Source: a virus. From it: a DNA stretch of 38,456 nucleotides. The stretch covers positions 1-38,456 of the IMG/VR virus record IMGVR_UViG_3300018080_000334, one strand, 5' to 3'. Below, in pieces: positions 1 through 38,456 of this stretch (position 1 is its first letter; every line of letters starts with the position of its first letter). The notes beneath the pieces were generated by a model. The model did not search any database. It worked only from the letters and a program-made list of their open reading frames with translations, and was not told the DNA's origin. Made by a program: the position numbers and the translations under genes.

Positions 1-97
1 AATTGGGGGGGTTAAGATATTAGGTGACAGAAATTAATGGAAATGTTGGTGAAAAAGGTTTTGAAATCGTTACAAAAAAGTGAATTCTATAAAAAAG

Positions 98-117
98 TTG
101 TCGCAAAATATGTTTCA
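98..117 (+). repeat. Diverged copy of the transposase end repeat, outside the left end
   Basis: This 20-base site has the same orientation as the right-end repeats and differs from them at 2 of 20 positions. It lies 17 bases outside the presumed left terminus at 135. It could be an inverted left-end transposase site, if the true terminus lies further left, or the right end of a neighbouring related element. Confidence 0.6.
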
Positions 118-134
118 GTGAAATTGGGGTGGAA

Positions 135-161
135 TGAAAGATATTCTGCGACAATTCGCGG
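135..161 (+). repeat. Left terminal repeat of the transposable prophage
   Basis: It begins TGAAAGATATTCTGCGACA, the exact inverse of the two right-end copies at 38328-38369, so the element would run TG...CA as Mu-type ends do. The left copy and an internal copy at 7523 share 27 bases. This is the likely binding and cleavage site of transposase A. I found no matching 5-bp target duplication at the two ends. Confidence 0.65.
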
Positions 162-588
162 AGGGGATTATGGGTATTGATTTCTGATTGGCTATTTGTA
201 TGCCTTTAGTTGTTGGCCAAGTAAGGCCCCACTATCGATCCAGCCCGTTCCAATCTGCTCTTTCCCTACGTTTCTCTCCATTTTAATCCCGAATGGATAA
301 TCGGAACACCCTCCTTGTTTTTACTGAAAGTTATGCTGTAAGTAGAGCCTCTTTTTTGAAGAAATGTGGTTCCGACGCGGAGGCTTGGGGCGGAACTAAA
401 GGCGGAACCACTAAAACAGCTGAAAACTGAAAGAAAATAGATGAGTTATCGTAATTACAGTAAAACTTACAGTCGGAACCACTTTCAAGGTGTCAATTTT
501 GAAAAAAACGGGGTTTTTGGAGTTATTAATCACGGTCTTGGTACCTGCGAAAAAATTGCTCAAAAGAAGCCGAAAAATATTTCCGCGA
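162..588. promoter_or_regulatory. Gene-free left-end region with CGGAAC motif cluster
   Basis: I see no convincing gene here. The six-base core CGGAAC occurs five times within 302-479: direct at 302, 391, 403 and 474, and inverted at 369-374. Three of the copies extend to CGGAACCAC. By position this could be a set of repressor or transposase binding sites near the left end, but neither protein's site is known. Confidence 0.4.
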
Positions 589-990
589 TCAGCCGGTTGA
601 TGTGTCCAGTTTGACGAGATACACCAGGGCTGCGTCGTTGTTGAGAGGTAAAAATCTCACCAGGCGCTGTTTGTGTTCGACGGGGACAGTCAACGTGACA
701 GTGCGGATCACCGGCATTTTTTGGCAGATGACGTCCTGGATGCAGGCGGCGATGATATCGGCTTCTGACGGCTCCAGGAAGTCCCACACATAGCGGCCCG
801 GAATGTGGTGCGGACTGAACGGGGAGTTGGCCGCGGCCACTTCGTTGACCCATACCTTATATATAAAGGTGTCGCGGCATACCACCATAGCGGCGATGTC
901 TGGATTTTTGTGAACAACCCATTCCGGCAGCCAGGCGCATCGGGAAATGATATCCCTGGACCAACATCCCGGGACACGCCGAGATGTCAG
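589..990 (-). CDS. PAS-like sensory domain protein overlapping the repressor gene
   Basis: The open frame is about 133 residues if it starts at the CTG (990) that overlaps the repressor stop as CTGA. The first ATG is at 888 and would give 99 residues. The longer form contains VVHKNPDIAAMVVCRDTFIY, then a VNE segment and a short helix-strand pattern, which is the look of a PAS fold. The ATG form would cut that fold short. No kinase, HTH or output domain follows. It is the last gene of the leftward lysogeny cluster, so it could sense a ligand and act on the repressor; that role is inference. The start codon is uncertain because no clear ribosome site precedes either candidate. Confidence 0.55.
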   Translation of the reverse strand: MTSRRVPGCWSRDIISRCAWLPEWVVHKNPDIAAMVVCRDTFIYKVWVNEVAAANSPFSPHHIPGRYVWDFLEPSEADIIAACIQDVICQKMPVIRTVTLTVPVEHKQRLVRFLPLNNDAALVYLVKLDTSTG

Positions 991-1499
991 CTCGGCCCAG
1001 CCGCCGCCAACCTTTCCCCAGGGATCACCTTCTCTTTCTCGTCAATCTTGGATTCCAGATTCTCCACCTTTTTGATTAAAGCATCACATTTGTCTTCAAG
1101 AACGGCCGTCCGGCTCTCCAATTTAATGGACCGATGGAATGAGCGGATATTTGCGGCGAGGGACTCTGCATAGTCGGTTCCGGAAGTCAATATCTCCTCG
1201 GTCATATCAAGCAGGTCTGGAAGTGGACCTTGTTTGATGGGGTAATTGTCGTGATACGGCTTACCTGCACCGTTTTTGAGCCAATCCAAATTAACGTCAA
1301 ACATTGTCTCGACAGCTAAGAAAAACCGGTCACTTGGATTCGTTTTCACTCCTGTTATTAGCTGGGTTAAATATGCAGCGCTAAATCCGAGTTTGCCTGC
1401 AAAAACGGCACGATCGAGGCCCGAATCGCTTTCGATTTTGGCAATTCGTAAGCCTACTGGATATTTTTTTCTTTGCTCAGTTGATTTTTTTCTTGACAT
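987..1499 (-). CDS. XRE-family phage repressor (CI-like)
   Basis: A 170-residue protein starting at the ATG at 1499; the open frame extends upstream to a TTG at 1532. Residues about 15-65 form a helix-turn-helix of the XRE type (FAGKLGFSAAYLTQLITG followed by NLDWLKNG). The C-terminal third is a charged coiled coil (LESRTAVLEDKCDALIKK), probably for oligomerisation. There is no S24/LexA-type peptidase domain, so RecA-stimulated self-cleavage is not expected. It is transcribed leftward, as repressors of Mu-like phages are, and probably holds down the rightward early genes. A possible promoter (TTGAAA, then TATAAA) lies just upstream, next to a 24-base repeat at 1546. Confidence 0.8.
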   Translation of the reverse strand: MSRKKSTEQRKKYPVGLRIAKIESDSGLDRAVFAGKLGFSAAYLTQLITGVKTNPSDRFFLAVETMFDVNLDWLKNGAGKPYHDNYPIKQGPLPDLLDMTEEILTSGTDYAESLAANIRSFHRSIKLESRTAVLEDKCDALIKKVENLESKIDEKEKVIPGERLAAAGPS

Positions 1500-1545
1500 T
1501 CTTTGCCTGGCTAATTTATAACCCGTTATCAAATCACGTTTTCAA

Positions 1546-1569
1546 AATAGATAAAGGAGTCTGAGAACC
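1546..1569. repeat. 24-base repeat, copy 1, upstream of the repressor gene
   Basis: It is identical to 2018-2041 at 23 of 24 positions (core AGATAAAGGAGT then GAGAACC). Both copies sit shortly upstream of leftward genes, which suggests an operator or a duplicated promoter-proximal element. Confidence 0.5.
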
Positions 1570-1605
1570 ACATGGAACGGCTGTTAAATGAACTCAGGGA
1601 ATACC

Positions 1606-1974
1606 TTAATGAATGCCTTTCACAGGAAACGGCAGTTCCATTGGCGCAATTCCGTTCCGGAGCAGACCGGATAATATCTCGTTATCCGTCATCGAATCGT
1701 CAACAACTTCAGGCAATGGTTTGTCGGGCGCTAAAAGTCGAAATCCCGTGATTGCCTGGGCGAAGAATTCGTAAACATATTTCTGGACTTCGATAGGTAA
1801 ATGATCAATTCCGCCATCCAGATTATCGCTCAATGTCAAAATCGCCTCCCGGGCGGCTTGCGCCAGGGACGGGTCAAGATAAACCTGCTTAAGATTTTCA
1901 ACCCGGCCTTTAAAGAGTTTTTGGGTGTAGTTGTAGATGAGGCCCTGGGCTTCTTCAGCCAAAAGATGTCTCAT
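1606..1974 (-). CDS. Hypothetical protein, leftward lysogeny cluster
   Basis: I do not recognise this 122-residue protein. The start is the ATG at 1974, because an AAGGGGG ribosome site lies 7-8 bases before it; an in-frame GTG at 2007 is poorer. The protein is soluble and largely helical, with an acidic middle (LSDNLDGGIDHLPIEVQKYV) and a proline-rich tail. It lies between the repressor and two membrane proteins on the same strand, which suggests expression in the lysogen. A 59-codon frame on the other strand overlaps it but is less convincing. Confidence 0.5.
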   Translation of the reverse strand: MRHLLAEEAQGLIYNYTQKLFKGRVENLKQVYLDPSLAQAAREAILTLSDNLDGGIDHLPIEVQKYVYEFFAQAITGFRLLAPDKPLPEVVDDSMTDNEILSGLLRNGIAPMELPFPVKGIH

Positions 1975-2017
1975 CGGTGTTCGCCCCCTTTCAATGACAA
2001 GATTCACCCTTTTTTTA

Positions 2018-2041
2018 AATAGATAAAGGAGTATGAGAACC
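2018..2041. repeat. 24-base repeat, copy 2
   Basis: Near-identical partner of 1546-1569 (one mismatch), placed about 45 bases upstream of the leftward start at 1974. A shared regulatory site for two leftward genes is the simplest reading. Confidence 0.5.
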
Positions 2042-2044
2042 CTA

Positions 2045-2413
2045 TCAAGGCTTCAATATCCAGGTGATGAACTTCAGTAATACGAGTGAGAAAAACGCCA
2101 TTATATAAAAAACGATTCTGAAAACGGCAATCCGGTTTAATACATCCGGGGATGCGACTTCGAGAACGAGCATAACAAGGAAATAGGCCATGCCCACAAA
2201 CAACAATAAAGAGCTTATGCGATGGTGTCGTATGGATGCCTTGGTAAAAATGGTTCTTGTTTCATCCAGTGCGCTGGCAGGGTTCAATTTGGGCGTCAAC
2301 AAGGCCTTATTCCTGAACGCAATCCACGGCGGGATCAGCCATGCGCTAAGCGGGCCGAACACCTCGCCGATGTCTTTGGCTATGGCAATTGCAACATTGA
2401 TATCGAATGCCAT
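2045..2413 (-). CDS. Small membrane protein, lysogeny cluster
   Basis: A 122-residue protein from the ATG at 2413; a longer frame exists from a TTG at 2473. It has a hydrophobic stretch around residues 20-34 and two strong membrane segments near 66-87 (LLLFVGMAYFLVMLVLEV) and 94-119. A short soluble loop rich in T, K and R lies between the first and second. I know no family for it. The leftward position beside the repressor and a second membrane protein fits a lysogenic-conversion or superinfection-exclusion role, which is inference only. Confidence 0.55.
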   Translation of the reverse strand: MAFDINVAIAIAKDIGEVFGPLSAWLIPPWIAFRNKALLTPKLNPASALDETRTIFTKASIRHHRISSLLLFVGMAYFLVMLVLEVASPDVLNRIAVFRIVFYIMAFFSLVLLKFITWILKP

Positions 2414-2490
2414 TTTTATTATCTGCTGGCGGTGGATCTGGCACCCCCCAGAATACAGAGGAGGTGAATCCAATGAACGCTATTGAAACA

Positions 2491-2910
2491 TTATCTGATT
2501 GTTATTATTACCGAATATGTCACAAGAGAACGCACAGCCAATAGCAAAGACCCGACCATTACAGGCTTTGACAATGAATAAAATCCACGAGGGTTTGCGA
2601 CGATTGGGACGTTGGGTGAAAGCGACCTATTTTCCCGAATACTACGCAGTAATTGTTTTTGAAAGTCATCTGCAAGATTTTTTGCAGAGCTTACATGAAC
2701 ATAAGTTGCCGCTGCCCCAGCAATTATACCTATTCCTAGAAAAACCCAGGTGCATGCGAGAAAGTACTTTTCGATGCCTGTTGAAGTTGGAGGCCCTAGG
2801 CCTGCAAGCAGAGCCAATGCTCCTGATGCAAGTGTCAGGATATGACGGTGCCAATTTGCCTGAAGATCGGCCTCCTGTTGTCGTAGATCAATGAGTTGTT
2901 CAATATTCAT
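2491..2910 (-). CDS. Small membrane protein, lysogeny cluster
   Basis: A 139-residue protein with a polar N-terminal helix (LIDLRQQEADLQANWHR) and three hydrophobic segments near residues 24-38, 48-71 and 114-138. The loop of about 40 residues between segments two and three contains FQKQLLRSIRENRS. No ribosome site precedes the ATG at 2910, and only 19 bases separate it from the divergent Ner-like start at 2930, so it may be read from a leaderless message. No family is recognised. It heads the leftward cluster, and a membrane-level exclusion role is possible but unproven. An overlapping frame on the plus strand lacks any comparable signature. Confidence 0.55.
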   Translation of the reverse strand: MNIEQLIDLRQQEADLQANWHRHILTLASGALALLAGLGPPTSTGIEKYFLACTWVFLGIGIIAGAAATYVHVSSAKNLADDFQKQLLRSIRENRSLSPNVPIVANPRGFYSLSKPVMVGSLLLAVRSLVTYSVIITIR

Positions 2911-2929
2911 TTTTTAGAAAGGGCACGTT

Positions 2930-3145
2930 ATGCACCCCGCAGACATTCAATCAGAGCTTAAGAAACGAGGGATCACCCAGAAATCTATCGCCCAGGAGTT
3001 GGAGCGTTCGGAATTTCACATATCGGCTGTGATCCGAAAGCTCCGGGATTCGGACCTGGTGATGAGGGCTGTTGCCAAGAAGATCCATCGCGATCATCGC
3101 GAGGTGTTCCCGGAGTATTATTTCAACCTGAGCAAGGCCGCATAG
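2930..3145 (+). CDS. ner: Ner/Nlp-like DNA-binding regulator
   Basis: A 71-residue protein that is almost entirely a helix-turn-helix: IQSELKKRGITQKSIAQELE, followed by SEFHISAVIRKLR as the recognition part. Size and first place in the rightward early operon match Mu Ner, which turns down early and repressor transcription. AGAAAGGG precedes the ATG at a good distance. The start lies only 19 bases from the divergent leftward gene, so its promoter must lie within or overlap that gene. A weak candidate is TTGTCG with CAATAT around 2879-2907. Confidence 0.75.
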   Translation: MHPADIQSELKKRGITQKSIAQELERSEFHISAVIRKLRDSDLVMRAVAKKIHRDHREVFPEYYFNLSKAA

Positions 3146-3178
3146 CGTTATTGATAACCCTAAACAAAGGGCGTGTCA

Positions 3179-3688
3179 ATGTCTAAACGGGGAAAAAGAA
3201 TAGATCCTAATCAGTTAAGTTTTGATTTTGACGATACGATTAACGAATGCGTCCGTTTAAAGCAGGAGATCCTGGCGCCGCCTGCGCATCCCATCAACGA
3301 GATGGAAGATTATCGGGAGGCGTGCATTGTCATGGCGGCGGCGGCCAAATGCGCTGTCCGGGAAAGCGGGATGAGCCGGGATGAGGTGGTGGACGCGATC
3401 AACGATCTGTTCGGATGGCCGAGGGAACCCCACAAAAAAGGCAAGTCTTTATCGATCCACATGTTCAACCATTACCTGTCCAAACCCGCTCAATATCCGA
3501 TACCCGCGTTTATTTTATGGGCCGTTCAGCATGTCACCAAATCGCTGACGCCGACCCGGGCCTTTGCAGAATCGGAGGATGCGCGGGTGATATCGGGCGA
3601 TGAGGTGAGGCAGATGGCGTTGGGCAAGCTGGATGAGACCATTTTGGAGATGCAGCGGCTCAAACGTGAATTGCGAGGGCGAAAGTGA
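3179..3688 (+). CDS. Hypothetical early protein preceding transposase A
   Basis: A 169-residue protein; the ATG at 3179 is preceded by AAAGGGCG at good spacing. The middle (MSRDEVVDAINDLFGW, then KSLSIHMFNHYLSK) has the look of a helix-turn-helix-containing domain. The last 40 residues are charged helix (LDETILEMQRLKRELRGRK). It overlaps the start of transposase A at TGATG, so the two are probably translationally coupled. Mu-like phages often carry an unassigned gene here. A role in transposition or its control is plausible but not shown. Confidence 0.7.
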   Translation: MSKRGKRIDPNQLSFDFDDTINECVRLKQEILAPPAHPINEMEDYREACIVMAAAAKCAVRESGMSRDEVVDAINDLFGWPREPHKKGKSLSIHMFNHYLSKPAQYPIPAFILWAVQHVTKSLTPTRAFAESEDARVISGDEVRQMALGKLDETILEMQRLKRELRGRK

Positions 3689-5901
3689 TGCCCGGCGACA
3701 CGATTTCAGCGAGTGAACTGGCAAGCATGGCAAGGAAATCAGATCGTTTCATCCGACAGCAGGCCTGTAAGCAAGCCTGGCCCTACCGCAACGGTGGCAA
3801 CCGGGCCAGGCGGTACCTTATATCGGGCCTGCCCACGGATTACCAGACCCTGGTGGCGAAAAAGATGGATATCCCCGACACCCTTCTCCCGGCACTATGC
3901 CCCGAGGCGGCCCTGGCGGTCGCCAGGAAGAACAGCCAGGAGCTGCCTTCCATTTATAAAGGTATGGCGGGGAAGATATCGACCTGGACCGACGAGACGG
4001 CCCTGGATGCGGATATCCTCCGGGACCCGCGGGTGATCAAATGGTCGCGGATCGTCCAGGAGGCGCTGAATGTGCCTTCGGGATGGAAGAAACGGGCCTG
4101 GATCGAGGCCGTGGCCGTTAAACACGACACATCATTCCAGACGGTTTACCGGTACATAAAGAAATATGAAAAAAGAGGGCTGGCAGGCCTCAGACACACC
4201 AAATCGAACAAAAACCAGCCTAAATCGTGGACCCCGGAGGCGGTGGACTGGTGGGTGGGCCTGTGTTTGAAGCGGGAACACCGAAAGGTCGCCAAAGACG
4301 AGCTTTACGGGATTCTGTCCATCGAGGCCCATCGCCGGGGATGGCGGATCGGGGGTTATGAGAGTGCGCTGTGGTGGTTCAGGCAGAAGGCAACCCCCCA
4401 GCTTTTGGCGCTTCAGCGGGGCGGGGTGCGGGCTTTGGACAATTTGTTGCCTCCGGTGCTCCGGGATTATTCGGACCTGGCGCCGTTCGAGATACTGGTT
4501 GGCGATCAGTACAGGTTCGATTTCTGGGTCGTGGATGAAACAACCGGGGAGGTGTTCCGGCCGGAGGGATATTTCTGGCAGGATCTGCGCACCCGGTGTT
4601 TTTACGGCGGGGCCCTGGACAAAAAATACGACGGCTACCTGATCGGCCTGGCCCTGCGCATGGGCCTGCACATCTTCGGCGCGTTCGGGTCGATCTACAC
4701 GGACAACGGCAAGCCCGAGTTGTCAAAATATGTCATGGGAATCCTGAAGGATATGGGTTCCCTGGGCCTGAAGGCGACACCGATAGTGGATGCGGCAATG
4801 GACCTGGACGACGACCCGGAACTGGTCAATCCATTGGCCAGAGTACCGGGCAGCCACATCAAGGCGATTGTGCGAAACGCCAAGGCCAAGATGATCGAGG
4901 GGACGTTCAATGTTTTGGAGGGGATTCTGCGAGACATGCGGGTTCCCGGATATGTCAAAGAACTGGGCGGGCTCCAGGAAGAAAACGAGGTTGACGAAAA
5001 GGAGCTTCAGCGATTGGCCCGGACCGGAAAGCTGCCCACGTTCTGGGAGTTCGTGGGCCGGGTCTTTCAGGGAATGGACTATTACAATTCGGAAAAAGTC
5101 CACCGGGGCGTGATCCGGGAATGGGCCTGGAAACCCAAGCCCAAGACGGCCACGCCGATGGACTGCCTCCGGGCGTGCTACAACGACGGATGGCGGCCCG
5201 GCCCGATCTCCAACCAGGCGATTGATCTTGTTTTCCTTCCCCGTGACACCCGAACCGTGGACAGGGGCCGGATCACGTTCCGAAATGACGTGTACGAGCA
5301 TGAGGCCCTGGTCAGCATCCCGAGGGGATACCGCGTGGAGATCCGGTTCGATCCGCTGGACCCGGAATACCTGCTGGTTTTCGACAATGACCGGTTTGTG
5401 TGCCGTGCCGAGCCGGTGGAATACTCATCCATGAAGAACCTGACCCTGGCATCCCGCAAAATCGAGGAAAAACGCCGGATACGCAAGGGGTTTATCCTTG
5501 AATATCGCAAGCTCACGTCTGCGGTGCCTGACTTTTTGGAGTATTCGACCGTATCGTTGACGGAACGGGCGGCTGCTGAGGTTGGCCGTGAAAAGGAAAA
5601 GGCCCGCAAGAAACGGTTGGCAGAACAGGAGGCCTCCCGCGTGCGCACGGCCGAGGAGCTGGAAGCCGAGGTGCGGGAGTTGGAAGCCAAGGCTGCCAGG
5701 CCTGCACGGAAAAAGCCCGTGCCCAAGCGGCCCGCGTATTTTCTGAAAGACCTGGACAGGTACAAATGGATTGTTGCCTGTGAACTGGCGGGCGGTGAAC
5801 TGATTGAGGAAGACATTGAATTCAAAGCCGCATACGAGGCACGGATGAACGAGGATGAGCGCGAGCGGTGGGACGTGGTTCGCGAATTGGGAGTACTGTA
5901 A
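3688..5901 (+). CDS. A: Mu-type DDE transposase A
   Basis: A 737-residue protein that cuts the phage ends and joins them to target DNA, for integration and replicative transposition. The N-terminus (ASMARKSDRFIRQQACK, then WPYRNGGNRARRYLI) matches the Mu-type DNA-binding domain. Helix-turn-helix repeats follow around residues 115-230. The catalytic triad is visible as D273 (GDQYRFDFWV), D339 (YTDNGKPE) and E404 (KMIEGTFNVLEG), close to MuA's D269, D336 and E392. A beta-barrel-like region and a charged coiled-coil tail (residues 610-690) follow and would contact protein B. ATG at 3688 is chosen over the GTG one codon earlier. It overlaps the previous stop and abuts gene B. Confidence 0.95.
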   Translation: MPGDTISASELASMARKSDRFIRQQACKQAWPYRNGGNRARRYLISGLPTDYQTLVAKKMDIPDTLLPALCPEAALAVARKNSQELPSIYKGMAGKISTWTDETALDADILRDPRVIKWSRIVQEALNVPSGWKKRAWIEAVAVKHDTSFQTVYRYIKKYEKRGLAGLRHTKSNKNQPKSWTPEAVDWWVGLCLKREHRKVAKDELYGILSIEAHRRGWRIGGYESALWWFRQKATPQLLALQRGGVRALDNLLPPVLRDYSDLAPFEILVGDQYRFDFWVVDETTGEVFRPEGYFWQDLRTRCFYGGALDKKYDGYLIGLALRMGLHIFGAFGSIYTDNGKPELSKYVMGILKDMGSLGLKATPIVDAAMDLDDDPELVNPLARVPGSHIKAIVRNAKAKMIEGTFNVLEGILRDMRVPGYVKELGGLQEENEVDEKELQRLARTGKLPTFWEFVGRVFQGMDYYNSEKVHRGVIREWAWKPKPKTATPMDCLRACYNDGWRPGPISNQAIDLVFLPRDTRTVDRGRITFRNDVYEHEALVSIPRGYRVEIRFDPLDPEYLLVFDNDRFVCRAEPVEYSSMKNLTLASRKIEEKRRIRKGFILEYRKLTSAVPDFLEYSTVSLTERAAAEVGREKEKARKKRLAEQEASRVRTAEELEAEVRELEAKAARPARKKPVPKRPAYFLKDLDRYKWIVACELAGGELIEEDIEFKAAYEARMNEDERERWDVVRELGVL

Positions 5902-6597
5902 ATGGAGAATCTGTTTATACCCACTGAAAACGTCAGCCTGTTCAATGACATCTGCATGGAGCTGGAAAGCCCGGCCAGCCGTATCGGGCCGTCACTGGCA
6001 ATGGTGTCGGGCCAGGCAGGACGCGGAAAGAGCGAGGCTGCCAAGAAATACGCGACCAACTCTTCTGCGGCGTACATTCCTCCCATGAACAAGCGCAGTC
6101 CGTTGATGGTGCTGCGCGAGATATCGTTTGAACTGTGCACGATAAAGCCGGGCCGGATCGAATCGTGCCTGGATCTGATATCGGATGAGATGGGCAGGGA
6201 GCGCCGGTTGATCATGATCGACGAGGCCGATCTGTTGCCCATATCAATATTGGAGATGCTGCGCAACGTCAATGAGCGGTGCGATTGCCCGATGCTCTTG
6301 ATCGGCGAGGAAGGGTTGAAGACTAAGATCGGATCGCGCAGGCGTTTGTTAAGCCGGATCCGTCGGCGCATGGAGTTCGGACCGGTGAGCCAGGCCGATA
6401 TCGTGCTGTTTTTCCGCAAAGCCCTGGAAGTGGCCATATCTCCTGAAGGAAGCTCGATGATCCATGCTCGATCAAGAGGAGATTGGAGACCGGTGTTGAC
6501 CATAGCCATTGACGTGGAGCGGGCCCTGCATGCGTCCGGGATCACACACGTGCCCGACGAACTGATTAAGGAGTTGACCGGTGGACGGAAGACGTAA
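5902..6597 (+). CDS. B: Transposition ATPase B (target-DNA activator)
   Basis: A 231-residue AAA+ ATPase of the MuB/TniB type, which coats target DNA and stimulates transposase A. Walker A is GQAGRGKS at residues 37-44 and Walker B is LIMIDEAD at 103-110. An arginine-rich segment (SRRRLLSRIRRRMEFG) near 150 may serve as sensor or arginine finger. It is shorter than MuB (312 residues) and lacks MuB's N-terminal HTH appendage. It starts directly after the stop of A and overlaps the next gene by 17 bases, so it belongs to one early operon. Confidence 0.92.
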   Translation: MENLFIPTENVSLFNDICMELESPASRIGPSLAMVSGQAGRGKSEAAKKYATNSSAAYIPPMNKRSPLMVLREISFELCTIKPGRIESCLDLISDEMGRERRLIMIDEADLLPISILEMLRNVNERCDCPMLLIGEEGLKTKIGSRRRLLSRIRRRMEFGPVSQADIVLFFRKALEVAISPEGSSMIHARSRGDWRPVLTIAIDVERALHASGITHVPDELIKELTGGRKT

Positions 6598-7033
6598 GAC
6601 AGGCCTGGCCGCACGCATACGCGACTGGATGCGGCAGCAATCAAGGGCATTCAGACCCAGAGACGTGTCTGACGGGATCGGCGCAAGGTGGCATGATCGC
6701 GACAAGGTGCGAAATGCATTTCCGGACTTTTTGGCCAGGGGCGAGATCACGCAGGATGGGTTTGGCCGGTACCGCTATAACCAGGAATGGAAACGAAACA
6801 GGCCTGCCCCGCTTTCCAAAAGGATCTATAAGGCGATGTACCTGAGCCGACAGTTCACGTCATTTGATATTCAGCGGCTGTCGGGCGCGGACTCCCGGAA
6901 TTTCATCCAGAAGCGAATCCGCAGGCTTTTGGATGGCGGATATATCGAGTGCTTGGGGAATGTCCCCGGCAAGGGGAACGTCCGGTTTTACAGGGTGGTG
7001 AACCGGCAGCGGTTTCGGATTGAGTTGTTATAG
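6581..7033 (+). CDS. Winged-helix-like early protein
   Basis: A 150-residue basic protein starting at a GTG preceded by AAGGAG, overlapping the end of gene B. It seems to hold two similar DNA-binding-like units. The first is RIRDWMRQQSRAFRPRDVSD with a short wing ending in GRYRYN. The second is SRQFTSFDIQRLSGADS with LLDGGYIECLG and a wing ending in VRFYRV. Tandem winged helices are the best structural guess. It probably works with A and B or regulates the early operon. No named family is recognised. Confidence 0.65.
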   Translation: MDGRRKTGLAARIRDWMRQQSRAFRPRDVSDGIGARWHDRDKVRNAFPDFLARGEITQDGFGRYRYNQEWKRNRPAPLSKRIYKAMYLSRQFTSFDIQRLSGADSRNFIQKRIRRLLDGGYIECLGNVPGKGNVRFYRVVNRQRFRIELL

Positions 7034-7084
7034 AGGCTCAAGGCGTTAGGCGCGAGGCACAAGGCGCGAGGGAAGGAGGATGCC
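7034..7084. repeat. Degenerate GGCGC(G)AGG tandem repeat
   Basis: The gap before gemA holds about four loose copies of a GGCGYRAGGC-type unit, ending in the gemA ribosome site AAGGAGG. Similar low-complexity tracts occur at 9755-9790, 20128-20155 and 26090-26116. Confidence 0.5.
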
Positions 7085-7525
7085 ATGAATACAGGGTTAG
7101 CGCAGGCGCGGGCACGAAAGGCCCAGAATAAGGAGAAAGCGCAGCGCAAGAACCTCCTGGCCCAGGTGCATATTGCCAAAAAGGATCTGTGCATTTTGGA
7201 CGGCGATTACCGGGACATCCTCTCCCGTGAATTCGGCAGGGAGAGCGCTGCGGATCTGAACAACGTGGAGCTGAAGTATCTGGTGGCCTATTTCAGGGAG
7301 CATGGATGGCAGCCCAAAGGCAGGCCGGACCAGGCCCAGGCCCTTCGGAAACGGGCCAGGACAATTGCGGGCAAGCTGGATGACGGAGAGCAGCGGTTGA
7401 AGGGGTTGTGCAAGCGGATCTGCCGGGTGGACCGGCTGGAATGGTGCAAGGATGTGAATCGGCTCAAGAGCTTGGTAGCGGCCCTGGGGAGGATATCGAG
7501 GGAGGCGGATTCGCAGGCCCAGTGA
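7085..7525 (+). CDS. gemA: GemA/gp16-like regulator (DUF1018)
   Basis: A 146-residue protein matching the Mu gp16/GemA family. A basic N-terminus is followed by LLAQVHIAKKDLCILDGDYR and FGRESAADLNNVELKYLVAY, both characteristic of that family. In Mu, GemA affects host gene expression and DNA supercoiling. The start has a strong AAGGAGG site. The stop codon is the first TGA of an internal copy of the phage end repeat (7523), so the C-terminus may have been cut or replaced when that copy arose. Mu's version is longer, which fits, but family lengths vary. Confidence 0.88.
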   Translation: MNTGLAQARARKAQNKEKAQRKNLLAQVHIAKKDLCILDGDYRDILSREFGRESAADLNNVELKYLVAYFREHGWQPKGRPDQAQALRKRARTIAGKLDDGEQRLKGLCKRICRVDRLEWCKDVNRLKSLVAALGRISREADSQAQ

Positions 7526-7549
7526 AAGATATTCTGCGACAATTCGCGG
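7523..7549 (+). repeat. Internal copy of the left-end transposase repeat
   Basis: 27 bases are identical to the left end at 135-161, in the same orientation, and the first 20 are also the inverse of the right-end copies. It supplies the TGA that ends gemA. Either it is a working internal transposase site or the scar of a rearrangement involving an end. Confidence 0.85.
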
Positions 7550-7556
7550 GGCCGGG

Positions 7557-7588
7557 TCTCTCACAGAGCCCACAGAGGACGCGGAGAG
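7557..7588. repeat. Type-1 interspersed repeat, single arm
   Basis: One arm (TCTCACAGAG-CCACAGAGGA type) of the palindromic repeat found in full at 22277, 23925 and elsewhere. It follows directly on the internal end repeat. Confidence 0.6.
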
Positions 7589-7627
7589 CGAGGCGGGCAG
7601 TTTGGCATATCCGATGCTTTTGTAGTG

Positions 7628-7653
7628 ATGGCCACCGAAATGATGGTGGTCAT
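7628..7653 (+). other. Hairpin upstream of the 7671 gene
   Basis: ATGGCCACC (7628-7636) pairs with GGTGGTCAT (7645-7653) across an 8-base loop, with one G-T pair. It lies 17 bases before the start at 7671 and could affect its translation or be an operator dyad. Confidence 0.4.
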
Positions 7654-7670
7654 GACATGAGGGGGGCCAA

Positions 7671-8360
7671 ATGAAAGGTGAAGATCTCGGGTATAACGTT
7701 AAGACGTGGGTCCATGACAGGCGGTTGACGCGGGCCGAGAGCCTGTTCTTGGGGATTTTGTGGGTCGACCATGTCGGCAAGGAAAACAAGATCCCGGCCA
7801 AGGATCTGGCGGTTGAATATGCGTTTTGCATGGAAGGGCGGCGTCTGGACCTGGATAATCCCTATGATTTGCCCGAGATCGAGCAGTGGAAACGGGACGT
7901 GCGATATTTGCAGACCCATTTGATAGAGAAGCATGACGAGATTCCCCTGTTTTCAAAGGCCGGGCTCGATGGCGGTTACTGGATCGCGGCCGATGAGACT
8001 GAAGTGGACGAATACTACTATCCGATGCAGCAGCGAGGCGTTCGCGGGATCAGGAAGGCGGGCCGAGCGAAAAAGACGTTCGTGGTGGAGGCCGTGAAAC
8101 AGTTGGCGTTCGATTTCGACAGGATCGCGGGCGATGATAGGCCCCAGGCCATCGCGGAGCGGGCAAAGACCACGGCCCCGGAGATTGTAGAGGTGTTGAT
8201 CGAGACAATGATGCAGAATCCGGAGCAATTTGCAGGCAAATTGGAGCGGTTGCGGGAGAAGTATTTTTCCGGAGGGGTGTTGTTAGGGAAAGACCGCCTG
8301 GCGGAGATCCGGGCCAAGGCCAGGGAGCTGGATGGGTTGGTGTCGGGGCTGGGGGGATAG
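7671..8360 (+). CDS. Hypothetical protein at the place of the Mu middle regulator
   Basis: An acidic 229-residue protein with a start preceded by GAGGGGGG. The first half contains LTRAESLFLGILWVDHVGK and a DLPEIEQWKRDVRYLQTHL helix, as in a winged-helix or replication-type fold. Residues about 118-135 are basic (RGVRGIRKAGRAKKTFVVEA). The end is helical and charged. It follows gemA, where Mu has mor, but it is much larger and shows no Mor/C signature. No family is recognised. A regulatory or DNA-binding function is a guess from position and the basic patch. Confidence 0.65.
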   Translation: MKGEDLGYNVKTWVHDRRLTRAESLFLGILWVDHVGKENKIPAKDLAVEYAFCMEGRRLDLDNPYDLPEIEQWKRDVRYLQTHLIEKHDEIPLFSKAGLDGGYWIAADETEVDEYYYPMQQRGVRGIRKAGRAKKTFVVEAVKQLAFDFDRIAGDDRPQAIAERAKTTAPEIVEVLIETMMQNPEQFAGKLERLREKYFSGGVLLGKDRLAEIRAKARELDGLVSGLGG

Positions 8361-8382
8361 ATACTGTACGTTTGTACAGTAT
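8361..8382. promoter_or_regulatory. LexA-type (SOS) box
   Basis: A perfect 9-base inverted repeat of the form ATACTGTAC-N4-GTACAGTAT. It contains TACTGT-N8-ACAGTA, which matches the enterobacterial LexA consensus CTGT-N8-ACAG including its flanks. The layout resembles the E. coli recA operator-promoter, with TAGATA in place of the -35. Deltaproteobacterial LexA proteins often use other boxes, so recognition by this host's LexA is uncertain. Confidence 0.6.
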
Positions 8383-8461
8383 TCCAGCATGGAATATCGA
8401 TTTTCAAAGGGAGCCTATGGAGGCTAACCGTAAACTGGCGGGGCCAATCGGGGCCCCGCCA
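8381..8461. other. Series of adjacent inverted repeats
   Basis: Directly after the LexA-like box come three further palindromes. These are ATTCCA-gca-TGGAAT (8381-8395), AGCCT-atgg-AGGCT (8412-8425), and a 10-bp GC-rich stem at 8436-8461 (TGGCGGGGCC pairing with GGCCCCGCCA). No T-run follows the last one, so it is not a standard terminator. The segment is probably a transcribed leader or a control region. Confidence 0.5.
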
Positions 8462-8470
8462 ACCATAATG

Positions 8471-8500
8471 TCTCTCACAGAGGACACAGAGGGCACAGAG
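8471..8500. repeat. Type-1 interspersed repeat, single arm
   Basis: TCTCTCACAGAGG followed by ACACAGAGGGCACAGAG, ending exactly at the start codon at 8501. It is one arm of the repeat family present throughout the late region. Confidence 0.6.
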
Positions 8501-8743
8501 ATGAAAAACAAATTGGGTGACCTGAATAATCATTTGTTTGCCGAGATGGAACGGTTAGGTGATGAGGACCTGAAGGGAGAGGCCTTGTCTCAGGAAATCG
8601 CCCGGGCAAAGGCGGTCTCTAATGTGGCAACCCAGATAATAAACAACGCCCGGCTTGTGATAAATGCCATGAGTATCATCAATGACGGGCTGATCAAGAA
8701 CCCTCCGCAAATGCTCGGCGTGAACGGATATGAAGAAGAGTAG
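8501..8743 (+). CDS. Small conserved phage protein of unknown role
   Basis: An 80-residue helical protein (LGDLNNHLFAEMERLGDEDL, then QEIARAKAVSNVATQIINNA). Small proteins of this kind are common in Mu-like phages next to HNH genes. The frame stays open upstream to an ATG at 8417 with a fair ribosome site. However, that stretch is palindrome and repeat sequence, so the ATG at 8501, directly after the repeat arm, is preferred. It is the first gene after the LexA-like box and overlaps the HNH gene by 14 bases. Confidence 0.7.
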   Translation: MKNKLGDLNNHLFAEMERLGDEDLKGEALSQEIARAKAVSNVATQIINNARLVINAMSIINDGLIKNPPQMLGVNGYEEE

Positions 8744-9554
8744 GGATTATACACCTGAAGAAATTGAATTTTTGCGGGTCGGTTGTTTGGCGATGAACGT
8801 TCGGGACCTCACGCAGGCATTTAACAAGCGATTCGGTACTGCAAAACCCGATACGGCCATTAATGCTGCGCTCAAAAATCATCACATTCTATGCGGAAGA
8901 AAACCAAAGGAGCGCCTGATATCAAGGAGGCTGCGAATTTACACAGACGAACAGGCGCAGTTTATTCGTGACAATTATGCAGGCCGAAGCGTAGCTGAAA
9001 TGACGGTGTTATTTAATGGGCGATTCGGGACAAAAATGACTCAAAAGCAGATTAAATCCTTCGTACACAACCGTGGAATCACTTCCGGCAGGACCGGATA
9101 TTTTCCAAAGGGTCACCGGCCCTGGAATTACGGTACAAAAGGACAGGGCTTGACGGGGTCTAATACGGGAAGCTTCAAAAAGGGAAATGTTCCGGCAAAC
9201 CGCAAACCCATTTGGTCCGAGCGGGTATGCCCGAAAGACGGCTTCATTTTAATGAAGGTCCCGGAGCCTGACCCTTACACAGGGTTTCAAACCCGATACA
9301 GGCATAAGCATGTCTATATCTGGGAGCAAACGCACGGACCTGTTCCGGACGGAATGGTTGTGGCATTCGTCGATGGAAATAAAACGAACTGTCACCCTGA
9401 AAACCTCATGTTGATTTCACGGGCCGAACTCCTGAATTTGAACCGTCACGGATATAAAGATTCTCCGGATCAATTGAAGCCGCACATCCTGGCGCTCTCA
9501 AAACTCCAGGTGAAGACATGGGCGATAGAGAATAACCGACTGGGGAAACAATGA
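8730..9554 (+). CDS. HNH endonuclease-family protein with doubled N-terminal DNA-binding domain
   Basis: A 274-residue protein. Residues 7-57 and 71-121 are two copies of one unit: YT(P/D)E, a helix, NxRFGT, a helix, then an H/NRGI-type end. Both resemble the Myb/GcrA-like module usually present once in phage HNH proteins. Residues about 190-235 are the HNH core (KHVYIWEQTHGPVPDGMVVA, DGNKTN, PENLMLISRAELL). The usual His-His pair before DGN is Ala-Phe, so cleavage activity is doubtful. It may instead be a DNA-binding regulator or a free-standing homing-type enzyme of a variant class. It overlaps both neighbours. Confidence 0.8.
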   Translation: MKKSRDYTPEEIEFLRVGCLAMNVRDLTQAFNKRFGTAKPDTAINAALKNHHILCGRKPKERLISRRLRIYTDEQAQFIRDNYAGRSVAEMTVLFNGRFGTKMTQKQIKSFVHNRGITSGRTGYFPKGHRPWNYGTKGQGLTGSNTGSFKKGNVPANRKPIWSERVCPKDGFILMKVPEPDPYTGFQTRYRHKHVYIWEQTHGPVPDGMVVAFVDGNKTNCHPENLMLISRAELLNLNRHGYKDSPDQLKPHILALSKLQVKTWAIENNRLGKQ

Positions 9555-9754
9555 AAAACAGCGATATGCAGTTTTATATAAAGGAATTACGGAGTAATGA
9601 GTGCTTTTGCGGCAGGCCGAAAAAGCCGGGAAAGTCCTTCTGCTTTCTCTGCTACAAATCGTTGCCGCGCGATATGCAGCGAGATCTCTGGCGTCATATT
9701 GGGGATGGGTACGGAGATGTATATGACAGGGCTGTCAAGTGGTTGGAGGGATGA
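9551..9754 (+). CDS. Small cysteine-rich (zinc-ribbon-like) protein
   Basis: A 67-residue protein starting in the ATGA overlap with the HNH gene. It has CFCGRPKKPGKSFCFLCY, four cysteines in a CxC...CxxC arrangement that should bind one zinc ion. A helical part (LPRDMQRDLWRHIGDGYG) follows. Small phage proteins of this pattern occur widely in accessory regions, and their role is unknown to me. Confidence 0.7.
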   Translation: MKNSDMQFYIKELRSNECFCGRPKKPGKSFCFLCYKSLPRDMQRDLWRHIGDGYGDVYDRAVKWLEG

Positions 9755-9795
9755 GAGAGCATGGCGCATGGGGCGGGGAGCAAGGACTGGTCACA

Positions 9796-10065
9796 ATGAA
9801 TGACGATCAGAAAAAGTGCTTTAAAGCGATCTATGATTTCATCCATGACGAGAGGCAGAATGCTGAAAACCTGCTTTCGCTGATTGACATTTCCTTCCGG
9901 AAGACAGACGCCCCTTTCGGTGATTTGAGCGATTTGGTCGGTGAACAGCTGCATCTGGTCATTGCACCTTATTTAACGTCAAGGCGGGATCTGGGCGCGA
10001 AAGCAATGCAGGTGATGTATATCCTGCAGGATTTTATCAGGGATGAAACCGGTGAGACTCTTTGA
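9796..10065 (+). CDS. Hypothetical protein
   Basis: An 89-residue, helix-rich acidic protein (MNDDQKKCFKAIYDFIHDER). ATG 9796 has AAGGA at proper spacing. The same frame is open further upstream to 9739, but that part is low-complexity repeat (GCATGGCGCATGGGGCGGGG) and is unlikely to be coding. I recognise no family. It lies in the accessory block between the early and lysis genes. Confidence 0.55.
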   Translation: MNDDQKKCFKAIYDFIHDERQNAENLLSLIDISFRKTDAPFGDLSDLVGEQLHLVIAPYLTSRRDLGAKAMQVMYILQDFIRDETGETL

Positions 10066-10077
10066 GGTAATAATCCA

Positions 10078-10248
10078 ATGAGAAAATTTTGGCGGTGGAT
10101 AATATGTAATCTGTTCCACCGTGAATACTGGCTGAGTATGCGCGATTTGGAAGCGCTTGGGCTTCGCCCAAAAAAGAGCATTTATTGCACGATTTGTGAT
10201 GGAGATCCGATTGACCTACGGACCGAAGCGGATGGACATGGTGTTTAA
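10078..10248 (+). CDS. Small hypothetical protein with CxxC
   Basis: A 56-residue frame with GAGGTAA upstream of the ATG: MRKFWRWIICNLFHREYWLS at the N-terminus, CTICDG in the middle. The basic-aromatic start followed by a CxxC resembles many tiny phage proteins. It fills the gap between the genes at 9796 and 10276. No function can be assigned. Confidence 0.5.
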   Translation: MRKFWRWIICNLFHREYWLSMRDLEALGLRPKKSIYCTICDGDPIDLRTEADGHGV

Positions 10249-10275
10249 GCTGGATGAACTCGAGCTGGTGAGAAA

Positions 10276-10515
10276 ATGATTGTGCATGACCATGAACGCG
10301 GAACGGCGATAGATGTGTGCGATTCCGAGCGGGATGTCAGGACCGAGGACCGGCAGAAGCTGCTGGGGTGGTTCAAGGACGAGGTGGCAGTCCTGGAACG
10401 AATGGCGGCGGGCGATCCGGACATGAGGGAGCAGGTGGCGCAGCTCAATGACAGAGTCGACGCGCTGGTGCCGAAGGAATGTAATAGCGATGGTGAAACC
10501 GACCACGCATTTTAA
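10276..10515 (+). CDS. Hypothetical protein
   Basis: A 79-residue acidic protein (QKLLGWFKDEVAVLERMAAG, then REQVAQLNDRVDAL) predicted to be a helical coiled coil. GAG-rich sequence lies upstream of its ATG. It overlaps the next gene by 26 bases in a different frame. No family is recognised; the composition is typical of a real small phage gene. Confidence 0.45.
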   Translation: MIVHDHERGTAIDVCDSERDVRTEDRQKLLGWFKDEVAVLERMAAGDPDMREQVAQLNDRVDALVPKECNSDGETDHAF

Positions 10516-10834
10516 CGAGCAGTGGGAGGCATGGGTGCGCGAGCCCCTGCCGAGCGTTGAGGAGCTGAATCAGATGATTGAGGAGGCTGTTTATCTTCAG
10601 CAGCACCGAGACCTGTATAATGCCAGCGGCAGGCGCCGCCGCATTCTGGCCGTGTATTGGCATCCGGAAAGGCAGATCGCGCTCAAGGTCGACCAGCAGA
10701 GAAATAAGGTCGTGACCGTGCTCACGCCGGAGGCCAGGGGGGAGCGGAAGACCCCTTCATCCAAAAACCCTGCGCGCTCTGTGCGCTCTGCGAGAGTCAA
10801 AAATGCGCTGTCCGATGTGCGGAAAAACATTTAA
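10490..10834 (+). CDS. Hypothetical protein with repeat-derived C-terminus
   Basis: A 114-residue frame. The first 80 residues look like a folded small domain (THFNEQWEAWVREPLPSVEE, then RRRRILAVYWHPERQIALKV). The last 30 or so residues (NPARSVRSARVKN) are encoded by one arm of the type-1 interspersed repeat and by sequence that overlaps the next gene. The original stop was therefore probably lost when the repeat came in. ATG 10490 is chosen over an earlier in-frame ATG at 10448, which lies inside the previous gene. Confidence 0.5.
   Translation: MVKPTTHFNEQWEAWVREPLPSVEELNQMIEEAVYLQQHRDLYNASGRRRRILAVYWHPERQIALKVDQQRNKVVTVLTPEARGERKTPSSKNPARSVRSARVKNALSDVRKNI
10768..10796. repeat. Type-1 interspersed repeat, single arm, inside a gene end
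   Basis: CCCTGCGCGCTCTGTGCGCT then CTGCGAGAG, the downstream arm form of the family. It forms part of the C-terminal codons of the gene starting at 10490 and lies directly before the start at 10803. Confidence 0.5.
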
Positions 10835-11315
10835 CGTCCAAGATGCCATGATGGACCAGGAGTGGCGGGAGATCATTCAACTCTTGCCTTCCTTCGGCGG
10901 GCATGGTAGACTGATTTTCGAGTATATTGAAAAGTTCGGGGTGAGCCCGCTGCGGATGAAATCCAAGAAGATCCTCCGTCTCCTGGAGGAGATGGCGCGG
11001 CTGTTCAAAACCGGCGAATTCATGTATCAGAAGCGGAAGCACACGGCAGGCCTCCCGGTAGTTATAGAAGCAATCAAGGCGGTTTGCAACAAGCACTTTG
11101 CGATTCCGATTGAGAATCATAACTATTTGAAAAAGGTAATGATCGGCCTGCAAGAGGAAGCAGAGAGGGAGAAAAGCAAACGGAAGGAAAAGGAGTTGCG
11201 AGAACGCGAAATCGTTCTCAAATCCGAAATCCGACATCCGAAATCCGAAACGGGCGAGATGACGGCGCAGGAGTATCTGGCGTCGGTGGGGAAAGAGAGT
11301 CTGCGGGAAAAGTGA
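10803..11315 (+). CDS. Zinc-finger-start protein of unknown function
   Basis: A 170-residue protein opening with MRCPMCGKTFNVQDAMM, a half zinc-ribbon. A helical domain follows (IIQLLPSFGGHGRLIFEYIE, then LRMKSKKILRLLEEMARL) that resembles phage replication-associated or DUF-type proteins. The basic helix EREKSKRKEKELREREI precedes a patch KSEIRHPKSE encoded by four AAATCCG heptamers (11220-11247), which look inserted. It is placed directly before the lysis block. Function unknown. Confidence 0.65.
   Translation: MRCPMCGKTFNVQDAMMDQEWREIIQLLPSFGGHGRLIFEYIEKFGVSPLRMKSKKILRLLEEMARLFKTGEFMYQKRKHTAGLPVVIEAIKAVCNKHFAIPIENHNYLKKVMIGLQEEAEREKSKRKEKELREREIVLKSEIRHPKSETGEMTAQEYLASVGKESLREK
11220..11247. 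repeat. Heptanucleotide tandem repeat within a gene
   Basis: Four copies of AAATCCG (the third reads ACATCCG). The unit length is not a multiple of three codons, so gain or loss of one unit would shift the frame near the end of the 10803 gene. Confidence 0.7.
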
Positions 11316-11337
11316 GTCTTATGGAAAGGTGGCGGAG

Positions 11338-11568
11338 ATGAAGCATTTGATTTTATCCTTGTTTCTCATTGGCGTGACCATCCATTTGGTGGGCCAAGGG
11401 GAACCGCTTTATTTTCCGACCGGGACAGAGGTTAACCTCACCTATAAAGAGCATTGCACTGTCCAGGATAAGGCAGGAAACGCCCTTTTTGAAGTGGACC
11501 TGAAGGACGTTGAGGAGATAATTATCAACGACGAGACGAACCCAGGGAAAACAGATCAAAAAAACTGA
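11338..11568 (+). CDS. Small exported or membrane-anchored protein
   Basis: A 76-residue protein beginning MKHLILSLFLIGVTIHLVGQ, a signal-peptide or signal-anchor stretch. A short beta-rich part follows (PTGTEVNLTYKEHCTV, DLKDVEEIII). ATG 11338 is preferred over a GTG three codons earlier because it follows the better-placed GGAAAGG. Its place before the endolysin suggests an envelope-related function in lysis or exclusion, but nothing in it identifies a holin or spanin. Confidence 0.5.
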   Translation: MKHLILSLFLIGVTIHLVGQGEPLYFPTGTEVNLTYKEHCTVQDKAGNALFEVDLKDVEEIIINDETNPGKTDQKN

Positions 11569-11646
11569 TTCACACTGTAAGTTAACGGATCTGAATTTGT
11601 GAAAAATTAACCTCGTTATTTTGACGAGGCGGGGCACGGTGAAAAC

Positions 11647-11697
11647 GCCCGGTCATTTCGACTACCTGTTTTTGTCGAGACGGCCGGGCTTTTTGTT
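11647..11697 (+). terminator. Intrinsic terminator before the endolysin gene
   Basis: Outer stem GCCCGG/CCGGGC, inner stem TCGAC/GTCGA, then a run of T (CTTTTTGTTTT). It should end transcription coming from the middle region, so the lysis genes may need their own promoter or antitermination. Confidence 0.65.
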
Positions 11698-11713
11698 TTG
11701 TGGGGTGACGGCA

Positions 11714-12148
11714 ATGGGACCGTGGACGCAGCAGAAAATATATGAATACATCCGACAGGTTGGGCCTGAGAATGCGCTTACCATCGCGCTGGTGGGCGAG
11801 ACAAGCCGCCAGCCGTTTATCGGCAAACTGTGCGTCGCCTGCGTGGTGCGCAATCGCGTGCGCGATATAAGGCGCTGGCCAAACCGGTTCGAGGATGTGC
11901 TCTGTAAGAAATATCATTTCAGCTGCTTTAACGAAAAGCTATTCCGGCCGCTGATTGTCAAGCCGTACTGGAGGGAACTCTGGTGGCGGGAGTGTCGATC
12001 TGCCGCCTGGCTCGTGGTGAATGACTGGGTGCGGGATTTGACCGACGGCGCGACGCACTACTGGAATCCGAACATCTGCGTCCCGAGATGGGCGCCAAAG
12101 GTCACATGGCTGGCCAAGATTGGGGATCATCAGTTTGCTAAAGAATGA
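11714..12148 (+). CDS. SleB-type cell wall hydrolase (endolysin)
   Basis: A 144-residue peptidoglycan hydrolase of the SleB/Hydrolase_2 class. It shows the family pattern: an early catalytic glutamate (LVGETSRQP), then VVRNRVRDIRRWPNRFEDVL, then YHFSCFNE, and finally GATHYWNPNICVPRWA. It would digest the cell wall at the end of infection. There is no signal peptide, so it needs the holin encoded next door. Start at 11714 (GGGGTGACGGCA before it) because the upstream in-frame part is the terminator hairpin. Confidence 0.85.
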   Translation: MGPWTQQKIYEYIRQVGPENALTIALVGETSRQPFIGKLCVACVVRNRVRDIRRWPNRFEDVLCKKYHFSCFNEKLFRPLIVKPYWRELWWRECRSAAWLVVNDWVRDLTDGATHYWNPNICVPRWAPKVTWLAKIGDHQFAKE

Positions 12149-12162
12149 GAAAACCCGGCGGG

Positions 12163-12238
12163 TTCTCACACAAAGGCACAAAGGCACAAAGGAAAAACGA
12201 GAAAGCCCTTTTTTGTGTTCTTCGTGGCTCCGTGTGAG
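12163..12238. repeat. Type-1 interspersed repeat, complete, inverted orientation
   Basis: Arms TTCTCACACAAAGGCACAAAGG and TTCGTGGCTCCGTGTGAG flank an A/G-rich centre, and the repeat is preceded by AAACCCGGCG. It lies between the endolysin gene and the 40-residue gene and ends 22 bases before the next start. Confidence 0.75.
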
Positions 12239-12260
12239 CAAGAAATTTGGAGAAAACGCG

Positions 12261-12383
12261 ATGAAATGGCTGGGGTTGCAAATCAAAAGGACCTGGTGGC
12301 TGGCCCGGAACGGGGTGGCCTGGTGTTTTGACCAGGCGGGCTTCGCCTGTTCGTGGGCCGCACGGAAAATAAGGGCAGTGTAA
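12261..12383 (+). CDS. Tiny hypothetical protein in the lysis block
   Basis: A 40-residue basic, tryptophan-rich peptide (MKWLGLQIKRTWWLARNGVA, ending SWAARKIRAV) with GGAG at good spacing before its ATG. Amphipathic and positively charged, it might lie at the membrane. It sits between endolysin and holin genes. No family is recognised. Confidence 0.5.
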   Translation: MKWLGLQIKRTWWLARNGVAWCFDQAGFACSWAARKIRAV

Positions 12384-12399
12384 AAAAGGAGGGCGCGAC

Positions 12400-12840
12400 A
12401 TGGCATTCGACATCACGGGCTTGGGCAGCATAGCGGACCTGGCAAAGGGCGTGATCGACCGGATCTGGCCGCCGGACGCGGACCCGAACGAAAAAATGAA
12501 GGCCCAGCTGGAGCTGCAAAAGATCGTGGAGGACCGGGAAAACCAGGTCATCAGCGCGCAGCGCGAGATCATGGTGGCCGAGATGAACCAGGGCGACAAC
12601 TATACCAAGCGGGCGCGGCCCTCCGTGGTCTATGCGGGCCTGGCGGCGGTGCTCTTGAACAACATGGTCTTTCCCTGGATCGCGCATTTCACCGGCCGCA
12701 TGATTCCCCAGATCGAGCTGCCCTCCGATTTCTGGTGGGTCTGGGGCGGCTGCGTGTCGGTATGGATGATCGGCCGCACGGCCGAGCGGCGCGGGGCCAC
12801 CAACAAGGTGCTGTCGATGATCACGGGGTCGAAAGGATAA
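12400..12840 (+). CDS. Holin of the 3TM family
   Basis: A 146-residue protein with the typical order of the 3TM holin family. An N-terminal amphipathic helix (LGSIADLAKGVIDRIWPPDA) is followed by a charged coiled coil (KMKAQLELQKIVEDRENQVI). After YTKRARPSVVY come two clear membrane segments (AGLAAVLLNNMVFPWIAHF and WWVWGGCVSVWMIGRTAERR). It would make the membrane holes that release the hydrolase. The start follows AAAGGAGGGC. Confidence 0.85.
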   Translation: MAFDITGLGSIADLAKGVIDRIWPPDADPNEKMKAQLELQKIVEDRENQVISAQREIMVAEMNQGDNYTKRARPSVVYAGLAAVLLNNMVFPWIAHFTGRMIPQIELPSDFWWVWGGCVSVWMIGRTAERRGATNKVLSMITGSKG

Positions 12841-12846
12841 GCGATA

Positions 12847-13197
12847 TTGAACGGCGACGACCTAAAGGAATTAACCGCCCAGTACTCCCGGCTGGATCAG
12901 TCGCTGACGGATATTCGCGCGACGCAGGGCCGCCAGGAAAAGGCCTTGGTCGATCTATTCAAGGAATCGCGCAAAACCGGCGCGAACATCGCCAGCCTCG
13001 ACACAGTGGTTCGCATGTCCCTGGCCCAACAGAAGCGGATTAACCAAGAATGCCAAGGCGACATCAAGGAGCTACAGGGCAGCACTGACGAGCGCGCCCG
13101 GGCAATGGAGCGGAAGCTGGCCTATTTTGCCGGGGGCATGGCCGTGCTCCTGATTGTTTTCGATTTGGCGGCTCGATACTTGCTTAAACTCATATAG
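12847..13197 (+). CDS. Coiled-coil protein with C-terminal membrane anchor (spanin-like or holin partner)
   Basis: A 116-residue protein with a long heptad-rich helix (residues 5-85) and one membrane segment at the end (FAGGMAVLLIVFDLAARYLL). It starts at TTG with AAGGAT upstream, six bases after the holin gene. Position suggests a lysis accessory. However, an i-spanin normally has its membrane helix at the N-terminus, so this topology is reversed, and a holin-regulating role is an alternative. Confidence 0.6.
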   Translation: MNGDDLKELTAQYSRLDQSLTDIRATQGRQEKALVDLFKESRKTGANIASLDTVVRMSLAQQKRINQECQGDIKELQGSTDERARAMERKLAYFAGGMAVLLIVFDLAARYLLKLI

Positions 13198-13207
13198 GGG
13201 CAGAACA

Positions 13208-13447
13208 ATGGATGCAGACAGGCTGTTGGGCATCAAGACCCGGAAAGAGCGGGAACGGGATCAGGTAGAAACCAAGATCGACCGATGTGTCAAGGACCTG
13301 AATTATTATTCATACCCGTCTGACGGCATTCAGAGCATCGACGCGGATGCCGTGCTTCAGGCTGCGGGGGAATTGAAGCGGTTGATCGATCAGTGGGGGG
13401 ATCTGAACACCCGGATCGCGGAGTTGGGCAAAGAGGTCGGGCCGTGA
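13208..13447 (+). CDS. Small coiled-coil protein before the small terminase
   Basis: A 79-residue charged helical protein (DRLLGIKTRKERERDQVETK, then LQAAGELKRLIDQWGDLNTR). GGGG precedes its ATG, and its stop overlaps the GTG of the next gene. Genes of this size often sit between lysis and packaging genes in Mu-like phages (Mu gp25/26 positions). Function not known. Confidence 0.6.
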   Translation: MDADRLLGIKTRKERERDQVETKIDRCVKDLNYYSYPSDGIQSIDADAVLQAAGELKRLIDQWGDLNTRIAELGKEVGP

Positions 13448-13887
13448 GCAAGCGGGAGATCTATTACGATCAGGCCGAGGCCCTGTTCGTCAAAAGCGGG
13501 CATTCCATCGAACGAATCAGCCAGCTTTTACCGGTGAGCGCCAAGACCCTCTATGAATGGCGGCAGTACGGAGACTGGACCACCCAGAAAAAGGCCCACC
13601 TGGCCAGCAAGCGGAATGTTGCGGATATCCTCCGCGACCGGTTGGCCGAAAAGATCGCGGCCCTGGAGTCGGGCAATTTTTCGGCCGGAGACGTTGACGA
13701 GATCGCCAAGATCTCCGCGACCATCGACCGGATGGAACGGAACGCCTATGACCTGAAGGCTGCGGGGGTGGAGGTGATGGGCCGGTTCGGGAAGTATTTG
13801 CGGGCCACCATCAAAGACCCGAACCATCTCCAGGAGATCAGCAGGCACATACAGGGCTTTTTCGAGTGGCTGGAGACGAATGCTTGA
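13444..13887 (+). CDS. Small terminase subunit-like protein (DUF1804/gp27 type)
   Basis: A 147-residue protein starting at GTG in a GTGA overlap. A helix-turn-helix near residues 17-42 (SIERISQLLPVSAKTLYEWR) is followed by a helical oligomerisation region (VDEIAKISATIDRMERNAYD). The arrangement and the place right before the large terminase match the small subunit that selects phage DNA for headful packaging. Confidence 0.8.
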   Translation: MSKREIYYDQAEALFVKSGHSIERISQLLPVSAKTLYEWRQYGDWTTQKKAHLASKRNVADILRDRLAEKIAALESGNFSAGDVDEIAKISATIDRMERNAYDLKAAGVEVMGRFGKYLRATIKDPNHLQEISRHIQGFFEWLETNA

Positions 13888-13888
13888 C

Positions 13889-14002
13889 TCACACGGAGCC
13901 ACCCCAGTGAAATAAAATGAGATTTCACGGGGCAGGCGAAGAACACGGAGAACTGCTTTTTTGGTTTTAAAATCTTAGTGGCTTTGTGTCTTTGTGTGAG
14001 AC
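13889..14002. repeat. Type-1 interspersed repeat carrying an inserted palindrome
   Basis: The upstream arm begins TCACACGGAGCCAC (13889-13902) and resumes at GAAGAACACGGAG (13938). Between them lie 35 extra bases (13903-13937) with a GTGAAAT/ATTTCAC stem flanked by CCC and GGGG. The downstream arm ends GTGTGAG at about 14000. The large terminase start is 13 bases further on and has no other ribosome site than this GTGAG. Confidence 0.8.
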
Positions 14003-14012
14003 CAAAATAAAA

Positions 14013-15554
14013 ATGGCGAAAAAGATTACCATACGACAGAAGCTGACCAAGGCCGAATTCAAAAAGCGATACACCGAAGTTATCGCGGCATTGACGGCCG
14101 AGGTGTTGCCGTTTGCGGACGATCCGGAAGAAAAGCGTCAACGGGTCGAACGGTCCAGGACCGATCACTTCTTTTTCTTCCGCACCTACCTACCCCATTA
14201 TTTCTATGCCGAGGAGGCGCCCTTCCATCACGACCTCATCGAGGACCTGGACACCCGGCCCGACCCGGATGACCCTTCCGACGTCATGGTACCGGTGGCC
14301 GTTGCGGCGCCCAGGGAGTTTGCCAAGAGCACGATCACCTCGTTCGGATACGCGATCCACCAGATCTGCCACAAGCTCAGGAATTTCATCATTATCGGGT
14401 CGGACACCGAAGACCTGGCAGGCGATCTGACCGGATATCTGCTTCTGGAGCTGGCCATGAATCAGCGGCTCCGCCAGGATTTTGGCGAACTGGCGTCGCC
14501 GGACTGGTCGGTTTACGATTTTGTGACCAAAAATGACGTCCGGGTTCTGGCCAGGGGCCGGGGCCAGCGGATCCGGGGGCTCAAGCATAAACAATACCGG
14601 CCCGATCTGGTGATCCTGGATGACCTGGAAAACGACCAGAACGTCAAGAACCCCCGCATTGTCAAAGACCTGCTCAAGTGGATCAAGGAGACGGTTTATC
14701 CGGGCATTGCGGCAACGGGCAACCTGTTTATTATCGGGACGATTCTGGCGAAACGGTCGGCGCTCAATATCATTATCCGGGGCGATGAGGAGCCGTACAA
14801 TCACTGGATTCGCCGGATCTACCGGGCCATCCAGGACGATGGCACATCGCTATGGCCCACGGCCCATCCCATTGAGAAGCTTCTCAGGCAAAAGGAACTC
14901 ATGGGCTCCATTGCCTTTAACAAGGAGAAGCAGAATAACCCGACCGATGAGGACTCCCCATTTCGTGAGGAGTGGATCCGGTATTTTCACGAGGATGAAA
15001 TCCAAAATATCGATCTGCTGATCGTGGCAGGCCTGGACCCGTCGAGCAAGGAGACCGGTGATGATAAAGGCCTGGTTGCCGTGGGCCTGGATCGGCAGCA
15101 GATGATCTATTACGTCATAGCCGCCTGGGTGCGCAAGGCGTCGCCTGCGGGGATGATGGACGCCTGTTACCGGCAGCACAAAGAGGTCGGATGGATACAG
15201 CTGGGGGCCGAGGACAATGCGCTCAAGGATTTCTTGAGGGCGGTCATGGATGAGGCGGCCAAACAGTACAACTATTATCTCCCTGTCAAGGAGATCAGCC
15301 ACAATACCAACAAGGAGGCCCGGATCGTGGCGGGTCTGAGCCACCTGGTGGAGCACGGCAAACTCAGGTTTTTAAAGGGACACACCGATCAGGACAAGGT
15401 GGTGGAGCAGCTTCTGTATCTGGACCAGCCTTCTTTTCCGGATGACGGGGCCGATGCCCTTGAAATGGCCGTGGATCTGCTCAAGCCCCGTGGCGGGAAA
15501 ACAGAATACGAAACGCTGTCCAAGCGCCGGTTTGCGGTCAAAGGAGCGTGGTGA
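14013..15554 (+). CDS. Large terminase (packaging ATPase-nuclease)
   Basis: A 513-residue motor that drives DNA into the prohead and cuts it. A Walker A variant lies at about 98-107 (AAPREFAKST) and Walker B at 199-208 (LVILDDLEND). A coupling segment follows (NLFIIGTILAKRSALN). The RNase H-like nuclease starts at LIVAGLDPSSKE near residue 336, with later acidic residues in GAEDNAL and DDGADALE. It is of the Mu gp28 type by context. The start is placed at ATG 14013; earlier in-frame codons lie in the repeat. It overlaps the portal start. Confidence 0.92.
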   Translation: MAKKITIRQKLTKAEFKKRYTEVIAALTAEVLPFADDPEEKRQRVERSRTDHFFFFRTYLPHYFYAEEAPFHHDLIEDLDTRPDPDDPSDVMVPVAVAAPREFAKSTITSFGYAIHQICHKLRNFIIIGSDTEDLAGDLTGYLLLELAMNQRLRQDFGELASPDWSVYDFVTKNDVRVLARGRGQRIRGLKHKQYRPDLVILDDLENDQNVKNPRIVKDLLKWIKETVYPGIAATGNLFIIGTILAKRSALNIIIRGDEEPYNHWIRRIYRAIQDDGTSLWPTAHPIEKLLRQKELMGSIAFNKEKQNNPTDEDSPFREEWIRYFHEDEIQNIDLLIVAGLDPSSKETGDDKGLVAVGLDRQQMIYYVIAAWVRKASPAGMMDACYRQHKEVGWIQLGAEDNALKDFLRAVMDEAAKQYNYYLPVKEISHNTNKEARIVAGLSHLVEHGKLRFLKGHTDQDKVVEQLLYLDQPSFPDDGADALEMAVDLLKPRGGKTEYETLSKRRFAVKGAW

Positions 15555-17104
15555 TGATTTTAGATCAATTCGGACGTGAATTTCCGGCACGAAAGCAACC
15601 TGAAAAGCGGCCTCTGGCCGTGGCGCCCATTCTGGACTCCTGGCGCGAATATGTGGCGGCAGGCATGACACCGGAACGGCTGGCCACCATTTTCAAGGAG
15701 GCGGATTCGGGCGATGTGAGCCGTCAGTCCCAGCTCTTTGAGCAGATGGAGGAAAAGGACGGTCATCTGCTGGGCGAGATCGGCAAGCGGAGAAACGCGG
15801 TCCTGGACATAAATTACAAGGTGACGCCTGCATCGGATGATTCGCGTGACGGCAAGGTGGCCGAATTTGTTGAAGCGTGCTTGAGCAACATGACGGACTA
15901 CGAGGACGTGCTGGTGGCGCTTCAGGACGGGGTCGGGAAGGGCTTTTCGAGCCTGGAGGTGCACTGGGACGTGTCCGAAGGCCAGGCCCTGCCGAGCAAC
16001 CTGGAATTCATCAATCAAAAGCGCTTCCTTTTCACCGATCCAAAGGGCCATTTGAGACGCACGCCGCTTCTGCTGACAGACGACCACACAATGGGAATGG
16101 AGATCCCGCCCTGGAAAGTCGTGTTGCACCGCTACGGCGGCAAGTCCGGGCATCCCACCCGCTCCGGCATTCTGCGGGTCTGCGCCTGGTGGTTCATGTT
16201 CAAAAACTATTCGGTCAAGGACTGGGTGGTCTTTTGCGAGGTTTTCGGCATGCCGCTGCGCGTGGGTAAATATGAGGCGGGCGCAAGCAAAGACGACAAG
16301 GACGCCCTGTTCGCGGCCATCGCCTCCCTGGGGTCGGACGCGGCCGGGATCATCTCCAAGAGTACGGAAATCGATTTTATCGAGGGCGCAAAGGGCAGCG
16401 CGTCATCGGATCTATACGAGCGGCTGGGCCAATTCGGCAACCGTGAAATGTCGAAGGCCATCCTGGGGCAGACCCTCACGGCCGAGGTGGGCGATAAGGG
16501 CAGTTATGCGGCCAGCAAGACCCATAACGAGGTGCGCCTGGATCTGGCCAAGGCCGACACCAAGGCCTGTGCGGGTACGCTTCGCGATCAGCTGATCCGG
16601 CCACTGGTGGGATTCAATTTCGGATGGGACACGCCGGTCCCCGGATACGGTCCGGTCTGGGAGGAGGAGGAAAACCTCAAGGATAAATCGGACTGGGTCA
16701 CGGCCCTGCTGGACCGTAACGTGGAAATGCCCGCGTCGTTCATCCGCAAGGAATTCAACATTCCCGAGGGTGAAAAGGGCGAACCGATGGTCGGGGGGGC
16801 TCAGCAGACCGGCATTCCCGCGAAATATGCGTTTCTGTCCGCCAAATCAGGACCAGGCGGCGAGGCAAAGGGAGGACTTGAGGCTTTGGACGACCTTCCC
16901 GATGCCTTTGAACGTGAGGCCTCTCAGGCGATGGACACCCTGCTGGAGCCGGTCCTCCGCATGGTCGGCAAGGCCTCTTCCCTGGAAGAGATCGGCGAGA
17001 AGCTCTATGCGCTCTATCCGGAGATGGATGCGGCCAGGTTCCAGGAACTGCTGGGCCGGGCCATGAGCGCGGTTGGATTAGAAGGGTATGGTGACGCCCG
17101 ATGA
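15554..17104 (+). CDS. Portal protein (Mu gp29 / DUF935)
   Basis: A 516-residue portal forming the ring for DNA entry and exit at one head vertex. The opening MILDQFGREF is the hallmark of the DUF935 family. Other typical parts are EKDGHLLGEIGKRRNAVLDI, GKGFSSLEVHWD, FMFKNYSVKDWVVFCEVFGMP and GKAILGQTLTAE-like sequence. Start at ATG 15554, seven bases after AGGAG, rather than the GTG at 15548. It overlaps both neighbours by a few bases, so terminase, portal and MuF are one translationally coupled block. Confidence 0.93.
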   Translation: MILDQFGREFPARKQPEKRPLAVAPILDSWREYVAAGMTPERLATIFKEADSGDVSRQSQLFEQMEEKDGHLLGEIGKRRNAVLDINYKVTPASDDSRDGKVAEFVEACLSNMTDYEDVLVALQDGVGKGFSSLEVHWDVSEGQALPSNLEFINQKRFLFTDPKGHLRRTPLLLTDDHTMGMEIPPWKVVLHRYGGKSGHPTRSGILRVCAWWFMFKNYSVKDWVVFCEVFGMPLRVGKYEAGASKDDKDALFAAIASLGSDAAGIISKSTEIDFIEGAKGSASSDLYERLGQFGNREMSKAILGQTLTAEVGDKGSYAASKTHNEVRLDLAKADTKACAGTLRDQLIRPLVGFNFGWDTPVPGYGPVWEEEENLKDKSDWVTALLDRNVEMPASFIRKEFNIPEGEKGEPMVGGAQQTGIPAKYAFLSAKSGPGGEAKGGLEALDDLPDAFEREASQAMDTLLEPVLRMVGKASSLEEIGEKLYALYPEMDAARFQELLGRAMSAVGLEGYGDAR

Positions 17105-18273
17105 TGGAAATGGCCTTCAATAAGCCTTTTCAGGCCCAGCTCGACTTCTTCAGGCAAAAGGGTTTCGAGATTTCCGAGCATTCCTGGCGGGACGTGTGGC
17201 AGGCGGCCCACGCCAGGGCCTTCACCGTGGCCAGGGTGACCGCGATGGACGTTCTGGCGGATATCCGCCAGGCCCTGGATGCGGCGAAGGAAGGCGGGGT
17301 CGCCCTCAGACAGTTCAAAAAGGATCTGGTCCCGACCCTGACCCAAAAGGGCTGGATGGCGCCAAAGGGAGATGCGGCCACGGTCGTGATGCCGGACGGC
17401 ACGATCCGGAAGCGCTTAACCGGCTGGCGGCTCAATACGATCTACCGGGTCAACCTCGGGTCCGCCTACCATGTGGGCCGATACGAGCAGCTGATGGCCG
17501 TCAAGAAGGCCCGGCCCTTTTGGCAGTATCGCAGCCAGCAAGACCCTTCGGTCAGGGATGAACACAGGGCGCTTGACGGCAAGGTGTACCACGCCGACCA
17601 CCCGTTCTGGGACCAGTGGTATCCGCCGAACGGTTGGAACTGCCGATGCTATGTGAAATCCCTTTCCGAGCGGCAGATGAAGGCCAGGGGGCTCAAAGAG
17701 GAGACCAGAGGCGTCGATATCAAGCCGGACGAAGGCTGGCGCTACAACGTGGGCAAGGCCGGGCTGGATCACTGGAAGCCGGATCTCAGCAAGTACTCGG
17801 CAGAGACCCGGACGCTCCTCGAGGCGGCAATGAAACGCCCTTTGTTTCTTGAAATGACATCCGCAAAAGAGGTTGCGGAGTTTATCAAAAACCGAAACGA
17901 TCTTCCATCGCGGCTTAGGCCGTTTATCACGCCACACACCGCTAAGGATTACAGTGCCCTGGGGGCCGAGATCCACATGACACCGGACGGCAAGGCCGGA
18001 TATGCGATCACGAAAGAAAAAGAGCTGGTCAGCGTGTTTTCCAAGCCCGGTGCGCATTTGGGGGCGGCTGCCGTTCGCCAGGCCGTTGAAAAAGGCGCTA
18101 TGAAACTGGATTGTTTTGATGGGTTTTTGCCAAACTTCTATAGCAAATTTCGTTTTATAGAATATAATCGGATTGAATGGGACGACGAATACGCCCCGGA
18201 TGGGTGGAATTATGAGGAGTTCGGGCGTCCTGACGTCGTGTTTATGCGTATTGTGAAAAAAGGACAGCGATGA
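17101..18273 (+). CDS. MuF-type minor head protein with C-terminal GNAT-like/toxin-like domain
   Basis: A 390-residue protein. Residues about 105-185 are the MuF domain (RLTGWRLNTIYRVNLGSAYH, DPSVRDEHRALDG, FWDQWYPPNGWNCRC), part of the injected or portal-associated minor head protein Mu gp30. After a linker, residues about 285-385 form an extra domain. Its main elements are AGYAITKEKELVSVFSKPG, a helix, GAMKLDCFDGFLPNFYSKF, FIEYNRIEW, then GRPDVVFMRI. This strand-helix pattern resembles a GNAT-like effector fold reported on phage MuF and polyvalent proteins; that match is from memory. Its gene is coupled (ATGA) to a small downstream protein, as in toxin-immunity pairs. Confidence 0.85.
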   Translation: MMEMAFNKPFQAQLDFFRQKGFEISEHSWRDVWQAAHARAFTVARVTAMDVLADIRQALDAAKEGGVALRQFKKDLVPTLTQKGWMAPKGDAATVVMPDGTIRKRLTGWRLNTIYRVNLGSAYHVGRYEQLMAVKKARPFWQYRSQQDPSVRDEHRALDGKVYHADHPFWDQWYPPNGWNCRCYVKSLSERQMKARGLKEETRGVDIKPDEGWRYNVGKAGLDHWKPDLSKYSAETRTLLEAAMKRPLFLEMTSAKEVAEFIKNRNDLPSRLRPFITPHTAKDYSALGAEIHMTPDGKAGYAITKEKELVSVFSKPGAHLGAAAVRQAVEKGAMKLDCFDGFLPNFYSKFRFIEYNRIEWDDEYAPDGWNYEEFGRPDVVFMRIVKKGQR

Positions 18274-18491
18274 AAAAGAACAAGGGAACAAAGGCCTTTC
18301 AGAAGCTCGAAGAAGAATATGCCCGACACTTGTTTGGAGACATCCAGTGCGACCGGTGCAGGCATTACATTAAAGGGCCGAAGTGTAAAGCCTTTGATGA
18401 AATTCCGTTTGATATCCTGGACGGCAGTCACGACCACCGCAAACCCTATCCGGGAGACAACGGGATATTGTTTGAACCCAAAAAGGAGTAA
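18270..18491 (+). CDS. Small cysteine-containing protein, putative immunity partner of the MuF C-terminal domain
   Basis: A 73-residue protein with AAAAAGGAC before an ATG that overlaps the MuF stop. Its core is CDRCRHYIKGPKCKAF, then PFDILDGSHDHRKPYPGDNG and ILFEP. The CxxCxHY...CxAF...DHxxPYPGDxGI pattern is one I associate with small proteins next to toxin-like genes. It does not belong to the standard Mu head operon, and a terminator follows it. An immunity or chaperone function for the MuF C-terminal domain is therefore a reasonable inference, not shown. Confidence 0.6.
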   Translation: MKKNKGTKAFQKLEEEYARHLFGDIQCDRCRHYIKGPKCKAFDEIPFDILDGSHDHRKPYPGDNGILFEPKKE

Positions 18492-18550
18492 GCTTTCAGG
18501 CGCAAACCAAAACTGAATAACGATTTTCCGGTCTGATCAACCGGGAATCA

Positions 18551-18608
18551 GAATGAAAAAGGCGGCTGTTGGGAGCCCAACCTCTCAATATGCCGCCTTT
18601 TTTCATTC
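18551..18608. terminator. Long bidirectional terminator-like palindrome
   Basis: Left arm 18551-18566 (GAATGAAAAAGGCGGC) pairs with 18592-18608, with one extra T in the run. A nested hairpin GTTGGGAGCCCAAC sits inside at 18568-18581. A-runs and T-runs on the two arms would allow termination in both directions. It separates the MuF/partner pair from the gpG gene. Confidence 0.7.
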
Positions 18609-18622
18609 ACCAACAAAGCGAA

Positions 18623-19090
18623 ATGACCGAAACCGAGTTCAAATTCCAGGACACCGCCCTTCAGAAGATGCTGAAAGGGATACTTTCGCGCCTGGGCAAC
18701 ATCAGGCCTGCGGCCGAGCTCATGGGCGAGATCGCGCTGGAGTCCATCCAGACCAATTTTGAGGAAGGCGGCAGGCCGACTAAGTGGAAACCCGTGGCCG
18801 ATGCCACCATCCGCCAGCGTCGAAGGCTGGGCAAGTGGCCCGGCCGCATTCTGGTGAGGCAGGGGTACGCCGGGGGGCTCATGGGGGCGGTCGCATATAC
18901 CGCGCTGAACGACCGGGTGGTGGTTGTGGCCAACAAGGTTTATGCGCGCATTCACCATCTCGGCGGCAAGGCCGGGCGCGGGCACAAGGTGGATATCCCG
19001 GCCCGGCCCTACATGATGATTCAGGACGAGGACTGGGCCGAAATGAAAGAGGAATTGACAAAATACGTTATTCACGGAGGCGCGGCATGA
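18623..19090 (+). CDS. Virion morphogenesis protein (Mu gpG-like, tail completion family)
   Basis: A 155-residue protein with the family landmarks: FQDTALQKMLKGILSRLGNI, SIQTNFEEGGRP(T)KWKP, RRRLGKWPGRILVRQGYAGG, YARIHHLGGKAGRG and IPARPYMMIQDED. This family (PF05069) acts at the head-tail junction. ATG 18623 is used; in-frame ATGs upstream (18590, 18569) lie in the terminator palindrome. The stop overlaps the protease start in ATGA. Confidence 0.88.
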   Translation: MTETEFKFQDTALQKMLKGILSRLGNIRPAAELMGEIALESIQTNFEEGGRPTKWKPVADATIRQRRRLGKWPGRILVRQGYAGGLMGAVAYTALNDRVVVVANKVYARIHHLGGKAGRGHKVDIPARPYMMIQDEDWAEMKEELTKYVIHGGAA

Positions 19091-20130
19091 AAGAGTATCT
19101 GGCGAAAGTATTTATCGCGGCCATCAAGGCCGAGGACGGCAGCATGCCCGAATGGTACACCTTTTTTCCTGAAGGGTGGATCGAGATCGAAGGGCATGGC
19201 AAGGCCCTGGTGGACCGGCAGGCCCACGAGCAGGTGGCCGCCCGTTTTGACCGGAGAGGCAACGATATAGTTATCGACTATGAACACCAGACCCTGACGG
19301 GCGATAAGGCGCCTGCGGCGGGCTGGGTCAACGATTTTCGGTACCTGGACGGTGTGGGCATTCAGGGCCGGGTGTCCTGGACCGACGAGGCTGCCGGATA
19401 TATCGAAAGAGACGAATACCGCTATTTTTCGCCGGTTTTCCTTGCGCGAAAGAGCGACGGAAGGGTCGTTGCCGTGCATTCGATAGCGTTGACCAACAGT
19501 CCCAAGATCAACCATTTAACCCCGCTCCTGGCCAAGCTGGGGGCAGCATTCAGAGAGGAGGATGTGTCGATGGAATTTTTGAAGAAGCTGGCGGCAAAGC
19601 TGGGCCTGGGAGCAGACGCGGACGAGGCCCAGGTGGAGGCGGCGGTCGACGAGGTGATCGCCAAAAACACGCAACTTAAAACCCAGGCGGAAAAGGCACC
19701 GGACAAGGCGGAAGTGGTGTCAAAGGAAATTCTGGAGGTCCTGGATCTCAAGGCCGAAGACGGCGTGTCCACCGTGGTCGCCTCGATCCACGCCCTAAAG
19801 CAGGCTACAAATACGGGCGTTTCGAGAGAAGAGTTCGACCGATTGCAGAAAGACCTGCGCAAGCGCGACGCCACGGAAATCGTTGCCAAGGCCATGAAAG
19901 ACGGCAAGGTCACGCCCGATCAAAAAGAATGGGCGCAGGAGTATGCTGAGAGGGACCTCGAGGGCTTTAAGGTCTATGTGACAAAGGCGACCGTGGTGAT
20001 CCCGGTGAACGATCTGCCCGACAAGGAGACCGAGGCGGGCGGAGCCATCTCCGACACGGTCCTCAATGTGGCCAAGCTCATGGGCAACACCGAGGATGAC
20101 CTCAAACAGTATGGCGGGGTGACTGCGTAG
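19087..20130 (+). CDS. Prohead protease with C-terminal scaffold (Mu gpI-like)
   Basis: A 347-residue protein. The N-terminal half is the Mu-like protease (WYTFFPEGWIEIEGHGKALV, IVIDYEHQT, APAAGWVNDFRYLDGVGIQG, YRYFSPVFLA, VVAVHSIALTNSP). The C-terminal half is a helical, charged scaffold (LAAKLGLGADADEAQVEAAV and on). The protease trims the prohead and the scaffold directs capsid assembly. The start follows CACGGAGGCGCGGC. An in-frame internal start at 19570 would yield the scaffold alone. Confidence 0.9.
   Translation: MKEYLAKVFIAAIKAEDGSMPEWYTFFPEGWIEIEGHGKALVDRQAHEQVAARFDRRGNDIVIDYEHQTLTGDKAPAAGWVNDFRYLDGVGIQGRVSWTDEAAGYIERDEYRYFSPVFLARKSDGRVVAVHSIALTNSPKINHLTPLLAKLGAAFREEDVSMEFLKKLAAKLGLGADADEAQVEAAVDEVIAKNTQLKTQAEKAPDKAEVVSKEILEVLDLKAEDGVSTVVASIHALKQATNTGVSREEFDRLQKDLRKRDATEIVAKAMKDGKVTPDQKEWAQEYAERDLEGFKVYVTKATVVIPVNDLPDKETEAGGAISDTVLNVAKLMGNTEDDLKQYGGVTA
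19570..20130 (+). CDS. Nested scaffold protein from an internal start (Mu gpZ-like)
   Basis: Inside the protease gene and in the same frame (codon 162), ATG 19570 is preceded by GAGAGGAGG with 8 bases spacing, a stronger site than that of the full-length gene. It encodes 186 residues beginning MEFLKKLAAKLGLGADADEA, all helical scaffold. Mu expresses a separate scaffold (gpZ) from within gene I in just this way. The good site at the domain border supports the same here. Confidence 0.75.
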   Translation: MEFLKKLAAKLGLGADADEAQVEAAVDEVIAKNTQLKTQAEKAPDKAEVVSKEILEVLDLKAEDGVSTVVASIHALKQATNTGVSREEFDRLQKDLRKRDATEIVAKAMKDGKVTPDQKEWAQEYAERDLEGFKVYVTKATVVIPVNDLPDKETEAGGAISDTVLNVAKLMGNTEDDLKQYGGVTA

Positions 20131-20184
20131 CGCGTAGCGCAAGGGGCAAAGCGCAGGGCCGAGAACCACGAAAGGAGAGTAATT

Positions 20185-21264
20185 ATGACGGCACTAACCG
20201 AAGACAAAAAACTGGAGTACACCGAAGGGGTGGAAGTCGACGTCCCGATGGATGATGCAGATCTGATCTATGGGGGTGCGTTCGTCTGCGTGAATGCAGA
20301 CGGCTACGCCGTCGAGGGCGAGGATGCGGCAAACCTCATTTTCATGGGTGTGGCCGTCGAGCAGAAGGATAATTCAAGCGGGGCCGATGGAGACGAGGAC
20401 ATCGTGGTCAGGCGGCGCGGGCTTTTCAAGGCCATCCTGGACACCGCCATCACCCAGGCCAACGTGGGCGACAACGTGTTCCTGGTGGATGACCAGACGG
20501 TCGATCTCGTGGCCAACGTGACCCACAACATCTTTTGCGGGATTATCGCAAAATACATTGATTCCACCCATGCATGGATCGACATCGAGCCTGCCATCCG
20601 CCAGGCCGACGTGGCCACGCATATCGCGGACGACAGCGGTGCGCATGCGGCCAGCGCCATCAGCATCGCCGATGCGGGCGCGTTCACGGCCCAGGCAGAG
20701 GTTGAGGCGGCCCTTCAGGAGATTTATCAGAGCCTGCTGACCGCCAAAGGGATCATCCCGATCCCCATGCCGGTCATTACCGATGCCGGAGTGGCCCTGG
20801 CGGCCTTTTCAGACGGCGACAGCGCCACGCCGGGGTTCTGCGTGACGGCCAAAGGGTTGGGCATCCGGTGGAACAACCACGGCACACCAACTCCGGTGGG
20901 CACAAAGGTGATGATCCCGCCCGATGCAGACGTCACGGCCAACATGGTGCTTCACATCCTGGCTGCCAAGACCGGGAACACCCTGGGCGATGCCACCAAG
21001 TTTACGGTGGTCGCCTACAACAACGTGGTGGCCGCCCTTTATGACGCCGACGCCGATTTCGGCGGGGACACGGACGCCATGACCGGCGACGCAGCGGCGA
21101 AAACGGTGCAGCACGTCACCCGGACCCTGGCCCTGGCGAACCTTACCGCATACCCGGCTGCAATGGAGCTGACCATCCAGCCGAAGGACGGGACCCTGGG
21201 TACCGACGACGTGATCCTGCTGGCCGCGTGGATCGAGTACCAGAAAAAGCTGCTCACGAGTTAA
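20185..21264 (+). CDS. Capsid decoration-type protein with extra C-terminal domain
   Basis: A 359-residue protein. Residues 1-130 resemble the DUF2190/decoration fold (EGVEVDVPMDDADLIYGGAF, MGVAVEQ, ANVGDNVFLVDDQT). A linker with ADDSGAHAASAISIADAGAF follows. The rest (TAKGLGIRWNNHGTPTPVGT, TLALANLTAYPAAMELTIQP) is beta-rich and looks like a surface or fibre domain. Placed between scaffold and major capsid, where Mu-like siphophages carry a head fibre or decoration gene. Strong AAAGGAG ribosome site. Confidence 0.75.
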   Translation: MTALTEDKKLEYTEGVEVDVPMDDADLIYGGAFVCVNADGYAVEGEDAANLIFMGVAVEQKDNSSGADGDEDIVVRRRGLFKAILDTAITQANVGDNVFLVDDQTVDLVANVTHNIFCGIIAKYIDSTHAWIDIEPAIRQADVATHIADDSGAHAASAISIADAGAFTAQAEVEAALQEIYQSLLTAKGIIPIPMPVITDAGVALAAFSDGDSATPGFCVTAKGLGIRWNNHGTPTPVGTKVMIPPDADVTANMVLHILAAKTGNTLGDATKFTVVAYNNVVAALYDADADFGGDTDAMTGDAAAKTVQHVTRTLALANLTAYPAAMELTIQPKDGTLGTDDVILLAAWIEYQKKLLTS

Positions 21265-21293
21265 GGTCTGACAGGTTAAACGGTTTGGGTTGA

Positions 21294-21313
21294 CCCGCCA
21301 GGCGAACGGCGGG
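21294..21313. repeat. CCCGCC/GGCGGG palindrome before the capsid gene
   Basis: A short inverted repeat with an 8-base loop, upstream of the capsid ribosome site. It looks like another mobile-type intergenic palindrome, not a terminator, because no T-run follows. Confidence 0.45.
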
Positions 21314-21346
21314 CAAGCCGGACCGATCAAGAAAGGAGAAACGACC

Positions 21347-22252
21347 ATGCTGGTAAATAAATCAAATCTTACGGCGGTTTTCATTAACCTGAAAACCATT
21401 TTCAACAAGGCATTCGATGCGGCCCCCAGTCTCTGGGAAAAGACCACCATGAAGGTCCCCAGCGGCTCCGGCCAGAATGACTACACCTGGCTTTCCAGGT
21501 TTCCCAAAATGCGCAAATGGCTGGGCGACAAGGTGATCAAACAGCTGGAAGCGTTTAAGTACACGGTAGTCAACGATGACTGGGAGGCCACCGTGGAGGT
21601 GGACCGCAACGATATCGACGATGACAATATCGGCATCTATGCGCCCCAGGCCCAGGAGGCCGGGTTCTCGGCCAAACAGTTGCCTGACGAGCTGGATGCA
21701 GACCTCAAAAACAACGCGTTCACCAATGAATGCTACGACAGCCAGTACTTTTATGACGACGATCACGACGTGGCCGGATCGAGCGTCAGCAATTTGGGCA
21801 CGGCCGCCCTTTCGGCCGCCACCACGGCCCTGGCTGCGGCCAGTTATGGGGCGGGTCGGCTGGCCATCATGAGCTTCACCGACGATGAGGGCAGGCCATT
21901 GGGGCTGATTCCAAATCTCCTGGAGGTGCCGCCTGCGCTGGAGGCCACCGGCAGGTTGCTCCTCGAAAACGACAAGCTGACCGATGAAAGCCCCAACCCA
22001 TACAAGGGCACGGCCGAGCTTCTGGTGAATCCCCGGCTGACATCGAGCACGGCCTGGTTCCTCCATGTGACCAACCGTCCGCTGAAACCGTTCATCTATC
22101 AGGAGCGAAAGGCGCCGGTGTTCGTGCAGCAGACCGGTGAAGAGACGGAAAACGTCTTCATGCGCAAAAAATACCGGTTCGGGGCCGAGGCCAGGGCGGC
22201 CGGAGGTTACGGCCTGTGGCAGATGAGCTATGGCTCAACGGGCGCAGGATAG
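21347..22252 (+). CDS. Major capsid protein (Mu gpT-like)
   Basis: A 301-residue protein of the Mu gpT family: FINLKTIFNKAFDAAPSLWE, YTWLSRFPKMRKWLGDK, YTVVNDDWEATVEVDRNDID, NNAFTNECYDSQYFYDDDH, GTAELLVNPRL and KPFIYQERKAPVF all fit. It builds the icosahedral shell. ATG 21347 follows AAAGGAG; the open frame upstream runs through a CCCGCC/GGCGGG palindrome. Ends shortly before a type-1 repeat. Confidence 0.93.
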   Translation: MLVNKSNLTAVFINLKTIFNKAFDAAPSLWEKTTMKVPSGSGQNDYTWLSRFPKMRKWLGDKVIKQLEAFKYTVVNDDWEATVEVDRNDIDDDNIGIYAPQAQEAGFSAKQLPDELDADLKNNAFTNECYDSQYFYDDDHDVAGSSVSNLGTAALSAATTALAAASYGAGRLAIMSFTDDEGRPLGLIPNLLEVPPALEATGRLLLENDKLTDESPNPYKGTAELLVNPRLTSSTAWFLHVTNRPLKPFIYQERKAPVFVQQTGEETENVFMRKKYRFGAEARAAGGYGLWQMSYGSTGAG

Positions 22253-22276
22253 ACCGAACCCGGCAAGACAGAATGA

Positions 22277-22354
22277 TCACACGGAGCCACGAAGAACACG
22301 AAGAGAATCTTTTTGCGGTTTAAACTCTTAGCGGCTTTGTGGCTTTGTGTGAGG
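22277..22354. repeat. Type-1 interspersed repeat, complete copy
   Basis: Arms TCACACGGAGCCACGAAGAA and GGCTTTGTGGCTTTGTGTGAGG flank a T/A-rich centre. It is preceded by AACCCGGCAAGACAG, as are other copies. It fills the gap between major capsid and the FluMu-like gene. Confidence 0.8.
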
Positions 22355-22381
22355 ACAAGATTTTGGGAAAGGAGGATTGCA

Positions 22382-22648
22382 ATGATCAGGATCAGAAGCA
22401 AACGGCACAATTTCCGGAGGGCCGGGATCGCGCACCCAAAGGATGCAACCGATTATCCGGACAACCGGTTTTCTGCCGAGGAGCTAAAGGTGCTCGAGGC
22501 CGAGCCCATGCTGATGGTTGAGCACATCGAAGACGAAAAACCGGCAACGGACGCAACCGGCGAAGCAAAACCCGAGACAGCTCCTTCCGATGGAAAAGAC
22601 GTACAGTCTGCGGCAGGCCCACCCAAGTCAAAAAAGGGGAGGAAGTAA
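22382..22648 (+). CDS. FluMu N-terminal domain protein (gp35 position)
   Basis: An 88-residue protein whose first 45 residues (MIRIRSKRHNFRRAGIAHPK, YPDNRFSAEELKVLEAEPML) match the FluMu N-terminal domain seen after gpT in Mu-like phages. The rest is a low-complexity tail rich in K, E, P and S. AAAGGAGGATTGCA precedes the ATG. Probably a head-tail joining accessory; its role is unknown. Confidence 0.8.
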   Translation: MIRIRSKRHNFRRAGIAHPKDATDYPDNRFSAEELKVLEAEPMLMVEHIEDEKPATDATGEAKPETAPSDGKDVQSAAGPPKSKKGRK

Positions 22649-23074
22649 ATGGCCTATTGCACCCAAAGCGACATCCTGGAGCAGCTGGATGAAGATATCC
22701 TGATCCAGTTGACCGATGACGACGACGAGGGAGAGGTCGACGACCAGAAGGTGACCACCGCGATCGAAAAGGCCGACGCCGAGATCAACAGCTATTGCGG
22801 CGCAAAGTATTCGGTGCCGTTTTCCACAGTGCCGCCGATGATCAAGGCCGCCTCCGTGGACATTGCCATCTATAACCTCTACGCGAGGCGGCGCGGCGCC
22901 GGGCCATCGGAAAAAGAGCGTTACGACAACCGCATTGCCTGGCTCAAGGATGTTGCCAAGGGGGTGGCGGTCTTGGGCGAGGACGACCCGGACGGCACGC
23001 CCTCGGAGCACAATGCGCCCGAGATCTCCTCAAACGACCGCATTTTCAGCAGGGACTCAATGGAGGGCTGGTAA
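22649..23074 (+). CDS. Head-tail connector protein (gp36 / DUF1320)
   Basis: A 141-residue protein with the family pattern YCTQSDILEQLDEDILIQLT, KVTTAIEKADAEINSYCGAK, YSVPFSTVPPMIKAASVDIA and YNLYARRR...RYDNRIAWLK. It probably forms an adaptor ring below the portal. It starts directly at the end of the preceding gene, using AAAGGGGAGGAA, and overlaps the next by one base. Confidence 0.88.
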   Translation: MAYCTQSDILEQLDEDILIQLTDDDDEGEVDDQKVTTAIEKADAEINSYCGAKYSVPFSTVPPMIKAASVDIAIYNLYARRRGAGPSEKERYDNRIAWLKDVAKGVAVLGEDDPDGTPSEHNAPEISSNDRIFSRDSMEGW

Positions 23075-23514
23075 TGAAAGAGCTATTGGCGGCAATTAAA
23101 GCAAAGCTCCAGGCCGATCTGACATACATTCGGGATCGGGATATCTTTATCACGCCCCATGAAAACTACATTCCGCACCACGTCCGCCCGCCGTGCGTGG
23201 GGATCAAGGACGGCGATATCGACGGAAGCGACGGCATGAGCGAATGCGAGGAGGCCCGGATGGTCGTGACCGTTATCCCGTATGTGCAGCTCGCCAAAGA
23301 CGAGGCCGCGATCATGGGGGACCCATCCGCAGGCCGAAAAGGCATCCTTGACATCGATGCCGATATCAAAGCGAGCCTTGACAATAACCTGCTGGACATC
23401 GAAGGCATGCAGGGCGCATCGTGCAAGTCATCCAAGGCCAGCGAGCTTTTCGGAGACGAACAGGAAACCCTTCAGCGGAAGCTGATTCGCTGCGAATACG
23501 AGAAGCAGGAATGA
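23074..23514 (+). CDS. Head-tail joining/tail terminator-type protein (gp37 position)
   Basis: A 146-residue protein in the place of Mu gp37-like proteins. N-terminal helix (LLAAIKAKLQADLTYIRDRD), then FITPHENYIPHHVRPPCVGI and ARMVVTVIPYVQLAKDEAAI, which suits the alpha-beta fold of tail terminators. The overlap with gp36 in ATGA-like fashion supports one transcription unit. Assignment mainly from position and general shape. Confidence 0.7.
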   Translation: MKELLAAIKAKLQADLTYIRDRDIFITPHENYIPHHVRPPCVGIKDGDIDGSDGMSECEEARMVVTVIPYVQLAKDEAAIMGDPSAGRKGILDIDADIKASLDNNLLDIEGMQGASCKSSKASELFGDEQETLQRKLIRCEYEKQE

Positions 23515-23540
23515 CCGTGAACCCGGCAAAAACATATTGC

Positions 23541-23614
23541 TCACACAAAGACGCAAAGGCACGGAGTGAAAAATTTAAAATTCTTCTTTGTGTTCTCTGT
23601 GGCTCTGTGTGAGA
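23541..23614. repeat. Type-1 interspersed repeat, complete, inverted orientation
   Basis: TCACACAAAGACGCAAAGGC at one side and TGTGTTCTCTGTGGCTCTGT then GTGAGA at the other, again preceded by AACCCGGCAAAA. It ends six bases before the AGGAGGAG of the next gene. Confidence 0.8.
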
Positions 23615-23631
23615 AAAATCAGGAGGAGCAA

Positions 23632-23904
23632 ATGGGACTTGTACTGATAGGCGAAAGCTTTGAAGTGGTGGACGGGCCGTACAAGGGCAAAACGTTCGTG
23701 CGCGGCAAGACATATGCCGAGGCCGAGGTGCCGCCCAATGAAAAGAAGCGGTTCAAACAGGTCAAAGACAGGCCAAAAAAAGCGGACGGCCCGGAGGCGG
23801 CGCCAGACAAATCCGTTCCGCAGGCGGCGAGCAAAAAAAGCGGCGCCTCTGAAAATAAAGCAAAGGCATCCGGGGCGGACAGCGGCAAGTTTAAAAAAGC
23901 GTAA
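23632..23904 (+). CDS. Small hypothetical protein with KOW-like start and disordered tail
   Basis: A 90-residue protein. Residues 1-45 (GESFEVVDGPYKGKTFVRGK) look like a small beta-barrel, and the remainder is a Lys/Ala/Ser/Pro-rich disordered tail. AGGAGGAG precedes the ATG. It lies just before the tail tube gene in the head-tail border zone. No family recognised. Confidence 0.6.
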   Translation: MGLVLIGESFEVVDGPYKGKTFVRGKTYAEAEVPPNEKKRFKQVKDRPKKADGPEAAPDKSVPQAASKKSGASENKAKASGADSGKFKKA

Positions 23905-23924
23905 ACCCGGCAAGACCAAAATGA

Positions 23925-24001
23925 TCACACGGAGCCACAGAGAACACAAAGAAAAGATTCTTGGGGTTTTAAGCCTTCGTGGCCTTGTGCCTTTGTGTGA
24001 G
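23925..24001. repeat. Type-1 interspersed repeat, complete copy
   Basis: TCACACGGAGCCACAGAGAA and TTCGTGGCCTTGTGCCTTTG then TGTGAGG as arms, preceded by AAACCCGGCAAGACC. It is very similar to the copy at 22277, which suggests copying of a whole intergenic segment. Confidence 0.8.
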
Positions 24002-24021
24002 GAAAAAGGAGGGTCCGACAA

Positions 24022-25299
24022 ATGAGATCATGGAGAGGCATGCACAACCTGTTGGCCGTGAGCGCCAACAATCAGGAGACGGCCATCAACACCGAGCAGA
24101 CGCTGGACACCAGCCTGCTGGTGGGCATGACCGACGTGATCAACCTGGAACCCAAGCGCGAGACCAACGCCGACGAGCTGACAGGGTATGAAGAACCCGA
24201 TACCGTGTACGATCTGGGCGCCCTGGCCGGGGTCACCATGAATTTCGACAAGGCCCAGCCGCAGCATTTCGCGTTCGGCCTGGCCTACGCCCTGGGCGTG
24301 ATCTCCACGGCAGCGGCCGGTACCGGGTACGCCCACAGCATCACGCCCATATCCAACGACCTGGACGTCTCCAGGAGCAATCCGTCGTTCACGGCGGGCA
24401 TGCGGTTCGGGTCGACCGTGCTCAAGCGCCTGTTCGCGTCCATGTTCGTGGATCAGCTGACCGCGACCTTTGCCCGCGACGCATGGGCCAAGCTGGTGCT
24501 GGCGTGCAAGGGCACGGGCAAGGTGTCGGACAATATCACCGAGGAGAGCATTACGGCCAAGGACGACGCGGTGTCCCTGACCCTGGCGGCCAATGCCGTG
24601 GAGGGGGCTACGGCGGCCGAGCGGTTGCAGAACGTGCAGCGCATCCGGGTGGAGCTGAATACCGGCGAGTGGACCGAGGTGGCCTATTCCGCCGTGTCGG
24701 ACGCGACCCCGGCCGTGATCACCATTACGCCGCCCGACACCAATACCGTGGATGTGACCTATAAGGTGCTCTATATCCCGGACGAGGCCGCATGGTGTAC
24801 GTTCCCCGCGAGGGTGTCCGAGACGCCGCTGCGCGTGACCCAGGTGGCGGTGACCCTGGGAGGCCTGGTGGATTCCGGCGCCTTTTCGGGCGGCCGGGAC
24901 TTCGGCTGCGAGGTGGAGTCGGTCGAGTATTCGATCCAGAACAACTTCCAGATCGAGATGTGCCACGGCGGATCGGGATCATATGCAGACCGCTGCTTCC
25001 GCGACGGCCGGGTCCAGACGCTCAAGTTCAACCGGGAATTCCGCGACTACATCCTCCAGCAGCACATCGACGACAACGACACCTTTGCGGTCAAGATCCT
25101 GGCCGAGGGCGCGGTCTTCGATTCTCCGCACGCCTACACGGTCCAGCTGCTTTTCCCGAAGGTGGCCGTGCTCTCCGCCCCGCTGTCGGTCAACGGCAAG
25201 CGGCTGGCAGAGGCAGGCGACATGATCGTCCTCGAGGACAGCAGCGAAGGGAGCGTGCAGGCCCTGGTCAAGAACTGCGTTGCGACCTATATGGCATAA
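24022..25299 (+). CDS. Tail tube (major tail) protein
   Basis: A 425-residue protein at the head of the tail genes. It has a beta-rich composition with an N-terminal segment TLDTSLLVGMTDVINLEPKR. A central Thr/Ala/Val-rich part (VEGATAAERLQNVQRIRVEL, YSAVSDATPAVITITPPDTN) could be an Ig-like decoration. The end resembles tube proteins of B3/D3112-type siphophages (RVSETPLRVTQVAVTLGGLV, NNFQIEMCHGG). It would polymerise to the non-contractile tube. AAAGGAGGG lies upstream. No sheath gene accompanies it. Confidence 0.78.
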   Translation: MRSWRGMHNLLAVSANNQETAINTEQTLDTSLLVGMTDVINLEPKRETNADELTGYEEPDTVYDLGALAGVTMNFDKAQPQHFAFGLAYALGVISTAAAGTGYAHSITPISNDLDVSRSNPSFTAGMRFGSTVLKRLFASMFVDQLTATFARDAWAKLVLACKGTGKVSDNITEESITAKDDAVSLTLAANAVEGATAAERLQNVQRIRVELNTGEWTEVAYSAVSDATPAVITITPPDTNTVDVTYKVLYIPDEAAWCTFPARVSETPLRVTQVAVTLGGLVDSGAFSGGRDFGCEVESVEYSIQNNFQIEMCHGGSGSYADRCFRDGRVQTLKFNREFRDYILQQHIDDNDTFAVKILAEGAVFDSPHAYTVQLLFPKVAVLSAPLSVNGKRLAEAGDMIVLEDSSEGSVQALVKNCVATYMA

Positions 25300-25322
25300 A
25301 GCGGCTATCGCAAAACCTAAAC

Positions 25323-25351
25323 CGTCATTCCGGCCTTGAGCCGGAATCCAG
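25323..25351. repeat. Type-2 interspersed palindrome
   Basis: CGTCATTCCGG with CCGGAATCCAG; ATTCCGGC pairs with GCCGGAAT across a 5-base loop. A second copy is nested in the repeat at 33523-33640. Confidence 0.75.
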
Positions 25352-25367
25352 ATAGAAAGGAAATACC

Positions 25368-25805
25368 ATGTTTGAACTCAAGGAAAAAGAGAAGCTCGTC
25401 GTCATCGTAACGACCAGCGGAGAGGAGGTCGGCGTTTACTACCGCGAGCCCACCACAAAGGAGATGCACCAATACCACGCCGAAGCTATCCAACGGAAGC
25501 GAAACAAGGTGACGTTTCGATATTCGGAGGCCCAGTACAAGTTCGGTCTGATAATTATGACCGGCATTCGCGAAGGCGATTTCGGCGCGCCAGGCGATGA
25601 CGGCAAGGTGGTGGCCATATCCAGCGACCCGAATAAGCCAAATTACCGCAAGGACTGGCTGGAGTTGATGCAACGCCATGCAGGGGCCGTTATCATCGCC
25701 CTGGGCGCCCATGTGTTCGGCGGGACCGAGGCCCTGGACGGCGATGAGGAAAAACCGGTTGGTGACGCCGATGGCGAATCCGGGGAAAACATTGACCAGG
25801 ACTGA
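25368..25805 (+). CDS. Tail assembly chaperone (gpG-type)
   Basis: A 145-residue acidic protein between tail tube and tape measure, where tail assembly chaperones occur. It starts MFELKEKEKLVVIVTTSGEE, with a helical middle (TTKEMHQYHAEAIQRKRNKV) and a very acidic tail (DGDEEKPVGDADGESGENID). It would coat the tape measure during assembly. Its stop overlaps the next frame as CTGA. No -1 slippery heptamer of the usual form is present near the end. Confidence 0.72.
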   Translation: MFELKEKEKLVVIVTTSGEEVGVYYREPTTKEMHQYHAEAIQRKRNKVTFRYSEAQYKFGLIIMTGIREGDFGAPGDDGKVVAISSDPNKPNYRKDWLELMQRHAGAVIIALGAHVFGGTEALDGDEEKPVGDADGESGENIDQD

Positions 25806-26119
25806 CGGATGATCTTCGGGCGCTGAAAGAGGGCATTTGCGATGAGGACGAGCAGACAAAATGCGAGCTGGAGTTCGGGAAGGACACGCCCGAGCTGGAA
25901 TGGTCCTGCCAGAACTGCCCCAAGAAGCGCCAGGAAGATCTGCATCCATACACCATAAAGCTGTTGAATCTAAGGACGCTGAAGGCGGCCGGGTACCCCA
26001 TGAGAGCAAACGACATTACATATCGGGAATGGCTGGACCTCGGCCGCCTTTGCATGGCGCTCAATCCATCGGTCTGCCCGTTCATGGGCACGGGGCGGGG
26101 AGCAGGGAGCGAGGAGTAA
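25802..26119 (+). CDS. Second tail chaperone frame (T-like), CTG start or recoding
   Basis: A 105-residue frame without any early ATG. It is open from 25796 and reads, from the CTG at 25802 (as Met), TDDLRALKEGICDEDEQTKC. It continues with ELEWSCQNCPKKRQ, LHPYTIKLLNLRTLKAAGYP and ITYREWLDLGRLC. Its composition and CxxC are convincing, and the competing frames look random. Translation probably begins at CTG overlapping the upstream stop, or follows by recoding. The last ten residues come from a GGGGAGCAGGGAGCG repeat. Similar small proteins sit before tape measures in related phages. Confidence 0.65.
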   Translation: MTDDLRALKEGICDEDEQTKCELEFGKDTPELEWSCQNCPKKRQEDLHPYTIKLLNLRTLKAAGYPMRANDITYREWLDLGRLCMALNPSVCPFMGTGRGAGSEE

Positions 26120-26133
26120 ACCCGGCAAAATGA

Positions 26134-26206
26134 TCGCGCAAAGACGCCAAGACGCCAAGAAAACATCAAGAAGCTGTCTCTGCGCCTCTGCGCCTTTGCG
26201 CGAGAC
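26134..26206. repeat. Type-1 interspersed repeat, GC-variant
   Basis: TCGCGCAAAGACGCCAAGAC at one end and TGCGCCTCTGCGCCTTTGCG then CGAGAC at the other. The stem is kept while both arms changed (compensating A/T to G/C differences against other copies). Preceded by AAACCCGGCAAAATGA. Confidence 0.7.
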
Positions 26207-26243
26207 CGTTTTTCGCCGGGCCTTCTCATTCTAAAACAGTTTT

Positions 26244-26273
26244 TCTCTGCGCCTTTGCGCCTCTGCGCGAGAA
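26244..26273. repeat. Type-1 repeat, single arm before the tape measure gene
   Basis: CTCTGCGCCTTTGCGCCTCT then GCGCGAGA, a second copy of the downstream arm in tandem with the repeat at 26134-26206. Ten bases later the tape measure gene begins. Confidence 0.65.
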
Positions 26274-26282
26274 TAGTTTTTT

Positions 26283-29200
26283 ATGGCCACTCCGCTTAAA
26301 ATACAGATCATCGTTGACGATGACGGATCGGTGAAGGTCCGGCAGTTCGGCCAGGAAGCTGAAAGGGCCGGACGCAAGGGCAAGGAAGCCTTCCATAAAA
26401 CCGGCCGGTCGTTAGACGAGATGAACCGCCATGCGGTATCGGCCCACGCGAATATTTTGAAAATCGCCTCGGCGGTTGCTGCTGCGTGGGCAGCCGTGAG
26501 GACAATCGAGTCCCTAAAAAATGCGGCCTCCGACCTCAACGAAACGGTCAGCAAATCGAATACCATTTTCGCGGCCAATGCCGACGAGATCATGCAGTGG
26601 TCCAAAACCTCGGCCACGGCGTTCGGGCTGTCGCAGCAGGCGGCCCTGGAAAACGCCAGCACGCTCGGCAATATGTTCAAACAGCTCGGCGCGGGCACGG
26701 ACATCGCGGCGGCGAACAGCAGGCAAATGGTGCAGCTTTCCGCCGACATTGCTTCTTTTCATAACGTGGCGGGCGGGGCCACCCAGGTCCTGGAAGCGAT
26801 GCAGGCATCCTTTCGCGGTGAATACGATTCTTTGCAGCGCTACATCCCCACCATCAACGCGGCCACCGTTGAGCAGCAGGCCCTGGCCGAGACCGGCCGG
26901 ACCTCGGCCAAGGAGCTGACCGCGCTCGAAAAGGCAACGGCGGCCATGACCATCATCATCCGGGATGCCGGGGACGCCACCGGCGATTTTGCCCGGACCG
27001 CCGACCAGGCCGCCAACCAGGAGCGCATCCTCAACGCCCAAATCGAGGACGCCAAGGCAGGCATCGGCCAGGGGTTGCTGCCCATCTACCGCGAGATCCT
27101 CGTGGCGACCAACCAATGGATACAGGCGAATAAGAACCTGATTGCCACCAAGGTCCGCGACTGGGTCGACACGTCGGTGGACGGCATACGATACATGGCC
27201 GATGCCCTGACCGCATTTGCCCGCGTGGAGTTGACGCTCAAAAAAGCGCAGTACTCAGGGCAGGAGCTGGCCCTTAAATTCAAACTGTGGGCCAATATGG
27301 GGGAAGCGTCCGAGCAGAAGATCCGCAAGGAGCTGATCGCAACCCAGCAGGTCATTGCCGACGTGACAAATGCGATCCTTGAGTTGGACAAGGCGCATGA
27401 TGAGCTGTACAACCCCGGCCTTCAGGCGGCAAAAGAGGCCCTGAACGAGGCCAACCGGGCCGCCCAGGAAACCGCCGACGTGATCAAAGACCCGCTCACC
27501 AAAAACCTCGGGACCGCGGCCGAGGCAATGGCGCTCACCCAGGCAGAGACCGACCACTTGACAGAGGCCCTGGCCAAATTGGAAAAGCAGGCCGAAGACG
27601 CGGCCAATGCGCGGGCCTGGGCCGTGCAGGATATGTCGGACTGGGTAAGGGCGAGCAACCTGGCCGTGGACGACATGGCCCTTGATTTTGCCCGCTACAT
27701 GGACCGGGTCACCGCAGAGGTCGAGCAGGGCAACGCGCGCATCGAGGCCAGCACATACGACACAACCAAATATTACGAGAGCTTGTGGGATAAGGCGTTG
27801 AACCGTGTTGAGAAAGGTTTCGCCGACACGTTTGCCGAGATCCTGGATACGGGAAACGATTTCGTTAATGATCTGATCCGCATCTTTGCGGAGGGTGCGT
27901 CAGCTATCAGCATGGAAATCCTCTTTGGGGTCAATACCGGATCCGGAACATCCGGAACTCTGGCGTCGCTGCTGGGGATCAGCGGTTCCGGTTCAAGCGG
28001 CAGCGGCACCAGCTGGCTGTCCAACCTCCTCGGACTTGGGAAAACAGGATATGAGTTGTACTCGGGCGAGTCGCTGATGGGGACCATCGTGTCCAGCGTC
28101 CAGGAATATCTGGGCCTGGGTAATTATGCCTATCTGGCATCCAACCTGGGGACCTCCTCTGCCATCGGCGGCAGTGCCTACGCGGGCTCATACGCGGGCA
28201 TGTTTGCAGGCATGACCGACGCGGAGATTGCTTCAATGGTGGGCAGCGCCACCGGATCATATACGACCGGAACCGCAATGGCGGGCATGGGGGCATCGAT
28301 GGGGATTGCCGCCGCCGCTGCCGCCGCCATCTTCATCGCCAATGCGATTTTTGACCACAACATGGGGCCGGACTACTCATCGTTGCAGACCAAATCATCC
28401 ATCAACCTGGCGAATCGTCCCGACGCCATATTCACCGGCGAAATGTTCCAGGCGGGTGTGGGCGGCGGGACATGGAGCGAGGAGGATGCACAGGGCGGCG
28501 TGATCAGGATCGGCGGCATGATCGCCGACTCCCTCAATATGTACAATAGTATATTCGCCAACCTTGGAGAGGAGTCGCAAAAAAAGCTCCGTGCCACGCT
28601 GGACGATTCGTTTAACTGGGACAACATCTTTTTGGGCGTCCGCCAGGAGGCATCAACCGGAGCGCCCATCTCTGCCTGGATGGGCATGGAAACGCCCAAC
28701 GAGATTACGGAAAGCGAGTGGACCCGGATTATCCGTGGCATGACCGACTATATTGCAAGCGCCGATACATGGGACCCTTTGAGAGTGGCGTTAGAAGAGG
28801 GTCTGTCGTCGCAAGAAACGCGAGATGCCATCGTCAAGAGCATTGAATCCAACGGAGAATTAACCGGCCAGGCCCTGGCCGATATCCTGGGGGTCGGCCT
28901 GGAAGACTTGCAGGGCGTTTTCGGCAATGAGTATAAAGATGAACTTCAAAATTTCCTGGACTCCTTAAACGAGTACTATGTGTCCGGCTATGAGGCCATA
29001 TCTGGTGGTCAGCATGATAGCGTGTTGGCTGCGCTGAATTCGGCATTCGGTGATTACTTTGTGGATTACATTTCCGAGGCCCTGGACAACGTGCGGGCGG
29101 CGGAGGTGTTCCAGTATATGACGGACGACATTCAAACCGCCCTGAACTCACTTGATGCATCCACCTTTGTTGAGAACGTCGAGGCCTTCAACGCGGCGTT

Positions 29201-31652
29201 TACCGAAAACGCGCAGTGTGTGGCCGCTGCGTCATCGGTATGGGAAGACCTCAACGCCTTTGTCGGCCGATCGTCCGACCAGATAACCGCATATGAAAAG
29301 GCGCTGACCCTGGCCGACGCAAAAATGACCGGGTATCTGTCCAAGCTGGCCCAGTACGGCATCACGCCGTCCGAGGAGGACCAGGCAAAGGTTGCGGAAA
29401 CATTTGTCCAGCAGTTTCTCGGCGGCATAGTCGATCTGAATGCAGCGGTTGAACCGGCCGGGGACATGGCCCAGATGCTCGCCGCCCTCAACGGCCAATT
29501 TGACGCCTATTTGATCCTGCTCCAGCAGTACGGAGTGGACCTGGCCAAAATAACGGACCTGGAGACTCTGCGCACGGAAGCCACCGAGCGCCTCCTGGAG
29601 GAGTACAAGATCCAGCTGGGGCTCTATGGGGAAGGATATGCAGAAGCACAACGAATGGAGGAGATCGAGCAGCGGTATCGGCAGTTCGGGCTGAGCACCG
29701 ACCAGCTGATCGAAGCTTTTAAAAATGCGTCCCTGGCGCAGCTCCAGGTGGCGGCGCAAATGCTGGGCATCGGCTGGACCGACATCGCCGATGATATAGC
29801 CTTCTTGACCGGCGTCACCGAGGAGGCGGGCACCACCATCAGCACGGTGGCCAGCCAGATCCGCGCCAACCTCGACGCGCTAAGATCCGAGATCGGGACC
29901 CTCACCGGCAGCGGAGCGCAGTCCTCGGCCGCTATCGCCGGGCAGATCGAAGCCATCCTGGGCAAGGGCGCGGGTGAGTTGACCCTGGACAACCTCCTGG
30001 GCGCATCCGAGTTGATGTCCGATTGGCTGGCGGCCGCAGCAGAAGAGGCGCGCGCAGCAGTGGAAGCACAACGCGAGCAATACCAGAATGAGATCGACCT
30101 CCTCTATGAGCAGCGCGAAACCATCCAGATGCAGATCCGGTTGAAGGACGCTGTCGGGAACCTGGTCGGCCAGATCGATAACGCCATCCGGAATATCAGG
30201 TATTCGGACCTCAACGTCGCCATTCCCCGGCAAAAAGCGGAAGAGGCAAAGGTTGAACTCGAGGAATTATACCGCGCGGCCCTTGAGGGCGGGACTGCGG
30301 AAATACAGGAGTTCTTGAGTTTCGCGCCGACCGCCCTGCGCCAGTATCAGGAGGAGCATAAGTCCGACGCCGAATATCAGCGCTTTTTCAACCAAGTTGC
30401 GGGCGAGGGCGGCTGGATGGAAACCATCAGAGGCCTGGCCGAGACCGGATCGTATGACGAGGCCATCCTGTCTGAGCTTCAGGGCGGCAACGACGAGCTG
30501 CGGTCCATAGACGACCAGATCCAGGCGTTGCGCGACGCTATGGACGCCCTGGAGCCCGACTATTCGGAGATGGAGGCGCAGTTTGAATCGTGGGCCGCCG
30601 AGATCGAATCGCTGATCGCCCAGGTGGAGAAGCTGGACGAGATCAGGGGCATACTCGAGGTGGAGTGGAAAGGCTGGACCGGGGACGTCAAAGACGCGAT
30701 GGAAATGCTCTTGACGTTGTTAGATGTATATGGCCCGGAGAACGAAATTGTTTTGCGATTTTTGAGCACGGTTCCGCTGGACCTCTTTCCGGATTTGAAT
30801 TCGCTGGCTGCGGCGGCCGGGTGGATCGCCAAAGCAACCGGAGGTTTCGGAAGCACGGCCACCCTGGCGTTTATCAAACATGTGGCTTCGGATTGGCATT
30901 TTGAAAATATCGACCAGATTCTGGCGAGCATCGGCTGGCTCAAACAGGCTACCGGATCGTGGACATCAACGGCAGTGATCACGTTTGTCGCCGAACTGAT
31001 GGACCGCTACAACGTACCCATCACCCAGATTGACTACTGGCTCACCCAGATGGGCATTACCGACACGGAGATCGCGCGGGAAGTAAAAGTCCGACTGATC
31101 TATACGATGGTTTCCAGCGGATCTCTCAACATGGCCGAGGTGGCTGAATTCGCATACAACGAGGCCTATGCAGCCTGGATGTCTCCCCGCTATTCGGCCG
31201 AGGCCGTCGAGATCCTGCGCACCCTGGAGGCCCTGGCCAAGATGTGGGGCGTGAATGCCGCAGGCAGCCTCGGGCATTACGTTAACGCATACGGCGGCTA
31301 CACCGTGGACCCGGCCGCCTGGGCCAGCCTCTGGCAATGGCACGGCCGCCTGCCCACCTGGGGCGAAGGCGCCTATGTCACGTCGCCCACCCTCGGCTGG
31401 GTCGGCGAGGCCGGATATCCGGAAGTCGTGCTCCCCATGAAAGACGGCTATGTCCCGGCCAAAATCATCAACGGCGGTTCCACCCAGGCCGGGGCAGACC
31501 GGCCGATCGAGCTGAGCCTGACGATTCAGCTTGACCCCATTACCGGCACGGTCCGGGCCATCGCGCGAGAAGAGGCGGAAGAGCACCGGTTCACCCTGGT
31601 CCGGGCGCAAACCCTGCTGGACGACAGGAGGCAGCCGATCGAATGCTCCTGA
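26283..31652 (+). CDS. Tape measure protein
   Basis: A 1789-residue protein that sets tail length and spans the tube. The N-terminus is typical (LKIQIIVDDDGSVKVRQFGQ, then long Ala-rich helices and SFHNVAGGATQVLEAMQASF, LQRYIPTINAATVEQQALAE). Gly/Ser/Ala-rich hydrophobic segments lie around residues 540-700 (GMGASMGIAAAAAAAIFIAN). Long coiled coils follow around 1220-1470. The C-terminus (GEGAYVTSPTLGWVGEAGYP, EVVLPMKDGYVPAKIINGG) is the usual end of this class. It starts at ATG 26283 with no clear ribosome site apart from the GAGA of the repeat arm. Tail length would be well over 200 nm at the usual rate per residue. Confidence 0.92.
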   Translation: MATPLKIQIIVDDDGSVKVRQFGQEAERAGRKGKEAFHKTGRSLDEMNRHAVSAHANILKIASAVAAAWAAVRTIESLKNAASDLNETVSKSNTIFAANADEIMQWSKTSATAFGLSQQAALENASTLGNMFKQLGAGTDIAAANSRQMVQLSADIASFHNVAGGATQVLEAMQASFRGEYDSLQRYIPTINAATVEQQALAETGRTSAKELTALEKATAAMTIIIRDAGDATGDFARTADQAANQERILNAQIEDAKAGIGQGLLPIYREILVATNQWIQANKNLIATKVRDWVDTSVDGIRYMADALTAFARVELTLKKAQYSGQELALKFKLWANMGEASEQKIRKELIATQQVIADVTNAILELDKAHDELYNPGLQAAKEALNEANRAAQETADVIKDPLTKNLGTAAEAMALTQAETDHLTEALAKLEKQAEDAANARAWAVQDMSDWVRASNLAVDDMALDFARYMDRVTAEVEQGNARIEASTYDTTKYYESLWDKALNRVEKGFADTFAEILDTGNDFVNDLIRIFAEGASAISMEILFGVNTGSGTSGTLASLLGISGSGSSGSGTSWLSNLLGLGKTGYELYSGESLMGTIVSSVQEYLGLGNYAYLASNLGTSSAIGGSAYAGSYAGMFAGMTDAEIASMVGSATGSYTTGTAMAGMGASMGIAAAAAAAIFIANAIFDHNMGPDYSSLQTKSSINLANRPDAIFTGEMFQAGVGGGTWSEEDAQGGVIRIGGMIADSLNMYNSIFANLGEESQKKLRATLDDSFNWDNIFLGVRQEASTGAPISAWMGMETPNEITESEWTRIIRGMTDYIASADTWDPLRVALEEGLSSQETRDAIVKSIESNGELTGQALADILGVGLEDLQGVFGNEYKDELQNFLDSLNEYYVSGYEAISGGQHDSVLAALNSAFGDYFVDYISEALDNVRAAEVFQYMTDDIQTALNSLDASTFVENVEAFNAAFTENAQCVAAASSVWEDLNAFVGRSSDQITAYEKALTLADAKMTGYLSKLAQYGITPSEEDQAKVAETFVQQFLGGIVDLNAAVEPAGDMAQMLAALNGQFDAYLILLQQYGVDLAKITDLETLRTEATERLLEEYKIQLGLYGEGYAEAQRMEEIEQRYRQFGLSTDQLIEAFKNASLAQLQVAAQMLGIGWTDIADDIAFLTGVTEEAGTTISTVASQIRANLDALRSEIGTLTGSGAQSSAAIAGQIEAILGKGAGELTLDNLLGASELMSDWLAAAAEEARAAVEAQREQYQNEIDLLYEQRETIQMQIRLKDAVGNLVGQIDNAIRNIRYSDLNVAIPRQKAEEAKVELEELYRAALEGGTAEIQEFLSFAPTALRQYQEEHKSDAEYQRFFNQVAGEGGWMETIRGLAETGSYDEAILSELQGGNDELRSIDDQIQALRDAMDALEPDYSEMEAQFESWAAEIESLIAQVEKLDEIRGILEVEWKGWTGDVKDAMEMLLTLLDVYGPENEIVLRFLSTVPLDLFPDLNSLAAAAGWIAKATGGFGSTATLAFIKHVASDWHFENIDQILASIGWLKQATGSWTSTAVITFVAELMDRYNVPITQIDYWLTQMGITDTEIAREVKVRLIYTMVSSGSLNMAEVAEFAYNEAYAAWMSPRYSAEAVEILRTLEALAKMWGVNAAGSLGHYVNAYGGYTVDPAAWASLWQWHGRLPTWGEGAYVTSPTLGWVGEAGYPEVVLPMKDGYVPAKIINGGSTQAGADRPIELSLTIQLDPITGTVRAIAREEAEEHRFTLVRAQTLLDDRRQPIECS

Positions 31653-33514
31653 TGGAATTCCCCATAAACGGCGTGACCCAATACGTGAGTTATAAAAAGG
31701 TGTGCCGCCTGACCCATAGCTGGAAGCCCTATATCAAGTCCTTCACGCCTCCGTCCTGGCGCATGGCGACCCAGCACGGCGGCATGCGGCGTTTCGGCGG
31801 GGGGTCGTTCACGCTGAGCGCCCGGTTGTTTCGGGACCTGGGCGTCTGGCCGCCTCCGGCCCTGGCCAATACAACCGCCAAGAATACCGAAACCACCGAG
31901 GAGGCGGCGGTCGAGCTCTTTTCCTCCACCGTCTATCTGGTGAGCTATAACAATACCGATGTCAAATACGATATCCGCGAGCCCGAATATCCCCAGATGC
32001 TCCTGGACCAGGCCATTGATTACGACGGCAACGACGTGGATCTCCCCAGGGCGATCGGGCCGGTGACCCATGTCACGCTGGTGCGGCTGGAAAACGACGG
32101 CGCAGGCCGCCCGCGCTATCACCTGGGCGGGGCGCAGGTAGGGACCACCGCGATCGAGATCATCGGTTTTTCGTCGGCCTCGGGCGGCGCGGCCACCAGG
32201 GTGATCACCGACGGCGCCCACGGTTTTTCAAACGACGACACCGTCTATATCGTGGGGTCCGACAACTTCGACGACGGCCATGTGGCCAGCGATGCATCCG
32301 GATCGTCGTTCGTGATTCCGGTGGCCTTTGCCCAGGAGACCCTGCCGATTTCGGCCCAGTGCTACAAGGCCGGGGCCATCAGTATCCACGATGACGGCGT
32401 CCCGATCCCCGCCATCTTCAACGGCGACAACACCGTCTCTCTGACCGCCGACCCGGTCGGCCTGGTGACCATGATCGCAACCGGCGCGCAGACCACGCTC
32501 AGCGAGCTGGCGGACTGGTGCACCACCCGCCTGGAGATCTCGACATTTACCGACACCAACGGCCGCGATCCGTCGCCCGAGCTGTCCCGGTGGGAGACCA
32601 GCCAGCAGACCGTGGTGGATTTTCTGGACAAGGCATGCCAGTCGTCAACGCACCTGTTCGACATCAAAAACGACGAGCTGACCCTGGTGTGTCTCTTTAA
32701 GGACAACGGGTCGCGCACCCTTACGAATCATCAGTTTCGCAGGCGCGCCGAATACGGCAAGCCCAACCCGGTGAAAAAGCTGGTCTGCGAATGGCAGACC
32801 CAATACCACAAGGTCGGCTGGGTGAATGACGACGGTTCGGGCGGCCAGAGCCATTTTATCGCCACCGAGGATCACAAGATTGAAGAACCCCTGCATCCGG
32901 ACGGCCAGGAGAAAACCATTGACGTGTTTCACACGCGTGAGGCGCAGGTCCGGAGCGCCCTGATCTGTATCCGGTCGATCTATGAGCGGGACCGGGCCAC
33001 CATCGCCATTAACATGGATGCAGGCATGCCCGCGTCCGGCGAAAATTTCTCATGGGAGGACATCACCCTGCCGGTTGACGTGCCCGGATTCGTCCGCGTG
33101 CGGGACGTGGATCTTGACTTCTCGAAAAACAAGATCGTCATCTCGGGCGAGGGGTTGTTCATCCAGACCGATCGCATGTCCGACCCCGGCAGCGGCGCGG
33201 TTTCCGGCGCGGCCACCGAGACCATCGACAGCTTCGACATGACCCTGGGGCATGGCGCGGTCTGGTGGTACACGCTGACCGACGCGGCCCGGACGAACCG
33301 GCGGTCGGGCGTTATACAGGCCTGCTGGGACCAGGCAGCGGGCGGCCAGGTCACCATGATGCCGGACGAACACGGACCCGACACCGGCACCACCCTCGGG
33401 GTCGTGAGCTTTACCGTTGACAAGGCGGCCACCACCATCCGGTTTCGCGCCGCGTCCTTGAGCGGGACATGGAATGTTTACAGGGTTAGAAGGATTTTGG
33501 GGGCAACCTACTAA
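31643..33514 (+). CDS. Distal tail/baseplate-hub-type protein with C-terminal duplicated domain
   Basis: A 623-residue protein right after the tape measure, where distal tail or hub proteins occur. The N-terminal part (NGVTQYVSYKKVCRLTHSWK, PSWRMATQHGG) and the middle (GAQTTLSELADWCTTRLEIS, DKACQSSTHLFDIKNDELTL) resemble gp27-like hub folds. Residues 528-620 form a separate beta-rich domain (HGAVWWYTL, PDTGTTLGVVSFTVDK, WNVYRVRRILG). This domain recurs as the stand-alone protein at 35135. Overlaps the tape measure end by 10 bases; ATG 31652 is an alternative start. Confidence 0.75.
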   Translation: MLLMEFPINGVTQYVSYKKVCRLTHSWKPYIKSFTPPSWRMATQHGGMRRFGGGSFTLSARLFRDLGVWPPPALANTTAKNTETTEEAAVELFSSTVYLVSYNNTDVKYDIREPEYPQMLLDQAIDYDGNDVDLPRAIGPVTHVTLVRLENDGAGRPRYHLGGAQVGTTAIEIIGFSSASGGAATRVITDGAHGFSNDDTVYIVGSDNFDDGHVASDASGSSFVIPVAFAQETLPISAQCYKAGAISIHDDGVPIPAIFNGDNTVSLTADPVGLVTMIATGAQTTLSELADWCTTRLEISTFTDTNGRDPSPELSRWETSQQTVVDFLDKACQSSTHLFDIKNDELTLVCLFKDNGSRTLTNHQFRRRAEYGKPNPVKKLVCEWQTQYHKVGWVNDDGSGGQSHFIATEDHKIEEPLHPDGQEKTIDVFHTREAQVRSALICIRSIYERDRATIAINMDAGMPASGENFSWEDITLPVDVPGFVRVRDVDLDFSKNKIVISGEGLFIQTDRMSDPGSGAVSGAATETIDSFDMTLGHGAVWWYTLTDAARTNRRSGVIQACWDQAAGGQVTMMPDEHGPDTGTTLGVVSFTVDKAATTIRFRAASLSGTWNVYRVRRILGATY

Positions 33515-33522
33515 TGGAGATC

Positions 33523-33640
33523 TCACACGGAGCCACAGAGCACATAAAGAAAGAATGCCGTCATTCGGGGCCCCGCATAAGATGCGGGATAAACTACAGC
33601 CGGAATCCAGGTCTTCGTGGCTTTGTGCCTTTGTGTGAGA
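33523..33640. repeat. Nested interspersed repeat (type 2 inside type 1)
   Basis: Type-1 arms at 33523-33554 and 33611-33640 flank a type-2 unit at 33559-33610. That unit itself holds a CCCGCAT-aag-ATGCGGG hairpin between its two halves. The 3' GTGTGAGA is the only ribosome-site-like sequence before the next start at 33649. Confidence 0.8.
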
Positions 33641-33648
33641 ATTAAATC

Positions 33649-34761
33649 ATGGCCTTAAAACACTGTTTCAATACATGGGCGGCCCTTCAGGCGGTTGATC
33701 TTGCCGATTGCACGGACGGCGACACGGCCACCATGTATTTTAACGAGCGCGACCGCCTGATGCAGTTCGTTGCCACGGATACCGGCGCGGAGAACAACAC
33801 CCGGCCGGGCCTGTACCGCCTGCGGCCTCACGACTATGTGAGCGCCGGGGTGTGGGTGGAGAGCCCCGGCAATGACTATGATACGGTGAACGGCGGCCAG
33901 ATCATCGGAGACATTATTTACAGCACGAACTGGAGCGCTTCGGCCGGATCGATGTTTGATCTAAATAACGGTATTCTCAAAATGGGGGGAAGCGATGTTA
34001 ACGCGGCCCTCAGTGCAACGACTGGGGTATTTATTGGCCGGGATTCAGGGGTCGATAAATTCGCGGTGGGTAAGGCATACGGGGACGCGGATGAGCAGTC
34101 ATATATTATCTGGAATGGAGCTCTATCCATGCGGATGGCGGCTGGCGAGACATTCCAGCTATACGGCAGCATCACCATTAACGATGGCGGAGACATTAAG
34201 CTGGTCGGCAACGACGAAATTGGGGATAAGGCGACGGTTATCTTTTCGGAAAATGTGCGCATGGGGTGTGATTCGGACAGCAACCTGGGCCTTTGGAATT
34301 CAGACAATGAGGCGAGATTTTACATCGGACATGAACCTTCCGGCGGCACCTCTTATGCAGAAAGTGCATTCAAGGCAATCTCCATGTCCGCAACGGATTT
34401 GGTGACGATGCAAAGCGATGATGGCAGCGTCGCCTATGCGAAAATACAGCTGGCTTCTACATACAGCATGCCAAGCTTTACTATTTTTAGCCTATATTCT
34501 AATACGCATGGAATTTATTTATATGGGGTTTCCAACGGCAGCGGTGAAATGTTCAAAATATACAGGAGCGATGCTATATCAACGCATGACATATTAACCA
34601 TAACCAAAGATGAAATGACGTTCGAGGGGGGTGTTTTGAGCTTACTGGAAACATCAACGCCTTCGGCAGACGGCAGTTATGGAAAAATTTACACGAAAAA
34701 CGACAACAAGCTCTATTTCCAGGACGGAGCGGGAAGCGAGCACGAGCTCGCTTTTGCATAG
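33649..34761 (+). CDS. Tail fibre/receptor-binding-type protein
   Basis: A 370-residue, Gly/Asp/Ser-rich beta protein. N-terminal part MALKHCFNTWAALQAVDLAD is likely the attachment region. The shaft has repeats such as MRMAAGETFQLYGSITINDG. The C-terminus (ETSTPSADGSYGKIYTKNDN, KLYFQDGAGSEHELAF) is a common end of fibre proteins. Bases 34440-34640 are much richer in A and T than the start of the gene, which suggests exchange of the tip module. It follows the nested repeat directly. Confidence 0.7.
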   Translation: MALKHCFNTWAALQAVDLADCTDGDTATMYFNERDRLMQFVATDTGAENNTRPGLYRLRPHDYVSAGVWVESPGNDYDTVNGGQIIGDIIYSTNWSASAGSMFDLNNGILKMGGSDVNAALSATTGVFIGRDSGVDKFAVGKAYGDADEQSYIIWNGALSMRMAAGETFQLYGSITINDGGDIKLVGNDEIGDKATVIFSENVRMGCDSDSNLGLWNSDNEARFYIGHEPSGGTSYAESAFKAISMSATDLVTMQSDDGSVAYAKIQLASTYSMPSFTIFSLYSNTHGIYLYGVSNGSGEMFKIYRSDAISTHDILTITKDEMTFEGGVLSLLETSTPSADGSYGKIYTKNDNKLYFQDGAGSEHELAFA

Positions 34762-34770
34762 GAGGTTGAG

Positions 34771-35121
34771 GTGACCAAAAAATCACAAAAAAAGGACAGC
34801 ACGCCCGTCTATTCGATGTCCGTGCATGACCGGACCATGCTGCTGAACGCACTCCCCAGGAAAGGACACGAGGTCGAGGCCAGGGTTATAAAGGAGCTGC
34901 TGGAAAAACTGGAGCTGTCCGCCGACGAGCTCCAGCGGGCCGATATTATCGTTGAGAACGGGCTCATTCGGCAGGACGTCTGGGATAAGCGGCGGGAGTT
35001 CAATACAGACGTTCTGATCAACAAGGTCGAGAGGGGCATCATTAAAAAAACGCTCGAAAAACTGGAAAAGGCCGGGGATCTGCCGATCACCCACCTGGAC
35101 CTCTGGGATACGTTCTGCTGA
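34771..35121 (+). CDS. Hypothetical helical protein between tail genes
   Basis: A 116-residue charged helical protein from a GTG preceded by GGAGG (MTKKSQKKDS start, HDRTMLLNALPRKGHEVEAR, VIKELLEKLELSADELQRAD, DVLINKVERGIIKKTLEKLE). It is not fibre-like; it might be an assembly chaperone for the fibre encoded just before it. No family recognised. Confidence 0.65.
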   Translation: MTKKSQKKDSTPVYSMSVHDRTMLLNALPRKGHEVEARVIKELLEKLELSADELQRADIIVENGLIRQDVWDKRREFNTDVLINKVERGIIKKTLEKLEKAGDLPITHLDLWDTFC

Positions 35122-35134
35122 CAGGCGGCCATAA

Positions 35135-35494
35135 ATGACAGAATGGGATGAAACATACGAGCGCCTGTACCGCAACTCGGTCCTGATAAATACCGGCATC
35201 TCGACTGTCGACTCCTTTTCCGACAGCGAGGCGATGGGCGCGGAGTGGTGGTATGTGGCCAATAAGGGCGGCGGGGCCAATATGCGCACCGGGCACTTTG
35301 GGACCGACTGGGATCTGGTGGCCGACAGCAGCCCGGCCGAGATCACCGACGAATGCAGTCCGGACATCGGCACCACGCTCGGCGAGATCGAGTTTTTTGT
35401 GGACAAGTCCGGCAACTCCGTGCGTCTGCGGGCCGAATGCCAGAGCGACGGCTGGTCGGTTTATTTTGTCCGAATGTTCAAGGGGTCGACATAA
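35135..35494 (+). CDS. Stand-alone copy of the C-terminal tail domain
   Basis: A 119-residue protein. Residues 25-117 align without gaps to residues 528-620 of the tail protein at 31643, with 37 identical positions of 93 by my count. Shared features are DSF, GAxWWY, NxRxG...WD, PDxGTTLG, FxVDK and WxVYxVR. It is thus a paralogue of that domain, probably a virion surface or baseplate-associated module. Its stop overlaps the next start (TAATG). Confidence 0.75.
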   Translation: MTEWDETYERLYRNSVLINTGISTVDSFSDSEAMGAEWWYVANKGGGANMRTGHFGTDWDLVADSSPAEITDECSPDIGTTLGEIEFFVDKSGNSVRLRAECQSDGWSVYFVRMFKGST

Positions 35495-36210
35495 TGAAAA
35501 TCATAGCCCTGGACCAGATAACGGCGGTAACGCCATCCAGCGAGGACGCCAACTATCCGGCGACAAATGTTCAGGATGATTTTCGCACCAACCCCTGGCA
35601 GGCCGGAAGCGCGGTCGAGTCCACTCTGACCCTTGACATATCGGCCAACAGCAACGCCCTGATGCTATCGTTTATGAACAGCGGCCAGGTGACGGTCGAG
35701 GTCAAGGACGCCGGGTCGTCAACCATTTATGGCCCCACCGCCCACAACATCAATACAGACAACCCGAATCTGTGGGTGGATTACGATCTTCAGGCGGGCG
35801 TGGCCCAGGCCCTTCTGACCTTTTCCGATCCGGGCGATGATCCGCCCTACTGCGGCATTGCGCGGGCCGCCTACGCATACTCGTTTAATCAGTTCGGATA
35901 CGGCATGCAGGAGGGTTTGAAAGACCACGGGATCAGCGACGAATACAACAGCGGCGCCGACTATTATAAATATGTTGCGATCTGCCGCACCTTTTCAGGG
36001 TCGTTTTGGGTGGCGCGGGATAGCGATTTTTATACGTTCATGCATTCCATCGTCATGAAATACGGCCGGGGACCCTATGCCATGCGCCTGACCGATCTGT
36101 CAAATTGCGATTGGGCCGTATTCGGCATGCTGGACGTAGGCCTGCCCAAAGGCACCCATAAAAAGCCGACACGCAGCTTGATTAGTTTATCTATGAAGGA
36201 GGGTATGTGA
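35494..36210 (+). CDS. Putative tail/baseplate protein
   Basis: A 238-residue beta-rich protein (MKIIALDQITAVTPSSEDAN, DDFRTNPWQAGSAVESTLTL, SFNQFGYGMQEGLKDHGISD, VARDSDFYTFMHSIVMKYGR). The N-terminal half resembles a carbohydrate-binding jelly roll; the second half resembles proteins found beside fibre genes in siphophages. It lies between the small paralogue and the last fibre, overlapping the former. I know no specific name. Confidence 0.6.
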   Translation: MKIIALDQITAVTPSSEDANYPATNVQDDFRTNPWQAGSAVESTLTLDISANSNALMLSFMNSGQVTVEVKDAGSSTIYGPTAHNINTDNPNLWVDYDLQAGVAQALLTFSDPGDDPPYCGIARAAYAYSFNQFGYGMQEGLKDHGISDEYNSGADYYKYVAICRTFSGSFWVARDSDFYTFMHSIVMKYGRGPYAMRLTDLSNCDWAVFGMLDVGLPKGTHKKPTRSLISLSMKEGM

Positions 36211-38024
36211 TGAAACGGTATATGATTACCTGGTTTCTGGCGATCCTGTTGATTCCCGGCTTGGCCTGGGCCGGTGAAAAGATCATCCAGGGGGACCTGC
36301 ATCTTTATATTGACGATCCGTGCGCCATCTTTCAGGGAGCTGTTTCCGGAGACACGGGATGGTGGACCGGGGCGATCACCGACGCCGAAGGCGATGACGA
36401 TGATCCCTTTAATATCGGAAGGGGCACCACGAAAGGCAGCAATATCCTGCTGACCCTCAGCCGCGACGGCAACCTGAGCGTGACCGGCACGATCTCCGGG
36501 ACCAGTTATAATATATCCGGACTGACGGCCAGCCGGGCCGTCCAGACAGACGCCAGTAAAAACCTCGAGTCGTCCAGTGTGACCAATACGGAGCTGGGTT
36601 ATTTGAGCGGGGTCACTTCAGGCATCCAGGGACAGCTGGACGCCCGCTGCCTCGAGTCGGTGTTCGGCGATGCCATCGGTCTAGGCCTGACCCTGGACGG
36701 CACTACGCTGAAAACGCACGCGGCCCTTCAGTCTATAGCAGGGCTCACCGAGACAAACGGCGGCCTATTGTATGGCACTGCCGACAACACATATGCATGG
36801 TTGGCCGCAGGGGCTGCTAATCGACTCTTTCAGGCAAACGGAGCGGCGGCGCCGTCATGGGTGGACTCCATTGACCTGGCCGGGACCATCACGGCGGGCG
36901 GCAACGTCACCCTGGACGGCACCGATCCGTCATTGATATTTGACGGCGACTCGGCAGGGGATCTCGACGGCTGGATCGGCCTGATCCAGGACGACAGCGG
37001 AGACACCACGGGCGACTATATCGGCATCGGAACCGGCACCACGCCAGGAACCAATACCAAGATGGTCGTCGACTCCTCCGGCAACGTGGGTATCGGAACG
37101 GCGATTCCGAATTATAGATTACATTTATATACTACAGCAGGAGGATTCCAACAGACATTAGAATCCGGTGCCTCAAATTCATTTGCGGCGATGAAGATAC
37201 AAAATACATACAATTCTGGAACAGGAAAAATTGATTTATATTCCTTTGCAAATAACTATAGTGGCAATATTAGAAATCTTGGTGTTAACGCAATGGCAGA
37301 AGGTGCATGGATCTACTCCGGAGGTGCTGGTAAGAAGTTGTTAATAGACCAAAATGGTGCAGGTCAAATACATTTTGCAACAAATGGCGCTATCAGGGCT
37401 ACAGTGAATGAAAACGGCAATGTTGGTATTGGTACGACATCGCCTGGATATGAGTTGGAAGTGACAGGCGACGTTTACGTTTCGGGTGATGTAAGTGCTC
37501 TCACCTTTACGGATCGAACGCCTTATTTTGACGGCGATGCCCTGGCCGCTATCAAAAATATCAAGGGCAAGGATGGTGAGATTGATCATGCTACCCTGCC
37601 CGAATTTGCCCGGCGCACGTTGCAGCGAAAGGAAACTGAAACCGTTTTGGGAGAACGGATCCCTATTGACCAAACAGATGCCTGGGAAGAATATGAAGAG
37701 ACAGAAACGGTCTATGATGAAGATGCAAATGGCAAAAGAATTGTCGAAAAAATAAAAACGATTTACCGCGAAAAAGACGGACAGATCGTGGCTGAGAGGA
37801 AGCCCGTCTATAAATCCCACGAAGTTACAGTGCCAAAAAAGCGCCTGAAAGAGGGCGTCAATATTGATCCTGATACCGGGGAGCTTTACAACCAGGAATC
37901 AAGTGAAGTCGAGCATGTTATCTCGGAAGAGCCGGGCAGGGATCTGGGTGCGATGGTATCCATTTTAACCCAGGCCGTTCAGCAGTTGACCGCGCGGATC
38001 GAACAGCTTGAGGCGGCAAAATGA
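36210..38024 (+). CDS. Tail fibre protein with signal-peptide-like N-terminus
   Basis: A 604-residue fibre-type protein. Residues 1-21 (MKRYMITWFLAILLIPGLAW, then AG) look like a cleavable secretion signal, very unusual for a virion protein. The shaft holds repeated DGDSAGDLDGW-, GIGTGTTPG- and GNVGIGTTSP-type motifs known from fibres. Bases 37105-37480 are AT-rich compared with both flanks. The C-terminus is charged (TLPEFARRTLQRKETETVLG, ending TARIEQLEAAK as coiled coil). ATG 36210 follows AAGGAGG; a GTG one codon earlier is possible. Confidence 0.75.
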   Translation: MKRYMITWFLAILLIPGLAWAGEKIIQGDLHLYIDDPCAIFQGAVSGDTGWWTGAITDAEGDDDDPFNIGRGTTKGSNILLTLSRDGNLSVTGTISGTSYNISGLTASRAVQTDASKNLESSSVTNTELGYLSGVTSGIQGQLDARCLESVFGDAIGLGLTLDGTTLKTHAALQSIAGLTETNGGLLYGTADNTYAWLAAGAANRLFQANGAAAPSWVDSIDLAGTITAGGNVTLDGTDPSLIFDGDSAGDLDGWIGLIQDDSGDTTGDYIGIGTGTTPGTNTKMVVDSSGNVGIGTAIPNYRLHLYTTAGGFQQTLESGASNSFAAMKIQNTYNSGTGKIDLYSFANNYSGNIRNLGVNAMAEGAWIYSGGAGKKLLIDQNGAGQIHFATNGAIRATVNENGNVGIGTTSPGYELEVTGDVYVSGDVSALTFTDRTPYFDGDALAAIKNIKGKDGEIDHATLPEFARRTLQRKETETVLGERIPIDQTDAWEEYEETETVYDEDANGKRIVEKIKTIYREKDGQIVAERKPVYKSHEVTVPKKRLKEGVNIDPDTGELYNQESSEVEHVISEEPGRDLGAMVSILTQAVQQLTARIEQLEAAK

Positions 38025-38069
38025 CGGCCATAAAAAGACATAGAAATGCAATGAAATCAAACAAATAGC

Positions 38070-38099
38070 TTGACAATCTCGGTAAAATTAGGCCATAAT
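38070..38099 (+). promoter_or_regulatory. Sigma-70-type promoter at the right end
   Basis: TTGACA at 38070-38075 and CATAAT at 38094-38099, spacing 18. Transcription would start near 38106 and run toward the right end. No gene follows, so it should drive the structured RNA region. Confidence 0.6.
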
Positions 38100-38105
38100 T
38101 ATAGC

Positions 38106-38240
38106 GCCTAAAATTCAACACCGAGAGATACTCGTAAAACGGAAATGATTGTGGTATCCTTAATAACTTGCGCCGAGTTATTTGTGATCCAGGAGGAGCA
38201 TCTCAGCGCCGAAAACGGGCCTTGATCGGCCCGTTTTCAG
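38106..38240 (+). ncRNA. Candidate small RNA at the right end
   Basis: Between the promoter and the terminator lie about 135 bases without a convincing gene. They contain hairpins CGAG-agata-CTCG (38122-38134) and AATAACT-N7-AGTTATT (38162-38182), a free AGGAGGAG, and the terminator stem. The layout suits a phage small RNA. A 26-codon frame at 38145 is the only coding alternative. Confidence 0.45.
38211..38238 (+). terminator. Intrinsic terminator-like hairpin
   Basis: A perfect 11-bp stem GAAAACGGGCC / GGCCCGTTTTC with a 6-base loop. The T-run lies in the stem's 3' arm. Works for the candidate RNA and as backup for the fibre gene. Confidence 0.7.
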
Positions 38241-38263
38241 GCCAAAAATAAGCGCGAAAAATG

Positions 38264-38301
38264 ACCTGTCAAATCGGCTAGCCGGATTGAACAGGTTTTT
38301 T
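38264..38301 (+). terminator. Second terminator near the right end
   Basis: ACCTGT (38264) pairs with ACAGGT (38291) and an inner stem closes on GGCTAGCC, followed by six T. It would stop late transcription before the transposase sites. Confidence 0.7.
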
Positions 38302-38327
38302 GCGCCCTTTTGAAGGGGGCTCAAAAG

Positions 38328-38369
38328 TTGTCGCAGAATATCTTTCAGTTTGTCGCAGAATATCTTTCA
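38328..38369 (-). repeat. Right terminal repeats (two direct copies, 22-bp period)
   Basis: Two identical 20-base copies at 38328-38347 and 38350-38369, each the inverse of the left end at 135. Tandem transposase A sites 22 bases apart are typical for the right end of Mu-like elements. The outer copy ends in CA, giving a presumed terminus at 38369. Confidence 0.75.
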
Positions 38370-38370
38370 G

Positions 38371-38456
38371 CCGCCAGGGACCGCCAGGAGGATGGGTGCA
38401 TTGGCCAGCCGGAAGATTTCAATCGGTATGGCGGCCAGCTGGACGCCGCTCACGTG
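38371..38456 (-). other. Right flank with an open frame running into the element
   Basis: The GC-rich flank is open in one frame on the minus strand (HVSGVQLAAIPIEIFRLANA and so on) and stops at the TGA provided by the outer end repeat. It may be part of a host gene interrupted by the insertion. Too short to name. Confidence 0.3.

Follow-up and report, generated by a model that had tools for sequence, protein, structure and literature searches.

The stretch of DNA analysed here (the window), a virus record of 38,456 bases, carries a Mu-like phage, whose main features are collected in Table 1. Like Mu, it has a MuA-like transposase, an AAA MuB-like protein, GemA, a Ner-like HTH protein and paired right-end sites, while terminase, portal and head protein genes lie downstream of the HNH endonuclease. 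At least three regulator-like genes are present, including the HTH proteins at 2930 and 3173. Relatives of its transposase, at 52–62% identity, are found in viral contigs and in metagenome-assembled genomes (MAGs) of Deltaproteobacteria. The subject of this analysis is an inverted repeat that begins directly 3′ of the p229 stop codon, at the head of a 140-nt gap before the gene for a small conserved phage protein (p2044). The profile behind the latter's name, phrog_2044, bears the label “RNA polymerase beta subunit,” which seems wrong: this is a conserved phage protein of 80 residues that pairs with an HNH endonuclease.

Table 1. Features of the phage discussed in the text (window positions).
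Feature	Position	Strand	Basis or remark
Left-end transposase-type site TGAAAGATATTCTGCGACAA	135..154	-	related site at 98-117 (+)
Predicted host-type LexA operator, direct repeat ACTTACAGCATAACTTTCAGTAAAA	319..343	-	matrix score 26.0
Predicted host-type LexA operator, direct repeat AATTACAGTAAAACTTACAGTCGGA	453..477	+	matrix score 24.6
HTH repressor without S24 peptidase, in the leftward gene row 2910 to 589	987..1532	-	domain search
Ner-like HTH	2930..3145		
MuA-like transposase	3685..5901		
AAA (MuB-like) protein	5902..6597		
GemA	7085..7525		
p229, function unknown (weak phrog_2113), gene before the dyad	7671..8360	+	profile match
9-4-9 dyad, exact E. coli-type SOS box	8361..8382		sequence reading, shuffles
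Candidate phage-specific structured leader between p229 and p2044	8361..8500	+	folding; absent in sisters
Second dyad TATTCCA-GCA-TGGAATA, 3-nt overlap with the first	8380..8396		read from sequence; partly hairpin in fold
GC-rich 10-6-10 hairpin TGGCGGGGCC-AATCGG-GGCCCCGCCA, without T run	8436..8461		repeat and terminator check
p2044, small conserved phage protein (phrog_2044)	8501..8743	+	E = 2.6e-29
HNH endonuclease (HNH_3, phrog_1891), paired with p2044 in relatives	8730..9554	+	domain/profile match
Right-end copies of the transposase-type site	38328..38347 and 38350..38369		paired, 22 bp apart

The repressor gene, as an earlier note on this DNA had stated, encodes no self-cleaving domain. 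The same note's view that Mu-like phages are generally not SOS-controlled fits this group poorly: Peptidase_S24 is present in four of six sister repressors (L002, L004, L022, and L023, but not L005 or L008), so that self-cleaving repressors are common among these phages. Mu itself, to our knowledge, has no S24 self-cleaving repressor; the present group differs from it in that several sisters do, and in that this phage combines a short repressor with LexA-type direct repeats. A 31-nt repeat, 90% identical between its copies at 1539–1569 and 2011–2041 and containing the ribosome-binding-like AAAGGAG, lies upstream of the leftward repressor gene and of a neighbour.

Several repeats mark the ends and the interior. 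The candidate true termini are TGGGGGGGTTAAGATATT, starting at position 4 (4–30), and a near inverted repeat of it, TGGCGGCTGAAAGATATT, which ends at 38376 (38350–38376); were these the ends, the last 80 bases would be host DNA. No 5-bp target duplication was seen. The left-end transposase site recurs in mid-phage, at the end of gemA (7523–7549), as a perfect 27-nt copy of 135–161. Many dispersed intergenic repeats such as TCTTAGTGGCTTTGTGTCTTTGTGTGAG occur at 12165–12241, 13916–14013, 22269–22366, 23540–24014, and 33523–33652.

The dyad and the stretch 8361–8500

The dyad, ATACTGTACGTTTGTACAGTAT, is made of two arms, ATACTGTAC and GTACAGTAT, that pair perfectly over 9 bp around the centre GTTT. 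Since this centre is asymmetric, the element is a 9-4-9 dyad and not a 22-base perfect palindrome; of the “perfect dyad” first described, only the arms stand. The match to the classic enterobacterial SOS box, also described there, is exact, on the other hand. TACTGT-N8-ACAGTA, which agrees with the enterobacterial LexA box in spacing and at each of its 12 fixed positions, occurs once in the window, inside the dyad, and never in 200 Markov shuffles of the window (mean 0.0), where the shorter CTGTN8ACAG has a mean of 0.21. An inverted repeat of this size is ordinary (eight 9-bp inverted repeats with spacers of 0–20, overlapping or nested, against 4.3 expected in the window), and the improbable part is its agreement with the LexA half-site. 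Could such an ordinary repeat simply spell an SOS box by chance? The roughly four repeats expected per window would allow it, but the exact motif was encountered only 3 times in 148 relatives of G001, the host of a sister prophage (genome sizes 0.7–7 Mb), which makes it very rare per 38 kb. The dyad moreover falls squarely within an intergenic leader that contains other dyads, and coincidence is in our judgment very unlikely.

The surrounding stretch contains three dyads in a row (8361–8382, 8380–8396, and 8436–8461). Region 8355–8505 folds with z = −4.63, none of 200 shuffles being as stable, and z is still about −2.8 (−2.84) when the dyad is left out (8383–8505); the opposite strand is almost as stable (z = −4.21), as is usual for dyads. 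An Rfam search of 7400–8800 returned chance matches only. The dyad and the hairpin at 8436–8461 were also considered as an intrinsic terminator, a reading rejected because the GC-rich hairpin carries no T run. In phage records, the leader has only short matches, two of which fall in a CACAGAG repeat; versions of this repeat stand at 7556–7587 and 8470–8501, upstream of p229 and p2044.

Comparison with sister phages sets this stretch apart from its flanking genes. A search of viral contigs with p229 as query found no relative. Orthologues of p229 exist in L003, L004, and L093 (39–43%), and the dyad is absent from all three. It is likewise absent from the sisters with the p2044-HNH pair (L024, L025, L028, and L094), in which p2044 follows upstream neighbours with no comparable leader. 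The dyad and leader being missing in all sisters with the flanking genes, the stretch 8361–8500 is particular to this phage. The 22-mer itself has 13 other matches in viral contigs, none of them accompanied by this phage's proteins. The transcriptional context is no more favourable to an operator: no forward promoter-like site was found between the dyad and 8500, and the sole promoter-like site overlapping the dyad points leftward. Both observations count against the earlier proposal that a LexA operator here controls the block starting at 8501.

An operator need not belong to LexA. The dyad could be bound by a regulator encoded by the phage at the border of early and middle genes, such as a Mor-like middle activator or one of the HTH proteins at 2930 and 3173. 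The regulator-like genes noted above and the overlap of two dyads at 8361–8396 fit such a role, as does the position after gemA and p229, which corresponds to that of the middle promoter in Mu. However, the half-site arrangement was not found again elsewhere in the phage, a domain search of its proteins gave no match to the Mor family, and sisters keep gemA and p229 yet have no dyad, so that we consider a phage regulator quite unlikely here.

The reading that we prefer, and to which we give about an even chance, is that the dyad is not the working LexA operator of the phage but the opening stem of a structured leader particular to this phage, any SOS link lying instead at the left end. The leader would be a short insertion between p229 and p2044, with the dyad as the first of several stem-loops, and would probably act on the early-operon mRNA, through its processing, its stability or access to the start site.

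LexA operators in candidate hosts

Whether host LexA could recognize the dyad depends on the sites used in candidate host bacteria. Their readable recA promoters contain no SOS box, and recA is thus of no help in defining the motif. TACTGTN8ACAGTA is found in 15 of 395 genomes of G001's phylum and, as given above, 3 of 148 relatives of G001, in both cases below the reversed control pattern. Inverted boxes do occur upstream of lexA elsewhere in the phylum: a 7-4-7 box, ACTRTAY-N4-RTAYAGT, is present with at least 12 of 14 matches in 29 of 102 lexA promoters, against 0.8 in shuffles, and two genomes (G366 and G405), whose LexA helix SANAAEEH is close to that of E. coli LexA, carry the exact TACTGTN8ACAGTA. 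The idea of an SOS box is therefore not absurd for this phylum. Across it (L060 and L069 compared with L073, L120, and L145), the 7-4-7 frame of the LexA boxes and its TAC-N4-GTA centre stay constant, while the outer bases vary with the recognition helix.

The clade of the sister hosts uses another arrangement. G001 and G029 both carry close relatives of this phage and a readable lexA, with LexA helices SFNTVTTYL/SYNAVTTYL. In this clade (Deltaproteobacteria MAGs, LexA helix SYNTVTTYL) lexA promoters contain a direct repeat, ACTTACAGTAAAACTTACAGTATT, often accompanied by TTGACT as −35. Among the 57 lexA promoters read, most of them from relatives with a G001/G029-type helix, 30 have CAGTA-N7-CAGTA and 28 have same-direction TACAGTA half-sites at 12-bp spacing (0.02 in shuffles); none of the 57 showed an inverted pair at the E. 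coli spacing. Reported LexA motifs in Geobacter and Bdellovibrio, unlike this direct repeat, are palindromes (PMC8565304), whereas the operators of Alphaproteobacteria are direct repeats, GTTC-N7-GTTC (quoted in PMC8565304). The clade operators, and the left-end boxes described below, are likewise head-to-tail and about one helical turn apart, but with a different half-site, (T)TACAGTA, a 12-bp period, and in Deltaproteobacteria. A small literature search found no report of this LexA direct repeat in Deltaproteobacteria. In one genome of the clade (G072, L293), an exact direct-repeat box precedes an ORF resembling, by eye, the C-terminal part of an IS91/ISCR-type transposase. A search of viral contigs for the exact direct repeat gave no Mu-like relative among the matches listed.

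The dyad's half-site, TACAGTAT, is exactly that of the sister-host clade, in inverted order. The earlier note had proposed comparing the site with host lexA promoters, and would have given it up if host LexA bound an unrelated motif and sister phages did not conserve the site. Conservation in the sisters is indeed lacking, but TACAGTA is common to dyad and clade, so that the host motif is not unrelated; the clade's lexA sites share the half-site, as a direct and not an inverted repeat. A true operator, on which host LexA would hold two inverted half-sites and repress a promoter until DNA damage frees it, accordingly has on its side the exact SOS box (0.0 expected), the identical half-site and the inverted boxes upstream of lexA elsewhere in the phylum. 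It has against it the direct repeats of the sister-host clade, where the E. coli-spaced inverted form is unseen in lexA promoters and not enriched in genomes, together with the lack of a forward promoter and of conservation in sisters. LexA control at 8361–8382 is thus weakly supported: a serious but weaker rival to the structured leader, and one that we regard as doubtful. The dyad has the fixed positions of the enterobacterial box and none of its promoter context.

Direct-repeat boxes at the left end

A 25-bp matrix was built from 40 unique clade operators (training scores 12.6–41.0). With this matrix of the sister-host clade, the dyad scores −6.2, while two boxes at the left end (319–343 and 453–477) score within the range of the training sites. 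The best scores were 13.1 in 60 shuffled windows and 10.2 in 300 local shuffles, and none of the sister phages has a score above 11.8. Both boxes contain two same-direction TACAGTA half-sites 12 bp apart and agree with the consensus at 16 of 18 positions, whereas 60 AT-rich 38-kb controls reach 14 at best. The presence of clade-type boxes suggests, from sequence, a host from that same clade for this phage.

Both boxes are internal to the phage, flanked by the left-end transposase sites on one side and by the end of the leftward repressor gene row on the other. The first aligns with the clade lexA promoter layout and points out of the left end, with poor hexamers; the second points into the repressor gene row, antisense to it. 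No clear gene or promoter was found after either one. Four copies resembling GTGGTTCCG lie between and beside the boxes, within 366–482 (482–473, 412–401, about 397–389, and, inverted, 375–366), and are possible repressor operators.

Two matrix hits beside an operon whose repressor lacks S24 make it plausible that an SOS link exists at the left end and does not involve repressor cleavage. What the earlier note had anticipated, a connection to DNA damage outside the CI-type switch, thus gains support from these boxes and from the S24-less repressor, but not at 8361. If the phage has such a link, LexA would be expected to bind both boxes, which match the lexA operators of the sister-host clade, and to repress at least one of the two divergent transcripts. 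The dyad, given its clade half-site, may then serve as a secondary, inverted LexA site.

A more elaborate scenario can be drawn from the same elements: within a group whose repressors mostly detect DNA damage through S24 self-cleavage, the phage would have lost its cleavable repressor domain and borrowed host LexA through the two direct-repeat operators, so that loss of LexA would free left-end transcription, running either outward or, in antisense, into the row of genes with the repressor, and would trigger the lytic cycle, with 8361–8382 as a third, inverted site. We consider this unlikely.

The structured leader remains our preferred account of the dyad, and the case illustrates that a textbook motif, even when reproduced exactly, can be misleading if the host regulator has changed its site. 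A sequence-level LexA motif, the direct repeat of TTACAGTA, is now available for an uncultured clade of Deltaproteobacteria, from which SOS regulons and prophage induction in that clade can be predicted. If the left-end boxes work, DNA-damage sensing would have been swapped from repressor cleavage to host LexA among related phages.
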